Shown here: positions 1-64,000 of the stretch, in pieces
Position numbering within the stretch: the stretch's first letter is position 1
Layout of the letters: every line of letters starts with the position of its first letter
NCBI GenBank assembly: GCA_900318205.1
Contig: ONJS01000009.1
Coordinates: 92,088-156,087 of the forward strand
DNA: 64,000 bases
From: an uncultured Prevotellaceae bacterium
Lineage (GTDB): Bacteria > Bacteroidota > Bacteroidia > Bacteroidales > Muribaculaceae
Reading direction: 5' to 3'
Notes under the pieces: generated by a model
Seen by the model: the letters and a program-made list of their open reading frames with translations, nothing else
Database searches by the model: none
Told to the model about the DNA's origin: nothing
Translations under genes and position numbers: made by a program

Positions 1-110
1 AGTTGCGCTGGCTAGAAAACGGCTACACCATCAAGGCGGGCATCACCACCACTGCTACCATCGGCATCGACACCCCCGAGGACCTCGCCCGTGCCGAAGA
101 GTACCTACGT

Positions 111-119
<9 letters not shown>
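1..119 (+). CDS. kdsB: 3-deoxy-manno-octulosonate cytidylyltransferase, C-terminal fragment
   Basis: This is the last 38 codons of a gene that begins outside the window, read in the frame starting at base 3 and ending with TAA at 117-119. The peptide contains LRWLENGY and TIGIDTPEDLARAEEYL, which match the conserved C-terminus of KdsB. KdsB makes CMP-Kdo for the lipopolysaccharide inner core, in the cytoplasm. The stop lies 23 bases before the beta-galactosidase start, so the two could be co-transcribed. Only the C-terminus is visible, so the assignment rests on that motif. Confidence 0.8.
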
Positions 120-3244
<3,125 letters not shown>

Positions 3245-3261
3245 CGAATATAACTGATTTA

Positions 3262-3323
3262 AACAACTGAACCATCTGAATGCTCTGAGAATTAACTCAG
3301 ATTTTTCAGATGGTTCAGTTGTT
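3262..3323. terminator. Long hairpin between convergent genes
   Basis: Perfect 19-bp inverted arms (3262-3280 and 3305-3323, left arm AACAACTGAACCATCTGAA) flank a loop that itself contains CTGAG/CTCAG. It lies between the convergent beta-galactosidase and CDF genes and could stop transcription from both sides. There is no clean U-tract. Confidence 0.6.
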
Positions 3324-3340
3324 GTTGCATTTAAAGGAAC

Positions 3341-3391
3341 GCGGATGCTCCTTTAAACTCCTAACTCTAAACTGCGTGCGCAGAGAGCATC
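3341..3391. repeat. Mosaic intergenic word cluster
   Basis: It contains GCGGATGC (3341-3348), heptamer-like AACTCCTAACTCTAAAC (about 3356-3372) and TGCGTGCGCAGAGAGCATC, a variant of a word also found near 55355 and 60009. No gene is present. Confidence 0.5.
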
Positions 3392-3392
3392 A

Positions 3393-4496
3393 TTACTCGC
3401 TGTAGTTATGGTCGATGACGATAGAGACCTTGTCGTCGGGGACAAGGGGTTGCAATTCGGCCTTCAGTTCCTCGATAAAGGCGGCATCGTCGTGGACGGT
3501 GATGTCGGGTACCACATCGATGGATACACGGTGCTCGTCCTCGAAGTAGTAGAAGCCGTGCACCTGCTCGACATGTTCGTGGGCAGCAGCGGCCTGCATG
3601 ACGGTGTGCTGCAACTGGGCAAGCTTGTTTTCACCCGTAGCGACTGCATACACGCCAACGGTCATGATAATGCCGTGACGGTCAAACATTTCCTCGCTGA
3701 TGCGACGCGTGAGGCCGTGGATCTGGTGGGCATCCATCGTGTCCATCACGTTGATGTGCAAGGAGCCGATTTGCACGTCAGGACCATAATTGTGGACAAT
3801 GATGTCAAACACGCCATGCACGCCCTCAAAGTCGTTGACCTCCTTTTTGATTTGAGACAACAGTTCAGGCGAAATCTTGGCACCGAGCAACTCGTTGACG
3901 GGCGAAGCAAGCATCTCGATACCGGCCTTGATGATGACCAGCGAGATGAGGGCGCCCAGGATGCCGTCGAGCGACACGTTCCACAGCATCATCACGCCTG
4001 CCGAGATGAGCGTCGCCAGCGTGATGATGGCATCGAACAAGGCATCGGAACCCGAGGCGATCAATGCGTCGCTCTTGAGTTTCTCTCCCTGCGACTTGAC
4101 ATATCGGCCAAGCACCAGTTTCACGACAATCGCCACAATGATGACGATGAGCGTCGTGGTGGTATAGGTTGGCTCGGTGGGATTGAAAATCTTCTTGACC
4201 GACTCGATGAGCGACGTCACGCCCGCAGTGAGTACAATCACCGCAATGATGATGGCGCTGAAGTACTCGATACGGCCAAAGCCGAAGGGGTGCTTCCTGT
4301 CGGCGGGACGCTGCGACAGCTTTGTGCCGATGATGGTAATGACACTCGAGAGCGCGTCGCTCAGGTTGTTCACTGCATCCATAACGATGGCTACTGAACT
4401 GGCCAACAAGCCAACACCTGCCTTGAATGCAGCAAGCAACACATTGGCAATGATGCCAATCCAACTTGTCCTGATAATCTGTGAAGAACGATCCAT
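3393..4496 (-). CDS. Cation diffusion facilitator family metal exporter
   Basis: A 367-residue inner-membrane antiporter that exports divalent metals. About six transmembrane helices lie in the first 215 residues, followed by a cytoplasmic ferredoxin-like domain (about 215-367) typical of CDF proteins. Helix II carries DAVNNLSD and helix V carries SGSDALFDA, giving NxxxD and DxxxD metal-site patterns. These fit Mn/Fe/Zn-type CDFs rather than the HxxxD zinc-specific class, but specificity is uncertain. The last residues extend slightly beyond the classical domain. It faces the beta-galactosidase gene convergently. No clear TAnnTTTG box is seen directly upstream. Confidence 0.88.
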   Translation of the reverse strand: MDRSSQIIRTSWIGIIANVLLAAFKAGVGLLASSVAIVMDAVNNLSDALSSVITIIGTKLSQRPADRKHPFGFGRIEYFSAIIIAVIVLTAGVTSLIESVKKIFNPTEPTYTTTTLIVIIVAIVVKLVLGRYVKSQGEKLKSDALIASGSDALFDAIITLATLISAGVMMLWNVSLDGILGALISLVIIKAGIEMLASPVNELLGAKISPELLSQIKKEVNDFEGVHGVFDIIVHNYGPDVQIGSLHINVMDTMDAHQIHGLTRRISEEMFDRHGIIMTVGVYAVATGENKLAQLQHTVMQAAAAHEHVEQVHGFYYFEDEHRVSIDVVPDITVHDDAAFIEELKAELQPLVPDDKVSIVIDHNYSE

Positions 4497-4600
4497 GATT
4501 TATTTAGTTGTGTATTTTGTTATTTTTCACAATATTTAATTCATTGAATGATAGTTAATTAAATGCAGCGCACGATAATCATGACGCCAGTTGATTGGAG

Positions 4601-5059
4601 TCAACAATTACTGTCTATTGGGGGTTGCCACAGGAAGAGGCCTGCAGCAGTGGCAAGCTGTCGGACCAATTCAAGCAAGGACGGTGAAGGGTTGTAGAGG
4701 GTGAGATTGGTGTCGCCGCCGCTGGCGGTTATCAGAGCCTCGCCATCGTCAATCAGGACGCACAGGTGACCGTTCTGCAGACTCTCCATCAGCCACTTTT
4801 CCAGCATCTTGGGGCCCGGATACAGCCATTCATCACCACCATCTCGGCTCACCAGCAGGTCGTGGTAGCAGTTCAATTTCAGCAGCACATCGACAAATTG
4901 GCGGCACAGGCGCTCATGCTGAGGCTCCTGCAGATAATACTGCTCCACAGCGAAAAACTGCCCCTTGCTGGCTTGCGGCACCTGCATCGGCAGGAAGTCA
5001 ATCACCCAATAAGGCGCCTCCAGCAACTGCTCTACTATTTGGTCAAAATTAGTCTCCAT
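4601..5059 (-). CDS. Conserved hypothetical protein, 152 aa
   Basis: I do not recognise a named domain. The protein is small, soluble, acidic and leucine-rich, with no signal peptide or membrane helix. The start at 5059 (METNFDQIVEQLLEAPYW) is chosen over an upstream in-frame Met at 5158, because a TACCTTTG promoter box on this strand at 5069-5076 lies inside the longer reading frame. Transcription from it would begin only a few bases before 5059, making the mRNA nearly leaderless. The gene is divergent from the PASTA gene. Function unknown. Confidence 0.7.
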   Translation of the reverse strand: METNFDQIVEQLLEAPYWVIDFLPMQVPQASKGQFFAVEQYYLQEPQHERLCRQFVDVLLKLNCYHDLLVSRDGGDEWLYPGPKMLEKWLMESLQNGHLCVLIDDGEALITASGGDTNLTLYNPSPSLLELVRQLATAAGLFLWQPPIDSNC

Positions 5060-5068
5060 AAGCACTCG

Positions 5069-5076
5069 CAAAGGTA
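5069..5076 (-). promoter_or_regulatory. -7 box (TACCTTTG) for the 4601-5059 gene
   Basis: On the minus strand the sequence reads TACCTTTG, a match to the Bacteroidota TAnnTTTG box, 9 bases before the chosen ATG. It decides the start codon of the gene. Confidence 0.65.
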
Positions 5077-5114
5077 ACGTTTTTTCCAAATCTGAAAAAA
5101 AACAGAGTCGCTTA

Positions 5115-5145
5115 TTTGCATTGCCACCGAAAAACACTATCTTTG
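5115..5145 (+). promoter_or_regulatory. Promoter of the PASTA gene (TTTG-N19-TATCTTTG)
   Basis: TTTG at 5115-5118 and TATCTTTG at 5138-5145 with exactly 19 bases between them, the Bacteroidota sigma-ABfr consensus spacing. It lies 27 bases before the GTG start and inside the longer alternative frame of the divergent gene. Confidence 0.75.
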
Positions 5146-5172
5146 CAGATTGAACCATTCAAATGAATTATC

Positions 5173-5982
5173 GTGAGCAACAACAAAGAAAAAAATACGG
5201 GCGGATTTGACCGCTTTCGTGACCGCCACCCCATTCTCGTGAACTCAGTTCTGATGGCTCTGGCGCTGGTGGCATTGGGCTACATAGCCCTTCTGTTTAT
5301 CGATGTATTCACTTCCCATGGCCAGCAAGTGCAGGTGCCTGACGTTCGCAATATGCCATTAGAAAAGGCTATTGAGATACTGGATGATGCCGGTCTGCGG
5401 TGGGAAATCAGTGATTCGACAACTTTCTACGAGAACTATAAGCCTGGATCGGTCATTGACCAGGATCCCAAGGCCAAGTCCTATATCAAGAAAATCCGTA
5501 TCATCTATCTAAGCGTGAATGCGATGCATGCACCCATCATTCCCTTGCCCAAACTGGTAGAATTGCCCGGCAGGCAGGGTATGGCGACTCTCAAGGCGAT
5601 GGGCTTCAAGAATGTGAAAATGGATAGCGTTCCCAGTGAGATGGGCGGCTTGATCCTTCAAGTATCCGTTGATGGTCACAATGTGGCTCCAGGAACCCCT
5701 GTCAGTGTGAACAGCCAGATCAAAATCACCGTGGGCGACGGCTCCATCGTTGACCTGAACCCTGAACAGGTGCTTGACCCCGCCTTGATGGACTCGATTG
5801 ACGAGGCCAACTACAAGGACGCCCAGGAGACCTACGAGCAGGAGATGAAGGAAGCCCAAGCCCGTGCCGAGCAGGAACGCAAGGCACAGTCTTCGGAGGA
5901 AAAGAAGGACAAAGACAAGGACAAGAAAAAAGACAAAGATAAAGATAAGAAAAAAGAGCAGGACAAGGGCAAGAAAAACTGA
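5173..5982 (+). CDS. PASTA-domain membrane protein
   Basis: A 269-residue single-pass protein. Residues 1-19 are cytoplasmic, about 20-43 form one transmembrane helix, and two PASTA repeats follow (about 49-115 and 118-190). The tail (about 225-269) is an extreme Lys/Asp/Glu run. PASTA domains bind peptidoglycan or muropeptides. In Bacteroidota the stand-alone protein usually sits beside an RluD-type gene, as here apart from one inserted gene. There is no kinase domain, unlike the Firmicute PASTA kinases. GTG at 5173 is the first start in frame after the promoter. Confidence 0.85.
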   Translation: MSNNKEKNTGGFDRFRDRHPILVNSVLMALALVALGYIALLFIDVFTSHGQQVQVPDVRNMPLEKAIEILDDAGLRWEISDSTTFYENYKPGSVIDQDPKAKSYIKKIRIIYLSVNAMHAPIIPLPKLVELPGRQGMATLKAMGFKNVKMDSVPSEMGGLILQVSVDGHNVAPGTPVSVNSQIKITVGDGSIVDLNPEQVLDPALMDSIDEANYKDAQETYEQEMKEAQARAEQERKAQSSEEKKDKDKDKKKDKDKDKKKEQDKGKKN

Positions 5983-6074
5983 CCTTGGACGCTCTTTGTG
6001 CAGATACATTATTTTCTTCACTTCAAACACATTAACAAATAAACATTTATCATTAACCCTTTAAATTTTTTATT

Positions 6075-6710
6075 ATGGATAAAACTGAATTTTACAAAAA
6101 ATGCGAAAATGCCGCAATTTTTAAGATTTTGCGAGAAAAAGGCTTTAAGGTTTTTGATACAGGATTTTATAATCTGAATATCATTGGCATCAGGTCTGAT
6201 CAACAGGGCGCAGTCACTAATCTGTATGACGATTTGCTCGTGGTCATCTATCAAACCCCTAGAGGAATTTGGAATAAACAGATTTATAAAATCACTACCG
6301 AACCTGGACTTTACTATACTCAGCATCCGATGAATTCAAAAGGCACAGCCATTCTTGTCCCCGGACAATATCGTGGTTGCTATAAGGTCGGCAAGCATCA
6401 AGGTAAATATGATGCTCTAGTGCAGCAGAAAGCCGTCAAGGTTTATAGAGACGATAACAAAGATAAGGTCTATAATTTAAAGCCCGAATGTGTAGATAAT
6501 GGCATCTTTGGTATTAATATCCACAGATCAAACGAGTGGGTAGAAAGCCAATATGTAAATAAATATTCCGCTGGATGCCAAGTATTTGCTAACCCCAATG
6601 AGTTCGATTCATTCATGAGGCTCTGTAAACTGCAGAACCAATACTACCCGAGCAACAGTTTCACATATACTCTTTTAGATGAAAGTGAACTGATTTATAA
6701 GCTCTCATAA
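6075..6710 (+). CDS. L,D-transpeptidase-like (YkuD-type motif) protein, probably acquired
   Basis: A 211-residue soluble protein without signal peptide. The region INIHRS...YSAGCQVF places His150 and Ser165-Ala-Gly-Cys168 in the H-x(14-17)-S-x-G-C pattern of YkuD-fold L,D-transpeptidases. Related proteins without signal peptides occur in phages, so it may be a phage-type cell-wall or tail-associated enzyme. The gene is visibly AT-richer than both neighbours and splits the PASTA-RluD pair, which suggests horizontal insertion. ATG at 6075 follows an AT-rich leader. The family call rests on motif spacing only. Confidence 0.5.
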   Translation: MDKTEFYKKCENAAIFKILREKGFKVFDTGFYNLNIIGIRSDQQGAVTNLYDDLLVVIYQTPRGIWNKQIYKITTEPGLYYTQHPMNSKGTAILVPGQYRGCYKVGKHQGKYDALVQQKAVKVYRDDNKDKVYNLKPECVDNGIFGINIHRSNEWVESQYVNKYSAGCQVFANPNEFDSFMRLCKLQNQYYPSNSFTYTLLDESELIYKLS

Positions 6711-6817
6711 GCTCTAAACGAATGTGACTCACGTTAACAGATACAATCGAAAAAAGAGCAAAATAAGAAGAACAAAACCATAATTGGCTTTTAGCAGCCA
6801 GGCATTTAGGATATTCC

Positions 6818-7921
6818 ATGGCGCTGGACGACGAGCTGCTGGACGACGAATTGGAGTCGAGCGGCAAAGACGAGATACAATATGACTACAGTGAACCCGA
6901 CTTCACCGAGGACGGGCGCGACTACTGGGAGCACTACCACTATGTGGTGGAGCCAGGACAGGTATTGTTGCGCATCGACAAGTATCTCGTAGAACGCATC
7001 AAGGGCACGAGCCGCAACCGCGTGCAGAACGCAGCCGAGGCACAGTGCATTCGCGTGAACGGGCGTCCCGTCAAGAGCAACTACCGCGTACATCCCGGCG
7101 ACGTCATCAGCGTGGTGATGGACCGCCCCCGCTATGAATGCGAAATTGTTGCTCAGGATATTCCGTTAAACATCGTCTATGAGGACGCCAGCCTGATGGT
7201 GGTCAACAAGCCTGCCGGTATGGTGGTCCACCCTGGGCACGGCAACTTTGACGGTACACTGGTTAACGCCCTAGCCTGGCACTTCAAGGACAACCCTGAC
7301 TATGATGTGACCGATCCACGCTTAGGTCTCGTTCACCGCATTGACAAGGACACAAGCGGACTGCTCGTCATTGCCAAGACACCAAATGCCAAAACCTCGC
7401 TCGGCGCCCAATTCTTCAAGAAGACTACCAAGCGGCAATATATCGCCGTGGTATGGGGCGAGATGAAGCAGGAAGACGGAACGGTGACCGGCAACATCGG
7501 GCGAGATCCGCGCGACCGCGTGCTGATGAAGGTATTCCCTGACGGCGATCAGGGCAAACACGCTGTCACCCACTGGCACACCGTAGAAAACCTGGCCCAT
7601 GTGGCTGTCGTGCGCTGCCAGTTGGAGACAGGCCGTACCCACCAGATACGCGTCCACATGAAGCATATCGGGCATCCGCTATTCAACGATGCCCGATATG
7701 GCGGTGATCAAATCCTGCGCGGCAACCGCTCATCAAGCTATGCCCAGTTCATCCACAACTGCTTCGACCTGTGCCCGCGCCAAGCCCTGCACGCCAAGAC
7801 CCTCGGCTTCGTCCACCCCGAGACTGGCGAGCAGATGGACTTCGACAGCGACCTGCCCGCCGACATGGCCGCCCTCATCACCAAGTGGGAAGACTACGCC
7901 CGCAATCTCGCTGGAAAGTAA
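6818..7921 (+). CDS. rluD: RluD-family 23S rRNA pseudouridine synthase
   Basis: A 367-residue RluA/RluD-type enzyme that isomerises uridine to pseudouridine in 23S rRNA. An acidic N-terminal extension of about 45 residues precedes an S4 RNA-binding domain (about 50-105) and the catalytic domain. The motif HRIDKDTSG gives catalytic Asp176. The C-terminal GRTHQIRVHMKHIGHPLFND is typical of the family. The initiator is uncertain because the extension is low-complexity and acidic. The usual neighbour ddl is not found downstream. Exact rRNA targets cannot be read from sequence. Confidence 0.88.
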   Translation: MALDDELLDDELESSGKDEIQYDYSEPDFTEDGRDYWEHYHYVVEPGQVLLRIDKYLVERIKGTSRNRVQNAAEAQCIRVNGRPVKSNYRVHPGDVISVVMDRPRYECEIVAQDIPLNIVYEDASLMVVNKPAGMVVHPGHGNFDGTLVNALAWHFKDNPDYDVTDPRLGLVHRIDKDTSGLLVIAKTPNAKTSLGAQFFKKTTKRQYIAVVWGEMKQEDGTVTGNIGRDPRDRVLMKVFPDGDQGKHAVTHWHTVENLAHVAVVRCQLETGRTHQIRVHMKHIGHPLFNDARYGGDQILRGNRSSSYAQFIHNCFDLCPRQALHAKTLGFVHPETGEQMDFDSDLPADMAALITKWEDYARNLAGK

Positions 7922-8048
7922 ACCGCAGTCATCAACTGCTTTTCGGTATCATCTTCTTTTTACTCACCTCAAGTGAAGCCGCACTCAACTCAAGAAAATA
8001 GTCCAAATTTCGAGAGGAGGGTAGCGGATATTTCATATCGATAAAATC

Positions 8049-8429
8049 ATGAGGAAATTGCTTTTATATTTGCTCTTGTTGCTTGTCAGCCTGTCCGCGA
8101 TGAGCCAGGTATCTTATCGGCAATATAACAAATACCTCGACAGGGACGAGTTCTTTGACTGCAGCGGTACACGCATCGGCTATGCCAAGTATGACAAATA
8201 CATGGGCCGCACCGTGTATTATGACAAGAGCGGTAACGTCGTGAAATATGAAAAAGAGGACCGCTATATGGACCGCATTGACATCACCGACAAGAACTAC
8301 AACCGCATCGGTTACAAAAAATGGGACAAATATTTAGACCGATGGGAGGTTTATGACAAGAACGGCAAAATGACCATGTATTACAAGTGGAATAAGTACA
8401 TGGACCGATGGGAATACTACTATTATTGA
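8049..8429 (+). CDS. Secreted tyrosine-rich tandem-repeat protein (beta-flower-like)
   Basis: A 126-residue protein with a signal peptide (about 1-19), then four to five repeats of about 21-23 residues. Each carries Y-[DN]-K-Y-[ML]-[DG]-R followed by a short Y-D-K-[NS]-G turn, for example KYDKYMGRTVYYDKSGNVV. The pattern resembles small Bacteroidota proteins annotated as five-fold beta-flower. That link is from memory of the family and not proven. There is no catalytic motif. It probably folds as a small closed beta structure in the periplasm or at the surface. Confidence 0.7.
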   Translation: MRKLLLYLLLLLVSLSAMSQVSYRQYNKYLDRDEFFDCSGTRIGYAKYDKYMGRTVYYDKSGNVVKYEKEDRYMDRIDITDKNYNRIGYKKWDKYLDRWEVYDKNGKMTMYYKWNKYMDRWEYYYY

Positions 8430-8469
8430 TTTCTTGAAAGGAATCGCATAAATATCAAGAAAAACCTAT

Positions 8470-8477
8470 TACCTTTG
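8470..8477 (+). promoter_or_regulatory. -7 box (TACCTTTG) for the S41 protease
   Basis: TACCTTTG followed by CGG, 32 bases before the ATG at 8510. It matches the Bacteroidota -7 consensus. Confidence 0.6.
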
Positions 8478-8509
8478 CGGAAAATACTAACCCAAAAAAT
8501 ACTTCAAAC

Positions 8510-11500
8510 ATGACTATTCTGAGAAGATTAACCATGATTGCGACACTGTTGTTGACTCTCGGTGCCGCTGCTCAAACCAACCCGCTGTGGATGCGTTTTT
8601 GCGCTATATCTCCTGACGGAGAGACTGTTGCGTTCTCCTACAAGGGAGACTTGTTCACTGTGCCGGTACAGGGTGGCATAGCCCATCAACTGACGTCAAA
8701 TGACGCCTACGATGCCTACCCCGTGTGGAGCCCTGACGGTCAGAACATTGCCTTTGCCTCGGCACGCGAGGGAAGCCTCGACGTATTTGTTGTCAAGAAA
8801 GAGGGCGGCACCCCCAAGCGCCTCACCACCGACAGCGGCAACGAGACCCCGATGTGCTTCCTCGACGACAAGACGGTGCTCTTTGAGGCCGCCAACATGC
8901 CCTCGGCAACATCCATCCTCTTTGCCAGCAGCCAATTTCCGCAGGTGTATCAGGTGAGCACCGACGGCGGCAGGGCACGCCTGTTCTCAGAACTGCCGAT
9001 GCAGGACCTGAGCATCAACAGCCGCGGTGATATCCTCTACCACGACATCAAGGGCTATGAGGACCCCTTCCGCAAACATCACACGAGTTCTATCACCCGC
9101 GACATCTGGCTGAAGCAGGCGGGCAAGTTCACCAAACTCACCGACTTCAACGGCGAGGATCGCACGCCCCGCTGGGCGGCCGATGGCAACGCCTATTTCT
9201 ACCTGAGCGAACAGGACGGGACCTTCAACGTCTATAAAAACACCATCGGTGGAAAAGCCAAGCAACTTACCCGCCACACGAAGCACCCCGTACGCTACCT
9301 GACAGTCGCCAGCAATGGCATGCTGTGCTACAGTTACAACGGTGAGATTTACACCTTGCGCGAGGGCGGTGAGCCCCAAAAGGTCAATATCACCATCAAT
9401 GCCGACCGCAGCGAGAAAGAGCTGATCCGCCAGATTAAGAAAGACGGCGCTACCGCCATCAGCGTTTCTCCTGGCGGCAAGGAAATCGCCTTTGTGATGC
9501 ACGGCGACGTGTATGTCACCTCGGTGGACTACAACACGACCAAGCAGATTACCGACTCGCCCGAGCAGGAGCGCACCATCGACTTCTCGCCCGACGGCCG
9601 CAGCATCGTCTATGACAGCGAGCGTAACGGCATGTGGCAGATTTATCAGACGTCCATCAAGAACAAAGATGAAAAACTGTTCACCTATGCCACCGACCTG
9701 ATGGAAGAACAACTCACCAATACAGGCCACACCTCCATCCAGCCGCAGTACAGCCCTGACGGCAAGAGTGTCGCCTTCCTCGAAGACCGCGCCACCCTGT
9801 GCGCCGTTGACGTGAAGAGCAAGGCGGTGCGCACCCTGATGGATGGCAAGTATATCTATTCCTACAGCGACGGCGACGTATGGTATGAGTGGAGTCCTGA
9901 CAGTCGCTGGCTCCTCTCCTCCTACATCGGCACAGGCGGCTGGAACAGCCAGGACGTGGCCCTGGTCAATGCCAGCGGCAACGGCGAGGTGCACAACCTG
10001 ACCGAGAGCGGCTACAACGAGGGTAACGCCAAGTGGGTCCTCGGCGGCAAGGCAATGATTTTCACCAGCGACCGTGCGGGCTATCGTAGCCACGGCAGCT
10101 GGGGCACCGAGGATGACGTGTATATCATGTTCTTTGACCTGGATGCCTACGAGCGCTTCAGGATGACCAAGGAAGAGAAGGTGCTGCGTGAAGAGGCTGA
10201 GAAAGACAAGAAGAAAGAAGCCGAGAAGGAAAAGAACGACAAGGCTGACAAGAAGAAAAACGATAAAAAGAAAAAGGCAGCAGCCGACGAGAAGCCTGCC
10301 GTGCCTGCACTGCAGTTTGACTTGGAGAATTGCCGTGACCGCATCGCGCGCCTGACCGTGAACTCCTCCCGCCTGGGCGATTATGTCCTGTCCAACGGCG
10401 GTGACACGCTCTACTATCAGGCAGCCTTTGAGGGCGGTATGGACCTGTGGAAACATGACCTGCGTGAGAACAAGACCGAAATCGTGCTCAAGGGCGTGGG
10501 CGGTGGTTCCATGGAGATGGACAAGGACGGCAAGAACCTCTTTGTCTGCACGGGCAATGGCATCAAGAAGATTGACCTGGGCAAAGGCAAACCCGAGCCC
10601 ATCAGCTTCGAGGCCAACTTCAACTACCGTCCCTATCAGGAACGCGAGTACATTTTCAACCACATCTGGCAGCAAGTCAAGGACAAATTCTACGTCGAGG
10701 ACATCCACGGTGTGGACTGGGAAGGCTACCGCGACAACTACAAGCGCTTCCTGCCCTACATCAATAACAACTACGACTTCCGCGACATGTTGAGCGAGAT
10801 GCTGGGCGAATTGAACGGTTCCCACACGGGTGCCCGCTACAATGCCCCGGGTGCGAGCCTCAAGACAGCCGTCCTTGGCCTCTTCCTGGACAACACCTAT
10901 GAGGGTGACGGCTTGCGTGTCGAGGAAGTCATCAAGCGTGGCCCCTTTGACGTGAAGAAAACGGGTGTCACCCCCGGCTGCATCATCGAGAAAATCGACG
11001 GTCACAACATTCTGGCTGGCGAGGATTACAACTGGATGCTTGACGGCAAGGCAGGCAAGCCCATCCATGTCACCGTCTTCAACCCGACGACCAAGAAGCG
11101 CTCTGATGTCACCGTCAAGGCCATCAGCAAGGGCGAGCAGAATGAATTGCTTTACAAGCGCTGGGTGGATCGCAACCGTGCCCTGGTGGACAGCCTCTCG
11201 GGCGGTCAGCTGGCCTATGTCCATGTCAAGGAAATGAACAGCCCCTCGTTCCGCACCGTCTATCGTGAACTGCTCAGCGACAAGAACCGCAACCGCAAGG
11301 CCGTCATTGTCGATGAGCGCCACAACGGCGGCGGCTGGCTGCACGACGACCTGTGCACCCTGCTCAGCGGCAAGCAGTACCAAGAATTTGTGCCTCATGG
11401 CAAGGTGGTTGGTGCCGACCCGTTCAACAAGTGGACCAAGCCTTCCTGCGTACTCATGTGCGAGGACGACTACAGCAACGGCCACGGCTTCCCCTTTGTC

Positions 11501-11752
11501 TATAAGGAATTGGGGATCGGCAAACTCATCGGTACCCCCGTACCTGGCACGATGACCGCCGTCTGGTGGGAGACGCTGATTGACAACTCGATGATCTTCG
11601 GCATCCCGCAGGTAGGCTGCCGTGACATGCGCGGCAACTACTGCGAGAACACCCCGCTGCTGCCCGATGTTGAGGTCTACAACACCCCCGAGGACTACCT
11701 CACCGGCCACGACCGCCAACTCGAACGCGCCGTCCAAGAAATGCTGAAGTAA
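8510..11752 (+). CDS. Tricorn-like S41 family peptidase with beta-propeller
   Basis: A 1080-residue exported protease. Signal peptide about 1-21; TolB/WD40-like propeller repeats (SPDGETVAFSYKGDLF, SPDGQNIAFAS and similar) occupy roughly residues 25-550. A Lys/Glu linker (about 560-600) follows, then a C-terminal half with PDZ and S41 domains. The tricorn catalytic set can be placed: Ser771-His772 in GSHTGAR, nucleophile Ser989 in DDYSNGHGFP and Glu1021 in AVWWETL. These positions parallel tricorn protease Ser745/His746/Ser965/Glu1023. It should degrade peptides in the periplasm. The gene is single, with its own promoter and terminator. Confidence 0.88.
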   Translation: MTILRRLTMIATLLLTLGAAAQTNPLWMRFCAISPDGETVAFSYKGDLFTVPVQGGIAHQLTSNDAYDAYPVWSPDGQNIAFASAREGSLDVFVVKKEGGTPKRLTTDSGNETPMCFLDDKTVLFEAANMPSATSILFASSQFPQVYQVSTDGGRARLFSELPMQDLSINSRGDILYHDIKGYEDPFRKHHTSSITRDIWLKQAGKFTKLTDFNGEDRTPRWAADGNAYFYLSEQDGTFNVYKNTIGGKAKQLTRHTKHPVRYLTVASNGMLCYSYNGEIYTLREGGEPQKVNITINADRSEKELIRQIKKDGATAISVSPGGKEIAFVMHGDVYVTSVDYNTTKQITDSPEQERTIDFSPDGRSIVYDSERNGMWQIYQTSIKNKDEKLFTYATDLMEEQLTNTGHTSIQPQYSPDGKSVAFLEDRATLCAVDVKSKAVRTLMDGKYIYSYSDGDVWYEWSPDSRWLLSSYIGTGGWNSQDVALVNASGNGEVHNLTESGYNEGNAKWVLGGKAMIFTSDRAGYRSHGSWGTEDDVYIMFFDLDAYERFRMTKEEKVLREEAEKDKKKEAEKEKNDKADKKKNDKKKKAAADEKPAVPALQFDLENCRDRIARLTVNSSRLGDYVLSNGGDTLYYQAAFEGGMDLWKHDLRENKTEIVLKGVGGGSMEMDKDGKNLFVCTGNGIKKIDLGKGKPEPISFEANFNYRPYQEREYIFNHIWQQVKDKFYVEDIHGVDWEGYRDNYKRFLPYINNNYDFRDMLSEMLGELNGSHTGARYNAPGASLKTAVLGLFLDNTYEGDGLRVEEVIKRGPFDVKKTGVTPGCIIEKIDGHNILAGEDYNWMLDGKAGKPIHVTVFNPTTKKRSDVTVKAISKGEQNELLYKRWVDRNRALVDSLSGGQLAYVHVKEMNSPSFRTVYRELLSDKNRNRKAVIVDERHNGGGWLHDDLCTLLSGKQYQEFVPHGKVVGADPFNKWTKPSCVLMCEDDYSNGHGFPFVYKELGIGKLIGTPVPGTMTAVWWETLIDNSMIFGIPQVGCRDMRGNYCENTPLLPDVEVYNTPEDYLTGHDRQLERAVQEMLK

Positions 11753-11774
11753 GTTTTTTGCCAGTAACATCATT

Positions 11775-11817
11775 AAGGTCGAGCCCCGCGAATGGTGGGA
11801 CTTGACCTTTTTCTTTT
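11775..11817 (+). terminator. Terminator of the S41 protease
   Basis: AAGGTC (11775-11780) pairs with GACCTT (11804-11809), with further inner pairing of AG/CCC to GGG/CT. TTTCTTTTG follows. Confidence 0.65.
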
Positions 11818-11848
11818 GTTCAGTGATATAAAATTCAAAAATTCTGCC

Positions 11849-11856
11849 TATATTTG
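11849..11856 (+). promoter_or_regulatory. -7 box (TATATTTG) for the WYL regulator
   Basis: TATATTTG at 11849-11856 is a full TAnnTTTG match. It rules out the earlier in-frame ATG at 11854 and supports translation from 11878. The palindrome found at the two downstream promoters is absent here. Confidence 0.65.
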
Positions 11857-11877
11857 CGTCAAAGAAATTGTTTGATT

Positions 11878-12900
11878 ATGCCCAACAATAGAAAAGCCTT
11901 ATTGCGATACAAGGTGCTGGACAAGTGCCTCGGTGACAGGCATAACATTTACTACATCGACGACCTTGTGGATGAAGTGAATCATGCGCTGGAGGTTGCG
12001 GCTATCCTGCCAGTCTCCAAGCGGCAAATCTATGCCGATCTTGATTTCATGAAGAGCACTGATGGCTGGGAAGCGCCAATTGTCTCTGTCCAACACGGCA
12101 AACGCAAGTATCTGAAGTATTCGAGAGACTTTTCTATTATGGAGACTCCTATCACCGAGATGGAGATGGAGCAGTTGGAGACGCTCATCACATCTTTATC
12201 GAGGCTACAAGGCATACCGATGTATGACTGGGTGGATGATCTGTTGGCTCAGTTGCGGCCCCGCTTCGGCGGTGGTGGCAATGACGCCAGTCTTATCGGT
12301 TTTGAGCAGAACCGCGACCTAGCAGGGCTGCGCTACCTATCTGACTTGATCAATTATACCATCAGGCACCAGGTTGTGGTGATTGACTATCATCCTTTCG
12401 GAAAAGACAAAGTGCAGTGGATGATACACCCCTATTACCTCAAGCAGTACAATAACCGCTGGTTCCTGCTGGGTTATAATCCATTGTATGATGACTTGAC
12501 GATTGTGGCATTGGACAGGATTGAAGGTCTCGACCCCATTGAGAAGCCCTTCAAGCAGAACCAATACATCAACTTTGACAACTACTTCCGCAACATCATC
12601 GGCGTCTCGCTGGAAGATGAAAGGACGGTGGTACAAGTCATGTTGAAATTCACGCCTAATCGTCTACCCTATGTCCTTTCAAAGCCTCTCCATCACTCTC
12701 AGATGATTGAAAATCGGCGTGAGGGCATCGTCTCTATCCGAGTGATTCCTAACAAGGAACTGATTTCCGAACTAATTTGGTTTGGTAGCGATGTCGAAGT
12801 ACTCGCTCCAGACTCAGTGCGAGACCAAATCAAGCAAAAAATTGCACAAATGCATGAAATATATTTTGGTGTGAAGAATGACTTCACAACTGGCTCATAA
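11878..12900 (+). CDS. WYL-domain transcriptional regulator
   Basis: A 340-residue regulator. An N-terminal winged helix-turn-helix (about residues 1-80, VSKRQIYADLDFM is the probable recognition region) precedes a WYL domain (about 145-265, with HPYYLKQYNNRWFLLGYN) and a C-terminal WCX-type extension. Relatives include BrxR/CapW-type regulators of phage-defence loci. Those bind palindromic operators and are thought to sense a ligand or DNA through WYL. The stop codon lies inside the -7 box of the next gene, and the last codons overlap the operator at 12870-12888. It is the obvious candidate to bind both copies of that inverted repeat. Regulation of its own promoter by the same site is not evident. 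Confidence 0.88.
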   Translation: MPNNRKALLRYKVLDKCLGDRHNIYYIDDLVDEVNHALEVAAILPVSKRQIYADLDFMKSTDGWEAPIVSVQHGKRKYLKYSRDFSIMETPITEMEMEQLETLITSLSRLQGIPMYDWVDDLLAQLRPRFGGGGNDASLIGFEQNRDLAGLRYLSDLINYTIRHQVVVIDYHPFGKDKVQWMIHPYYLKQYNNRWFLLGYNPLYDDLTIVALDRIEGLDPIEKPFKQNQYINFDNYFRNIIGVSLEDERTVVQVMLKFTPNRLPYVLSKPLHHSQMIENRREGIVSIRVIPNKELISELIWFGSDVEVLAPDSVRDQIKQKIAQMHEIYFGVKNDFTTGS

Positions 12901-12905
12901 CTTTG
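12870..12905 (+). promoter_or_regulatory. Operator palindrome plus -7 box before the kinase gene
   Basis: Inverted repeat TGTGAAG-AATGA-CTTCACA (12870-12888), then TAACTTTG at 12898-12905. Eight bases separate CTTCACAA (ends 12889) from the box, so the repeat covers the usual -33 position. The same arrangement occurs at 16522-16560. It is probably a repressor or activator site for the WYL protein; that is inference. Confidence 0.75.
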
Positions 12906-12933
12906 CAGCCGAAAACCAAAAACTCAAAAGACT

Positions 12934-15408
12934 ATGCGTACAGCAAACAACACCAACAACTACACCGTAGAGGGCCTCGTTGCCAAGTATTGTAACTTCG
13001 TAAAGGAGAACACTCGAAAATACAAGGAGTATATTCCTCCTTATGAAGATGAGAATGGTTATGATATTGAAGTTCCAGTATCTGATATTGATGCTAGTCC
13101 AGACCAACAATTGGTAGTTACTTTATACAATAAGGTTGCTGGTAATAATTCAGATAAAGAAATCTTGTCTGTATTATCTGAATACTCTGATCATTTCTAT
13201 AAGGGTGTTCTGAATGATGACGAATTTGCATTCTTATGCGTGCATTTTCCAGAAGTAATTGAATATGAGTTTACTCATAGAACTGACTGGTATTGCCCTT
13301 ATATTCATATGCGTCTCGAAGATCAGTACGAAAAATTAGAGAATCTAATCAAAGAAAGGGTTCCTTTTAAAGAAGGCCAGACTGTTTTCATTCCAGATGC
13401 TGGTTATTGCGACCTTGCAGTGCGCTTTAAGGGCTGTGTTGTTAAAGGCTATACAAGTATCATATCGGGCAGCAGATATAAGAAGGATATGGACATCGTA
13501 TGGGCATTGGGGCAAATCCGACTCTATGCTGCCGGTATTCAATCAGAAATCGTTCCTTATATCAATTTGAATGAGGAGTTTAATGATTCTCATGTGCAAG
13601 ACAACAATCTTGTTGACTTAGTCGTTTGTCTCTCTTTTTCAAATGGATACGACAAACTATATAATCTGCTCAAAAAGAGTGGTCAGATGTTCCTTTTTGC
13701 CAAGCGAGACGATTTGGTCGACTATGCTAGGTATAAAGAATTCCGATATAAAAAGATGGGCGAAGATTTTAATGAGTGGGAGGAGAAATGGGCTTTGACA
13801 CGAAAGGAATTCCTCAATAAGCTCATTAAATCCCGTGCCATACATTCTTTAGTATCATATAATGACAAAGATACGGTTCTTGATGTTTCAGTTGACTGTA
13901 TCCTTCTTCATATTGAGAAGAAGAATCATTCAACTGTTGATGTAGAAAGCATCAATAGGGGCGTTATTGTCAAAGTCAATCCTTCTGTTTTAGATGCCAA
14001 TTTACTTTGGCCTGGCTATTATCTTGCTAATCGTCCAAAAGAAGGAAAGCCTTTGTCTAGTTTGGTTAAATTATTCAACACACAGGATGAGGTTGTTGAA
14101 CAGTACTGGGCTCGTGAAGATAAGGGTATTAAATTGTCTGGTGATTTACTCGTGCTGTCTCCAAGAGATTTTGGAAACAAGTATGCTGATGCTTGTATGA
14201 ACGAAAAGGATTTGACGAAACTTTCAGATCCAATGTTTGAAGGTTGGGAACCACGCATGTTAAGCATTCATCACCCAGGTGTTTGTGTGCTTGGCAATAC
14301 TAAGAAATTTCTCGTGGGTTATGTCAATGATGATCCGACAAACAAGTTCGTATGTGTAGGTATTGTGCCATACCTTATACCAAAGCGTAATATTGATGTA
14401 CGCTACATCGCAGCGTTACTATTGTCTCCAGAGGTAAAAGAGCAGATTCTCACGGTTTGTGATGGTTCCATAACAGCAAAAACCATGTCATTGATTCTTG
14501 ACAGAATCATTGTGCCCAAGCATACGCCTAAGGAACGTATTCAGTTCCTTGCTGATACAAATTACGAAGCATTGATGTCCACCAAACAAGAGTTAAAGAA
14601 AAATCATGAGGACTACAAAAAAGCTGTCAGGATGCGTAAGCATGCTTTGACTCAAACATTGTCCTCTATGAAATCCTGCTTTTCATCATTAGACAAGTTT
14701 CGGCAGCATAATGGCGGCAAATTATCTGACGAAGATAAGATTACTCCGATCACTGATGATACAGTTAAAGATTCGTTTGATTACTTATCATTACAATTTT
14801 CTGAAATGATGCCTATTATAGAACATATTGCTGATGTCGAATACTCTTTTCAAAATCCAGAAAAGATTGATCCCGAGAAGTTCATAGAAGACTATATCGC
14901 AAAACACGTAGGAGGTTGGCATAATTTCAAGCCCATAATGAACTGGGAAACGGGTCACAATCATTATAAATCAGATCTCGTTGATCCTATTACCCAAGAA
15001 ATAGTTGCTAAAAAAGGTGATGTGATTTGGAGTTTGATTTTCCCAAAAGATGCCTTGGAGCGCGTTTTGGGCAACATTATCATGAATGCCCAAAGTCATG
15101 CTTTCATTGACAAATCACGTAAGGATTACAAGTTGCGTTTCTCTTGTTATTCAGACGGAACATTGTTGGTTGTGAAGATTGAGAACAATGGAACCCCAAT
15201 TCCAGCTGATCAAGACGTTTCTTCTTTATTGGAGTATGGTGTGTCATCCAAACTTCACCAAGACGGCCATAATGGCATTGGATGCAATGAAATTGATGAT
15301 ATCATGCGACGATATGATGGTAAATTCGAATTGGTGTCATCTCCGAATGAGGAATTTACAGTGAAGTATATCCTCTCGTTTAAATCTAATATTTTAGGAA
15401 GTTTTTAA
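12934..15408 (+). CDS. Histidine-kinase-like fusion: methyltransferase-like, HsdS-like and HATPase regions
   Basis: An 824-residue soluble protein. Residues about 140-270 (VFIPDAGYCDLAVRF, WALGQIRLYAAG, LVDLVVCLSFS) look like a degenerate SAM-methyltransferase fold with no NPPY motif. Residues about 380-545 (DVRYIAALLLSPEVKEQIL, then IIVPKHTPKERIQFLA) resemble the specificity-subunit regions of type I restriction or BREX-type proteins. Helices follow with a candidate phosphoacceptor His570 in RKHALTQTL. A C-terminal HATPase has an N-box at 714-722 (NIIMNAQSH), a G1-like ENNGTP at 750 and a G2-like NGIG at 780. The next gene is a REC protein, so it is probably a cognate sensor kinase. Base composition is clearly AT-richer than flanking genes. 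The two N-terminal assignments are tentative; the HATPase is firm. Confidence 0.75.
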   Translation: MRTANNTNNYTVEGLVAKYCNFVKENTRKYKEYIPPYEDENGYDIEVPVSDIDASPDQQLVVTLYNKVAGNNSDKEILSVLSEYSDHFYKGVLNDDEFAFLCVHFPEVIEYEFTHRTDWYCPYIHMRLEDQYEKLENLIKERVPFKEGQTVFIPDAGYCDLAVRFKGCVVKGYTSIISGSRYKKDMDIVWALGQIRLYAAGIQSEIVPYINLNEEFNDSHVQDNNLVDLVVCLSFSNGYDKLYNLLKKSGQMFLFAKRDDLVDYARYKEFRYKKMGEDFNEWEEKWALTRKEFLNKLIKSRAIHSLVSYNDKDTVLDVSVDCILLHIEKKNHSTVDVESINRGVIVKVNPSVLDANLLWPGYYLANRPKEGKPLSSLVKLFNTQDEVVEQYWAREDKGIKLSGDLLVLSPRDFGNKYADACMNEKDLTKLSDPMFEGWEPRMLSIHHPGVCVLGNTKKFLVGYVNDDPTNKFVCVGIVPYLIPKRNIDVRYIAALLLSPEVKEQILTVCDGSITAKTMSLILDRIIVPKHTPKERIQFLADTNYEALMSTKQELKKNHEDYKKAVRMRKHALTQTLSSMKSCFSSLDKFRQHNGGKLSDEDKITPITDDTVKDSFDYLSLQFSEMMPIIEHIADVEYSFQNPEKIDPEKFIEDYIAKHVGGWHNFKPIMNWETGHNHYKSDLVDPITQEIVAKKGDVIWSLIFPKDALERVLGNIIMNAQSHAFIDKSRKDYKLRFSCYSDGTLLVVKIENNGTPIPADQDVSSLLEYGVSSKLHQDGHNGIGCNEIDDIMRRYDGKFELVSSPNEEFTVKYILSFKSNILGSF

Positions 15409-15420
15409 TTCAAAATAAAA

Positions 15421-16461
15421 ATGAGAAATTATGATTTAATCCAAGTATTATGGGTTGAAGATGATAGTTCCATCATCAACCAGTACAAGAAAGATGCTTA
15501 TTATGCTAATCTAGAACTAATCTCTTATCCTTGTTGGGACGATGCAAAGGAGGCACTAGAGAAAGAATATGACCGATGGTCTGCAATTATCCTTGACGCC
15601 AAATGTAAGCATCACCGAGATAGTTCAGATAGTGCTGTAGTATTTCTACGTGAGGCACTAAAGGATATCTCAGTGCTTGCAGAGAAGAAACAAAGTGTTA
15701 TCCCCTGGTATGTCCTGACTGGCGGTGACACATCTGAAGTTTCCGATAGTATTAACGATGAACGATTAGAATGGGATAGTGATTGGACAAGAAGTAGCAA
15801 CAAGAAATACTACTCAAAGAATACGGATACTGAGATGCTCTATGATCGTATTCGAGCTCATGCCAGATATTCATATTGTCTTCAAATACATAAATTGTAT
15901 CGCAATGTTTTTGAGGCTATAGAAGAGTGCAAAATAGACGATGCTGCTTACAATGCTCTTGAGGATTTGTTACTTCCCATCCATTTTCCTGATGAGATAG
16001 ATGCCAAAGACTATAATGATAAATTCCAAAAGGCAAGAGATGTTTTGGAGTATATTTTCCGCTCGATGTCTTCCTATGGAATTCTCCCCGATTGGGGACG
16101 TCAAGTGAACCTTTCGGCATCAAGTCATTTGCTTGCGGGAAAAGATTTCACAAAGAATGATGGTAGTGTTATTGTAAAAAGCAATGCAGTTATCCTGCCT
16201 AAAGAATTATCAAGGATAATGCGCGCCATGGTTAATATCATTCCACCGTTCTGCCATTCAGATAGTGGTATCGAAGACAATGTTCGCAAAAAAGAGTACA
16301 TGACCTCGGTAGAGAATTCCACTTTTTTGCTCAAGAGTTTCACGCTTCAATTCTGTGATCTGATACTATGGTATCGCAATTATTTGCACGAACATGGAGA
16401 CATAGAACAGAACACCAAAAATTGGGAAGTGATCGACGAGAAACAGTTTAGGCGTAGATAG
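15421..16461 (+). CDS. Response-regulator-like protein with unknown helical output region
   Basis: A 346-residue protein starting 12 bases after the kinase stop, almost certainly co-transcribed. The REC domain (about 1-140) has acidic residues Asp14/Asp15, phosphoacceptor Asp59 in IILDAKCK, Thr100 in YVLTGGD and Lys129 in NKKYYSK. Residues about 145-346 contain no HTH or known output domain that I recognise and look mostly helical. The output is therefore probably protein-protein rather than DNA binding. It may relay a signal to the helicase encoded next, which shares an operator. It is AT-rich like the kinase. Confidence 0.78.
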   Translation: MRNYDLIQVLWVEDDSSIINQYKKDAYYANLELISYPCWDDAKEALEKEYDRWSAIILDAKCKHHRDSSDSAVVFLREALKDISVLAEKKQSVIPWYVLTGGDTSEVSDSINDERLEWDSDWTRSSNKKYYSKNTDTEMLYDRIRAHARYSYCLQIHKLYRNVFEAIEECKIDDAAYNALEDLLLPIHFPDEIDAKDYNDKFQKARDVLEYIFRSMSSYGILPDWGRQVNLSASSHLLAGKDFTKNDGSVIVKSNAVILPKELSRIMRAMVNIIPPFCHSDSGIEDNVRKKEYMTSVENSTFLLKSFTLQFCDLILWYRNYLHEHGDIEQNTKNWEVIDEKQFRRR

Positions 16462-16483
16462 TATATTCCACTTAGACTTTTGG

Positions 16484-16523
16484 TATTTTGGCAATGTGAT
16501 TGCCAAAATATTTTTTCTTTTTG
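16484..16523 (+). terminator. Rho-independent terminator after the response regulator
   Basis: Perfect 11-bp stem (16484-16494 with 16500-16510; arms TATTTTGGCAA and complement), loop TGTGA, then TTTTTTCTTTTTG. It separates the kinase/regulator transcript from the helicase transcript. Confidence 0.85.
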
Positions 16524-16560
16524 TTGTGAAGTATGACTTCACAACAGGACTCTACCTTTG
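16522..16560 (+). promoter_or_regulatory. Operator palindrome plus -7 box before the helicase
   Basis: Perfect 10-bp arms around TATGA: TGTTGTGAAG (16522-16531) and CTTCACAACA (16537-16546). TACCTTTG follows at 16553-16560, with eight bases between CTTCACAA and the box. Sequence and geometry are the same as at 12870-12905, implying a common regulator. Confidence 0.8.
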
Positions 16561-16586
16561 CTGGCGGAAACTAAAACGAGATAGCA

Positions 16587-18656
16587 ATGGTAGAGAACAA
16601 CTACATCCAGGATCCCCTCAACGAGGAGCAGCAGAAGGCTTTCGAGCTTGTAAAGGACACCACTGCCAGCCTGTTCATCACAGGTAAAGCAGGCACAGGC
16701 AAAACAACCTTTATCAAGCGTATCCAGCAAGAGATCAAAAAGAACTTCATGGTTGTTGCTCCCACAGGCATCGCTGCGCTTAAGGTTGAGGGGCAGACTA
16801 TCCATTCTGTTTTCCGTTTCCCATTTGGCTTGATTACTCCCGAGACAAGGTTGTGGGGTGATTTCAAGGATAAGCCTCAGCTGTACCAGAAGTCTATAGC
16901 CCTTCTGGCGCTCGTTGACACCATCATTGTGGATGAGGTGTCGATGGTACGGTGTGATCTTGTCGATGCGATGGACCGTATTCTTCGTCGCGTGATGAGC
17001 ACTAATCAGCCGTTCGGTGGCAAGCAGGTCATCTTTGTAGGTGATCTCTGCCAGTTGCCTCCAGTTGCTCGCCAAAACGACATGGAGATTTTGTCGAGCT
17101 ACTATGGCGGAGGCACTCCCTTCTTCTATAAGGCCCATGTGCTCAAGCGCATGAATCTGCCCAAGATAGAGTTCACGAAGGTCTATCGCCAAACGGATGG
17201 TGAGTTTATCGAACTGCTTAACAAGATGCGCACAGGAGAAACGTCTATGGACGATTTGGAGTTATTGAATCAGCATATCGGTTTAGCTGATGACACTGAC
17301 GACTTCTTCATCACGTTGGCCACGAAGAACGATGTTGCCAATGTTATCAACAAGAGTAAACTCGACGAACTAGATGGTGAGGAACAGTACTATGACGGTA
17401 CCGTAACTGGCAATTTCAAAACTGATGACTGCCCTGCGCCGATGACTTTGAACCTCAAAGTTGGTGCCCAGGTCATCATTTGCCGCAACAAGTGCGTTAA
17501 TGGTTGCGTCAACGGCACAATCGCCAAGGTCGTCGCGCTGGAGGACGACCGTATCAAGATTGCCTTGGAGGATGGTAGAGAGGAATGGGTTGAACCAGCT
17601 ACTTGGACGAACTATGAGAGAGTCGCCAATGATAAGACGGGCGAGCTTGAGAACCGTGAAGTTGGCAGTTTCATCCAGTTCCCTTTGAAACTGGCATGGG
17701 CGATTACTATCCATAAGTCACAGGGCATGACCTTTGACCGTATGCACTTCGACCTGTCTGGCGGTGTGTTTGCGTCCGGTCAGACCTATGTCGCTATCAG
17801 CCGCATGCGTTCTCTGGACGGCTTGACGCTTAGTCGTGAAGTCCGTCCCAGCGATATCAAGACGAATGCTGAGGTGACCGAGTTCTACAGGTTGTTGAAC
17901 GACTATGCGTTGATCAACGATGAGTTGGAAACGGGTGCAGCGATCAAGCAGTTCCTTGATGCCAAGGACTTCGATGGTGCAGCACGTAAGTGCATGGAGG
18001 TCGCTCTCGCCAAGGCGCATCGGGGCGACTACCGTGGCGCGGTATTGATGGCCAAGAGGATGTATGATGTCATGCTGGATGACGATTGTCTGCTCGGCAT
18101 GACCAGTGAGGAGCCGTTGTTGGATCTTGAGACAACTACGGGCCATTTCCTGAATGCTGTCTTCTGTTTGTACGGTAACAGGTTCGAGCAAGCGGTTGAC
18201 TTTGCCGACAATGTATTGTCGCATAGGTTGTGCCCTGAAGCCTTGTTCGTCAAGGCTCGCGCCCTGTATGCCCTTGGACGGTATGACGAGGCATACGATG
18301 TCAATTTCCAGATTGGGTTTGCATCAAGCAAGACCAGTGAGGGCAAGATTACTGATCAGAAGCAGTATCTCTTCGAGGCCAAGCTAAACGAGAAGCTGGG
18401 CAACTCCAATGTAGACATCTGCAAGAAGCTCATCAAGCTATGTCCCGAATGCCTCAATGCGTACGCAATCATGCGTCGTGAAGCCATGAAGGACGGCAAG
18501 GTGATTGAGGATGCAGGGCGCCTCTACAAGGCGTTCAACGACACATCAATCTCTGACGAGGACTTCGTGCAAACACTCGTTCAAGCCGATAAACGAGAGC
18601 TCACACGACTGAGAAGGAAGGTGAACGAGTTGTGGAAGAAGTCTAATTCAAATTGA
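16587..18656 (+). CDS. PIF1/RecD-type superfamily 1 DNA helicase with extended C-terminus
   Basis: A 689-residue ATP-driven DNA helicase. Walker A is GKAGTGKT (33-40), PTGIAALKVEG and HSVFRFPFG form motif Ia, Walker B is VDEVSMV (Asp116-Glu117), and GDLCQLPPV is motif III. IHKSQGMTFD (about 375-384) and YVAISRMRSLDGL complete the PIF1-like core. About 250 further residues (about 435-689) are helical and TPR-like, a probable partner-binding region. It has its own promoter with the shared operator and no terminator before a 485-bp spacer. Core PIF1-like helicases act on replication forks and R-loops or G-quadruplexes; the role here is inferred from the island. Confidence 0.85.
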   Translation: MVENNYIQDPLNEEQQKAFELVKDTTASLFITGKAGTGKTTFIKRIQQEIKKNFMVVAPTGIAALKVEGQTIHSVFRFPFGLITPETRLWGDFKDKPQLYQKSIALLALVDTIIVDEVSMVRCDLVDAMDRILRRVMSTNQPFGGKQVIFVGDLCQLPPVARQNDMEILSSYYGGGTPFFYKAHVLKRMNLPKIEFTKVYRQTDGEFIELLNKMRTGETSMDDLELLNQHIGLADDTDDFFITLATKNDVANVINKSKLDELDGEEQYYDGTVTGNFKTDDCPAPMTLNLKVGAQVIICRNKCVNGCVNGTIAKVVALEDDRIKIALEDGREEWVEPATWTNYERVANDKTGELENREVGSFIQFPLKLAWAITIHKSQGMTFDRMHFDLSGGVFASGQTYVAISRMRSLDGLTLSREVRPSDIKTNAEVTEFYRLLNDYALINDELETGAAIKQFLDAKDFDGAARKCMEVALAKAHRGDYRGAVLMAKRMYDVMLDDDCLLGMTSEEPLLDLETTTGHFLNAVFCLYGNRFEQAVDFADNVLSHRLCPEALFVKARALYALGRYDEAYDVNFQIGFASSKTSEGKITDQKQYLFEAKLNEKLGNSNVDICKKLIKLCPECLNAYAIMRREAMKDGKVIEDAGRLYKAFNDTSISDEDFVQTLVQADKRELTRLRRKVNELWKKSNSN

Positions 18657-18770
18657 TTATTTACTTGACAGTGATATTTATAAAATCACTACCAACAATA
18701 ATACTGATGACTATAAAAGATTTTGGACAAGAATAATGCCATTTTATTGATTATAAAACTTTTAAATCGT

Positions 18771-18831
18771 GCAAATCGGGAGTACTACTTCAGATTTGCA
18801 ATGTAAATCGGGAGTAGCACTTCGGATTTAC
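18771..18831. repeat. Tandem pair of 29-bp extragenic palindromes
   Basis: Units 18771-18799 and 18803-18831 each have outer arms (GCAAATC/GATTTGC and GTAAATC/GATTTAC) and inner arms GGAGT/ACTTC with a tiny loop. Related units lie in reverse orientation at 25752-25815. Confidence 0.7.
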
Positions 18832-18936
18832 ACAATGACTGCCACCACGATACCAAGGATAATTTTGTTAATCTTTGTTGCGCCAAACGAAGTTTCACAA
18901 CAACTATAGCATGGGCTCAGATTTTCAGTTGTTTAT

Positions 18937-18963
18937 CGTAGGACCTCGCTTTCGCGTGGCCGT
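18937..18963. repeat. Dispersed 27-bp word, copy 1
   Basis: Begins CGTAGGACCTCGC and ends GCGTGGCCGT. It matches 55515-55541 at all but four positions. The word is quasi-palindromic. Confidence 0.5.
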
Positions 18964-19063
18964 AATTCGTGTAATTTGCATTGGCTCTGCAAGGTTAATG
19001 GGTTAAATTTGCATGTGCCTCAACAAAACCAAATCAAAATTTGGCATTTTGAGCTTTTAGCAC

Positions 19064-19071
19064 TAATTTTG
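19064..19071 (+). promoter_or_regulatory. -7 box (TAATTTTG) for the acyltransferase
   Basis: TAATTTTG fits TAnnTTTG, 70 bases before the ATG at 19142. A second box, TAAATTTG, is at 19004-19011. Which one is used cannot be told. Confidence 0.4.
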
Positions 19072-19141
19072 TGGGTTAAGAATAATTGAACCAAAAAAAA
19101 CCGAGAGGTATCATCAAGAGCCTCTGCAATACTTTACCACT

Positions 19142-20323
19142 ATGATAGAGAACGAGAACATACCCATTCCAGTTGAGTATCAGGACATTTGCCCGATTCC
19201 TGACAAGGACTTCCAGACGGCAATGACCATCCTGGTTCAGGAACCCGGTTTCCAGAAAATTGTGGCCATGGCACTGCCCAACTACAAGTACTCGGAATTC
19301 AAACACGTGCTGCTGAGCATCAACTCCAAGCATGAATTCCAGGTCAAGGTGATGAAACCCTTCATCGAGGGTCTCATGGCCAAGACGGCAACTACGCTCT
19401 CCACAAGCGGCACCGAGAATCTGGACAAGGAAGTGCCCTATACCTTTGTCACCAACCACCGCGACATCGTGCTCGACTCGGCCCAGCTGAGCTATCTGCT
19501 CATCAAGGGTGGACGCGACGCCTGCGAAATCGCCATCGGCAACAACCTGCTCATCTATGACTGGATCACCAAGCTGGTGCGCATGAACAAGAGCTTTATC
19601 GTGAAGCGCAACCTGGGCCGTATCCAAACGCTGACCGCAGCCGTGCAACTGTCAGGCTACATGCACTTTGCCGTGCAGGAGAAACGCGCCTCGCTGTGGA
19701 TTGCCCAACGCGAGGGACGTTGCAAAGACAGCAACGACCGCACCCAGGAGAGCCTCATCAAGATGCTGGCCTACGGCAACCGCGACAAGTCCTTCCTCGA
19801 CAGCCTCAAGGAATTAAACATCGCACCCATCTCGATCAGCTATGAGTATGATCCCAACGACTACCTGAAGGCCAAGGAGTTCCTGTGCAAGAGCAAGAAC
19901 CCCAACTGGCGCAAGGCTCCCGAGGACGACCTCATCAGCATGAAGACCGGTATCATTGGGCACAAGGGTGAGGTACACTATGCCTTCACACCCTGCATCA
20001 ACGAGGAATTGGACAAGATTCCCGAGGGTCTGGACAAGTTCCTGGTGGTTGACCGCGTGTGCGCCATCATTGACCACGCCATCCATCAGAACTACAAAAT
20101 CTATAAGACCAACTACATCGCCCACGACATCCTGTTCGATGACAAGCTCTTTGCCGACAAGTACACTCAGGAGGATCGCGAGGCATTCGAGCAGTACCTC
20201 TCGAGCCAGATCGACAAGACCGAGGGTCTGAAGTTGAGCGAGGCCGACCGCTTCTACATGTACAACAAGATGTTGCAGATGTACAGCAACCCGCTCACCA
20301 ACTACCTGGAGGCAACGAAGTAG
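19142..20323 (+). CDS. Phospholipid/glycerolipid acyltransferase family protein
   Basis: A 393-residue protein with the acyltransferase signatures TNHRDIVLDSA (His106 as catalytic base, a variant of the NHxxxxD motif) and QREGRCKDSND (the EGxR-like phosphate-binding motif). It probably transfers acyl chains to a lysophospholipid or glycerol phosphate at the inner membrane. It is longer than PlsC and lacks transmembrane helices, resembling the Bacteroidota 1-acyl-glycerol-3-phosphate acyltransferase-like group. Exact substrate unknown. It stands alone between spacers. Confidence 0.78.
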   Translation: MIENENIPIPVEYQDICPIPDKDFQTAMTILVQEPGFQKIVAMALPNYKYSEFKHVLLSINSKHEFQVKVMKPFIEGLMAKTATTLSTSGTENLDKEVPYTFVTNHRDIVLDSAQLSYLLIKGGRDACEIAIGNNLLIYDWITKLVRMNKSFIVKRNLGRIQTLTAAVQLSGYMHFAVQEKRASLWIAQREGRCKDSNDRTQESLIKMLAYGNRDKSFLDSLKELNIAPISISYEYDPNDYLKAKEFLCKSKNPNWRKAPEDDLISMKTGIIGHKGEVHYAFTPCINEELDKIPEGLDKFLVVDRVCAIIDHAIHQNYKIYKTNYIAHDILFDDKLFADKYTQEDREAFEQYLSSQIDKTEGLKLSEADRFYMYNKMLQMYSNPLTNYLEATK

Positions 20324-20355
20324 GCTTCAGGCTTTGGCTGTTAGGCTTTAGGGGG

Positions 20356-20412
20356 GCATCCGCGCTAACCTAAAGTCTAAGGTCTAAAGTCTAAAGTCTA
20401 AGGTCTAAAGTC
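20356..20412. repeat. GCATCCGC word plus CTAAAGT heptamer tract
   Basis: GCATCCGC at 20356-20363, then about seven degenerate copies of CTAAAGT/CTAAGGT up to 20412, filling the spacer before the phosphoesterase gene. Confidence 0.65.
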
Positions 20413-20424
20413 AAAACCCCTAAG

Positions 20425-21600
20425 ATGAAGATTCACTGGTTTGGATTAATCGTCGTGGCGGTGCTCTGCATCGCCATGGACGTTTTTATCTGCCGACGGT
20501 TGCGCCGTAGCGGCCACCGTGGGCTGGCATGGCTCAACGGTGCGATAGCTGTGCTCACAGCTGCGCTGGTTGCTGCGGTCACCGTGATGCCGCTCAACGA
20601 GGCTTCGACATCCAACAGCACCTTCGTCATCGGGCAATATCTGCTTTACACCTTCTTCGCCATTTTGGCGCCCAAGGCAATAGGCATGTTGTTCTATGGC
20701 ATCGGGCGACTGCTGAAACAAGGGTGGATGACGATTTGTGCCTTCATTGTGGCGGCGCTGGTGTTCGGCATTATGTGGTGGAGTGCCATTGTCACTCCCG
20801 GCAAAATCGAGGTGAATGAGGTAGAAATGGCATTTGACAACCTGCCCGACGCCTTCGATGGCTACCGCATCGTACAGTGGAGCGATGCCCATTTAGGCAC
20901 CTATAACGGCCGCACCGCCATCGTCGAGCGCCAGATCAATGCCATCAACGACTTTCACCCCGACATGATCTGCTTCACGGGTGACCTCGTGAGCCGCAAG
21001 ACCGATGAAGCACTACCCTATCGTGACTTGTTAGCTAGGTTACATGCACCCGACGGCGTATTCTCGGTGCTCGGCAACCACGACTATGACAACTACGTGC
21101 GTTGGGATGACGAGAATGCCCAGATTGCCGATCGCAAGGCGCTGTGTGACCTGCAAGAGTCCGCTGGATGGAAATTGCTTAATGATGACTACGCGCTCAT
21201 CAAGCGTGGTGAAGACCAGATTGTACTCATCGGTACCGAGAACTTCGGTGACCACCCGTTTGAAAAGCGTGGCAACCTGGCTAAGGCTTACAGTGGACTG
21301 AAAGACGGCAATTTCAAGATTCTGTTGCAACACAACCCCTATGCCTGGCGTGCCAACACATTGACCAACAGCAACATTGACCTGATGCTCGCCGGTCACA
21401 CCCACGCCTTTCAGATGATGCTCACCGTGGGCAACTGGCGCTGGTCCCCGGCCTGCTTCCGTTACCACGAATGGGGCGGCGACTACAATGAGGGTGACCG
21501 TCACCTCTATGTCAACATCGGCACCGGTATGGTGGGACCACCCATGCGCATCGGTGCCACGCCCGAGATCACCGTCATCACCCTCAAGAAAAAGAAATAA
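20425..21600 (+). CDS. Membrane-anchored metallophosphoesterase
   Basis: A 391-residue calcineurin-like phosphoesterase. About four N-terminal transmembrane helices (roughly residues 4-25, 33-53, 68-90, 98-118) precede the catalytic domain. Metal-binding motifs are in order: SDAHLG, TGDLVSRK, LGNHDYDNY and LAGHTHAFQM. The YkuE/YpbG-like arrangement suggests a periplasmic or membrane-facing phosphodiesterase, possibly acting on lipid-linked phosphates. It is followed by tex after 54 bases. Confidence 0.87.
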   Translation: MKIHWFGLIVVAVLCIAMDVFICRRLRRSGHRGLAWLNGAIAVLTAALVAAVTVMPLNEASTSNSTFVIGQYLLYTFFAILAPKAIGMLFYGIGRLLKQGWMTICAFIVAALVFGIMWWSAIVTPGKIEVNEVEMAFDNLPDAFDGYRIVQWSDAHLGTYNGRTAIVERQINAINDFHPDMICFTGDLVSRKTDEALPYRDLLARLHAPDGVFSVLGNHDYDNYVRWDDENAQIADRKALCDLQESAGWKLLNDDYALIKRGEDQIVLIGTENFGDHPFEKRGNLAKAYSGLKDGNFKILLQHNPYAWRANTLTNSNIDLMLAGHTHAFQMMLTVGNWRWSPACFRYHEWGGDYNEGDRHLYVNIGTGMVGPPMRIGATPEITVITLKKKK

Positions 21601-21654
21601 TCTCCCTCTCCCATTATTCCCAGTTTTTCCCATTATTCCCAGTAATTCCCAGCT

Positions 21655-23793
21655 ATGGCAGACAAACTCTCAACGCTCATTTCCCAAGAGCTGAACATAC
21701 CCATCAACCAAGTGGCAGGCACCGTCAATTTACTTGACGATGGTGCAACCATACCGTTCATCAGCCGCTACCGCAAGGAGGTGACAGGCAACCTCGACGA
21801 CTTTTCCATCCAGTCCATTGACCAACGGCTGCGCTACTACCGCGAGCTGGAAAAGCGCCGTGCCACCATCCTCAAGACCATCGAGGCGCAGGACAAACTG
21901 ACTCCTGAACTCGCCGACCGCATCAATAACTGCTGGGATGCCAACACGCTGGAGGACATCTATCTGCCTTACAAGCCCAAGCGCAAAACTCGCGCCGAGG
22001 CTGCCCGCCAGTTGGGACTTGAGCCGCTCGCCAAAATCATCATGGCGCAGCGTGGCGGGGACATCGAGGAGCGTGCGCGACAGTTTGTTGACGGTGACAA
22101 GGTGCCCGACACCGACGCTGCCATCGCGGGAGCCCAGGACATCATCGCCGAATGGGTGAGCGAGAACGAAGCGGTGCGCAATGCCGTGAGACGTGGCTTC
22201 AAGTATGACGCACGGCTCGTTTCCCACTTTGTCAAGGGCAAGGAAATCGAGGGCCGCAACTATGAGAACTACTACGATTTCTCATCGCCACTCAAGCGCA
22301 TATCATCTCACCAGTTGCTCGCCATCCGCCGTGGCGAGAAGGAAGGTTTCCTCAAGGTGGGCATCGAAATCAATGACGACCGCACGCTTGACAACATCGC
22401 CCGCATCGTGGTCAAGGGCAATGGCGAGGCCTCACAACTGGTGGATGAAGCCGCCGAGGACAGCTTCAAGCGCCTGGTCAAACCGTCTATCGAAACGGAA
22501 TTTGCAACGGCTGCTAAAGAGAAAGCCGATGACGAGGCCATCGAAACCTTCGCCCAAAACGTGCGCCAGCTGCTGTTTGCCCCACCCTTGGGCCGCAAGC
22601 GCGTGTTAGCCGTCGATCCCGGTTTCCGCACCGGCTGCAAGGTCGTCTGCCTTGACGAACAGGGCAACCTGCTGTATAACGATGTTATCTACCCCACTGC
22701 CCCTCATAACGACATCGAGGGTGCGACCAAAAAGATACATTCCCTCACCGAAGCCTACAAGATTGATGCCATCGCTCTGGGCAACGGCACGGCAAGCCGA
22801 GAGACTGAGCGCTTCCTGAAGCGCATCCGTTACCGCCGACCTATCGACGTGTTTGTCGTGAGTGAGAATGGTGCTTCCATCTATAGTGCCAGCAAGATTG
22901 CCCGCGACGAGTTCCCCGACAAGGATGTGACCGTGCGCGGTGCAGTATCCATCGGGCGCCGCCTGCTTGACCCGCTCGCCGAACTGGTTAAGATTGACCC
23001 CAAATCCATCGGTGTGGGACAGTACCAGCATGACGTGGACCAGACGCGGCTCAAGGAGGCCCTCGACTTCACGGTGCAGAGTTGTGTGAACAGCGTCGGC
23101 GTGAACGTCAACACCGCCTCCAAGGAACTGCTCACCTATATCGCAGGTCTGGGCCCCACCCTCGCCCAGAATATCGTGGATTACCGCGCTGCCAACGGCC
23201 ACTTCACATCACGACAGCAGTTGCTCAAGGTGCCCAAACTGGGTCCTAAGACCTTTGAGCAGGCAGCAGGTTTCTTGCGTGTACCCGAGAGCGACAATCC
23301 GCTGGACAACAGCGCCGTGCACCCCGAGCGTTATGCTCTGGTAGAGCGCATGGCAAGAGATTGTGGCTGCAGCATCGCCGACCTCATCAAGGACAAGGCA
23401 CAGCGCGACAAGATTGATCCGCAACGCTATCTCTCCAAGGATGTGGGAGAGCCCACCCTGCGCGACATCATGAGCGAGTTGGAGAAACCCGGGCGCGACC
23501 CACGCTCGACGGTGCAGGTATGGGAATTTGACGAGAACGTCAACGATATCAAGGACCTGCGCGAAGGTATGGAGCTGAACGGCATCGTCACCAACGTCAC
23601 TCAGTTCGGCGCCTTCGTCGATCTGGGCATCCACAAGGACGGCCTCGTCCACGTCTCCCAGATGCCTCAAAAAGGTCTCCCCCCCGCCCGCCAAGTCCAC
23701 GTCCACCAGCACGTCCGCGTCCGCGTCACCAGCATCGACCACGACCGTGGCCGCATCGCCCTCTCCATGCGCGGCCTCGACCAGCCCAAGTAA
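21655..23793 (+). CDS. tex: Tex-family RNA-binding transcription accessory protein
   Basis: A 712-residue cytoplasmic protein. The Tex order is visible: helical N-terminus with IPFISRYRKEVTG, a YqgF-like RNase H fold (LAVDPGFRTGCK), helix-hairpin-helix motifs (VNVNTASKELLTYIAGLG) and a C-terminal S1 domain (GMELNGIVTNVTQFGAFVDLG). It acts on RNA polymerase-nucleic acid complexes. Length and motifs are those of the full family. The S1 domain ends a few residues before the stop. Confidence 0.95.
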   Translation: MADKLSTLISQELNIPINQVAGTVNLLDDGATIPFISRYRKEVTGNLDDFSIQSIDQRLRYYRELEKRRATILKTIEAQDKLTPELADRINNCWDANTLEDIYLPYKPKRKTRAEAARQLGLEPLAKIIMAQRGGDIEERARQFVDGDKVPDTDAAIAGAQDIIAEWVSENEAVRNAVRRGFKYDARLVSHFVKGKEIEGRNYENYYDFSSPLKRISSHQLLAIRRGEKEGFLKVGIEINDDRTLDNIARIVVKGNGEASQLVDEAAEDSFKRLVKPSIETEFATAAKEKADDEAIETFAQNVRQLLFAPPLGRKRVLAVDPGFRTGCKVVCLDEQGNLLYNDVIYPTAPHNDIEGATKKIHSLTEAYKIDAIALGNGTASRETERFLKRIRYRRPIDVFVVSENGASIYSASKIARDEFPDKDVTVRGAVSIGRRLLDPLAELVKIDPKSIGVGQYQHDVDQTRLKEALDFTVQSCVNSVGVNVNTASKELLTYIAGLGPTLAQNIVDYRAANGHFTSRQQLLKVPKLGPKTFEQAAGFLRVPESDNPLDNSAVHPERYALVERMARDCGCSIADLIKDKAQRDKIDPQRYLSKDVGEPTLRDIMSELEKPGRDPRSTVQVWEFDENVNDIKDLREGMELNGIVTNVTQFGAFVDLGIHKDGLVHVSQMPQKGLPPARQVHVHQHVRVRVTSIDHDRGRIALSMRGLDQPK

Positions 23794-23806
23794 GATTCAA
23801 CGATTG

Positions 23807-24202
23807 ATGAGACCTTTCTTTTTTGCCATCATCATGAGTCTTGCCATCAGTTTAACAACTGGTGCAATGATGCCTGGGGCCAATTCTTTTGAAGCACCTT
23901 CCGGTGTCACCAAAGTAGTCACAAAAAAGACCAAAAGCAAGAAAAAAAGCAAGGTCAAAACCAAGAAGAAATCAACGCAAAAGAAGAAAACGTCCCGCGT
24001 CAGCAAGTACTGGGAAATGGGCTACGATGACGACTATGAGGACGGTTTCAACGATGGTGCAGACTACGGCGGCGCCTATGAGGACAGTTATGCCCCCCAG
24101 ACCAAACTCCGTGGCAAAGCCAGGCAACAATACCTGGACGGTTACGAACGAGGCTACGACGAGGGCTTCGAAGATGGCCGCAGCGACCGCGACGGCTACT
24201 AA
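23807..24202 (+). CDS. Small exported Lys-rich and Asp/Gly/Tyr-rich protein
   Basis: A 131-residue protein starting 13 bases after tex. A hydrophobic signal (about 1-24, FFFAIIMSLAISLTTGA) is followed by a polybasic stretch (about residues 34-66, TKKTKSKKKSKVKTKKKS) and an acidic, repetitive tail with DYEDGFNDGADYGG and GYERGYDEGFEDGRSD. An upstream in-frame ATG inside the tex gene gives a non-signal extension and is rejected. I do not recognise it. The charged halves suggest nucleic-acid, polymer or cell-wall binding, but that is a guess. Confidence 0.6.
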   Translation: MRPFFFAIIMSLAISLTTGAMMPGANSFEAPSGVTKVVTKKTKSKKKSKVKTKKKSTQKKKTSRVSKYWEMGYDDDYEDGFNDGADYGGAYEDSYAPQTKLRGKARQQYLDGYERGYDEGFEDGRSDRDGY

Positions 24203-24266
24203 ACCACAACTATTACACAATAATTTCATTCCCTTCTTTAAACTCAGTTTCAATATTTAAGTGATT

Positions 24267-25322
24267 ATGGCAAATGAAGTTTTTATATCATATAGCCGTA
24301 AAGATTACGAAAAGGTAAAAGCTGTCAAAGATGAAATTGATAGACTTGTTGGCATTGATTGTTGGATGGATTTAAATGGAATTGAGAGTGGTGATTGGTT
24401 CAAAAAAGTTATTATCTCAGCTATCAATCGCCATAAGACACTCCTGTTTATGCTTACGCCTCAATCAATGAACAGTCCTTTTGCAATGAAAGAATTAGGG
24501 TTCGCAGCGAGCAAAGGCAAGCGTATAGTATTGGTGGACTTAGAGCACACACAAATGAATGATGATTTTCTCTTTGACTATTCAGATAAAGATATTATTC
24601 ACTGGAATAACCAATTAGAACATGATAAATTAATCAACAATTTGAAGGCGTGGTTCGGTGACAAATCTGAATTGGATAAGAAAAAAAATAAGTATCCATT
24701 CCTTTTTTCAGAAAAAACATCGCGAACGATTCATGTTTTTTTCCTGGTTGATTCCTCTGGAAGTATGATGGGAAGACGCATAGACGAAGTTAATAAGGCA
24801 TGTTCTGAAGTCCTAAGTAGTTTTGATATTATCAATCCAGATATTGACATCAAAGTTAATGTTCTCATATTTGGTACCTCTGTTGAGTGGATGTGTCCTG
24901 TCCCTGTTCCTATCGATGAGTTCATATGGAGTCCTATCGAATCAGGTGGATTAACGAGTTTTGGAGAGGCTTGCTCAGAACTGAATTTAAAGATGAGCAA
25001 TCAAGGCTTTTTTTCGTCTGGACAAGGAATAATGAAATCTTTAATTGTTTTGTTAACTGACGGTGAACCTACTGACAGTTATGAAGCCCCCCTTAAAAGG
25101 CTTCTACAAAATCCGTATTTTCATAATTCAAATCGCTTCGCCATTGGAATAGGTAGTGACTACAATAGGTCAATATTGAGGGCTTTCGCGGGAGAAAAGA
25201 AAGTCTTTGAGTTTTCTGAGGATGAAGACAATTCAAGTATGAAACCCATGTTAGAGCGTATCATGCAAATTGGTTTATATGCAGCATCTTATGCAGCATT
25301 GGACGAACAGAGTGAATATTGA
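24267..25322 (+). CDS. TIR domain fused to a TerY-like von Willebrand A domain
   Basis: A 351-residue soluble protein. Residues 1-130 form a TIR domain: VFISYSRKD box 1, then SPFAMKEL with Glu76 at the position of the NADase glutamate in bacterial TIRs. Residues about 157-335 form a VWA domain with an intact MIDAS (Asp162-x-Ser164-x-Ser166, GGLTSFGEA, LLTDGEPTD). This resembles TerY-type VWA proteins. TIRs in prokaryotic defence cleave NAD; whether this one does is unproven. ATG at 24267 is chosen over a GTG six bases earlier. It is AT-rich compared with tex, has no obvious partner gene and precedes a gene-poor stretch, all consistent with horizontal gain. Confidence 0.85.
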   Translation: MANEVFISYSRKDYEKVKAVKDEIDRLVGIDCWMDLNGIESGDWFKKVIISAINRHKTLLFMLTPQSMNSPFAMKELGFAASKGKRIVLVDLEHTQMNDDFLFDYSDKDIIHWNNQLEHDKLINNLKAWFGDKSELDKKKNKYPFLFSEKTSRTIHVFFLVDSSGSMMGRRIDEVNKACSEVLSSFDIINPDIDIKVNVLIFGTSVEWMCPVPVPIDEFIWSPIESGGLTSFGEACSELNLKMSNQGFFSSGQGIMKSLIVLLTDGEPTDSYEAPLKRLLQNPYFHNSNRFAIGIGSDYNRSILRAFAGEKKVFEFSEDEDNSSMKPMLERIMQIGLYAASYAALDEQSEY

Positions 25323-25491
25323 TAGAAAGAATCAAGAAAGAAAATAGTGACTGCGTGTGATAATTCTAGCCTGTATTTATGCCCGTGCAATGCACAGTCA
25401 TAAGCCCAACTTGCTTGTATTTCTTACGAATGAACTTGAAGCGATATGTTTTTTGTTTTTTCGTTTTTTTGCATGATTAAAGGTGAAGATC

Positions 25492-25629
25492 ATGGAAAAC
25501 GGCATGACTATCGTTCCAAATCCAGCCGGGTTAGAGAAACAATGTGAGTTTATCAACTCACTGATTGAGCATCATCGCTTAACAACTATAGTATTTGTGA
25601 ATTCATGCAGTTACCGACTTCACAATTAG
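25492..25629 (+). CDS. Possible 46-codon protein or gene fragment
   Basis: ATG at 25492 to TAG at 25627. The peptide begins MENGMTIVPNPAGLEKQC and has no recognisable domain. It could be a degraded remnant, since it lies in a gene-poor AT-rich stretch. Confidence 0.2.
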   Translation: MENGMTIVPNPAGLEKQCEFINSLIEHHRLTTIVFVNSCSYRLHN

Positions 25630-25751
25630 AGTTTGCTGAATACTAACAGATTCCACAAGACTAATGAAGAAGTCGTTGGAAGAATACGGAGCATTCATTA
25701 AAAAACGGCCATTTTCTTTGGCAATTAGATATTTGGTGGCTAATTTTACAT

Positions 25752-25815
25752 CAAATTTGCGGAGTTGTACTCCTGATTTTAAATGAAAATACAGAGTTGA
25801 ACTCCCGATTCTCAA
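25752..25815. repeat. Pair of extragenic palindromes, reverse orientation
   Basis: Two adjacent units with GGAGT/ACTCC (around 25761-25774) and GAGTT/AACTC (around 25794-25803) cores and AT-rich arms. On the reverse strand both contain AATC-[GA]-GGAGT and match the units at 18771-18831. Confidence 0.6.
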
Positions 25816-25857
25816 GGTTTTTTAGCCTGTTTTTTATATAAAGGATACTATACGGAT

Positions 25858-26157
25858 ATGGAGAAGAGAGAGAATAAGCATCAGGAGGTGAGTGCCGGCA
25901 TGAAGGTGTGTCGCGCGGTAGGGATTGCGCTGGTATTGGCTGCAATCGCCTATGTCATTTGGGGCGGTGACTTTGATGAGAAGGGCATCGTTGGCTATGT
26001 GGATGATTTCATGGTGTTCATGGCGGCCTTCACGTTTGCGCACGGCAGTTTCCAGAAGCCAGAGCGTCGCTACATCCGTCGGCAACTCTACATGTTTTCC
26101 TCACTTTTTGCACTGCTAGGTCTCTGCTGGATCATTTTGCTCGCCCTCATCAAGTAG
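25858..26157 (+). CDS. Small membrane protein, 99 aa
   Basis: A charged N-terminus (1-16) is followed by about three hydrophobic segments (17-35, 45-62, 79-98). GIVGYVDDFMVF is faintly like DUF1232/YkvA proteins, but I do not commit to that. Its last 70 bases overlap the 3' end of the convergent acyltransferase gene. Function unknown. Confidence 0.6.
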   Translation: MEKRENKHQEVSAGMKVCRAVGIALVLAAIAYVIWGGDFDEKGIVGYVDDFMVFMAAFTFAHGSFQKPERRYIRRQLYMFSSLFALLGLCWIILLALIK

Positions 26158-27242
26158 CGGCGAACGGGGCGGTCATAGAAACGCCAGCTGAGCCATGCTA
26201 GCAGGATGCAGGTAAGGGGCAATGCGAGGGCGACGGGCCACACGTCATTCAGCACGGTGATGGACACGAGATCGCCGTTGAAACCGATGTGGGCATAGAA
26301 GAGGTACATCAACGGGTAGTGGACCGCATAGAGCGGGTAACTGAGTTCGCCCAGGAAATGGCTCACCCGGTGTGTCACGTTACCTATCGACAACTGAGAC
26401 GCTCCCAGCCACACCAGGCATGGGAACACCAGAATGACACACAGGGCATCGTACAGGCCATTCTGCCACGACTGCAATTCACCAAACGTCAGCGGCACGC
26501 ATCCCACCATAAAAATGATGGCAGCACATATCCAAAAGGCACCCCGAGCACCCTTTACGGGACGGAACACACGCGCCATGAGCATACCCACCGTATAGGG
26601 GAATAGCATACGCACCAAGCCCGTCCACAGCCCTCCGTCAACCATCGACCATCCCACGCCCAAGTAACCGTCACTCACAGCGATACCAACCAAGCAGCAC
26701 CCTGTCACGGCAGCAAGCACCGTCAGCCATCTTGTCGGCAGACGACGCAGCAATAGAGCATACAGGATATTACCGATGTACTCAAAGAACAGCGACCAAG
26801 ACGGACCATTCAACGGAAACAGTTCACCATTGCCGCGCACATCGGCGGCTGCACCTGGGTACAACGGCAACATCAGCATGCCCATCAGCATGGCAACCAT
26901 GACCCACCCTATCGAGACAGGCGTGCCATCCCAGCGCACGCTGCCCTGCAAGAGGAAACATACCATGCCAAAGAGAGCACCGAGAATCACCATCGGGTGC
27001 AAACGTATCAGGCGACGCTTAAAGAATGTGGCTACCTTGAGTCCCTCACGCCATCGGTCATCATAGGCATAGCCGATGACAAAACCAGACAGCACGAAGA
27101 AAAAATCCACAGCCAGATAACCATGAGGCACAGGCGACCAGTCAAAGCATTCAAACACATGATACACAATCACCATCAGGGCTGCGACACCTCGCAACCC
27201 GTCAAGGACATCATAATGCGGCTTAGCCTGGAAACTTTGCAT
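26088..27242 (-). CDS. Acyltransferase 3 family membrane protein (OatA/ExoZ-like)
   Basis: A 384-residue integral membrane O-acyltransferase with about ten helices. The N-terminus YDVLDGLRGVAALMVIVYHVFE carries the family R-G-x-A and His motif, and FFVLSGFVIGY follows. Such proteins O-acylate polysaccharides, peptidoglycan or lipid-linked sugars. ATG at 27242 is preferred to the GTG one codon upstream. The 3' end overlaps the small membrane protein. Substrate unknown. Confidence 0.85.
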   Translation of the reverse strand: MQSFQAKPHYDVLDGLRGVAALMVIVYHVFECFDWSPVPHGYLAVDFFFVLSGFVIGYAYDDRWREGLKVATFFKRRLIRLHPMVILGALFGMVCFLLQGSVRWDGTPVSIGWVMVAMLMGMLMLPLYPGAAADVRGNGELFPLNGPSWSLFFEYIGNILYALLLRRLPTRWLTVLAAVTGCCLVGIAVSDGYLGVGWSMVDGGLWTGLVRMLFPYTVGMLMARVFRPVKGARGAFWICAAIIFMVGCVPLTFGELQSWQNGLYDALCVILVFPCLVWLGASQLSIGNVTHRVSHFLGELSYPLYAVHYPLMYLFYAHIGFNGDLVSITVLNDVWPVALALPLTCILLAWLSWRFYDRPVRRYLMRASKMIQQRPSSAKSEENM

Positions 27243-27269
27243 CACTGATTAAATGCCGAGGCTCCCGCA

Positions 27270-28376
27270 TCACACGGGGACAACGAGCATCGGGGTATCG
27301 GTCTGGAACAGCACGCGATGGGCGATGCTGGGATTGAACAGACGCGAGAAAATGCTCGACTTCTTGTTGGGGACTGCAATGAGCTGGATGTTCTCATCCT
27401 TGGCAAACTGAGCAAAACTGTCCATAAAGGTCTTGGCAGCAATGCGTTTGGTCTTAAAAGTGCACTCGGGGTAATGTTCACGGCAATACTGCACCAGTTG
27501 CTGCAGCGACTGGTCAACCAGACGACGGTCTTTCTTATCAACCACAGGTATCACGGTAATCTCCACTCCTCGCATGTTGAACAGGCGTGCAAAGCGGTCA
27601 AACGAAATCAAATCCTGCTGAATAAGGTTGGAGAAAAACGCCACATGGGTGATATCGGTCAAGCCCACGTCGGGCATACCGATGGGAACCGTAAAAATGG
27701 GGAACTTGCAGGCATCCATCACCTCGCCAGCAACACTACCGATAAGGTTTTGACGGCGACGGTTGGTGCCGCTGGTGCCCATCACAATGAGCGACACGTC
27801 ATACTTTTGGGCATAGTGCAGAATCTGTTCCTCGGGGATGCCTTCGGTCACCTTGGTCTCGATTTTCACCTTGGGAAGTTCACCGGCAGCAATCTTGTCC
27901 TCAATCATCGTCCTGAACTCATTCATGCGTTGGCGGGCATTACGCTTGATGTTCTTGAAATCGTCCTCAGGACTTTCATAACGGTCACTGCCGAAGGGCA
28001 GCGACATCGTGTGACGCTCGTTGATGTAACTGTGCAACAAGATGACACGGCCACGGCTGCGACGGGCATATTCCATACCCAGTTTAACCGACTTGAGCGA
28101 GTATTTGCCGAAGTCCACCGGCAGCAGCACGCAACGCTGGTCGCTGGACGAAGTTTCAGGCGATTCAATGATTTGCAGTGCCTGCGGCAAATCGCGCTCA
28201 CGGATGCGTACCCTCACACCCGAGCCGAGGACTTTCTCATCGAGGTTGACGTTGTGCAACTTCACCTCGATGCCCTCTTCCTCAAGGGTATTCTTCAAAT
28301 CCACAGCGCGGTCAAACGTGTGAATGGCAACAGTGACCAGTCTATTGGGGTCGTTATTGTTCTTGTTGTTATCCAT
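27270..28376 (-). CDS. Tandem universal stress protein with N-terminal DUF2007-like domain
   Basis: A 368-residue cytoplasmic protein. Residues about 12-72 (VTVAIHTFDRAVDLKNTLEEEGIE...GVRVRIRERDLPQALQII) resemble the DUF2007 signal-transducing fold. Two UspA domains follow (about 82-225 and 228-368). The first ends with SLIVMGTSGTNRRRQNLIGS, the glycine-rich ATP-binding signature; the second is less canonical (LIAVPNKKSSIFSRLF). The HTH gene 24 bases upstream is probably co-transcribed. The role is probably stress survival, with ligand unknown. Confidence 0.85.
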   Translation of the reverse strand: MDNNKNNNDPNRLVTVAIHTFDRAVDLKNTLEEEGIEVKLHNVNLDEKVLGSGVRVRIRERDLPQALQIIESPETSSSDQRCVLLPVDFGKYSLKSVKLGMEYARRSRGRVILLHSYINERHTMSLPFGSDRYESPEDDFKNIKRNARQRMNEFRTMIEDKIAAGELPKVKIETKVTEGIPEEQILHYAQKYDVSLIVMGTSGTNRRRQNLIGSVAGEVMDACKFPIFTVPIGMPDVGLTDITHVAFFSNLIQQDLISFDRFARLFNMRGVEITVIPVVDKKDRRLVDQSLQQLVQYCREHYPECTFKTKRIAAKTFMDSFAQFAKDENIQLIAVPNKKSSIFSRLFNPSIAHRVLFQTDTPMLVVPV

Positions 28377-28400
28377 TTCTTAAAGAGGGGATTACAGGTA

Positions 28401-28658
28401 CTACATTTCGTCTTGCTTCTCAAGTATCTCAAGCGCCATATCAAGAATCTGGGGATCATCAAGGACGACCAGCCCACCATCAGGACCGGGTTCCAAATGG
28501 AAACCCATGTTGGTTCCGAACTCATAGTTTGACCCGCCAAAGTAGTTTCTCACCGACTGAACCGGCAGGTTGAGTTTGTCGGCGATAGTGTGGATGGAGC
28601 CTTCGGGCAGACGATTCTTGATTCTCCTCAGTTCATTAAAAGTGATAGTTCTTGACAT
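28401..28658 (-). CDS. Small HTH DNA-binding protein, 85 aa
   Basis: Residues about 8-40 (ELRRIKNRLPEGSIHTIADKLNLPVQSVRNYFGG) form a helix-turn-helix. The acidic C-terminus (DDPQILDMALEILEKQ) is helical. It is probably an operon partner of the universal stress protein. The target is unknown. A TATCTTTG box lies upstream. Confidence 0.75.
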   Translation of the reverse strand: MSRTITFNELRRIKNRLPEGSIHTIADKLNLPVQSVRNYFGGSNYEFGTNMGFHLEPGPDGGLVVLDDPQILDMALEILEKQDEM

Positions 28659-28697
28659 AGCAATGATATATTAATGAATCGCGTTTCTAATTTTCCC

Positions 28698-28705
28698 CAA
28701 AGATA
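28698..28705 (-). promoter_or_regulatory. -7 box (TATCTTTG) for the HTH/USP operon
   Basis: The minus strand reads TATCTTTG, 39 bases before the ATG of the HTH gene. Confidence 0.65.
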
Positions 28706-28821
28706 CAACTTTTAGTCCAATTTACAAAATAAATAACCGTTATTTAACCGAAATACCGATAAAGTTGTCAGTTTTTAAACAATTTTTGTGCCCTTTTTGA
28801 GGGGATATCCGATTAAATGTG

Positions 28822-28829
28822 TAAATTTG
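28822..28829 (+). promoter_or_regulatory. -7 box (TAAATTTG) for the coiled-coil protein
   Basis: TAAATTTG lies just after an earlier in-frame ATG at 28817, so it excludes that start and supports 28859. Confidence 0.55.
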
Positions 28830-28858
28830 TGACCTACAAGCAAATCGGTATTTGGCTT

Positions 28859-30163
28859 ATGAGACTGAAATACATCATTTTGGCTATGATGGCATGTTTC
28901 GCCCTGGCATCCACTGCACAACCGGTCATGAATCAGGAAGACTGGGAATGGTACCTCGGTGAAGTGGTGAATGACGTGTTCGTCGGGCGCAACTACTTTG
29001 AATACTATTACACTCCCAGTGCTGCCGACATGGAACAGCAACGCAGCAAGGGGGAAGTGACCTATTTCCTCAACACTCCCGAAGGCCTCAACTCCAAGAA
29101 GGTACGTGATATGATTGACCGCTTGATGGCCAGCTATGACGATATCAATGCGGTGTGCGACTGGCAGATGACCAACACTACCTACTGGAAAGAATTCCGC
29201 TTCGAGAAAAACAAGTTCCGCTTCAGTGTCAAGCGCAAAGCCCTTGACGACGGCACCTACTATGTGAGCGCTACCGAGACTGCCGGATATTACAAATCCC
29301 TGGGCAAGAGTACTAAAGGTAAAGAAAAAACCGTCAAGGAAGAGCCCAAAGCCAAACCCGCAGTCGATGCCGCGCCCAATAAGTCATCCACCAAGCGCAG
29401 CACACGTTCCCGCCGTGCCATTACCCAACAGGATGTTGACGAGGCCGACAAGGTGGAAATGCCCATTTCAGCACTGGACGATGAGGACACACCTATTGCC
29501 ACACTGACCGAGAAGGATACCCCCGAAACGCCCGCACCGGTGGTGTCAGAGAAAGAACGCCGCCGTGCCGCCCGTGAACGCGAGGAAGCCTTAGCCCAGG
29601 AGCAACGTTTGGCCAAACGCCGTGCCCAGGAGCAACAGCGCGAGGAAGCCAAGAAGCAAAAGGAGGCCGAAAAACAAAAGAAGGCCGAAGAGAAGAAGAA
29701 AAAAGAGGAAGAGAAACGTCTTGCCCAGGAAAAGAAAAGAAAACTGCGTGAACAAGCCCAGCAAGAACGCGAGCAAGCCGCTGAGCGCAAACAGACCTCC
29801 TCACGCAAAGCCGTCCAAAGCAAGTACCACTATAGCGACATTGCCCTGTGGCTGAGCGAGAAATATGATTTCACTCAGACTGCCGCCGGCAACAACAGCT
29901 GCACGATGTACTCCAGTGCTGTTAAGGACATCGAGATGGCCAAACTCGCCATCAAGAATGCACTCAAGGGCAGCAATGCCCGCATGGCAGTCCCCTGGAG
30001 GGTCAACAGTGAAACACAGGCCATCGAGACAGGCTACACCGTCGATGACCATGTGCTGGTGTTCACCATCGGTAAAGATGCCGACGAACATATCACCCTC
30101 ACTGTCACAGAGGTGACTAACGATGAGTTTGAGTTGTTCAAACAGTCCCTGAACAATTTCTGA
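28859..30163 (+). CDS. Exported protein with charged coiled coil
   Basis: A 434-residue protein. A signal peptide (MRLKYIILAMMACFALASTAQ) is followed by a globular region (about 22-150), a Ser/Thr/Pro linker, a long Glu/Lys/Arg/Gln-rich coiled coil (about residues 245-325) and a second globular domain (about 330-434). The C-terminal domain and the N-terminal domain share alternating hydrophobic patterns but I do not recognise either. The earlier ATG at 28817 is rejected because of the promoter box at 28822. Function unknown; probably periplasmic. Confidence 0.7.
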   Translation: MRLKYIILAMMACFALASTAQPVMNQEDWEWYLGEVVNDVFVGRNYFEYYYTPSAADMEQQRSKGEVTYFLNTPEGLNSKKVRDMIDRLMASYDDINAVCDWQMTNTTYWKEFRFEKNKFRFSVKRKALDDGTYYVSATETAGYYKSLGKSTKGKEKTVKEEPKAKPAVDAAPNKSSTKRSTRSRRAITQQDVDEADKVEMPISALDDEDTPIATLTEKDTPETPAPVVSEKERRRAAREREEALAQEQRLAKRRAQEQQREEAKKQKEAEKQKKAEEKKKKEEEKRLAQEKKRKLREQAQQEREQAAERKQTSSRKAVQSKYHYSDIALWLSEKYDFTQTAAGNNSCTMYSSAVKDIEMAKLAIKNALKGSNARMAVPWRVNSETQAIETGYTVDDHVLVFTIGKDADEHITLTVTEVTNDEFELFKQSLNNF

Positions 30164-30198
30164 TATAGAGTAATAACAACCCAAAATAACAGTATATT

Positions 30199-31554
30199 AT
30201 GATGAAGAAGTTTATTTTACCACTTTTGACGATCCTGCTGATTCTGGTCATTGGCTGCAAGCCCAAAGAGACCCATGTACAGGCCGTATCCGACAGTTTT
30301 GACGTCCCCGAAGTGGCTGACGTAGTACTCTATCAGGTCAATCCCCGCGTGTTTGCGCCTTCCAACTCATTCCAGGCCATCCTGGGACGCCTTGATTCCA
30401 TTGAGGATCTGGGTGTTAACATGCTGTGGATTATGCCCATCTACCCCATCGGCGAAGTAAAAAGCAAGAACTCGCCCTATTCCGTACGCGACTACAAGGC
30501 GGTGGCACCTGAGTATGGTACCATCGATGACCTGCGCATGCTGGTCGAGTCCTGTCATGAACGCGGCATGGGTGTCATCCTTGATTGGGTAGCCAATCAC
30601 ACTGCGTGGGATAACGTGTGGTTGGAACAGCATCCCGACTGGTACACCCACGACTCGGTGGGTAACATCATCTATCCTCCTGGCACCGATTGGACCGATG
30701 TGGCAGACCTCAACTACGACAACAAGGATATGAGGGCAGCCATGATCGACGCCATGAGCTTCTGGGTAGACAGCGTGGGCATTGACGGTTTCCGCTGCGA
30801 CGTCGCCGACCAAGTGCCGGCCGAATTCTGGAACGAGTGCATCAAGACCCTGCGCGAAAAAGCCAAACCCCGTCACCTGATCATGCTTGCCGAGGGTGCC
30901 AACCCCGACAACTTCACGGCAGGATTTGACTTGAACTACGCTTGGGAATTCATGGGTGCCATTGCCAAGGTGATGAGAGACAATGCCAAGGTCAACACCC
31001 TCGTCAACGCCGACAAGAACGAATACAAAGACCTGGAGAGAGGCAAGTTTAAACTGCGCTTCACCACCAACCACGATGAGTCCACCAAGGAGACTCCTGT
31101 CAAACTCTATGGTGGCATCAGGGCCTCGATGGCAGCCTTTGTGGCAACGACTATGCTGCACGGCGGTATGCTGGTTTACGGTTCACAGGAAGTGGGCTAT
31201 CCCGAACCCATCAACTTCTTCCACTATGTTCCCGTGAACTGGAATGCCAACCCCGAAATGCGCAACGAGTACAAGAAGCTGATTTCGGTCTATAACGACC
31301 ACCCGGCATTGCGCTCCAGCGGTAAGGTCTCCTACTTTGATGACGACAACAACAACATCCTGTGTGTGGACCGTGTGCTCAACAACGATAATGTGCTGGT
31401 AGTGGTCAATGTGCGCAATGAGGCACATAGTATCCCCACTCCCGGCATGTGGAGCAACCGCACTGTTGTCAACCTGATGAATGGCATGGATGTCGATTTG
31501 GGCTCACGCATCATGCTGGAACCCTACCAATACCTGCTGCTCGGCAACAAGTGA
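30199..31554 (+). CDS. GH13 alpha-amylase family lipoprotein
   Basis: A 451-residue glycosidase. A lipoprotein signal ends at the lipobox ILVIGC (Cys21), so it is membrane anchored. The (beta/alpha)8 barrel has the GH13 motifs: DWVANHTAWDN (region I), FRCDVADQ with nucleophile Asp201, AEGANPDN with acid Glu232 and TTNHDES with Asp293. A short C-terminal beta domain follows. It is small for an amylase and may be a maltodextrin-acting or trehalose-type enzyme. Start is 30199 or 30202. It follows the coiled-coil gene by 35 bases and may be co-transcribed. Confidence 0.88.
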   Translation: MMKKFILPLLTILLILVIGCKPKETHVQAVSDSFDVPEVADVVLYQVNPRVFAPSNSFQAILGRLDSIEDLGVNMLWIMPIYPIGEVKSKNSPYSVRDYKAVAPEYGTIDDLRMLVESCHERGMGVILDWVANHTAWDNVWLEQHPDWYTHDSVGNIIYPPGTDWTDVADLNYDNKDMRAAMIDAMSFWVDSVGIDGFRCDVADQVPAEFWNECIKTLREKAKPRHLIMLAEGANPDNFTAGFDLNYAWEFMGAIAKVMRDNAKVNTLVNADKNEYKDLERGKFKLRFTTNHDESTKETPVKLYGGIRASMAAFVATTMLHGGMLVYGSQEVGYPEPINFFHYVPVNWNANPEMRNEYKKLISVYNDHPALRSSGKVSYFDDDNNNILCVDRVLNNDNVLVVVNVRNEAHSIPTPGMWSNRTVVNLMNGMDVDLGSRIMLEPYQYLLLGNK

Positions 31555-31582
31555 CGTTGACCTCACAGCGCTTAAAGAAAAT

Positions 31583-31616
31583 AAGAAGAACCACTTCCCG
31601 GGAGGTGGTTCTTCTT
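31583..31616. terminator. Bidirectional terminator
   Basis: Stem of AAGAAGAACCAC (31583-31594) with GTGGTTCTTCTT (31605-31616) plus an inner TTCCC/GGGAG pairing. It lies between convergent GH13 and dus genes. Confidence 0.8.
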
Positions 31617-31645
31617 GTTATCTCTAGGTCGCCGAGATACAACTA

Positions 31646-32614
31646 TCATTCCGTGGCGTCTGTCTCGTCCTCGGGCTTTGACGACAAGGCATTCTCAACA
31701 TCGGCGAGGGCTGCAGCGGCAGCATTCTCGTACTGTTCTATGGTGCGGGACTTGCGAATGGCCTTGAACAACTTGTGACCTGTACCGGGCAAGAACGTCT
31801 GCCAGATGTCCTGCAGGTGACGCACCAACTGGGCCTCACCGCCGTTGAGCTGCTGGGTATAGCCATCCACCAGCAGGTCATGGAAGCGGCGGTAATCATC
31901 GGGTTTGGCATCGGGTGCAAACATACCCGGATTGGCGGCCAATCCACTGCCGACCATCACAGCGGCAACCGTCGGGTAACGACTGATGACGCCCTCAATA
32001 TCCTCAACCGAGCGCAAACTACCGTTATAAATCATAGGCCAGGGAGAAGCGGTAAGCATAGCCTCAAACTGCTCGATGTCCAACTCACCCTTATACTGCT
32101 GCTTGCCGATGCGCGGATGCACGGCAATGTTAACGGGTTTCAACAAATCCATCAGCGGCAAGACATCACGCCACTGGTCATTGCGGTCCCATCCCAAACG
32201 CATTTTAACACTATACTCCACCCCATCGACAGCGGCAAGCGCCTTGAAAAGCGCCTCAACAAGGTCGGGATAGGCCAGCATGCCAGAGCCCTTGCGATGC
32301 AAGGCGATAGGCGGGAACGGGCATCCCAGGTTGATGTCGATGCGATGGTATCCCATCTGCTGGAGGGCATCGACCATCATCAAGGCATGGTCAGGCTGAC
32401 AGGCGAGAATCTGTGGGATGAGCGTGATGCCCGCATTGCGTTCGGGATCCACATCGCGCAGGTCCTTGCGCCTGACCTCGCCATGCTCCACGCGCATGAA
32501 GGGCGAGTAATAGGCATCCACGCCGCCAAACACAGCGTGCTGAGCCATGCGCCACACATTATCGGTTACACCTTGCAGCGGCGCCGCAAGCACTGGAATC
32601 TTGTTATTGTCCAT
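31646..32614 (-). CDS. tRNA-dihydrouridine synthase
   Basis: A 322-residue FMN enzyme that reduces uridines in tRNA. The TIM barrel starts with VLAAPLQGVTD. The catalytic Cys is in DINLGCPFPP, and MRLGW, NIAVHPR and YNGSLRSVEDI are FMN/tRNA contact regions. Length and motifs fit the DusB/DusC-like Bacteroidota family. The position specificity is not readable. Its start lies five bases after the opposite end of the sialidase gene, downstream in the same direction, so the two are probably co-transcribed. Confidence 0.9.
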   Translation of the reverse strand: MDNNKIPVLAAPLQGVTDNVWRMAQHAVFGGVDAYYSPFMRVEHGEVRRKDLRDVDPERNAGITLIPQILACQPDHALMMVDALQQMGYHRIDINLGCPFPPIALHRKGSGMLAYPDLVEALFKALAAVDGVEYSVKMRLGWDRNDQWRDVLPLMDLLKPVNIAVHPRIGKQQYKGELDIEQFEAMLTASPWPMIYNGSLRSVEDIEGVISRYPTVAAVMVGSGLAANPGMFAPDAKPDDYRRFHDLLVDGYTQQLNGGEAQLVRHLQDIWQTFLPGTGHKLFKAIRKSRTIEQYENAAAAALADVENALSSKPEDETDATE

Positions 32615-32619
32615 ATCAG

Positions 32620-33990
32620 TTATTGTTTGATGGCGGTGTACCGCCCGTTGGTAATCTTTTTTATCGAGAGTTGTTGAAACAGCAAGTCGTAGGCCGAAGT
32701 GCTGTTGTTATCGTTGCAGTCCTCATGGAAGAAGGCAATATGACCGTCGGCAGTGGCAATCATCGTCGAGTAGGCGGAGTAGTTATCGGTTACCTGATAG
32801 CGTTGCCAGCCCATCGAGAAATCCGACGGTTCGTCATAGTCGCTCTCATCCAGCAGCGGTTTATAATAAATGCTCACCAGCTGGCGTCCCTTGCCACGCG
32901 GTACCGACTGCAGTGCCAGGTGCATGTTGCGTCCGTCACTGGTGCGGACGACGGGTACGATAAGCAATTCGCCATTGCAGGAACAATCCTCGCTGTAAGT
33001 GCCCCCTTCCGGGTCGTTGCTGATTGCCATTTCGCCCCACGAGGCGGTGAAGTAATTGTAGATGTTAAACAACCTGCCGCTAGTGCCGGTCTGCTTGGAG
33101 CGGCAACTGAGCAGCACATTACCATCGGGCAATTCCTCGACCTTGGCTTCGTCACCGAAGGGGGTAATCGTCGGACGGGCATGAGGGCCTCCCAGGGCCT
33201 GCCACGTCAGCCCGAAATCATCGCTATAGAGCACCAGGCATCCCACTCCCATCGGCCCGTCCACAACCGAGTAGATGCGATAATAGTCGCCCACCTTGAT
33301 GCGACGGCTCTGGCAGATGCGTCCACTGGAGAAGAACAGACTGTTCACCTCGGGGCATTCGGTAAAGATACCGTACATCTCACTTGTCACCTCATTCTCG
33401 CTCCACGTTTGGCCATCGTCCTCACTCATATAACGCCCTACACGCAGCGGATTTTGCAGTGTCGAGCTGAGAAATCCCTGCGTACCCGAGGCGCACATCA
33501 CGAGCAAGCGGCCCGTCTCGCGGTCGGCTACAGCCGCGGCATCGCCATGGCTGTTGTTGAAGCCATTGCTAAACGAGGCGCCATTGGCAATCATTAAGGG
33601 CTCTCCCCAGGTCTTGCCGCCATCGGTGCTCACTTTGCCCAAGATGTCAATGCCCCTGTTTCCGCCGATGTCAGTATCGCTGTTGTGCCTATCATCGGCC
33701 ATGGCAAGCAGCCTGCCGTCATGCAGTTGAACGATGGCAGGGATGCGGTAGTAGTGGCGGGGCGAGAGTTCGGTATCAAATACCGTCACCGGTATCGTGT
33801 CCAGTTCAGGCTCATCGGGTGGTGGAACAGGAGCCGTATAGCCCAAAATAACATTGATTACCTCGTTCACATCGGCAATGTCTACCTCACAGTCGTTGTT
33901 CACATCGCCATAGACGCCCTGTGCGCCAACATCCTGTGACAGCATCACTGCCAGCAATAATACCACTGATTGTAAACAGATCTTTATCAT
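32620..33990 (-). CDS. Secreted exo-sialidase (GH33) with N-terminal dockerin-like repeat
   Basis: A 456-residue enzyme releasing terminal sialic acids. Signal peptide about 1-23. Residues about 26-51 (GVYGDVNNDCEVDIADVNEVI) are a dockerin-type calcium-binding repeat, and a proline-rich linker follows. The six-bladed sialidase domain begins with YRIPAIV (Arg82 of the RIP motif) and contains Asp-boxes STDGGKTWGE, SEDDGQTWSE and SDDFGLTWQA. ATG at 33990 is taken because the upstream extension does not look like protein. A dockerin-like module at the N-terminus of a sialidase is unusual. Upstream of dus with a five-base gap. Confidence 0.88.
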   Translation of the reverse strand: MIKICLQSVVLLLAVMLSQDVGAQGVYGDVNNDCEVDIADVNEVINVILGYTAPVPPPDEPELDTIPVTVFDTELSPRHYYRIPAIVQLHDGRLLAMADDRHNSDTDIGGNRGIDILGKVSTDGGKTWGEPLMIANGASFSNGFNNSHGDAAAVADRETGRLLVMCASGTQGFLSSTLQNPLRVGRYMSEDDGQTWSENEVTSEMYGIFTECPEVNSLFFSSGRICQSRRIKVGDYYRIYSVVDGPMGVGCLVLYSDDFGLTWQALGGPHARPTITPFGDEAKVEELPDGNVLLSCRSKQTGTSGRLFNIYNYFTASWGEMAISNDPEGGTYSEDCSCNGELLIVPVVRTSDGRNMHLALQSVPRGKGRQLVSIYYKPLLDESDYDEPSDFSMGWQRYQVTDNYSAYSTMIATADGHIAFFHEDCNDNNSTSAYDLLFQQLSIKKITNGRYTAIKQ

Positions 33991-34244
33991 ACTCAAATTA
34001 TCTGATTCGTTATACCTAAAGGGCATGCGACGACCTGTCCAATGCATCTCGGCGCACTCACAAGTCGGCCATTTTGGGAATCTCCCTGCCTTCCCCTACA
34101 AAAATAGATGTAATATTTCATTCCTGCAAGTTTTCAAGCCAAAACTACAAATCATTCAGATGCTTGCACCCTCATTCCACAAACTGTAATGGCACCCGAT
34201 TTCAACACGTTTTGAACGCGTCATGAAACTTTTTTGGAAAAAAA
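33991..34244. other. Spacer before tRNA-Met
   Basis: No gene seen. The sequence is AT-rich towards the tRNA promoter, and nothing else can be supported. Confidence 0.6.
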
Positions 34245-34276
34245 TTTGGCGGGTTGGGAAATTGGTTGTACCTTTG
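34245..34276 (+). promoter_or_regulatory. Promoter of tRNA-Met (TTTG-N20-TACCTTTG)
   Basis: TTTG at 34245-34248 and TACCTTTG at 34269-34276, ending in GCAG, 18 bases before the tRNA. Confidence 0.75.
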
Positions 34277-34294
34277 CAGTCGCTTTTAAGAAAT

Positions 34295-34371
34295 GGCGGG
34301 ATAGCTCAGTCGGTTAGAGCGTCGGATTCATAACCCGGAGGTCCTGAGTTCAATTCTCAGTCCCGCTACCA
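34295..34371 (+). tRNA. tRNA-Met (anticodon CAT)
   Basis: A 77-base cloverleaf with encoded CCA (34369-34371). The acceptor GGCGGGA pairs with TCCCGCT, the D arm is GCTC...GAGC, and the anticodon loop TTCATAA carries CAT. The T arm is CTGAG-TTCAATT-CTCAG. It could be elongator Met or the CAT-anticodon Ile tRNA modified to lysidine; elongator Met is more likely on overall form. Confidence 0.92.
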
Positions 34372-34408
34372 AAAGGAGCGTCACATCGAGTGGCGCTCCT
34401 TTTGATTT
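34371..34408 (+). terminator. Terminator of tRNA-Met
   Basis: AAAAGGAGCG (34371-34380) pairs with CGCTCCTTTT (34394-34403), and GATTTTT follows. Confidence 0.85.
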
Positions 34409-34501
34409 TTGCCCATCAGGGCAAAAATATTAGTTTAAAGGTTAAAGGTTAATGTTTAGAGGTATAACTGTTATTCCCATTAACCTTTAAACTGAACTAA
34501 A

Positions 34502-36358
34502 TCACATGTACAATTTCTGATTCTCGAAGTCTACTTCGCGATCCAATAGGGTGACGAAGTCTTCAAGCACCTCGCGGTCTACGTCGCCCAGAGTGTACTC
34601 GTTCTCAGCATCCTTGCGGATGAGTTCAATCCACTCACGGCGAGCCGTCACATAGTCCTGGTGGATGCGCTCTACAGCCTCGTCGGTAAGGGCATCAATG
34701 CCATAATAATCCAGAATGATGCGGTAGCTCCATGCCCAACGCAACTCATTGTAATTATCGTCAAGAGCCTTGAAGCGGGCGTTTACGGCATCGATACTGT
34801 CGAGGCGTCCAGCGATGATGTCTTCAATGATCTGTTTCTCGGCGGTCTGCGGCATGAGCTGGCCTGCCAAGTCAATCCAGTTACCCTCGCCCTCGGTGGA
34901 AACGGGAGGAATGGGTTTGTGGCGCTTGAGCACTGCACCCATGTAGATGCGCAGGGCCATATCATAGTACTTGATACCCATGTGCAGGAACGGTGCCTTG
35001 ATGACATACTCGTGATAATTATAGGTGCTCACGTTGTCACCGCTGGCGGCACGCAGTTTCTCCAGAATCTTCTTGCCTCGCAATACCTCGCTGATGGTGA
35101 ACGGGCTGAGCCAGTCGAAGTTGACCACACTCTTGCGCACACCCTGCGGGCGCTTGTCGCGCTTGGGCCACTTGCGGATGTCACGATACAGACCCACGGT
35201 AGCAAAGTTGCGTCCCGGCTTGAGATACATCGTGTCGCTATAGGCAATCAGGTAGGAGAAAGGCAGGTCGCTCGTGTCGGGGTGGTACATCAGTTTGCCG
35301 AACAGCACACTGAAGGCGCCCACGTTGGCGGGCAACAGCAGGTAGGCACCGCTGGCGGTCTTGCAGCCGCGCTCCAGGGTTCCGTAGTGCATGGGACCCA
35401 TCTTGTAGGCATGGTTGCTGAAGTTGGTCGCCGAACCGGCATTATAGAACGAGAACATCGCGCCGATGAGCAGCGAACTCTTGTGGTGGCTCACCGTGAA
35501 CGGACCGCAGAAGGCGGCACACGCCTCACCATTGGACATGAAACTGTTGGCAAAGAAGACGCTGCTGGCGGCGGTGAAGCCGTTCTCCAACTGGCAGAAC
35601 TCGCCGACAAAACAATCGGTCAACTTGACACTGCCGTTCAGGCGAGAGCCACCACTGATGATCGTGTTCTCGCAGATCACGCCGGTCCTGATGATGATAG
35701 GATTCTCGAGTGTGCTGCTGATGGTGCAGTTGCTCAGGCGTGACACACCGCACAACTGGCAACCGTCATCGATGATGCTGTTGATGATGACACCCGTATT
35801 GACAATCTTCACATGGTTGCCAATGGTGCTGCATGATGGGCGCGAACGCTCGACCGACTCGGCCACCATGCGCTTGATGGCATCCATCATGGGTTTGTTA
35901 TCGCCATGCTTCACCATGAGAGCGGCAAGCTGGCTGTTCAGTTCGTTCAGCAACAACAGGTTGCCATTGCCCACCTCGTTGAGTACGGCAATGGTATGTC
36001 CCTGGCCATAGTTGGGTTTACCGTGAGTGTCGATAGTGCTCACGTTAGAGATATAGCAGCCGTCACCGACTGCCACATTATTCATATAGTTGCCAATGTT
36101 CTCTATCAGGCAGTTGTCACCGATGGTCACATTGCGCAGCGTAGCATTATAGATGCCGCAGTTCTTGACAAAGCCTTCGGTAATTTCTACCGTTCCACTG
36201 CCGTTTCCCAATCGTGCCCAGCCATAAAACTGCACTCGATGGCAACGGCTGGCGTCAAAGTCAGCGGTTACCAAAACTTCATTCCAATCTTCTGCCCAGC
36301 AATCTTTATTTTTCAAGGACTCGATTTGTTGCTCGGTTAAATGGATGTATTCTTTCAT
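34502..36358 (-). CDS. DUF4954 family protein (left-handed beta-helix)
   Basis: A 618-residue soluble protein. Residues about 60-320 show hexapeptide-type repeats (GDNCLIENIG, GDGCYISNVS, IGNHVKIVNTGVII, GSRLNGSVKLTDC) that form a left-handed beta-helix. A helical C-terminal region follows. This matches the Bacteroidales DUF4954 family. Its function is unknown. Nucleotide-sugar or acyl transfer by analogy to hexapeptide transferases is only a guess. A TACCTTTG promoter box lies upstream. Confidence 0.85.
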   Translation of the reverse strand: MKEYIHLTEQQIESLKNKDCWAEDWNEVLVTADFDASRCHRVQFYGWARLGNGSGTVEITEGFVKNCGIYNATLRNVTIGDNCLIENIGNYMNNVAVGDGCYISNVSTIDTHGKPNYGQGHTIAVLNEVGNGNLLLLNELNSQLAALMVKHGDNKPMMDAIKRMVAESVERSRPSCSTIGNHVKIVNTGVIINSIIDDGCQLCGVSRLSNCTISSTLENPIIIRTGVICENTIISGGSRLNGSVKLTDCFVGEFCQLENGFTAASSVFFANSFMSNGEACAAFCGPFTVSHHKSSLLIGAMFSFYNAGSATNFSNHAYKMGPMHYGTLERGCKTASGAYLLLPANVGAFSVLFGKLMYHPDTSDLPFSYLIAYSDTMYLKPGRNFATVGLYRDIRKWPKRDKRPQGVRKSVVNFDWLSPFTISEVLRGKKILEKLRAASGDNVSTYNYHEYVIKAPFLHMGIKYYDMALRIYMGAVLKRHKPIPPVSTEGEGNWIDLAGQLMPQTAEKQIIEDIIAGRLDSIDAVNARFKALDDNYNELRWAWSYRIILDYYGIDALTDEAVERIHQDYVTARREWIELIRKDAENEYTLGDVDREVLEDFVTLLDREVDFENQKLYM

Positions 36359-36391
36359 GTTTTATTTTTAGACATTTTGATAAATAATCGG

Positions 36392-36399
36392 CAAAGGTA
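36392..36399 (-). promoter_or_regulatory. -7 box (TACCTTTG) for the DUF4954 gene
   Basis: The minus strand reads TACCTTTG, 33 bases before the ATG. Confidence 0.65.
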
Positions 36400-36483
36400 A
36401 TGTTTTTGCCTATTATAGAATGACAATCCCTATCATTTTAATATTTGATAGGGATTGTAAAATATTTTTTTGAAAAATAGATG

Positions 36484-36515
36484 CTATAGTCACTATAGAT
36501 ACTATAGCCACTATA
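36484..36515. repeat. Short CTATAG tandem
   Basis: Four degenerate copies of a heptamer-to-nonamer unit containing ACTATAG, directly after the mannosidase stop codon. No function seen. Confidence 0.55.
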
Positions 36516-36524
36516 GGAGCGAGA

Positions 36525-37985
36525 TCAATCCAGGCAGTGGACGAGCAGGTCGGTCTTGCCGTTCTCGACCAGGTGGATGACCAGCTCACCGAACAAGGTG
36601 TTCTGCCAGGCGAACCAGGCGCGGGTGTAGTGTTTAGCGTCATCCTTGTGGAACGACTCGTGCATGAAACCCGTGCCGGCGTCGGTGGTGAGCAGTTGGC
36701 GCATGCACCAGGCGATTTCCTCGTCGTTGTCGGCGGTGAAGGCCTTCATCATGATGCTCATGGGCCAGATGAGGTTATAGGCGGTGTGGGCACCACCGAT
36801 GCCTTCTCCTGCCTTACCCTTGAAGAAGCAGGGATTGTCCTTGCTCCAGACAAAGCGGCGCGTATTGCGGTAAATCGGATCATCCATCGGCACATCACCC
36901 AGATAGCCCATTGCCAGCAGGCTGGGCACGTTGGCGTCATCGGCCAGCACACGACCGCCCCAGCCGTCCACCTCATAGGCGTAAATCTTACCATACTTGG
37001 GATGGTCCACGACGGCATACTTGTGCAGGGCATCCTCCACCTCCTGGGCCAGGCTACGGCACTGCTCAGCCAACAGATAGTCCTGATTGACCTTCTGGAG
37101 AATCTCGGCAGCCTTGCGCAGGGAGTTGACGGCCATGAAATTGCTGGGTACCAGGAACGGCAGCACCGTAGCATCGTCGCTGGGACGGAAACACGACACA
37201 ATCAGTCCCACAGGGTTGACGGGAGGTCCCCAGCCATACCATGTGAGGGAAGACTTGGCGTCAATGTCGCGGCGCATGAATTTGTACGGTCCGCGGTCGC
37301 CGTTCTTGCGCTGCTGCTCCTTGAAGGTGCGCAGCACAGCCTGCATCGCCTGCTGCCACAGGTCACCGAAGATGCTGTCATCGCCCGTCACCAGCCAGTA
37401 CTCATAGGCAAGGCGTATCGGGTAGCACAACGAGTCAATCTCATATTTGCGCTCATGCAGTTCGGGCTTCATGTCGGTCAGGTCGCTCTCCCACTGCGAG
37501 CCCGTGGGGCCGTCGTTGAAGGCGTTGGCATAGGGGTCAAGGATGATGCACTTCAACTGGCGCAGGATCACGCCGCGCAGCATGTGGCGCAGTTTCTCGT
37601 CCTTGTTGGCATATTTGACGTAGGGCCATACCTGGGCACCGCTGTCACGCAGCCACATCGCGTGGATGTCGCCCGTATAGACAAAGGTGTCATCCTCACC
37701 GTCATCTCCGATGCGGTAATGCACCGTGCTGTCGAGCGTATTAGGGAAACAGTTCTCAAACATCCACGCCAGCCGTGGGTTGCCCTTGATCAGTTTCAGC
37801 ACCTCGCGGATGCGCTGGTCGATGATTTTGCTGGTGAACAGGCGTTCCTCGGCAGGCGGACGCTTGGTAACATAGGTGGTGGTCGCATCGCTCACCATCG
37901 TGGTGTAGCGCTCATGCACATCGGCAGCAGCAGGCAACACAGCCGCCACCGCCACGATTAATAATAACAGATGTCTCAGTTTCAT
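36525..37985 (-). CDS. GH125 exo-alpha-1,6-mannosidase (metal-independent)
   Basis: A 486-residue exported enzyme with a signal peptide (about 1-21). The (alpha/alpha)6 barrel has the family-typical stretches DTFVYTGDIHAMWLRDSGAQ, NAFNDGPTGSQWESDL and TWYGWGPPVNP. It removes terminal alpha-1,6-linked mannose from N-glycan or yeast mannan fragments, probably in the periplasm. Length agrees with Bacteroides GH125 enzymes. It stands alone with its own promoter; with the sialidase, beta-galactosidase and GH13 genes it suggests host or dietary glycan use. Confidence 0.9.
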   Translation of the reverse strand: MKLRHLLLLIVAVAAVLPAAADVHERYTTMVSDATTTYVTKRPPAEERLFTSKIIDQRIREVLKLIKGNPRLAWMFENCFPNTLDSTVHYRIGDDGEDDTFVYTGDIHAMWLRDSGAQVWPYVKYANKDEKLRHMLRGVILRQLKCIILDPYANAFNDGPTGSQWESDLTDMKPELHERKYEIDSLCYPIRLAYEYWLVTGDDSIFGDLWQQAMQAVLRTFKEQQRKNGDRGPYKFMRRDIDAKSSLTWYGWGPPVNPVGLIVSCFRPSDDATVLPFLVPSNFMAVNSLRKAAEILQKVNQDYLLAEQCRSLAQEVEDALHKYAVVDHPKYGKIYAYEVDGWGGRVLADDANVPSLLAMGYLGDVPMDDPIYRNTRRFVWSKDNPCFFKGKAGEGIGGAHTAYNLIWPMSIMMKAFTADNDEEIAWCMRQLLTTDAGTGFMHESFHKDDAKHYTRAWFAWQNTLFGELVIHLVENGKTDLLVHCLD

Positions 37986-38011
37986 AAGTTCTTGGCAATT
38001 AGTCTCTGCTG

Positions 38012-38019
38012 CAAAGATA
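38012..38019 (-). promoter_or_regulatory. -7 box (TATCTTTG) for GH125
   Basis: The minus strand reads TATCTTTG, 26 bases before the ATG at 37985. Confidence 0.65.
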
Positions 38020-38247
38020 ACAATTTTTTGAAAAACAACCTCTAATCGTCAACATTATAGGGCAAGCGTCCCGAATAAATCATGCCCATCACGCCATGTC
38101 AAGAATTTTGCTGCTAAAAATGGCTTTTCTCATTATTCTGGCCTAAAAAAGGGGCAAAAAGGCACAAAAAGAGTCTCTAAATATTAAATAATGTTAATGA
38201 AAAGCATTTTCTTGTCCAAAAATTATGTTTAATAACATATTTGGCAT

Positions 38248-38255
38248 TACCTTTG
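38248..38255 (+). promoter_or_regulatory. -7 box (TACCTTTG) for the candidate small RNA
   Basis: TACCTTTG-CAG with no reading frame downstream but a hairpin-rich stretch that ends in a terminator. Confidence 0.6.
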
Positions 38256-38260
38256 CAGTC

Positions 38261-38410
38261 GATTTTTCATCAAGGGCAAAAATCGTTGCCGTGAGGCATG
38301 GGATTTCTTGCTTAAAAGGTTAAGATTTAGTTTTAAGGTTTATGTTAATGGTATTAGAGGTTAATTAGATTTTTACAAAATGATCCGCGGCGTGAGTCGG
38401 GGATTTTTTT
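38261..38410 (+). ncRNA. Candidate small RNA, about 150 nt
   Basis: It begins just after the TACCTTTG box. CGATTTTT (38260-38267) pairs with AAAAATCG (38278-38285). TGCC-GTGA-GGCA follows (38287-38298), then an AT-rich middle, and last ATCC-G-CGGC-GTGA-GTCG-G-GGAT (38383-38404) before seven T. The two GTGA loops are GNRA tetraloops. There is no start codon with a meaningful frame. I cannot assign a family; 6S RNA or a regulatory sRNA are possible. Confidence 0.45.
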
Positions 38411-38440
38411 ATTCCTATCACAACGATAAAAGGAATATAA

Positions 38441-38478
38441 AAAAGGTACAATGCCACCCTAGTGACATTGTACTTTTT
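38441..38478. terminator. Terminator after the PAP2 gene and small RNA
   Basis: GTACAATG (38446-38453) pairs with CATTGTAC (38466-38473), flanked by A and T runs, so it works in both directions. Confidence 0.8.
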
Positions 38479-38494
38479 ATATTTTACCCATGTA

Positions 38495-39160
38495 TCAGAA
38501 CGACTGGATGAAGGCGGCAACAAGCAGGCCGACAACGGTGACACCCAATGAGGACGCTATGACGGCTGCATCGGCACGGGAATAATGGCCGACAGGAAGG
38601 CGCCAACGGCGCTGGATCCATCGCATGAGATAACTCACGACAACGCCAGCCAGCACGCCCACGACGATGCCACCCAGGATGTCGCCAGGATAATGCACTC
38701 CCAGATAGACACGACTGTAGCACTGCAGCGCAGCCCAGGCAAACAATGAACAGGTCACCAACCGATGCCGCATCAGCAACGCTATGAAAGTGGCGACGGC
38801 AAAGGAGTTGGCTGCATGGCTCGAAACAAAGCCGTACATGCCACCACGGTAACCGTTGACGATATGGACCGCATCACCGAGCGAGGGGTCATGGGTGGGA
38901 CGCAGACGCTCCACGAGATGCTTGATAAGACCTGACGAAACCTGATCGGCAATCAATATGGCAATGGCTATCATCGCCAACACCAGCAAGGCATGGCGAC
39001 GGTTCTGATGGAGCAATATCCAGATCAGGGCCAGCACCAGCAACAACGAGGACCACTTGGCAGACACCATCCACCACAGCGCATCCTGGAACATATCGTG
39101 CAGACCGTTCACCGCCAGCAAGGCATCAGTATCTATGTCATTCAGATAGTCAAACATCAT
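38495..39160 (-). CDS. PAP2-family membrane phosphatase
   Basis: A 221-residue protein with about five transmembrane helices. The PAP2 motifs are KHLVERLRPTH (C1), SSHAANSFA (C2 with catalytic His) and SRVYLGVHYPGDILGG (C3 with nucleophile His). The family dephosphorylates lipid phosphates such as undecaprenyl pyrophosphate or phosphatidic acid. It is read in the Bat direction, 47 bases after batE across a heptamer tract, so read-through from the Bat operon is possible. Confidence 0.88.
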   Translation of the reverse strand: MMFDYLNDIDTDALLAVNGLHDMFQDALWWMVSAKWSSLLLVLALIWILLHQNRRHALLVLAMIAIAILIADQVSSGLIKHLVERLRPTHDPSLGDAVHIVNGYRGGMYGFVSSHAANSFAVATFIALLMRHRLVTCSLFAWAALQCYSRVYLGVHYPGDILGGIVVGVLAGVVVSYLMRWIQRRWRLPVGHYSRADAAVIASSLGVTVVGLLVAAFIQSF

Positions 39161-39178
39161 CTTTGAAAATTAATCCTG

Positions 39179-39211
39179 CTAAAGCCTAATACCTAAAGCC
39201 TAAAGCCTAAA
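39179..39211. repeat. CTAAAGC heptamer tract between batE and PAP2
   Basis: Four to five degenerate copies of CTAAAGC/CTAATAC. The end overlaps the last codons of batE. Confidence 0.65.
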
Positions 39212-39980
39212 TCACCTCCACATCCTTGGCGTTAATCCATGCCTTGTGGCCACCGGCAGTGGAGACTTGCAGCCACTTGCCACGGGTCTTGTCGGCAATG
39301 GAATCAACAATCTCGACACGGGTGCCCTGCTGGAGTTGGAAGGCTTCTTCCTCCTTGTCGCGAGGCTCACGGGGCGCAGTACTCAAGGTCACGTTCTCGG
39401 GCATGATGATGGCACCGTTACCACTCGTCGCCTTGTTATGGACATGAAAAGCCGCCAAATTGGCCAGGATGCTTACCACCAAGACGATTGCGCCGCCAAA
39501 GAAACCAATCTTGCGCATCAACACGCTATCCAGGAACAGATAGGCTGCCACACCTGCCAGGAACAACAGGAAGGTGATGATGGCAATGATGGCCCATGCG
39601 TTGCTCGACAGACGGCTCACCGTCTGGTCAACCCAGTTGCTGAACCACGAGTCACCGGCATCGTCGGGCAACTGCATCTTGCTTCTCACGAACTCCAGGT
39701 TGAAACGTGCGTCGCTGTTCGACGGGTCGAGCAAGAGCGCCCGCTCGTAGTAGAGCACGGCGTGCACGTTGTCCTTGAGACGATAATAGGTATCGCCGAT
39801 GTTGCAGTACAGGTCCGACGAGACACCCGTTCGCTCGGCTTCCTGCAGATAGAGTTTTAATGCCTCGTTATAGAGTTCCTGCTTGTAGGCCTGGTTGGCA
39901 CGGCCGATGAAGGGGTTATCGCCTGCCAAAACGGGCAAAGCCAGCACGACTAAGAGTATAGTAATAACGAACTGTTTCAT
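39207..39980 (-). CDS. batE: BatE: TPR and SH3-like membrane protein
   Basis: A 257-residue protein. Signal peptide about 1-19, two to three TPR repeats (about 28-105), two transmembrane helices (about 130-152 and 160-178) and a C-terminal SH3-like domain (TRVEIVDSIADKTRGKWLQV). Its start overlaps the batD stop by an ATGA. It is the last gene of the Bat operon; the complex is thought to act in the periplasm on stress and aerotolerance. Confidence 0.85.
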   Translation of the reverse strand: MKQFVITILLVVLALPVLAGDNPFIGRANQAYKQELYNEALKLYLQEAERTGVSSDLYCNIGDTYYRLKDNVHAVLYYERALLLDPSNSDARFNLEFVRSKMQLPDDAGDSWFSNWVDQTVSRLSSNAWAIIAIITFLLFLAGVAAYLFLDSVLMRKIGFFGGAIVLVVSILANLAAFHVHNKATSGNGAIIMPENVTLSTAPREPRDKEEEAFQLQQGTRVEIVDSIADKTRGKWLQVSTAGGHKAWINAKDVEVI

Positions 39981-41797
39981 GACTCTACGATGGTTTTCTT
40001 GCGTTTAACACTTTCCAATCGGTCGATGATGCCGGCAGCCTCGTCGAGCACGGCATTCATGTCGCCCGAGGCCAACTCGGGGGCATACTGGGCGAACTCG
40101 CACTTGTCGATGAGAGCGATGGACTCCTGACGGAGCTGGTCATCGATGCCGTACTGCTCGAGTTCGGCATTGATGTTGTCCTTGCTCAACTCGCTCACGG
40201 GAATCGACAACTTGTCACTCATGTAGCCCCACAGGGCATTGAGCATCTCGGCATAGAAACCGCTGCGGTCACCACGCGTGGCAAAGCCACGGGCTGCCTT
40301 GAGGCGGCGCTGAGCCACCTTGCTGGCGCGCTTGGAACGCATGCGGCGCACGTCGGCACGCTCCTTCAACTGCTTGCGGTAATACATCAGCAGTGCCACC
40401 AGTGCCAATAGCGGCAGCAGGAACCACAACCAGTAGGTCCAGCTGTCCACGATATAGCCGTGCGACTTCTTGAGGTTCAAGTTACCGCTCTTGATGGGAC
40501 GGATGTCCATATTCTTCATGCGGTAGTGGTTACTGGGCTGGCCCTCGCCCTTGGCCACGGTCAGGTGACGGGCGGGAACGGTAACGGTCTCATACTTGCC
40601 CGTCTCGGGGTCAAAGTAGGAAAACTCGCTCTCAGGAATCTCAAACTCACCGGCATACTGCGGGATGAAGGTATAGTCCAAAATCACCTTGCCGCTCATG
40701 TCACCGGCACCATCGTTGACCTGGGTGTCGGTCTTGGGATCATAGACATCAAACTGATCGGGGAATTTTATCTCCGGCGCCTTGATGTACTTGATGTTAC
40801 CCGTACCGCTGATGATGTAGCGATAGGTAGCGGCACTGTAGGTCTTGAGACCCGTAGCGGGCTTAAGGTCGGTGGTGACGTTGAATTTACCCACGGCACC
40901 CGTAAATGAGGCGGGTTTGGGCTCGGGCAGCGGCAGGATGTGGATGGTCGCCTTGTTGCTGGTGACCTTGAGGTCTTTCTCGACAGGTTTGGAAATGGTG
41001 CCAAAGATGCTCCTGAACGTGTCAAACTGCACCACACTCACGTCATAGTTACCCGACGTAATGGTCAGGTTGCCGCTCTGCTGCGGATAGAGGATACATT
41101 TCTTGAGAACGGCGACCATATACTGCTGGCCATTCAGCGTCTCGACCTTGTTCAGGCTTGGCTGCATGGGGATTTCCTCAATGAGGAAGCCGTCGAACGA
41201 GGGCTGGATGGTGGGCAGGAACTGCGACACCTGATACTTGGTGTACAACTTGATGGTGCAGACCACCGCTTGTTGCTCATAGACACGCGGCTTGCTCATC
41301 TCGATACGCACAAACAGGTCTTTACCACTCACCTCCTTGTCAGCACTCTGCGTCATCGGGTCACTGTAGGGCGTGGGGGCACCTGGCGTGCGTTGCGTCT
41401 GATGGCTGGGCTGACTGCTGCCCGAGGGCAACACATCAATCGTAATGGCCTTGGTCGTGAAACGCTTGCCGCCCACGACGATGGAAGCGGCGCCGATGTG
41501 GCACTTGCCGGTTCCCGTCGCCTTGTAGATCATGGTATATTCCTCGCTCGAGCTGCTGCTCGACTTGCCATTGACCCACGACGAACTGTAACTGTGTGAC
41601 ACGCTGGGGCCGTAGATGAGCTTCGCGCCACTCACCTCAGGCGGGGTAAAACTGCTGCCCTCGCCGTTAGCAAGCACAAACGTGACATTGAACTTATTGC
41701 CCTCAACGACCTGGCGCGGCGCCTCGACGGTAAACGATGCCGCCTGTGCCACGATGGCCGTTAAGAGCAGGATTGCTATGTTGATGATTCGCTTCAT
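39977..41797 (-). CDS. batD: BatD: aerotolerance protein with immunoglobulin-like domains
   Basis: A 606-residue protein. Signal peptide about 1-19, a large extracytoplasmic region with Ig-like beta domains (for example FTVEAPRQVVEGNKFNVTFVL), then one transmembrane helix near 440-465 and a cytoplasmic helical tail. This is the standard BatD layout. It ends with the ATGA overlap to batE. It would scaffold BatA/BatB in the membrane. Confidence 0.88.
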   Translation of the reverse strand: MKRIINIAILLLTAIVAQAASFTVEAPRQVVEGNKFNVTFVLANGEGSSFTPPEVSGAKLIYGPSVSHSYSSSWVNGKSSSSSSEEYTMIYKATGTGKCHIGAASIVVGGKRFTTKAITIDVLPSGSSQPSHQTQRTPGAPTPYSDPMTQSADKEVSGKDLFVRIEMSKPRVYEQQAVVCTIKLYTKYQVSQFLPTIQPSFDGFLIEEIPMQPSLNKVETLNGQQYMVAVLKKCILYPQQSGNLTITSGNYDVSVVQFDTFRSIFGTISKPVEKDLKVTSNKATIHILPLPEPKPASFTGAVGKFNVTTDLKPATGLKTYSAATYRYIISGTGNIKYIKAPEIKFPDQFDVYDPKTDTQVNDGAGDMSGKVILDYTFIPQYAGEFEIPESEFSYFDPETGKYETVTVPARHLTVAKGEGQPSNHYRMKNMDIRPIKSGNLNLKKSHGYIVDSWTYWLWFLLPLLALVALLMYYRKQLKERADVRRMRSKRASKVAQRRLKAARGFATRGDRSGFYAEMLNALWGYMSDKLSIPVSELSKDNINAELEQYGIDDQLRQESIALIDKCEFAQYAPELASGDMNAVLDEAAGIIDRLESVKRKKTIVES

Positions 41798-41806
41798 TGA
41801 CTTATT

Positions 41807-41846
41807 ACTAAACCTAAAACCTAAAGCCTAAGACCTAAAGCCTAAC
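41807..41846. repeat. CTAAAGC heptamer tract between batD and batC
   Basis: Five degenerate copies of CTAAAAC/CTAAAGC/CTAAGAC fill the spacer of a co-directional operon. Confidence 0.65.
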
Positions 41847-42707
41847 CTACCATTTCCTGTTGGTGCGCTGACGCTCATGGCGTTGCTGCTGGGCTTGCTG
41901 GGCGTTGATGCGCTGCTGGGTGGCACGTTCGCGATCCTGCATGGCCTTGAGCACCTGCTCGGCGTTTTGCTGGCTCATGCCGCCCTGCTGTTGCTGCTGT
42001 TTCTGTTGGTCTTGATTCTGTTGATTCTGATTCTGCTTATCTTGGTTCTGCTTGTCTTGATTCTGTTTGTCCTGGTTTTGCTTGTCCTTGTCTTGATCCT
42101 TGTTCTGATCTTGATTCTGGTCCTTGTTTTGGTCCTTATTGTCTTGGTTTTTATCCTGATTCTTATCTTGGTTCTTATCCTTGTTCTTGTCCTGTTGCTG
42201 TTTCTTGAGCTGGGCAAGACGCAGGTTCTGACGAGCCTGGTCATCATCAGGATTGCAACGCAGGGCGTGCTTGTAGAACTCTACCGCCTGGTCATACTGC
42301 TGACGGCCGTAGGCAATGTTGCCCAGGTCATAACAGGCCTTGCCGCGCAACTGCTTGTCCTGTGCGCCCTTGGCAAGGTTGGTGAGGATACCCTCGGCCT
42401 GCTTCATCGGGTTCTTGTCGTCATTCTCCTGTGAGGTGACGCTGCCCTGGCGCATGAGCGCTGTGGCGAGGTTGAACTGTGCCTTTTCACTGGCGGGGTT
42501 GGCTTGCAGCGCCTTGCGGTACTCGACCTCGGCCTCGGCAAAGCGTTTTTTCTCATACAGCTTGTTGCCGTTGCGCAGGCACACCCTTTCTTGCTTGTTC
42601 ATCTTGGGAGCCTTGCCCTGGGCTGTGGCGGGCAATGCCACACCCATTGTGAACACGGCCAGCAGCACTGCGGTGACTACATTATTTATTGTCTTTCTGA
42701 GTCTCAT
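41847..42707 (-). CDS. batC: BatC: TPR protein with D/N/Q/K-rich repeat
   Basis: A 286-residue protein. Signal peptide about 1-29, a TPR domain (about 35-165) and then a low-complexity run of NKDQNQDKNQD-type repeats (about residues 178-250), ending in a Gln-rich basic tail. The low-complexity stretch is coded by an A/C/G-rich minisatellite around 42000-42190. ATG at 42707 is chosen because it gives a signal peptide and overlaps the batB stop by 26 bases. Confidence 0.82.
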   Translation of the reverse strand: MRLRKTINNVVTAVLLAVFTMGVALPATAQGKAPKMNKQERVCLRNGNKLYEKKRFAEAEVEYRKALQANPASEKAQFNLATALMRQGSVTSQENDDKNPMKQAEGILTNLAKGAQDKQLRGKACYDLGNIAYGRQQYDQAVEFYKHALRCNPDDDQARQNLRLAQLKKQQQDKNKDKNQDKNQDKNQDNKDQNKDQNQDQNKDQDKDKQNQDKQNQDKQNQDKQNQNQQNQDQQKQQQQQGGMSQQNAEQVLKAMQDRERATQQRINAQQAQQQRHERQRTNRKW

Positions 42708-43755
42708 TTTTAACGGTCGTTTCTTTCTTGTCCTTCGTAAAGAAATTGTACTTCTTGAGCCACGGATTCTTGCGTTCAAGCAGGAGCAGCAACGCGATCA
42801 GTAACAGCAGTGCCAACGTGGCAAACACGGGGAACTGCTCGTCATGCTGCGTATAGGTCACCGACGCCAGGTCACTCTTGGCGAGTTTGTCAAGCGTCTC
42901 CTGCAGGGTCGAGACGGCATCCGAGGCCGTTCCCGAGATATAGACGCCCTTGCCGGCTTCGGCAATCTGCTGTGCCATTTTCTCGTTGAGGTAGGTCGTC
43001 ACGGGATTTCCCTCGTCATCGGTCAGGTAACCGCCGTCCATGGGAATGGGGGCACCTTTGGTAGAGCCGACGCCGATGACATTGACCTGGACGCCGAGTT
43101 TGGCGGCATTGCTGGCGGCATCAACGGCATCGTCCTCAAAGTTCTCACCATCGGTGATGATGATGATAGCCTTCTGCGCCTTCTTGCTCTGCGAGAAGCC
43201 GTTCAATGCCAGATTGATGGCGGCACCGATGGCAGTACCCTGGGTGGGCGCCATGTTGGTGTTGATACCGTTGAGGAACAACTTGGCCGAAGCGGCATCG
43301 CTCGTCATGGGCATCTGCATATAGGCATTACCGGCAAACACTATCAGGCCCACCTTATTATTATCAAGGCGGTCAACGAGTTTCTGCAGAATCATCTTGG
43401 AACGCTGCAGGCGGCTCACGTCCTGCGGGTTGTCGGTACTTGATGCGTTCATCGAGTTGGAGACATCGACAGCCACCATCACCTCGATGCCATGAACCTT
43501 GGTCGTACTCTTACTAGAGCCGGCACGGGGACGGGCGAGCACCACGATGACCATCGTGAGCAACAGGAGTTCCAGCACAAGACGTATCCACGGCTTGTAG
43601 CGTGACACCTCGGGCATCAACGGATCGATGGATGCACGCTTGCCATATCGCTGCAACCGCTTGCTGCGGTCGCGGCGGTTCCACAGGAACAGCAACACCA
43701 GCGCGGGCAGCAGGAGCAGCAGGTAAAAATATTGCGGATGAGCAAAATTGATCAT
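42682..43755 (-). CDS. batB: BatB: von Willebrand A membrane protein
   Basis: A 357-residue protein. N-terminal helix about 7-25 and second helix about 57-75, VWA domain about 88-300 with MIDAS AVDVSNSMN, a GTAIGAAI threonine and ITDGENFEDD, and a C-terminal helix about 315-333. It pairs with BatA in the membrane complex. The stop overlaps batC. A 73-base spacer separates it from batA. Confidence 0.88.
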   Translation of the reverse strand: MINFAHPQYFYLLLLLPALVLLFLWNRRDRSKRLQRYGKRASIDPLMPEVSRYKPWIRLVLELLLLTMVIVVLARPRAGSSKSTTKVHGIEVMVAVDVSNSMNASSTDNPQDVSRLQRSKMILQKLVDRLDNNKVGLIVFAGNAYMQMPMTSDAASAKLFLNGINTNMAPTQGTAIGAAINLALNGFSQSKKAQKAIIIITDGENFEDDAVDAASNAAKLGVQVNVIGVGSTKGAPIPMDGGYLTDDEGNPVTTYLNEKMAQQIAEAGKGVYISGTASDAVSTLQETLDKLAKSDLASVTYTQHDEQFPVFATLALLLLIALLLLLERKNPWLKKYNFFTKDKKETTVKNETQKDNK

Positions 43756-43789
43756 TGTTTTCTTCTATTGATTCAATGTACCCATTAAA

Positions 43790-43816
43790 ATCTCACTAAT
43801 CTCTAATCACTAATCA
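43790..43816. repeat. CTAATC heptamer-like tract between batB and batA
   Basis: Degenerate CTCACTAAT/CTCTAATC copies between two VWA genes. Confidence 0.5.
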
Positions 43817-43828
43817 GTGCACAGCACA

Positions 43829-44824
43829 TCAGGGAATGTGCCTCAACAAAGTGTAATCCAGCAACAGGCTCAACAGCAACAGGCCCAGCAGAAGCATAGC
43901 CCACGGCTCATAGTGGTCCTCGGTGTGGGTGAAACGCTGCACGTCCATGTGCGTCTTTTCCATCTTGTCGATCTCACTGAAGATATTGCGCAGCACGCTG
44001 CCCGAAGTAGCACGGAAGTACTTGCCGCCGGTAGTGGCAGCGATGTTCTTCAAGGTGGTCTCGTCAATGACGACGGGCATGCGCTGGTACTGGATGTTAC
44101 CGGCATAGTCAATAGCGACAGGATATTCGGCTGTGCCGTTGCTGCCCACACCGATGGTGTAGATCTTGATGCCATACTTGCGGGCAATGTCGGCAGCGGT
44201 ATTGGGGGCGACGACGCCGGTATTGTTGGAGCCGTCGGTGAGCAGGATGATGCTCTTGCTCTTGGCCTTTCCGTCGCGGATGCGGTTGATGGCGGTGGCA
44301 ATACCGTCACCGATGGCAGTACCGTCCTCAAGGGCGCCAATCTCGGTCTGCCCGATGGCATTGACCAGCGTGGCATTGTCCATGGTCATGGGCACCTGGG
44401 TGAAACTCTCGCCGGCAAACAGCACCAGGCCAATATTGTCATGGTCGCGGCCGCTGACAAACTGGGTCGCTACCTTCTTGGCACTCTCAAAGCGGTTGGG
44501 AGAAAAGTCCTTGGCGAGCATACTGGTGGACACGTCAAGGGCGATGACGATGTCGGTGCCCTCCACGTCGCTGGTGGACCAACTGTCCTTGGTCTGCGGG
44601 CGGCACAAGATGATGATGAGGCATGCCAGCGCAGCCATCTTGAGGGCAAACGAAAAGTGCTTGAGCCACACTTTCCAGCTCGTGCCCATGCCGTCAAACG
44701 CACGCGTCGACGACACGTTCATCTCGGGCTCGTTCTTGTCCTGGCTGTAGATATACCATGCGATGAGCGGAATCAGCAGCACGGGCAACAGCCACAACAA
44801 TCCTGGATGTGCAAGATTGATCAT
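43829..44824 (-). CDS. batA: BatA: von Willebrand A membrane protein
   Basis: A 331-residue paralogue of BatB. Transmembrane helices about 7-27, 55-75 and 308-325. The VWA domain has MIDAS ALDVSTSM, GTAIGDGI and LTDGSNNTG. The start overlaps the stop of the upstream gene by ATGA. Confidence 0.88.
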   Translation of the reverse strand: MINLAHPGLLWLLPVLLIPLIAWYIYSQDKNEPEMNVSSTRAFDGMGTSWKVWLKHFSFALKMAALACLIIILCRPQTKDSWSTSDVEGTDIVIALDVSTSMLAKDFSPNRFESAKKVATQFVSGRDHDNIGLVLFAGESFTQVPMTMDNATLVNAIGQTEIGALEDGTAIGDGIATAINRIRDGKAKSKSIILLTDGSNNTGVVAPNTAADIARKYGIKIYTIGVGSNGTAEYPVAIDYAGNIQYQRMPVVIDETTLKNIAATTGGKYFRATSGSVLRNIFSEIDKMEKTHMDVQRFTHTEDHYEPWAMLLLGLLLLSLLLDYTLLRHIP

Positions 44825-45780
44825 TTCTTCACCTCCTCTTTCTTTTCGGGTTGTTCAACAACGGGGCGCGTTGCCTCGACAAAGTTCACCGCACGCTGGT
44901 AGGCGACCTCGTTGTCGTCGGCAAGGGGACGTGCATTGGCAAACTTCACAATATCGGCAATCTCGAGAATCATCTCCAGTTGTTCGTTCACCGCCTTGGT
45001 CTCCTCGTTCTTCTTCAGCGTGTCGATAATCTGTGAAGAGGTCATCTCCACGGCGTTGATGTGGAAACGGCGGTCGATGTACACGCGCAGGATATCTGTC
45101 AGGCCCGTGAAGTACTCCTTCTCCTGCCCTTGCTGCCACAACTGGGCGGATTTGAGGTTCTGCAGATTGATCATCGCTTCCTCATAGGGCGGCAGACGCT
45201 TTTTGCTGGGCTTCAACGGGTTGATGCCCTTCTTGTAGTACTTGCGATAGGCCCAGATGCCTGCACCGATGAGCAGCAGGCCCAGCAACCAAGCCCACCA
45301 GTAGTCGGGCAGCCAGTCCAGCAGATTGAAGGGCACATCCTCGACGGGTTTGATGTCGTTGATGTCCTTCATCTGGCTCACATTGACAGGCAGCACCTTG
45401 AGCGTCAACTGGTTGCAGAAGGCGGTGTCGCCATTCACCACATAGGGGATGGGCTTGATGATCCACATGCCCGAGTCAAAGCTCTGGATAATGAGGTCAC
45501 GGTTGATCTGGATGCGGTTGTTGCCCAGGTCTGTCGTGTCGGCGGCAGGGCGCTCGGCAATCTCGACCATAGCATTGAGGGTATCCAGCTGCTCACCGGG
45601 GAAAAAGCCGCGGGCGTCCTTGTCCTGGGTGATTTCCAGATGCAAAGCCGTGGTCTTGCCCATCAGCAGCGTGGCACTGTCAAGCTTGGCCTTGAACGTA
45701 ACGTTACCGCCCCAAGCCATCGGCACAGCAGCCAGCAGCATGACAGCGGCCATTACAATATGTCTCACTTTCTGTGACAT
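44821..45780 (-). CDS. Bat-operon membrane protein (BatD-like, unnamed)
   Basis: A 319-residue protein. Signal peptide (about 1-25), an extracytoplasmic beta domain (about 26-150) and a transmembrane helix near 165-185 (WWAWLLGLLLIGAGIWAY), then a cytoplasmic helical region. It sits between DUF58 and BatA as in other Bacteroidales Bat operons, with ATGA coupling to batA. No catalytic motif. It probably docks MoxR/Bat components. Confidence 0.72.
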   Translation of the reverse strand: MSQKVRHIVMAAVMLLAAVPMAWGGNVTFKAKLDSATLLMGKTTALHLEITQDKDARGFFPGEQLDTLNAMVEIAERPAADTTDLGNNRIQINRDLIIQSFDSGMWIIKPIPYVVNGDTAFCNQLTLKVLPVNVSQMKDINDIKPVEDVPFNLLDWLPDYWWAWLLGLLLIGAGIWAYRKYYKKGINPLKPSKKRLPPYEEAMINLQNLKSAQLWQQGQEKEYFTGLTDILRVYIDRRFHINAVEMTSSQIIDTLKKNEETKAVNEQLEMILEIADIVKFANARPLADDNEVAYQRAVNFVEATRPVVEQPEKKEEVKK

Positions 45781-45826
45781 GATTTATATCATTATTTTCT
45801 AAGTCTTCAGTCAGAAGGAAAGAACC

Positions 45827-45864
45827 AACTCCTCACTTCTAACTCCTCACTTCTAACTCCTCAC
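45827..45864. repeat. AACTCCTC/ACTTCT tract before DUF58 stop
   Basis: Three copies of AACTCCTCACTTCT-type words lie in the spacer and run into the DUF58 stop codon. Confidence 0.6.
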
Positions 45865-46620
45865 GCCTCTATTCTGGAAAAGTCCCATCAGGGCGGTGAC
45901 GTAGTCCTCGTCGGTTGCCACGCTGGCCATGTCCACATTGCAGCGTTGCAATGTGCTGTTGACAGCCTGCTGCTGGTTGTACCACCAGCGGTGATAGCTA
46001 TCGCGCACGCGCTTGCTGCTGGTATTGACCCAACGCATGGTACCACGCTCGGCATCCCGCACGCGCATCAAGCCGACGTCGGGCAACTGTGCCTCACGCT
46101 TGTCATAGACCTGCACGGCAATGACGTCATGCTTGTGGTTGGCAATGGACAAGGACTTGCTGTAATCGTGCTCGTCGATGAAGTCGCTCACCAGGAAGGT
46201 GGTACAGCGCTTTTTCAAGGCACTGGTCATGTACTCGAGTGCCATATTGATGTCGGTACCCGTATTATCGGGTTGGAAATCAAGCAGCTCGCGAATGACC
46301 AGCAGGATGTGCTTGCGGCCCTTCTTGGGAGGAATGAATTTTTCGATTTTGTCGCTGAAGAAGATGACGCCCACCTTATCGTTGTTCTCGATGGCCGAGA
46401 ATGCGATGGTGGCACCTATCTCGGCCATCATCTCGCGCTTGGCAACACCCACGGCACCAAAGTCCTTGCTGCCGCTCACATCGACAAGCAGCATCACCGT
46501 GAGTTCACGTTCCTCCTCATAGACCTTCACATAGGGGCGGTTGTAACGGGCTGTGACGTTCCAGTCGATGTCGCGCACGTCGTCACCATACTGGTACTCG
46601 CGCACCTCGCTGAAGGTCAT
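45853..46620 (-). CDS. DUF58 domain protein, 5' end disrupted
   Basis: A 255-residue reading frame starting at MTFSEVREYQYGDDVRDIDW. The DUF58 core with VWA-like LLVDVSGSKDFG and the GTDINMALEYM segment is intact to the C-terminus. Normal Bacteroidales members have about 38-40 more residues (MDTNELLRKV...EYHSAFKGRG). Both pieces exist upstream but in different frames (see the 46621-46682 entry). The product is either frameshifted and lost, or made from the internal ATG. It lies between moxR and the membrane gene. Confidence 0.75.
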   Translation of the reverse strand: MTFSEVREYQYGDDVRDIDWNVTARYNRPYVKVYEEERELTVMLLVDVSGSKDFGAVGVAKREMMAEIGATIAFSAIENNDKVGVIFFSDKIEKFIPPKKGRKHILLVIRELLDFQPDNTGTDINMALEYMTSALKKRCTTFLVSDFIDEHDYSKSLSIANHKHDVIAVQVYDKREAQLPDVGLMRVRDAERGTMRWVNTSSKRVRDSYHRWWYNQQQAVNSTLQRCNVDMASVATDEDYVTALMGLFQNRGVRS

Positions 46621-46682
46621 ACCCCTGCCCTTGAAGGCCGAGTGGTACTCGGGACCTTGCGCAACAGTTCATTGGTATCCAT
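46621..46682 (-). pseudogene. Out-of-frame 5' remnant of DUF58
   Basis: From ATG at 46682 the frame reads MDTNELLRKV, then leaves the conserved path. The other frame reads EYHSAFKGRG directly into MTFSEVRE. The normal family segment between (roughly RKIEIKTRGLSNQVFAG) is missing. This implies a deletion of about 49 bases near 46650, or a sequencing or assembly error. Confidence 0.7.
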
Positions 46683-46728
46683 TATCAGTTTTCAGTTTTT
46701 AGTTTTTAGTTGTCAGTTTGCTGACATC

Positions 46729-46759
46729 CTCTAAACTCTAAACCCTAAACTCTAAACTT
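46729..46759. repeat. CTCTAAA/CCCTAAA heptamer tract between moxR and DUF58
   Basis: About four copies of CTCTAAA/CCCTAAA in the operon spacer. Confidence 0.65.
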
Positions 46760-46782
46760 CAAGTTGCTGGACAACTTGAATA

Positions 46783-47778
46783 TCAAGGCACTGCGATCTT
46801 GTCCAGGATGTTGCTGATGATCTCGTCACTGGTGATGTTGTTGGCCTCGGCCTCATAGGTCAGACCCAGACGGTGACGCATCACGTCATGACAAACGGCA
46901 CGCACGTCCTCGGGGATCACATAACCGCGATTACGCAGGAAGGCGTATGCCCTCGATGCCAGCGCCATGTTGATGGATGCACGGGGCGAAGCGCCAAACG
47001 AAATCATGCTCTTCAGGTCGTTCAAGCCATAGTCGGCGGGGAAACGGGTAGCAAATACGATGTCCACGATATACTTCTGGATCTTCTCGTCGATGTAAAT
47101 CTGCTGCACCACCTTGCGGGTGTCAACGATGTCGGCGGGAGTGACCATGGGACGCACCTCAACGGGGTCGGGAGCGATGTTCATCTTGATGATTTCGCTC
47201 TCCTCGCTCTTGCTGGGATAACCGATGAGCACCTTCATCAGGAAACGGTCCACCTGGGCCTCGGGCAAGGGATAGGTACCCTCCTGCTCAATGGGGTTCT
47301 GGGTAGCGAGCACCAGGAAGGGGTCATCAAGCTTGAATGTCTGTTCTCCGATGGTCACCTGACGCTCCTGCATAGCCTCGAGCAGGGCGCTTTGTACCTT
47401 GGCGGGAGCACGGTTGATCTCGTCGGCGAGGACAAAGTTGGCAAATACCGGGCCCTTCTTGACCTCAAACTGCTCCTTCTTGATGCTGTAGATCATGGTA
47501 CCCACCACGTCGGCGGGGAGCAGGTCAGGCGTGAACTGGATGCGCGAGAAACGGGCATCAATCAACGATGCCAATGTGCTGATAGCCTTGGTCTTGGCAA
47601 GACCGGGAACGCCCTCGAGCAGGACGTGGCCGTTGGCGAGCAGCGCGATCAGCAACGAGTCCACAAGATGCTTCTGACCCACGATAGTCTGATCCATTCC
47701 TTGACGGATCATGTTCACGAAATTACTTTTACTTGCAATCAGGTCGTTCAATTCCCTGATATTGACTGATTCTGCCAT
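46783..47778 (-). CDS. MoxR-family AAA ATPase
   Basis: A 331-residue chaperone-like ATPase, first gene of the Bat operon. Walker A GVPGLAKT, Walker B VLADEINRAPAK, sensor ATQNPIEQEGTY and the C-terminal lid domain are present. MoxR proteins help assemble or activate VWA partner proteins, consistent with the DUF58 and BatA/BatB neighbours. Promoter box at 47827-47834. Confidence 0.93.
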   Translation of the reverse strand: MAESVNIRELNDLIASKSNFVNMIRQGMDQTIVGQKHLVDSLLIALLANGHVLLEGVPGLAKTKAISTLASLIDARFSRIQFTPDLLPADVVGTMIYSIKKEQFEVKKGPVFANFVLADEINRAPAKVQSALLEAMQERQVTIGEQTFKLDDPFLVLATQNPIEQEGTYPLPEAQVDRFLMKVLIGYPSKSEESEIIKMNIAPDPVEVRPMVTPADIVDTRKVVQQIYIDEKIQKYIVDIVFATRFPADYGLNDLKSMISFGASPRASINMALASRAYAFLRNRGYVIPEDVRAVCHDVMRHRLGLTYEAEANNITSDEIISNILDKIAVP

Positions 47779-47826
47779 AATAATATCGTTCTTTTTGTTC
47801 TTTTAATAGTCATTTTTTACAAGGTG

Positions 47827-47834
47827 CAAAAATA
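47827..47834 (-). promoter_or_regulatory. -7 box (TATTTTTG) for moxR and the Bat operon
   Basis: The minus strand reads TATTTTTG, 48 bases before the ATG. Confidence 0.55.
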
Positions 47835-48007
47835 CATCATTACCCAACACCCCCGCGTGAAAATGACGTTAATTTAACACATATATTGTTAAAAGTTTAA
47901 CACAAGCCCCATGGCCAATAGCCCTTTCAGCGGCAGTAACCACCTCTTTTTAGGGGTGAATAGAGAGATTGAACGACTTCAATAGCCGAAAAATGAAATC
48001 ATTTTAT

Positions 48008-48015
48008 TACCTTTG
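48008..48015 (+). promoter_or_regulatory. -7 box (TACCTTTG) for envelope paralogue A
   Basis: TACCTTTG, 29 bases before the ATG at 48045. Confidence 0.65.
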
Positions 48016-48044
48016 CGACCAATTTTAAAGATATTGTTAGTTTT

Positions 48045-48656
48045 ATGAAGTTTAAATTTTTATTGGCCGCATTGGCCCTCAGCACATTTATGTGTGTTCC
48101 TGCCCAAGCGCAGGACGATATGGAAACCCGTCATGAGGTTGCTGTCAGCTATGGTGTAAAGCCCAATTCAACGTGGTTTGACGTTCTTACCGATATCATT
48201 CCGGCAATGTTTGGAGAGACCCATGAGAACTATAAGTGTGTCGGTCCCATTGGACTGGAATACTACTATCACACCAGCCCGCTGATTGGGGTCGGTGCCG
48301 TAGCGGTCTTCACCACCAACAAGGAAGACGGTTTCTATGAGGAGATTCAGAACTCACACATCAACAGGACCTACTTCACCTTCATGCCGTCGGTGAAATT
48401 CAACTGGCTGCGCAAGAACCACTGGGGCTTGTATTCCAAGTTGGCTGCTGGTGTCACCTACGCCTACTTCAACGAAAAGTATTATGATGAATTAGGCAAG
48501 AATATCGATGACAAGGCGACGGCCAATGACATCGTGTTCAACTTCCAGGCTACAGCCATCGGCGTTGAAGCCGGCGGCAGCCACGTGCGCGCTTTTACCG
48601 AGTTCGGTATCGGTGAGCAAGGTATTGCCTTAGCTGGTGTGCGCTTCAAGTTCTGA
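48045..48656 (+). CDS. Outer-membrane beta-barrel-like protein, paralogue A
   Basis: A 203-residue protein. Signal peptide about 1-22 (AQAQD cleavage), followed by alternating beta strands with terminal aromatic residues (HEVAVSYGVKPNSTW, LGLEYYYHTSPLIGVGAV) and a C-terminal Phe, as in small outer-membrane barrels. Half or more of the residues match paralogue B (50502-51116). No enzyme motif. A terminator follows at once. Confidence 0.75.
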   Translation: MKFKFLLAALALSTFMCVPAQAQDDMETRHEVAVSYGVKPNSTWFDVLTDIIPAMFGETHENYKCVGPIGLEYYYHTSPLIGVGAVAVFTTNKEDGFYEEIQNSHINRTYFTFMPSVKFNWLRKNHWGLYSKLAAGVTYAYFNEKYYDELGKNIDDKATANDIVFNFQATAIGVEAGGSHVRAFTEFGIGEQGIALAGVRFKF

Positions 48657-48673
48657 TGTAATCAACCAACGAT

Positions 48674-48711
48674 AAAAAGCGGCCCTGGAGAGCACTCTCC
48701 GGCCGCTTTTT
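48674..48711 (+). terminator. Terminator of paralogue A (duplicate 1)
   Basis: AAAAAGCGGCC pairs with GGCCGCTTTTT, inner GGAGAG with CTCTCC, and seven T at the end. The same sequence with few changes is at 50398-50437. Confidence 0.88.
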
Positions 48712-48770
48712 TTATATGGCTCGTAATGATCTCTAACGATGGCATCATTTGATGGCTAAAGCCATGATGA

Positions 48771-50195
48771 TTACGCCTGATCAAATAATTCATCCATAGT
48801 GACCTCGTTCTGGACAATACCAGTGTGAATGCCTGGCAGTATACCATAAGTTGTCACCATCGTCAAGGCAAGTGACTTGCGAGTGCGAGTGGCATCAGTA
48901 AAGACGGCCATCTTCATGCGAAGGTTATCGGCGTAAGCCTTTGTAATACCATACGGTTTCTCTGAGAATTTCATTTCGCAGACATTGATAACTCGGTCGC
49001 TTCGGTCTATCAACAAGTCTATCTGCGCTCCATCGTTCTCACCGCCCTGCTTGCGCCATGAGCATGAGTTAGTCGAAATACCACTGATGCCCAATGCTTT
49101 CTTGATCTGTGCCAAATGTGATAAACAAACCGTCTCAAAACTGTAACCTTGCCATGACCTTACCATCGGTGTATTCATGTTACTACTCCAGTAACGTTCA
49201 TCCTTACTGTTATTATTATGGACAAACTTAAAGTAGAATAAGGTATAGGGATCAGAAATGCGATAGACAGTGTTGCGCACCGAGCTCATAAACTTAGAGT
49301 AGGTCTCAATAAAGTCGCAGCGCTCAAGGTTTTCCAATATCTTGGTCAAACCACCTCCAGACAAATGCGTTTTCTCAATAATTTCGGCACGCAGCATACC
49401 CTCACGCTTACCCGCCAATGCCATGACAACGTCAATATACTTGTCCGCCTGAGAGAATAGTGAACTGAAGAGTTCGTCAAACTCTTCCTTCATCGCCGCG
49501 TTCTTCTGGAAAAAAAGTCGGTCTATATTCTGGACGAGGCTTTCACCTGGATTTAACAAACTCAAATAGAACGGGACACCACCCAATGCCATGTAGCATT
49601 GCAGGATAGTGTATCTATCCCATCGGCAACCATACTCATGCAGGAACATCTCACACTCACCCAGGTTGAATGGTCTCAAGTAAATCTGGGCAGTGATGCG
49701 ATTGTGAAGTCCACCTTGGTTCTTAACTAACTTGTTAACCATCCATGAGGTTGCCGACCCACAAGCGATAAACAGGATATCTGTGCGTTGTGCTGCCCAT
49801 GCGTTCCAAAAGTACTCCAATGCATCAACAAAACTGCTGCGAGGTGTGTCAATCCACGGCATTTCGTCAAAGAAAATCACCTTACGTTCTCCGGCTGGCC
49901 TCATTTTAATAAGCGCCTTTAACTCTTCAAAGGCCTCCTCCCAACTGCTGAGGGCAGGACAGTATGGGGAACCGCTGAACTCCTGTAACTGACGGGCAAA
50001 ACGTTGCAGTTGTACCCGTTGCGGCTGCTTTCTCGCCCCAACATAGGTAAACGTGAAGCGATCTTGAAATACCTCATTAACAAGAAAAGTCTTACCTATG
50101 CGGCGCCGGCCATAAACGATGACAAACTCCGAACGCTTGGACTCGTACACGCGGCCTAACTCTTTTATCTCTCGATTGCGGGCTATTAGTTTCAT
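48771..50195 (-). CDS. AAA ATPase with DUF234-like C-terminus
   Basis: A 474-residue archaeal-type ATPase. Walker A GRRRIGKTF and Walker B KVIFFDEMPWIDT, with a sensor region FIACGSATSWMVNK. A winged-helix linker (about residues 285-335) and a DUF234-like C-terminal domain (about 375-474, with the nuclease-like LIDRSDRVINVCEMKFSEK) follow. ATG at 50195 is chosen because a TATATTTG box lies at 50215-50222, inside the longer frame. Such ATPases occur in variable positions in Bacteroidota and resemble mobile or selfish genes. It sits between two paralogues and two copies of one terminator. Confidence 0.85.
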   Translation of the reverse strand: MKLIARNREIKELGRVYESKRSEFVIVYGRRRIGKTFLVNEVFQDRFTFTYVGARKQPQRVQLQRFARQLQEFSGSPYCPALSSWEEAFEELKALIKMRPAGERKVIFFDEMPWIDTPRSSFVDALEYFWNAWAAQRTDILFIACGSATSWMVNKLVKNQGGLHNRITAQIYLRPFNLGECEMFLHEYGCRWDRYTILQCYMALGGVPFYLSLLNPGESLVQNIDRLFFQKNAAMKEEFDELFSSLFSQADKYIDVVMALAGKREGMLRAEIIEKTHLSGGGLTKILENLERCDFIETYSKFMSSVRNTVYRISDPYTLFYFKFVHNNNSKDERYWSSNMNTPMVRSWQGYSFETVCLSHLAQIKKALGISGISTNSCSWRKQGGENDGAQIDLLIDRSDRVINVCEMKFSEKPYGITKAYADNLRMKMAVFTDATRTRKSLALTMVTTYGILPGIHTGIVQNEVTMDELFDQA

Positions 50196-50214
50196 AATTG
50201 TGCTATTTTGACTG

Positions 50215-50222
50215 CAAATATA
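50215..50222 (-). promoter_or_regulatory. -7 box (TATATTTG) for the ATPase
   Basis: The minus strand reads TATATTTGCAG, 19 bases before the chosen ATG. It decides the start. Confidence 0.65.
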
Positions 50223-50264
50223 TATAAAAATCCGAGTTATGGCAAAATATAAAACGTTAAAAGT

Positions 50265-50350
50265 GTCCATAAGTCAAAAAAATTACGAGTTGTGGACACT
50301 TTAAATTTTGACAAACTGTCCACAAGTCAAAAAAATTACGAGTTATGGAC
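50265..50350. repeat. Two 33-bp direct repeats upstream of the ATPase
   Basis: Units 50265-50297 and 50318-50350 differ at two positions and are 20 bases apart. Each begins GTCCAYAAGTC and ends GAGTTRTGGAC, so it is also a quasi-palindrome. They lie upstream of the ATPase promoter and may be regulator sites or insertion scars. Confidence 0.75.
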
Positions 50351-50397
50351 GCTTTTGAGACAATGAAGGCATCTAGTGAGAATAATCCGATTTAAGA

Positions 50398-50437
50398 TAA
50401 AAGCGGCCCTGGAGAGCACTCTCCGGTCGCTTTTTTG
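50398..50437 (+). terminator. Terminator hairpin, duplicate 2
   Basis: The same 40-bp GCGGCCCTGGAGAGC...CTCTCCGG hairpin as 48674-48711. It is upstream of paralogue B, where no gene on the same strand needs ending. Confidence 0.75.
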
Positions 50438-50457
50438 TATAACTCATGGTTTTTCTC

Positions 50458-50465
50458 TAAATTTG
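50458..50465 (+). promoter_or_regulatory. -7 box (TAAATTTG) for paralogue B
   Basis: TAAATTTG followed by CATCG, 36 bases before the ATG at 50502. Confidence 0.6.
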
Positions 50466-50501
50466 CATCGTAATAATCATTATAACATATTGGACACGTC
50501 A

Positions 50502-51116
50502 ATGAAAAACAAGATTTTATTAGCAGTAACATTGGTAGCCTGTGCATTCATGACTATGCTGGCCCAAGCGCAGGACGAGGAGGAGCCCCGTCATGAGATA
50601 GCCGTCAGCTACGGCGTTATGCCCAACTCGATTTGGATTGACATTTTCAGTAAAATCGGTGGAGGCATTTTCGGCGAGAGTAGCAAGAACGACCACTACG
50701 TTGGTCCCCTCGGCCTGGAATACTACTATCACACCAGCCCGCTGGTAGGCGTTGGTGCTGTGGCTATCTTCGCCAACAATAATGAGGACGCCTTCAGGAA
50801 TGAGCAGATCAAAAACCACAGGCTCCGCTCCTATTACACCCTCATGCCATCGGCGAAATTCAACTGGCTGCGCAAGGACATTTGGGGTTTGTACTCCAAA
50901 GTGGCAGTTGGTGCCTCAGTAGCCCGCTTCAGCAACCAAGCCTATAACGAAAACGGCAAACTGACGGGTGAGAAAAACATCACCAACGATGTGTTTTTCA
51001 ATTTCCAGGCTTCGCTGATCGGTGTCGAAGTAGGCAACAAGCAGGTGCGCGGCTTTGCCGAACTGGGCATCGGCGAACAGGGCATTTTCCTGGGTGGCGC
51101 GCGCTTTAAATTCTAA
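50502..51116 (+). CDS. Outer-membrane beta-barrel-like protein, paralogue B
   Basis: A 204-residue protein closely related to paralogue A. Signal peptide about 1-22, HEIAVSYGVMPNSIW, LGLEYYYHTSPLVGVGAVA and the aromatic C-terminal Phe. The upstream in-frame ATG at 50376 is rejected, because the extension runs through the terminator hairpin. The fucose-isomerase-like gene follows after 19 bases and may be co-transcribed. The function is unknown. Confidence 0.75.
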   Translation: MKNKILLAVTLVACAFMTMLAQAQDEEEPRHEIAVSYGVMPNSIWIDIFSKIGGGIFGESSKNDHYVGPLGLEYYYHTSPLVGVGAVAIFANNNEDAFRNEQIKNHRLRSYYTLMPSAKFNWLRKDIWGLYSKVAVGASVARFSNQAYNENGKLTGEKNITNDVFFNFQASLIGVEVGNKQVRGFAELGIGEQGIFLGGARFKF

Positions 51117-51135
51117 CGCTTCAAAACCTATAGAC

Positions 51136-52380
51136 ATGATGAAACTGAATCTGATTACATTCGCATCCTCGCTGGCAACGCGCGAGTCGATTTTTACCGA
51201 CCATCACGAACTGCTCGATGCCATCAAGGAGAAATATGACGTGCAGTATATCTTTCCCGAGGAACTTGGCAAGCCCTTGCCCGAGGGCGCCACGATGGTG
51301 CTCGTCGGCAGTGGCGGTGTGGAGGAGATGGTCAAGGCCAACATCGATCACCTGCCACCCTATGTCGTGCTCATCGCCGACGGGCTGAAGAACTCGCTGG
51401 CAGCCTCACTCGAGATCCTGTCATGGATGCGCCAGAATGATCGCCATGGCCGCGTGTTGCACGGCCCGACGGGGTTCATCATGCAGGGTATTGACGATTA
51501 TGCCACGGCCCATGATGCCATCAGCCGCCTGAAGGGCAAGCGCGTGGGCGTCATCGGCAAGCCGTCAGGTTGGCTCATCGCCAGCAATGTGGACTATGCC
51601 GCCATGCGCAACCGCTGGGGCGTGGAGATGGTTGATGTGCCCCTCGACGAGGTCGTCAAGGGCTACGAGGCTATACCCGACAGTGAGGTACAGGACATCA
51701 CCGACGAATTCATCAACAAGGCCGTGGGCATGAAAGAGCCCTCGCGCGATGAGGTTGTCAAGGCCATGCGTCTCTACCGCTCGGTCAAGGGCATTGTGGA
51801 GCGTTACCGCCTGAATGCCTTCACGCTCAACTGCTTTGACCTCATCCCCACAACGCACACAACGGGCTGTGTGGCACTGGCGTTGCTCAATCAGGAGGGC
51901 ATTCCCGCCGGCTGTGAGGGCGACGAGCAGACGCTGCTCACCATGCTTGCCGTGCAGGCCGTCACGGGCGAGATGACCTTCATGGCCAACCCGTCCAAGA
52001 TACTGGACAATGCCGCCCACGAGATGGTGTTTGCCCACTGTACCATCGCTCCCGCGATGACCGACCGCTACATCGTGCGCGACCATTACGAGTCGCTCAG
52101 CGGCGTGGCTGTCGAGGGTATTTTCGACCCGATGGAGATGACTATAATAAAATGTGGCGGGGCAGCCATGGAGCGCTACTTCATCAGCAAGGCTCAACTG
52201 CTGGAATGCACCACCAACCCCAACATGTGCCGCACCCAGCTGCACCTGCGCCTCGATGAGTCGCTGGACTACTTCCTGGAGCGCAGCATCGGCAACCACC
52301 ACGTCATTGTCCGCGGCAACCATGTCGAAAAACTGACCACAATCTTGCGAATGCTCGGCGCGCAAATAACCTCACGCTAA
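51136..52380 (+). CDS. L-fucose/L-arabinose isomerase-like protein
   Basis: A 414-residue protein resembling the fucose-isomerase-like fold family. NCFDLIPTTHTTGCVALALL and GIPAGCEGDEQTLLTM match the conserved core, where an acidic Glu contributes to metal binding. A C-terminal region with RTQLHLRL and ERSIGNHHVIVRG closes the fold. It probably acts on a sugar. Real L-fucose isomerase is about 590 residues, so this shorter group may have another substrate. ATG 51136 gives MMKLNLITFASS; the ORF upstream runs into the previous gene. Confidence 0.75.
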   Translation: MMKLNLITFASSLATRESIFTDHHELLDAIKEKYDVQYIFPEELGKPLPEGATMVLVGSGGVEEMVKANIDHLPPYVVLIADGLKNSLAASLEILSWMRQNDRHGRVLHGPTGFIMQGIDDYATAHDAISRLKGKRVGVIGKPSGWLIASNVDYAAMRNRWGVEMVDVPLDEVVKGYEAIPDSEVQDITDEFINKAVGMKEPSRDEVVKAMRLYRSVKGIVERYRLNAFTLNCFDLIPTTHTTGCVALALLNQEGIPAGCEGDEQTLLTMLAVQAVTGEMTFMANPSKILDNAAHEMVFAHCTIAPAMTDRYIVRDHYESLSGVAVEGIFDPMEMTIIKCGGAAMERYFISKAQLLECTTNPNMCRTQLHLRLDESLDYFLERSIGNHHVIVRGNHVEKLTTILRMLGAQITSR

Positions 52381-52477
52381 TTCGCTAAGATATTATAAAG
52401 CTTCGCTATTCCATATAAATATGACCTGCCATCTTTATTCTACAGAATAAATTAAGCATCAACCAATAAATAAAAAA

Positions 52478-52506
52478 CTTTGCGCCTTGGCGGCTTAGCG
52501 TGAGAT
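52478..52506. repeat. Dispersed word TTTGCGCCTTGGCGGCTTAG
   Basis: It matches 55644-55672 with one difference over about 28 bp, and ends with CGTGAGAT. It lies just upstream of the kinase-like gene. Confidence 0.5.
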
Positions 52507-52532
52507 TAAGCGGCAGGCGTTACCGAAAAAGC

Positions 52533-53279
52533 ATGCTGATTAATCCAAAATATGAGCACCTGCGGGAGTGGCTGGAACAGTTGCCCGAGAACTTTGAGCA
52601 ATTGGGCGAGGTGATTTATGACAAGCGCAACCAGTTGCGCGTCATCACCGCCCCCGACGGCACCCTCGTTAACGCCAAGCGCTATTGCATTCCCCATGCC
52701 GTCAATCGCGTGGTGTACTCGCTGGGCATCCGTCAGCCCAAGGGGCAACGTGCCTTCCTCTACCCTGCCCGACTGCTTGAACGCGGCATCGACACACCCG
52801 AGCCCATCGCCTACATCGAGCGGCGCACTTGCGGCCTGTTGGGATTGAGTTATTTCATCAGCGTGCAGTCCCCATTGAAGCACACCTTTTTTGAATTTTC
52901 ACAAGCACAGGAAGGCTCCTACGAGGAGATTGCCGAGACACTGGGCCGTTTTGTAGCGATGATGCATGACCGTGGCGTGCTGCATCTGGATCTCTCGCCA
53001 GGCAACATCTTGTGGGACAAGGATGAACAGGGTTACCACTTTGCCGTGGTGGACATCAACCGCATGCGTTTCGGCGAGGTGGGAATACAGCAAGGTTGTG
53101 CCACCCTTTGCCGCATGTGGGGACCCAAGCGCTTCACCGAACTCTTCGTCCGCAGCTACGCCCAGGCACGCGCCTTTGACGAGGAAGAGGCCCTCAGCCT
53201 CACCCTGCAAGCCCGCACCGCCTACTGGACCCGCTACCTGCACCGTGGCCACACCATCGACTTCCCCCTTGAGTTCTAA
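52533..53279 (+). CDS. Lipopolysaccharide kinase (Kdo/WaaP-like) family protein
   Basis: A 248-residue protein-kinase-fold enzyme. The catalytic loop LHLDLSPGNILWD has His151-Asp153 and Asn158, and Asp174 in VVDINRM corresponds to the DFG aspartate. The N-terminal lobe is short. The family phosphorylates heptose or Kdo in the LPS core in the cytoplasm. ATG 52533 is preferred to the upstream start at 52500 because the extension is part of a repeated intergenic word. A 28-bp palindrome begins on its stop codon. Confidence 0.8.
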   Translation: MLINPKYEHLREWLEQLPENFEQLGEVIYDKRNQLRVITAPDGTLVNAKRYCIPHAVNRVVYSLGIRQPKGQRAFLYPARLLERGIDTPEPIAYIERRTCGLLGLSYFISVQSPLKHTFFEFSQAQEGSYEEIAETLGRFVAMMHDRGVLHLDLSPGNILWDKDEQGYHFAVVDINRMRFGEVGIQQGCATLCRMWGPKRFTELFVRSYAQARAFDEEEALSLTLQARTAYWTRYLHRGHTIDFPLEF

Positions 53280-53306
53280 GTCGAAAAATGAATTCATTTT
53301 TCGACT
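53279..53306. repeat. 28-bp perfect palindrome
   Basis: Positions 53279-53306 are perfectly self-complementary, centred on GAATTC; the first half is AGTCGAAAAATGAA. It begins on the last base of the TAA stop. Confidence 0.8.
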
Positions 53307-53378
53307 GCATAAAGGAGAATGTTTAATGTTTAATGAATTTTTCGACTGCATAAAGGAGAATGTTTAATGTTTAATGAT
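53298..53378. repeat. Direct repeat of 41 bp upstream of the four-helix-bundle gene
   Basis: Two copies, 41 bases apart, of a unit with TTTTTCGACTGC then AAAGGAGAATG and TTTAATGTTTAATG. Their reverse complement appears at 53839-53867 after the gene. Confidence 0.75.
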
Positions 53379-53402
53379 TTTTTTACCTGAAAGAATAGCA
53401 AT

Positions 53403-53780
53403 ATGGAAAGTTTTCAATTTCAATTTGAGAAACTGAATGCATGGCAGGAAGCACGAAAACTTGTTACAAACGTCTATCGATTGTTAGAAAAGTTTCCGAA
53501 AACCGAAAATTATGCTCTTTGCGACCAGTTGCGTAGAGCCGCTATTTCTGTTCCTTCTAATATAGCAGAGGGTACGGGGCGTATGGCTGTTAAGGAGCAA
53601 ATCCATTTTCTTGAAATAGCATTTGGCTCGTTAATGGAGGTGTATTGCCAGTTACAAATAGCTGTTGACCTCGGTTATATTACACCTGACGATTTACAAA
53701 AAACAAAGAAAGAAATCTTCACCACTTCAAAACTCATCAGCGGTCTGCGTACGAGTAAGGCCACCCAAATAAATGGCTAA
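53403..53780 (+). CDS. Four-helix-bundle protein (23S rRNA intervening-sequence type)
   Basis: A 125-residue protein of the S23/IVP family. LNAWQEARKLVTNVYRL, CDQLRRAAISVPSNIAEGTGR and HFLEIAFGSLMEVYCQL are diagnostic. The avd component of diversity-generating retroelements has the same fold, but no reverse transcriptase is near. In 23S rRNA insertions the gene sits inside a base-paired stem. Here the free-standing gene is flanked by inverted 29-bp copies of AAAGGAGAATGTTTAATG, which resembles that arrangement. It may be a small mobile insertion. Confidence 0.85.
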   Translation: MESFQFQFEKLNAWQEARKLVTNVYRLLEKFPKTENYALCDQLRRAAISVPSNIAEGTGRMAVKEQIHFLEIAFGSLMEVYCQLQIAVDLGYITPDDLQKTKKEIFTTSKLISGLRTSKATQING

Positions 53781-53838
53781 ATCCATGGAGAAAAAATAAA
53801 GGAGAATGTTTATTGATTATTAGAACGGCGACAGCCTT

Positions 53839-53867
53839 TCATTAAACATTAAACATTCTCCTTTCTG
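53839..53867. repeat. Inverted copy downstream of the four-helix-bundle gene
   Basis: Reverse complement of the 53307-53335 and 53348-53376 units apart from one base. It may pair with them in the transcript. Confidence 0.75.
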
Positions 53868-53897
53868 CACGGCTAAAGCCAGCTTTAGCCGTTAACG

Positions 53898-55304
53898 TTA
53901 TCGATAGATAACGTACGCTGTCATAGGTGAAAGGGAGGCCTTGAGGACGCCTTTCTTTACTTGAAAGCGCTGCTTGGTGACAGCATCACGGTACTTGCCG
54001 TTGCTCAGGGTAACGGGGATGGCTACCTGGCTGGGCTGCTCGTCGAGGTTGATGACCACGGCTGCACGGGGGCCACGCTCCACGATAATCTGCTTGCCGT
54101 TCTCGCTATAGACGATATTCTCGGGCTGATTGACGTTGCGGTGGCGGAACTCATTGACGGCTTTCACCACGGGGTGTTTGAACTCGTCGTTACCCACCTT
54201 GCCGATCTCGTTGTCGCCCCAGTAGTTCTCGCGGGTACTGCCGTGAGGGCGTGAATAGAACAGCGGCGTGCCATACTTGCGGGCGGTCAGGAACACCCAT
54301 CCCAGACGGATGAGCTCGTCGCTCATGCCTGCCGAAGCGTGCTCGTTGCAATAGGTGTCATGCGACTCCACCCAGGTCACCAGGTGGGCGGGATCTACCG
54401 AGTGGTGCCACGTCAACAGGTTGTCGGCGCGGGCATCATGCTTGTTGAGCACGTTGCGCAGCACCCAGCCATAGTTGCTGGCGGTCAAGTCCATATACTC
54501 GGCATAGCCCTGCTCGGGCACATTGCGGTCCTGCAGCACCTCACCATAGATGAACAACTCCTCGCGCGGCACTGCCAACCTCAAGCCCTTGACGGCCTTG
54601 CGACCCATGGCGACGTCCCAGAAGTCGTTCTCGGGCGACTTGGGGTCACGCATCTCGTTCGGCAGACCGATGTGCTTGGCAGTGTCGTAGCGGAAACCTC
54701 TTGCACCGCAGGCCAGCACATCGTTGACATACTGCATGTAGTAATACTGGAAATCGGGGTTCTCGGTATTCACGTCGGGCAGCGTACCCATTTCGCCCGT
54801 CGTGCACTGGTAACGGTCGCTGTAATCCTTGATGGGCCACAGGCCGTTGGCGTGGAACAGGTTTTCGCGGCCATGCACGGCGCTGTCCAGGCGGGCATTG
54901 ATCTGCGTGCGGTCGATAACGGTGTGGTTGGGCAGCACATCCACGATGACACGCAGCCCCAGGCGGGTCGCCTCGTCGCACATCGCCTTGAACTCATCAC
55001 GCGTGCCCAACTGGTAGTTACCGATGGTCCAGTCCGTCGGCTGGTAGTGATAATACCACTTGCCGTGACCGAAGAGCTGACGACCGCCGCCTTCGCCCAC
55101 GACACACTCGTTGATGGGCGACGTCTGCACGATGGTATAGCCCGCTGCCTTGATCTCGGGCAGGTGCTCCTTAATGGTGTTGAACGACCACGACCAAGCG
55201 TGAAGGATAATCTCGTTATTGCCCTGACCAGCCTCGGCAGCCGAAGCCATACCAGCCATCAAACCCATGACAGCAATCAGAACTGAGGAAATAATCTTTT
55301 TCAT
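53898..55304 (-). CDS. Secreted GH13 alpha-amylase
   Basis: A 468-residue enzyme. Signal peptide about 1-24. The start ILHAWSWSFNTIKEHLPEI, then DVLPNHTVI (region I), GFRYDTAKH (II, nucleophile Asp), IYGEVLQ (III, acid Glu) and VESHDTYCN (IV). The C-terminal beta domain ends at YVIYR. This is the periplasmic or secreted alpha-amylase type acting on starch. The GTG two codons upstream is not used in my call. Promoter TATCTTTG at 55333-55340. Confidence 0.92.
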   Translation of the reverse strand: MKKIISSVLIAVMGLMAGMASAAEAGQGNNEIILHAWSWSFNTIKEHLPEIKAAGYTIVQTSPINECVVGEGGGRQLFGHGKWYYHYQPTDWTIGNYQLGTRDEFKAMCDEATRLGLRVIVDVLPNHTVIDRTQINARLDSAVHGRENLFHANGLWPIKDYSDRYQCTTGEMGTLPDVNTENPDFQYYYMQYVNDVLACGARGFRYDTAKHIGLPNEMRDPKSPENDFWDVAMGRKAVKGLRLAVPREELFIYGEVLQDRNVPEQGYAEYMDLTASNYGWVLRNVLNKHDARADNLLTWHHSVDPAHLVTWVESHDTYCNEHASAGMSDELIRLGWVFLTARKYGTPLFYSRPHGSTRENYWGDNEIGKVGNDEFKHPVVKAVNEFRHRNVNQPENIVYSENGKQIIVERGPRAAVVINLDEQPSQVAIPVTLSNGKYRDAVTKQRFQVKKGVLKASLSPMTAYVIYR

Positions 55305-55332
55305 ATACACTAAAAACTTTGATTAAACATCG

Positions 55333-55340
55333 CAAAGATA
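55333..55340 (-). promoter_or_regulatory. -7 box (TATCTTTG) for the GH13 amylase
   Basis: The minus strand reads TATCTTTGCG, 28 bases before the ATG. Confidence 0.65.
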
Positions 55341-55514
55341 GTAAAAATATTATATGCTCGCTGCGCTCGCAGTTTAAAGTTTAGAGTTTAGTGTTTAATG
55401 AAGCATCCGCTGTAATGCGAGCTCACGCTCGCAGGTTAAAGTTTAATGTTTAAAGTTTAATGAGCATCCGCAGTGTAGAGACGCAAAACTTTGCGTCTCC
55501 CGTGCGGCAGGCTT

Positions 55515-55541
55515 CGTAGGGCCTCGCCTTGGCGTGGCCGT
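55515..55541. repeat. Dispersed 27-bp word, copy 2
   Basis: Begins CGTAGGGCCTCGCC and ends GGCGTGGCCGT; matches 18937-18963 with four differences. Confidence 0.5.
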
Positions 55542-55643
55542 CGTGATGTTTCGGGAAGACAAGAAAGACAAGAAGGACAAATAAAACTTATTCATTGTCA
55601 ACCAATAAATTGTCTTTATTGTCCTTCTTGTCTTCAAAAAATC

Positions 55644-55672
55644 CTTTGCGCCTTAGCGGCTTAGCGTGAGAT
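55644..55672. repeat. Dispersed word TTTGCGCCTTAGCGGCTTAG
   Basis: Second copy of the word at 52478-52506. Confidence 0.5.
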
Positions 55673-55712
55673 AAAGGATGCGGATGCTAACTCCTAACTT
55701 CTAACTCCTAAC

Positions 55713-58700
55713 TCACCACGTGCCGCTGAGCAGGTAGTTGATCAGGGCGGTCACGTCGCCGATGGCTACCTTGCCGTTCAGGTCGCAGTCGGCAGCAGGC
55801 GTTGAAGTGATGCCCGAGAGCAGCAGGTTAATCAAGGCGGTCACGTCACTGATGTTCACCTTGCCGTCGCCGTTCACGTCGCCACGCAGGCCAGCGTTCT
55901 TCTCGGTGAAGTAGCCCGGGTTGCTCGTGCCGCCGTCGATGTGGGCGTAGGTCTTGTCCTTCGGGTTAGAGGAACTGTAGGCCGTTCCCTTGCCGCCCAC
56001 CAGGCTGTAGCATACGTCGAACATATAAGAGGATGACGTTACGGCTGCTGTGGTCCAGCCATCGCCAACATAAATGGTCCTCAAATTGTCACATTCATTG
56101 AACATGCATGACATGTTTGTCACTTTACTGGTATTGAAACCACTCAGATCCAACTGCTGCAGACCCTTGCACCAAGTGAACATGTAGGACATGTCGGTCA
56201 CGTTGCTCGTGTCGAAATTGCTCACATCCAGGCTTGTCAAACCACTGCACCCGTCAAACAATTGCCTCATGTTAGTTACATTGGAAGTATTGAAGTGGCT
56301 CACATCGAGGCTGGCCAGCTCTGAGCAATTACTGAACATCCAGGACATATCAGTCACATAACTGGTATTCCAGCCGCTCACGTCAAGAGCAGTCAATTCA
56401 TAGCATTCAGCGAACATGGCCGACATGTCGGTCACCTTGCGGGTGTCAAAGCCGCTCACGTCAACAGCGGGCAGCGCACCACATTCCCAGAACATACTTG
56501 CCATATTGGTCACCTCGCTGGTGTTCAAGTATTGCATGCCCTCAATGCTGGTCAGGTCGTACATCTCGGCAAACCAGTGATAGGTGCTCGTGGGACGTGC
56601 ACTGGCGAACGAGGGATTGAAGACCACCTTGGTGACACCGTAGCTACTGCCGTCAGAATACCAGCCAGGATTATCCATGCCCGAGTTCAAGTCATAGGTC
56701 GTGCCCGGGCGGGTATTGCGCTGGGTGTCATAATAGAATTTCAGTGTTACAGATCCATTGTTCTCGGCAGACCTCTCGGCATACATCTGACGTCCATTAT
56801 TGATAGTCACGCCCGACGTGCAGTTGGTCCCATTGGCTTTCTTCATCCATCGTGATGACGGGTCATAATAGCCACCCGCGGGTTCAACGATAAACAGACC
56901 ATCATTCAACGTGAGACCGGCAAGGCCCCAAATGGTGTAGGACATTATCACGCTTGTCTCAGAACCTCTAATGGCCAGCGTCTCGCCACCGCTGCTACTG
57001 CCCATAATGCTATTACCCATCACAGTGCAACCGTCCTCAATGACCAGGGGCGCATTTAGTCTGACACTGATGTCACCACTGCCCATGTCCAGCGTTCCAT
57101 TACCGTTGATGGTGGTCGCCTTTCTAACAATCAAGGGATAATAGTTGGCGACATCCAGGTGGTTATCGCCCACGAGATTGATGTAGCAGACATCGCCATC
57201 AAAAGTGCCATTCACACTGATGCCAGCAGCCGTGTTCAGGGTGATGTTGACATTATTGAGTGTCAACGTTCTGGTAGAGGGGTTGTAACTGGCCGTGCCG
57301 CTAACGATGCCGGGACCAGTGATGTTAGACGCATTCTTGTAAGTTACAGCAACACCACCCACCGACAGGCCATAGTCAACAGCAGTCAAGTAGCCCGGGT
57401 TGCTCGTGCCACCGTCGATGTGGGCATAAGTCTTATCCACATGGCTGGCGTCATAGGTCGTGCCCCGGCCACCGACAAGGTTCGTGCATCCCGAGAACAT
57501 AAAATTGCCGGCAGTCACAGCAGGTATTGTCCAACCTGATCCTGCATAGATAGTCGCCAAGCGGCTGCAACCACGGAACAGGTAATTCATGTTTGTCACC
57601 CCAGCAGTGTTGAAGCTGGAAAGATCCACCATGGTCAGGTTGGAGCAATTAAAGAACATGTATTCCATATTCTTCAGATTAGGTGTCTGGAAGCCCGTCA
57701 AATCAAGACTGGTTAAGCCAGTGCAACCATAGAACATATAGCTCATATCCTGAGTATAAACAGTGCTCAGGTTACTCAAGCCTGTGATAGAAGTGAGATT
57801 GGTCATGCGGGCAAACCATGAGAACGTGCTCTTCGGATAAGCTGCACTGAACGAGGCATCAAAGACCACCTTAGTGACATTCTTATAAGTGTTATCGGTG
57901 TACCAATCAGGACTTGTTCCTACAGCATTCAGGCTGTAGGTCGTGCCCGGGCGGGAAGTGCGCTGGTCGTCATAATAGAACGTTAGCGTCGTGTTCGACG
58001 GCGTGTAGCAGGCATAATAATATGTATAGGCATCGGTGAGGTAGCCGGGGTTGCTGGGGCCGCCGTCGATGTGCGCGTAGTCTTCATCATAATGATTGGA
58101 ATCATAAACCGTGCCCATACCGCCCACCAGACTCGTGCAATCATTGAACATCGAGCTTCCTGTAACTGACAGACTTGCAGTGGTCCATTGATTGCTCACG
58201 ATGATGGTCTGCAGCGAAGTGCAGCCCTGGAACATTTGGCTCATATTGCGCACGTTGGACGTGTTGAAACTGCTCAAATCAAGCGTTATCAGCGATTGGC
58301 AACAAAAGAACATTGCGTTCATATCTGTCACATTCTGGGTGTTGAAAGATCTCATATCAATTGAATTCAAAGATTCACAATTGCCGAACATACCTCTCAT
58401 AGTGGTCACGCTACCCGTGTCGAAGTGGCTCACATCGAGTTGTAATAATCGCTGACAATCTTGAAACATATATTCCATATTGGTCACATTACTTGTATTG
58501 AAGTTGGTCACATCGAGTTGTGATAATCGCTGACAAGCATCAAACATGCCTTCCATATTGGTCACATTACTTGTATTGAAGTGGCTCACATCGAGTTGTA
58601 ATAATTGCTGACAATCATAAAACATATATTCCATATCGGTCACTTTGCTGGTGTTGAAATGGCTCACGTCAATTGCCCTTAAGTTATTGCATCCCTTGAA

Positions 58701-59771
58701 CATGTTAGCCATGTTGGTCACCTCGCTGGTGTTCAGGTACTCAATTCCTGTGATGTCGTCCAAAAATATCATTCCAGCAAACCAATTATATGTGTTCTTT
58801 GGGCGCGCTGAGGCAAAGGATGGATCAAACACCACTCCGTTAATGTTCGAGTATTCATTGTCATCGGGGATATACCACTCCGGACCAATATTCATAAAAA
58901 AGTTACTAGACTCGATTATTTCAATTCCATAGGTGATTTCGGAATGGGACAGTCGCTGATGGTCGTTGTAGAACGTCAGGATTTGACGAGAGCCTAAGTC
59001 TTGTCCTTCTATCGTGAGTACCGCATAGGGTTTACTATTGTAATCCTGTGCACTGGTAAAATAGCCAGGATTGGATTCGCCTCCATCGATATGGGCATAC
59101 TCTATACCATCTTGGTTAAAGTGATAGGCAGTGCCCATGCCTCCTACCAAGCTCCCACAAACCGCAAACATCCCGTATGCACTAGCAACATTTTCAGTAG
59201 TCCAGCCATCGCCCACAATGATCGTCTTGACATTGCTCCCACTGAACATACGGTCCATCTTCGTCACATTGCGCGTGTCAAAACTACTCAGATTCAACAG
59301 ACGCTTTTCAGTATAGAATTCTCCAAACATGAATGACATATCGGTCACATTAGCTGTGTTGAAATGGCTCAAGTCAAGGTTTCCTATAAGATAGCTATCA
59401 GAGAACATATTAGCCATAATGGTCACCGCACTGGTGTTCAAGTAGTTGAGGCCCTCGATGGATTCTAATAGTAACTTATCGGCGAACCAGCGGCAGGTGC
59501 TCGTGGGACGTGCGCTGGCGAACGACGAATGAAAGACCACCTTGCGTACATTTTCATTGAGGTCCACATAGTCCCACGCTGGGCTATCGTTACCCGTGTT
59601 TAAGGCAAAAGTCTCACCCGTGCGACTGCTGCGCTGGTTGTCGTAGTAGAACGTCAACGTATTATTCGTCGACGTGTAGCAGGCATAGGCCTCGGCAGCA
59701 GCGGCACCGAGAGCACACATCACGGCCGTCACCAGGACGACCAGCCGAAGAAGTAAAGCTTTATTTTTCAT
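55713..59771 (-). CDS. BspA-like (DUF285) leucine-rich-repeat surface protein with dockerin-like tail
   Basis: A 1352-residue exported protein. Signal peptide about 1-25. Four BspA/DUF285 blocks, each starting with TFYYD- or TFYND-type strands, contain many units like VTNMSYMFxxCxxLxxLDLSxFNTSN. A pectin-lyase-like beta stretch (about 820-955) separates the third and fourth. A C-terminal dockerin-type region (about 1294-1352) has two calcium motifs, GDVNGDGKVNISDVTALIN and DLNGKVAIGDVTALIN. BspA proteins bind host or bacterial ligands. The gene carries many near-identical repeats, so recombination or assembly collapse is possible. Confidence 0.9.
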   Translation of the reverse strand: MKNKALLLRLVVLVTAVMCALGAAAAEAYACYTSTNNTLTFYYDNQRSSRTGETFALNTGNDSPAWDYVDLNENVRKVVFHSSFASARPTSTCRWFADKLLLESIEGLNYLNTSAVTIMANMFSDSYLIGNLDLSHFNTANVTDMSFMFGEFYTEKRLLNLSSFDTRNVTKMDRMFSGSNVKTIIVGDGWTTENVASAYGMFAVCGSLVGGMGTAYHFNQDGIEYAHIDGGESNPGYFTSAQDYNSKPYAVLTIEGQDLGSRQILTFYNDHQRLSHSEITYGIEIIESSNFFMNIGPEWYIPDDNEYSNINGVVFDPSFASARPKNTYNWFAGMIFLDDITGIEYLNTSEVTNMANMFKGCNNLRAIDVSHFNTSKVTDMEYMFYDCQQLLQLDVSHFNTSNVTNMEGMFDACQRLSQLDVTNFNTSNVTNMEYMFQDCQRLLQLDVSHFDTGSVTTMRGMFGNCESLNSIDMRSFNTQNVTDMNAMFFCCQSLITLDLSSFNTSNVRNMSQMFQGCTSLQTIIVSNQWTTASLSVTGSSMFNDCTSLVGGMGTVYDSNHYDEDYAHIDGGPSNPGYLTDAYTYYYACYTPSNTTLTFYYDDQRTSRPGTTYSLNAVGTSPDWYTDNTYKNVTKVVFDASFSAAYPKSTFSWFARMTNLTSITGLSNLSTVYTQDMSYMFYGCTGLTSLDLTGFQTPNLKNMEYMFFNCSNLTMVDLSSFNTAGVTNMNYLFRGCSRLATIYAGSGWTIPAVTAGNFMFSGCTNLVGGRGTTYDASHVDKTYAHIDGGTSNPGYLTAVDYGLSVGGVAVTYKNASNITGPGIVSGTASYNPSTRTLTLNNVNITLNTAAGISVNGTFDGDVCYINLVGDNHLDVANYYPLIVRKATTINGNGTLDMGSGDISVRLNAPLVIEDGCTVMGNSIMGSSSGGETLAIRGSETSVIMSYTIWGLAGLTLNDGLFIVEPAGGYYDPSSRWMKKANGTNCTSGVTINNGRQMYAERSAENNGSVTLKFYYDTQRNTRPGTTYDLNSGMDNPGWYSDGSSYGVTKVVFNPSFASARPTSTYHWFAEMYDLTSIEGMQYLNTSEVTNMASMFWECGALPAVDVSGFDTRKVTDMSAMFAECYELTALDVSGWNTSYVTDMSWMFSNCSELASLDVSHFNTSNVTNMRQLFDGCSGLTSLDVSNFDTSNVTDMSYMFTWCKGLQQLDLSGFNTSKVTNMSCMFNECDNLRTIYVGDGWTTAAVTSSSYMFDVCYSLVGGKGTAYSSSNPKDKTYAHIDGGTSNPGYFTEKNAGLRGDVNGDGKVNISDVTALINLLLSGITSTPAADCDLNGKVAIGDVTALINYLLSGTW

Positions 59772-59803
59772 AATATCATCAGTTAAATAGTTAATATCTG
59801 CCG

Positions 59804-59811
59804 CAAATATA
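59804..59811 (-). promoter_or_regulatory. -7 box (TATATTTG) for the BspA-like gene
   Basis: The minus strand reads TATATTTGCGG, 32 bases before the ATG. Confidence 0.65.
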
Positions 59812-60171
59812 GTATTTTTTTGATAAATATCAAACGTAGGCCTTAGGTTTTAGGCATTAGGCGTTCGTTGGCATCCGCAGTGTTTTTAAATGCGAATTAC
59901 GCTAATTCAACTAATTACGCGAATTCTTATATTAAATTCGTGAAATCCGTAAAATTAGCGTAATTAGCGTTAGCCCCGCAGGGCAAAGCCTCACGCTAAG
60001 CTCTAATCTGCGAGCGCAGCGAGCATCAACGCGGATGCTATCAGAATATTCAGATTTATCAGTTGTTTATAAAAAGAACGCGGATGCTATGTTGTTTTGA
60101 GTTGTTTGAGTTGTTTTTTAAAAAACTAAGGACTAGGGACTATAAACTAAAAACTTTTACTTATATTTGCA

Positions 60172-60179
60172 GCCGTAAT
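60172..60179 (+). promoter_or_regulatory. -7 box (TATATTTG) for pepD
   Basis: TATATTTGCAG, 50 bases before the ATG at 60230. Confidence 0.65.
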
Positions 60180-60229
60180 CAAAACTACAATCCTTTTTAA
60201 ACCTGTAAGACATTAACAGAATCAAGAAA

Positions 60230-61690
60230 ATGAACGAAATTGAAAAACTGCAACCGACGTGCATCTGGCGCAACTTCTATGCGCTGACGCAGATTCCCCG
60301 TCCCTCGGGACATGTAGAGAAAATCCAGCAATTCCTGCTCGACTTCGCCAAGAAGGTGGGCGTGGAGGCCTTCCAGGACCCCGCCGGCAACATCGTGATG
60401 CGTAAACCCGCTACTCCCGGTATGGAGAACCGCAAGTGCATCACCATGCAGGCCCACATGGACATGGTGCCCCAGAAGACGCCCGAGTCCAAGCACAACT
60501 TCGAGAAGGATCCCATCGAGCCCTACATCGACGGCGAGTGGATCAAGGCCCGCGGCACCACCCTCGGCGCTGACGACGGTCTGGGCGTGGCAGCCATCAT
60601 GGCAGTCATGGAGGATAACACCCTCAAGCATGGTCCCATCGAGGGCCTCATCACCAAGGACGAGGAGACCGGCATGTATGGCGCCAACGACCTGCCCAAG
60701 GGCCAGATGAAGGGCGACATCCTGTTCAACCTCGACAGCGAGACCTGGGGCAAATTCGTCATCGGTAGCGCCGGCGGTATCGACGTTACCTGCACGCGTA
60801 AATACAACGAGGTGAAGACCGCTGCCGGCGACACCGCAGTGCGCATCACCTTGAAGGGTCTGAAGGGCGGCCACAGCGGCCTCGAGATCCATGAAGGCCG
60901 TGCCAACGCCAACAAGCTGATGGCTCGCCTGCTGCAACTCGCCATCGTGGACCACAAGGCCCGCCTCGTGAGCTGGCATGGCGGCAACATGCGCAATGCC
61001 ATCCCGTTCAAGGCCGAGACCGTAGTCGTCGTTCCCGAGGATAACCTCAAGGGCTTGAAGAAGCTCGTCAAGACGATGAAGGCACAGTTCGAAAGCGAGT
61101 TCAAGTTCATCGAGGACACCGTAGACCTGACCATCAAGGCCATCGACCGTCCCAAGACGAAGATGGCGCTCGACGACCAGACGACCATCCTGCGTGCCCT
61201 GTATGCTTGCCACGACGGCGTCGTTCGCTTCATCCCCGCCTATCCCAACGTAGTTGAGACCTCGAGCAACCTCGCCATCATCGACATCGAGGACGGCAAG
61301 GCTTCTGTCAAGATTCTCGCCCGCTCGGCCCGTGAGGACATGAAGGACTACATCGTCAAGATGTTGATGACCTGCTTCCACCTGGCTGGCTTCAAGGTAG
61401 AGACCGGCGGTGACTACATCGGCTGGGATCCCAACCCCGACAGCGAGGCCCTGCACATGTTGCTCGACCTGTACAAGCAGCTCTTCAACGAGGAGGGCAT
61501 CGTGCAAGTTGACCACGCCGGTCTGGAGTGCTCCATCATCCTGGGCAAGTACCCGCACATGGATGTCGTGAGCTTCGGTCCCACCCTGCGCAGCCCGCAC
61601 ACCACCATCGAGCGCGCCTACATCCCCGCAGCAGAACCCTTCTGGCGTCTGCTCGTCAAAGCCCTCGAGGAGGCTCCCGTCAAGAAGTGA
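60230..61690 (+). CDS. pepD: Aminoacyl-histidine dipeptidase
   Basis: A 486-residue cytoplasmic M20-family metallopeptidase that cleaves Xaa-His dipeptides and others. Zinc ligands lie in QAHMDMVPQK, LGADDGLGVAA and KDEETGMYGA, with the lid domain (about 205-380) and the closing GPTLRSPHT motif. Length and motifs match the family well. It has its own promoter and terminator. Confidence 0.95.
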   Translation: MNEIEKLQPTCIWRNFYALTQIPRPSGHVEKIQQFLLDFAKKVGVEAFQDPAGNIVMRKPATPGMENRKCITMQAHMDMVPQKTPESKHNFEKDPIEPYIDGEWIKARGTTLGADDGLGVAAIMAVMEDNTLKHGPIEGLITKDEETGMYGANDLPKGQMKGDILFNLDSETWGKFVIGSAGGIDVTCTRKYNEVKTAAGDTAVRITLKGLKGGHSGLEIHEGRANANKLMARLLQLAIVDHKARLVSWHGGNMRNAIPFKAETVVVVPEDNLKGLKKLVKTMKAQFESEFKFIEDTVDLTIKAIDRPKTKMALDDQTTILRALYACHDGVVRFIPAYPNVVETSSNLAIIDIEDGKASVKILARSAREDMKDYIVKMLMTCFHLAGFKVETGGDYIGWDPNPDSEALHMLLDLYKQLFNEEGIVQVDHAGLECSIILGKYPHMDVVSFGPTLRSPHTTIERAYIPAAEPFWRLLVKALEEAPVKK

Positions 61691-61713
61691 GTAAATTTTT
61701 CTATTTCATAATT

Positions 61714-61749
61714 ATTGCCGCAGGTCGCCGTGAGGCCCCCTGCGGCAAT
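61714..61749 (+). terminator. Terminator of pepD
   Basis: ATTGCCGCAGG (61714-61724) pairs with CCTGCGGCAAT (61739-61749), and TCTTTTAATT follows. Confidence 0.85.
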
Positions 61750-61955
61750 TCTTTTAATTGGAAAACAAGAAACACAACAAGCACAAACCATATGGTGCGC
61801 ATCAATGATTAAAAACAACTCGAACAACTATCACAACAGAAAATAATCGTTGTAAGAGTTGTTTGAGTTGTCTTTAATTTTCAAAGGCGCGGAAGCCTTC
61901 AGATAATTCAGACCATTCAGTTGTTTTAAACAGTAGCGCAGATGCCCTTGTTGTC

Positions 61956-62165
61956 TTACTCACTGTCGGGGCGATACTCGAGGATGTCGCCAGGGGTGCA
62001 GTCCAGGGCGCGGCAGATGGCGTCGAGGGTCGAGAAGCGCACGGCCTTGGCTTTGCCGGTCTTGAGGATCGAGAGGTTAGCCACGGTGATGCCCACACGT
62101 TCGCTCAGCTCGTTAAGCGACATCTTGCGGCGGGCCATCATCACATCAAGATTCACGATTATCAT
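61956..62165 (-). CDS. XRE-family transcriptional regulator, 69 aa
   Basis: A single helix-turn-helix domain (SLNELSERVGITVANLSILKTGKAKAVRFSTLDAIC) of Cro/CI type, with no ligand domain. It is encoded 15 bases after the DUF2975 membrane protein, a pair that recurs in many bacteria. It probably regulates itself and its partner. Confidence 0.88.
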   Translation of the reverse strand: MIIVNLDVMMARRKMSLNELSERVGITVANLSILKTGKAKAVRFSTLDAICRALDCTPGDILEYRPDSE

Positions 62166-62180
62166 AGCGCACCAGGGGAT

Positions 62181-62663
62181 TTAGATGGTTAACTTCTGTT
62201 CCTCGGCAGCGTCATAGGCCAGCTTGTAGAGCATAGCCACGATGACTGCCACAATCGCATAGACAAACGGGGTGTCGGTCAAGCACCATTCATACTGGTC
62301 TGAGGCCGAACAGGCATAGCCCATGTTATCGCTGATGAACGAATGGATGGGCAGCACAATGGCCATAACCCACAACAGCACCACATTGGCATGATTAAAA
62401 ATCGTTCCTCCCTTGAGATGCTTGAGGATGTTGAACACAAACGCAGCCATCAACCCCGCCAACGTGAGAATCAGGAGACGGTTGATGACAAACATGGTCA
62501 GCTTGCCGCCCATGTTCGGCGAGCCCCAGTTAATCACTCCATTACCGCTGCCAGTCGTCAAAACGAAATAGCTCTGAATGGCATAAAATGCCACCCACAT
62601 GAGGGCGCAGATGAGTGCGAACACGCACACGATTGTCAGAACTTTTTTAGATGTCTTCTCCAT
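62181..62663 (-). CDS. DUF2975 family membrane protein
   Basis: A 160-residue protein with four transmembrane helices (about 8-31, 48-70, 87-106 and 130-150). DUF2975 proteins are usually encoded beside an XRE regulator, as here. Function unknown. Promoter at 62697-62704. Confidence 0.85.
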   Translation of the reverse strand: MEKTSKKVLTIVCVFALICALMWVAFYAIQSYFVLTTGSGNGVINWGSPNMGGKLTMFVINRLLILTLAGLMAAFVFNILKHLKGGTIFNHANVVLLWVMAIVLPIHSFISDNMGYACSASDQYEWCLTDTPFVYAIVAVIVAMLYKLAYDAAEEQKLTI

Positions 62664-62696
62664 AATGAAAAATTCTATTGATAATTAATTACGCCG

Positions 62697-62704
62697 CAAA
62701 GATA
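62697..62704 (-). promoter_or_regulatory. -7 box (TATCTTTG) for the DUF2975/XRE pair
   Basis: The minus strand reads TATCTTTGCGG, 33 bases before the ATG. Confidence 0.65.
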
Positions 62705-62858
62705 TATCAATTTATCGAAAAACAATAAATATATCATGATATTTAAGAAATTTTAATTGTTTCACGAAACTCTCTTTGGAATTACATCTGCCAGCACACG
62801 CTCCATTACGGGCATGGAAAGTATTTTTTCAAGTTTATATACCTTATTAAAAAAATAA

Positions 62859-64000
<1,142 letters not shown>

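What the first reader, a model, noticed from the sequence alone, without database searches (positions are those of the whole stretch)
12870..16560. Same palindromic operator at two promoters ties a WYL regulator, kinase/response regulator and helicase into one regulon
TTGTGAAG-N5-CTTCACAA (10-bp perfect arms at 16522-16546) and a 7-bp-arm version at 12870-12888 lie at the same distance (8 bases) from TACCTTTG and TAACTTTG -7 boxes. One controls the kinase/response-regulator pair, the other the helicase, and a strong terminator separates the two units. The gene just upstream encodes a WYL regulator, a class known to bind palindromic operators in defence loci. I recall no described system with this WYL, kinase, REC and PIF1-helicase set.
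Basis: partly seen in the sequence, partly recalled or inferred. Interest (0 to 1): 0.88.

Follow-up and report, generated by a model that had tools for sequence, protein, structure and literature searches.

The report
DNA-methylase-like kinase switch controlling a helicase
A bacterium related to gut Bacteroidales carries a small genetic control unit in which a signalling kinase, apparently built on a worn-out DNA-methylating enzyme, shares the same control sequence with a DNA helicase, while relatives of this unit sit in front of classic restriction (anti-foreign-DNA) genes.

Summary
TGTGAAG-N5-CTTCACA occurs exactly twice in the window and in the host genome, each time 8 nt (from CTTCACAA) before a TAnnTTTG box: ahead of the kinase/REC pair and ahead of a PIF1 helicase, with a terminator between. 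The set recurs: in 40 relatives, kinase and REC are adjacent in 40, PIF1 follows in 20, type I R-M genes in 8 (one by a fragment), and a WYL gene lies upstream in 34. Different clades use different palindromes that follow the WYL subfamily; in one clade the site also precedes the WYL gene. A WYL-controlled regulon is well supported; binding is untested.

Its first ~535 residues fold like an N6-adenine DNA methyltransferase with recognition domain (best PDB match M.TaqI), fused to an intact histidine-kinase core. The catalytic motif is gone in 20 of 20 PIF1-linked copies; 18 of 39 relatives still hit N6_Mtase. Best reading: a DNA-reading 'pseudo-methylase' two-component switch that elsewhere serves R-M systems and here a helicase. 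Signal, direction of control and defence role are inferred. Eight literature searches found no description.

The parts
11878..12900 (+). WYL/WCX transcription regulator, 340 aa (mechanical ORF from TTG 11854)
   Evidence: Pfam WYL 2.6e-10 and WCX 1.7e-11; subfamily follows operator class in relatives
12870..12888 (.). Operator 1, TGTGAAG-AATGA-CTTCACA, upstream of kinase gene, inside 3' end of WYL gene
   Evidence: same type of site at kinase promoters of class A relatives
12898..12905 (+). TAACTTTG, Bacteroidota-type -7 box of the kinase/REC unit (promoter word recalled)
   Evidence: anchored alike in relatives
12934..15408 (+). 824-aa kinase. About residues 1-535 (nt 12934-14538): methyltransferase-like plus recognition-like sensor; invariant H-box His570 (nt 14641-14643); GHKL ATPase 706-811
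   Evidence: HATPase_c 1.4e-5, just under its cutoff; HsdS-like match 461-566, 1.2e-4; His and N/G-box residues invariant in 39 of 39 rows; AlphaFold pLDDT 79.8; Foldseek M.TaqI 2.4e-10 and HK853-type kinases
15421..16461 (+). 346-aa response regulator: receiver domain (Asp59, Lys133) plus all-helical C-terminal part (about 150-346), hint of DUF4145
   Evidence: AlphaFold pLDDT 86.9; PDB receiver matches; Asp59, Lys133, Arg206, His279 invariant in 43 of 43 rows; DUF4145 in 6 of 43 at E<=0.1, best 0.0051; the hits seen in detail are below the cutoff
16482..16521 (+). Intrinsic terminator (14-pair stem 16482-16512 plus T-rich tail) between the two units
16522..16546 (.). Operator 2, TGTTGTGAAG-TATGA-CTTCACAACA, upstream of PIF1 gene
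   Evidence: same type of site at PIF1 promoters of class A relatives
16553..16560 (+). TACCTTTG, -7 box of the PIF1 unit
16587..18656 (+). PIF1-family helicase, 689 aa, with weak TPR matches in its C-terminal part
   Evidence: Pfam PIF1 1.9e-34, TPR models below cutoff; PIF1 of this kind follows the kinase/REC pair in 20 of 40 loci

Best explanation
This is a modular control cassette of restriction-type (probably anti-foreign-DNA) loci of Bacteroidales and relatives. A WYL protein binds the palindrome at the kinase/REC promoter and at the promoter of the output gene, here a PIF1 helicase, so that sensor and output are switched together. The kinase carries a worn-out DNA methyltransferase with its recognition part as sensor. 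It most likely scans DNA for a particular sequence or modification state without methylating it, and on finding it phosphorylates the REC protein. The phosphorylated REC protein, through its helical output domain, then acts on the WYL protein or on the output enzyme. Shown by computation: the operators and their recurrence, the domain folds, conserved kinase and receiver residues, lost methylase motif, linkage to hsdMSR in relatives. Inferred: WYL binding, that DNA is the signal, phosphotransfer, target of the REC protein, direction of control, defence role.
For: Operators in the window. Kinase and PIF1 promoters of the same locus carry the same type of palindrome in class A (TTGTGAAG..CTTCACAA: window, L074-L077, L079, L080, L084, imperfect in some, weakest in L080 and L084) and class B (GCGAAA..TTTCGC or GCGCAAAT..TTGCGC: L087, L089-L092). 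Class D (mostly hsd loci) has GGACTTTTGAAGAATGACTGCAAAAGTCC: both arms changed together, core kept. WYL subfamilies match the groups: mean identity 60-74% within, 22-40% between; A and D share a similar recognition-helix word (VSKRQIY or VSKRQVY, with variants VSKKQIY, VTKRQIQ, VSVRQIY) and the GAAGAATGAC-type core, B has VS(R/K)RTIE (that this is the recognition helix is recalled knowledge). In class B the site also precedes the WYL gene in 4 of 5 loci; in the fifth, L087, the contig starts inside that gene. Permutation of loci: 19 loci, own 21.3, shuffled 15.7, max 19.8; classes A+B only, 12 loci, 23.25 vs 19.43, p 0.0002. Sensor: N6_Mtase in 18 of 39 kinases, HATPase_c in 39 of 39; 3 of 3 hsd-linked kinases tested match PADLOC type I MTase and specificity models; M.TaqI, CamA and type I MTase folds plus HK853-type kinases for the window's own model. 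Motif (N/D/S/T)PP(Y/F): 0 of 20 PIF1-linked, 3 of 8 hsd-linked, 0 of 11 other rows. Linkage: PIF1 20, hsd 8, neither 12 of 40; hsd genes directly after REC in 6 of 11 phylum loci. Sensor and kinase halves recombine: window vs L076 methylase/recognition parts 87-89%, kinase parts 62-66%; window vs L077 36-37% and 61-66%.
Against: No binding, phosphotransfer or phage data. The window's kinase itself does not reach Pfam N6_Mtase: the methylase reading rests on homologues and a fold match with TM-score 0.28 by query, 0.53 by target. Motif I (SAM site) is also eroded in PIF1-linked copies, so the module may sense something other than DNA. Promoter likeness is at the level of the class, not of the single locus (own rank 1-5 within class A for loci with both anchored sites), so few independent events support it. 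A third group (L081-L083, L104, L108, L109) shares only CTTGCA where a -33 element would sit, and L088 shares nothing clear. 12 of 40 loci have neither PIF1 nor hsd downstream by my criteria (one, L085, ends at the REC gene), and 6 of 40 show no WYL upstream (3 of them, L078, L082, L085, with little upstream contig). PIF1 relatives occur without kinase/REC. Of the 8 window proteins scanned around the locus (8.0-21.6 kb) none outside it looks like a defence gene (one of them, the acyltransferase). The host has a separate type I R-M-like locus on another contig without this cassette in the 20-kb stretch read.
Confidence: 0.6

Rival explanations
1. WYL-controlled DNA-damage module: the WYL protein senses single-stranded DNA (as reported for SiwR) and induces the helicase as a repair enzyme; the kinase pair is a co-regulated but separate stress sensor.
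For: SiwR, a WYL activator under genotoxic stress, binds an imperfect palindrome between -10 and -35 and its WYL domain binds ssDNA (PMC10693628, passages); PIF1 helicases act in DNA maintenance (established knowledge); PIF1-like matches are found in 122 of 149 family genomes.
Against: The kinase has a methylase/recognition fold and its relatives sit before hsd genes. PIF1 matches of 50% or more over most of the length are in only 3 of 149 family genomes, the window's own included, so the locus-type PIF1 is not the common one.
Confidence: 0.2
2. The REC protein itself, when phosphorylated, binds the palindrome; the WYL protein only senses a ligand or regulates something else.
For: Response regulators commonly bind inverted repeats at their own promoter (established knowledge); the operator lies in front of the kinase/REC unit.
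Against: No DNA-binding output family in the 43 REC rows apart from weak Myb-like words, seen in one row, L107, and a weak phage-integrase word in L113; the PDB matches listed align the receiver part, and the longer alignments (PorX, StyR, DesR, FixJ) have rmsd above 12. Operator classes follow the WYL subfamily, and in class B the site also sits at the WYL gene.
Confidence: 0.12
3. The palindromes are passive features (remnants of a duplicated promoter) with no regulator.
For: The two window promoters could descend from one duplication; perfect inverted repeats of 9 bp or more exist elsewhere in the window.
Against: Kept, at nearly fixed spacing, at both promoters in 8 class A loci (window included); arms change on both sides between classes.
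Confidence: 0.04
4. The kinase is a DNA-handling GHKL ATPase of R-M loci, as proposed for paraMORCs, not a signalling kinase.
For: GHKL ATPases beside R-M systems are known (PMC8011034, abstract and passages).
Against: H-box His in 39 of 39 rows and an adjacent receiver gene in 40 of 40 loci; the 40 loci were found through REC, so this count is partly by construction, but the kinase query found the pair too.
Confidence: 0.04

Closest known systems
HEF_HK / Response_reg_2 two-component-like pair (Bellieny-Rabelo et al. 2021, PMC8011034; abstract, section 7 and passages seen)
   Same: Soluble kinase plus adjacent REC-like protein linked to R-M genes, also in Bacteroidetes
   Different: Linked mainly to type II R-M with C5-cytosine methylases; its two Pfam families did not hit our proteins; its main text has no occurrence of WYL, palindrom- or HsdM
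CapK/CapS (Chambers et al. 2026, PMC13373217; abstract and passages seen)
   Same: GHKL kinase plus partner as a swappable control cassette upstream of diverse immune operons, R-M included
   Different: STAS/HTH repressor phosphorylated by a kinase activated by ssDNA; 'response regulator' does not occur in its main text; no methylase-like sensor in what I saw
BrxR-type WYL regulators (Picton et al. 2022, PMC9122601; passages from 12 of 16 places seen)
   Same: WYL regulator next to restriction genes (type I in 34 and type IV in 37 of 210 associated systems)
   Different: 'histidine kinase' and 'two-component' do not occur in its main text; here a kinase/REC pair and a helicase share the operator
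SiwR WYL activator (PMC10693628; passages seen)
   Same: 19-bp imperfect palindrome between -10 and -35 controlling the neighbouring operon
   Different: Mycobacterial stress operon; no two-component partner in the passages seen
Type I R-M modification/specificity subunits and M.TaqI
   Same: Fold and, in relatives, sequence of the sensor half
   Different: Catalytic motif lost in the PIF1-linked branch, and fused to a histidine-kinase core

Membership tests
Two-component system | Kinase with phospho-acceptor His and N/G boxes | tested here: met
   H570, N714, N718, N751-G753, G781, G783 invariant in 39 of 39 rows
Two-component system | Adjacent receiver protein with its key residues | tested here: met
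   Asp59 and Lys133 invariant in 43 of 43 rows; acidic pair and Thr/Ser seen in the nine-row alignment; receiver fold; adjacent in 40 of 40
Two-component system | Phosphotransfer from kinase to REC | not testable with these tools
   needs protein chemistry
HEF_HK / Response_reg_2 | Pfam PF19191 in kinase and PF19192 in regulator | tested here: not met
   not among the families hit by 39 kinase rows (E<=0.01) or 43 REC rows (E<=0.1)
Type I R-M system | HsdM with intact (N/D/S/T)PP(Y/F) motif plus HsdS and HsdR | tested here: not met
   window kinase reads CLSF there; no hsd gene among the 8 proteins scanned at 8.0-21.6 kb
WYL defence regulator (BrxR/CapW kind) | HTH + WYL + WCX domains | tested here: inconclusive
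   WYL and WCX above cutoff; no HTH family hit, an HTH-like stretch only by eye
WYL defence regulator (BrxR/CapW kind) | Binds an operator at the controlled promoter | tested here: inconclusive
   operator class follows WYL subfamily and, in class B, the WYL promoter; no binding data
WYL defence regulator (BrxR/CapW kind) | Neighbouring known defence genes | tested here: inconclusive
   hsd genes downstream in 8 of 40 and 6 of 11 relatives; none found in the window stretch scanned
CapK/CapS | STAS domains | tested here: not met
   no STAS match in the WYL, kinase and REC proteins at E<=1
Known PADLOC defence system | System-specific protein models for its parts | tested here: not met
   WYL protein: generic WYL and Cas3c models; kinase: one HsdS model; REC: none; PIF1: 21 models, read by me as partial helicase/ATPase stretches

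The most novel reading that the evidence does not exclude
A new class of DNA-reading two-component systems: a histidine kinase that uses a catalytically dead adenine-methyltransferase/target-recognition module to detect sequence-specific unmodified (or wrongly modified) DNA, and so switches on restriction enzymes or a PIF1 helicase module through REC and WYL proteins; an inducible, sequence-specific self/non-self sensor whose recognition half is exchanged between strains like HsdS.
Probability: 0.4. Interest if true: 0.92.

Novelty: new variant of a known kind. Interest (0 to 1): 0.74.

Why it matters
A kinase that reads DNA with a retired methylase would give a direct route from meeting foreign DNA to gene expression, and would make it testable whether bacteria sense DNA modification by phosphorelay. 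It would also put a recurrent, so far unnamed gene set of Bacteroidales under one heading, and shows one regulator cassette shared between type I R-M and a PIF1 helicase.

Tried and rejected
Tried without result: kinase in viral contigs and plasmids, REC in plasmids and viral contigs: no relative. The one phage-collection hit is an unverified faecal scaffold with a full WYL-kinase-REC-HsdMSR locus and bacterial-looking neighbours, so it is not taken as a phage gene. The order sample (295 genomes) had 11 hits: the window's own full-length kinase and 10 that cover the GHKL part only; these 10 were dropped. From the family kinase search (12 of 198 genomes) I fetched 11 stretches and left three (L036, L038, L039) out of the alignments because no REC relative was found there. 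From the REC phylum search (16 of 395) the four weakest hits were not fetched. In the hsd group 7 of 8 show HsdM, HsdS and HsdR, L112 only an 84-aa fragment.

Rejected: that PIF1 is the obligatory partner; that the third promoter group shares a true operator; that lack of a -33 element proves an activator (16 of 16 class A sites listed lack TTG there, 5 of 5 class B kinase sites too, but 4 of 5 class B PIF1 sites have it). The first permutation (21 loci) included two loci without both sites and was redone on 19 and on 12. A DUF4145/HEPN-like output of the REC protein: only weak hits (6 of 43), kept as a hint. Whether the host genome has more exact copies of the site: none. Literature: eight searches in open-licence PMC papers only; subscription journals and preprints are not held. 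The labels 'recognition-like', motif names, the HEPN link of DUF4145 and the Bacteroidota -7/-33 promoter words are recalled knowledge.

I also mended the wording of the recognition-helix variants, of the DUF4145, STAS and PIF1-distribution claims, and of the plain sentence.


Full report
OBSERVATION. Both palindromes are present as described. TGTGAAG-N5-CTTCACA occurs twice in the window and at the same two places only in the host assembly (3.62 Mb, 53 contigs, about 95% complete). With 3 mismatches allowed the window count is at the chance level (5 against 3.35). Palindromes with 7-bp perfect arms just upstream of TAnnTTTG are rare by chance (mean 0.05 registers per shuffled window, maximum 2 in 100; real 5 registers at 3 places). 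With the -7 box in the pattern these are the only exact copies in the genome. A 14-pair terminator separates the two units.

GENES. WYL/WCX protein, 824-aa GHKL protein, 346-aa protein with no Pfam hit, PIF1 helicase. PADLOC gives no system-specific match, but an HsdS-like stretch inside the kinase, residues 461-566 (1.2e-4). The model of the 346-aa protein (pLDDT 86.9) is a receiver domain plus a helical part; its listed PDB matches are mostly receivers and PorX-type regulators. D59, K133, R206 and H279 are invariant in 43 of 43 rows. DUF4145 is hinted at in 6 of 43.

THE KINASE. Of four relatives scanned first, three have N6_Mtase above cutoff, one of these also a Methylase_S hit below cutoff; the fourth, L030, shows only the GHKL part above cutoff. 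Over 39 rows: HATPase_c 39, N6_Mtase 18, Methylase_S 5 (E<=0.01). The window's own copy is too eroded for Pfam, but its predicted structure (pLDDT 79.8) finds M.TaqI first (E 2.4e-10), a type I MTase third and CamA further down, and for the C-terminal half HK853-type kinases. The motif (N/D/S/T)PP(Y/F) is kept in 3 of 8 hsd-linked, 0 of 20 PIF1-linked and 0 of 11 other rows; the SAM motif is eroded as well in PIF1-linked rows. The H-box His is present in 39 of 39. Sensor and kinase halves are exchanged: window and L076 share the methylase/recognition parts at 87-89% but the kinase parts at 62-66%; window and L077 the reverse, 36-37% and 61-66%. At DNA level L074 is 95-100% identical in 250-base bins from about 13.0 to 15.5 kb, while its PIF1 is 72%; L075 has PIF1 at 92% and 80% over WYL-REC. 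Such block exchange fits genes under selection for diversity (inference).

DISTRIBUTION. Kinase query: 12 of 198 family genomes at E<=1e-3, the window's own included; besides it G484 (78%) and G331 (48%) are close, the rest match in the C-terminal part or, in G306, in two parts. No full-length relative besides the window's own in 295 order genomes. REC profile: 9 of 198 family and 16 of 395 phylum genomes, own included; in the phylum 10 of the 16 are at E 1e-14 or better. The species-genome scan gave 40 loci: kinase adjacent to REC in 40; on the same strand within 5.2 kb PIF1 in 20, hsd-type in 8, neither in 12; a WYL-type gene within 9 kb upstream in 34; all four genes in 16. The scan was made with REC, so adjacency was not assumed, but only loci with the two patterns used could be found. 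Of 11 phylum loci fetched, 10 have kinase + REC and 6 have hsd genes directly after REC. A REC tree of 43 rows groups PIF1- and hsd-linked rows (3 label changes each, 7.9 in shuffles), with long branches that make the deep order unsure. PIF1-like matches are in 122 of 149 family genomes, most of those listed at 36-46% identity; matches of 50% or more over most of the length in 3 of 149 (own, G331, G361). G361 (54%) and G394, G409, G336, G370 (41-44%) have no kinase/REC in the stretch fetched; three of these five have two small conserved genes before PIF1.

READING. The WYL protein is the best candidate for the palindrome binder; the kinase is a methylase-derived sensor, the REC protein its partner, and the helicase the output in place of hsdMSR. 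Whether the WYL protein activates or represses is open. The 16 class A sites listed lack a TTG at -33, which leans to activation, as in SiwR; phage-defence WYL regulators known so far are described as repressors (PMC10693628, passage).

KNOWN WORK. HEF_HK/Response_reg_2 pairs (PMC8011034) and CapKS (PMC13373217) show that kinase cassettes near R-M or immune genes are a known kind; in the text I saw neither has a methylase-like sensor. Picton et al. (PMC9122601) tie WYL proteins to type I and IV restriction; its main text does not contain 'histidine kinase'. The BREX survey PMC12839542 (passages), the R-M review PMC12707154 (passages) and PMC7159879 (passages) did not show this set either. Eight full-text searches listed no paper that I could recognise as describing it; the last, asking for PIF1, histidine kinase, response regulator, restriction-modification and phage together, returned 0.

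VERDICT. New variant of a known kind on present evidence. If the sensor reads DNA, it would be a new class of two-component sensor.

Noticed in passing
window 19034-19052: Another palindrome (TCAAAATTTGGCATTTTGA) upstream of a TAATTTTG box, ahead of the acyltransferase gene 19142-20323.
   Followed up: no
L148 7946-11007, L149 8176-11221, L150 8190-11214: PIF1 preceded by two conserved small genes (about 150 and 168 aa) without kinase/REC; the same pair precedes PIF1 in L081-L083, L088, L104, L109. The two copies tested (L081) have no Pfam or PADLOC hit.
   Followed up: partly
L153 5269-16404 (MT835483.1): A 'phage' record from human faeces carries HTH-WYL-kinase-REC-HsdM-HsdS-HsdR with a CPPF motif in the kinase; looks like a bacterial contig.
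   Followed up: partly
window about 13.0-15.5 kb against L074: The kinase gene region is 95-100% identical in DNA to L074 while WYL and the REC 3' end are lower (0.83-0.92 and 0.68-0.92 per bin): recent block exchange.
   Followed up: partly
L081, L083, L104, L112: Two kinase-REC pairs in tandem in one locus (in L081 and L104 the second pair is weakly matched or partial).
   Followed up: no
L087 874-2100, L089 5242-6459, L091 5261-6469: A YhcG/DUF1016 PDDEXK nuclease gene sits between WYL and kinase in some class B loci (domain tested in L089, the others by sequence likeness).
   Followed up: partly
L079 10488-12157: Two DUF488 proteins and a dual-OB protein lie between REC and PIF1.
   Followed up: no
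L152 10151-19904 (host genome, contig C42): The host has a separate type I R-M-like locus (HsdM-like and HsdR-like genes, N6_Mtase over cutoff) without a kinase/REC pair in the stretch read.
   Followed up: partly
window 8987-11773, - strand: 928-aa open frame antisense to the Tricorn-like protease gene 8510-11752; probably a composition effect.
   Followed up: no
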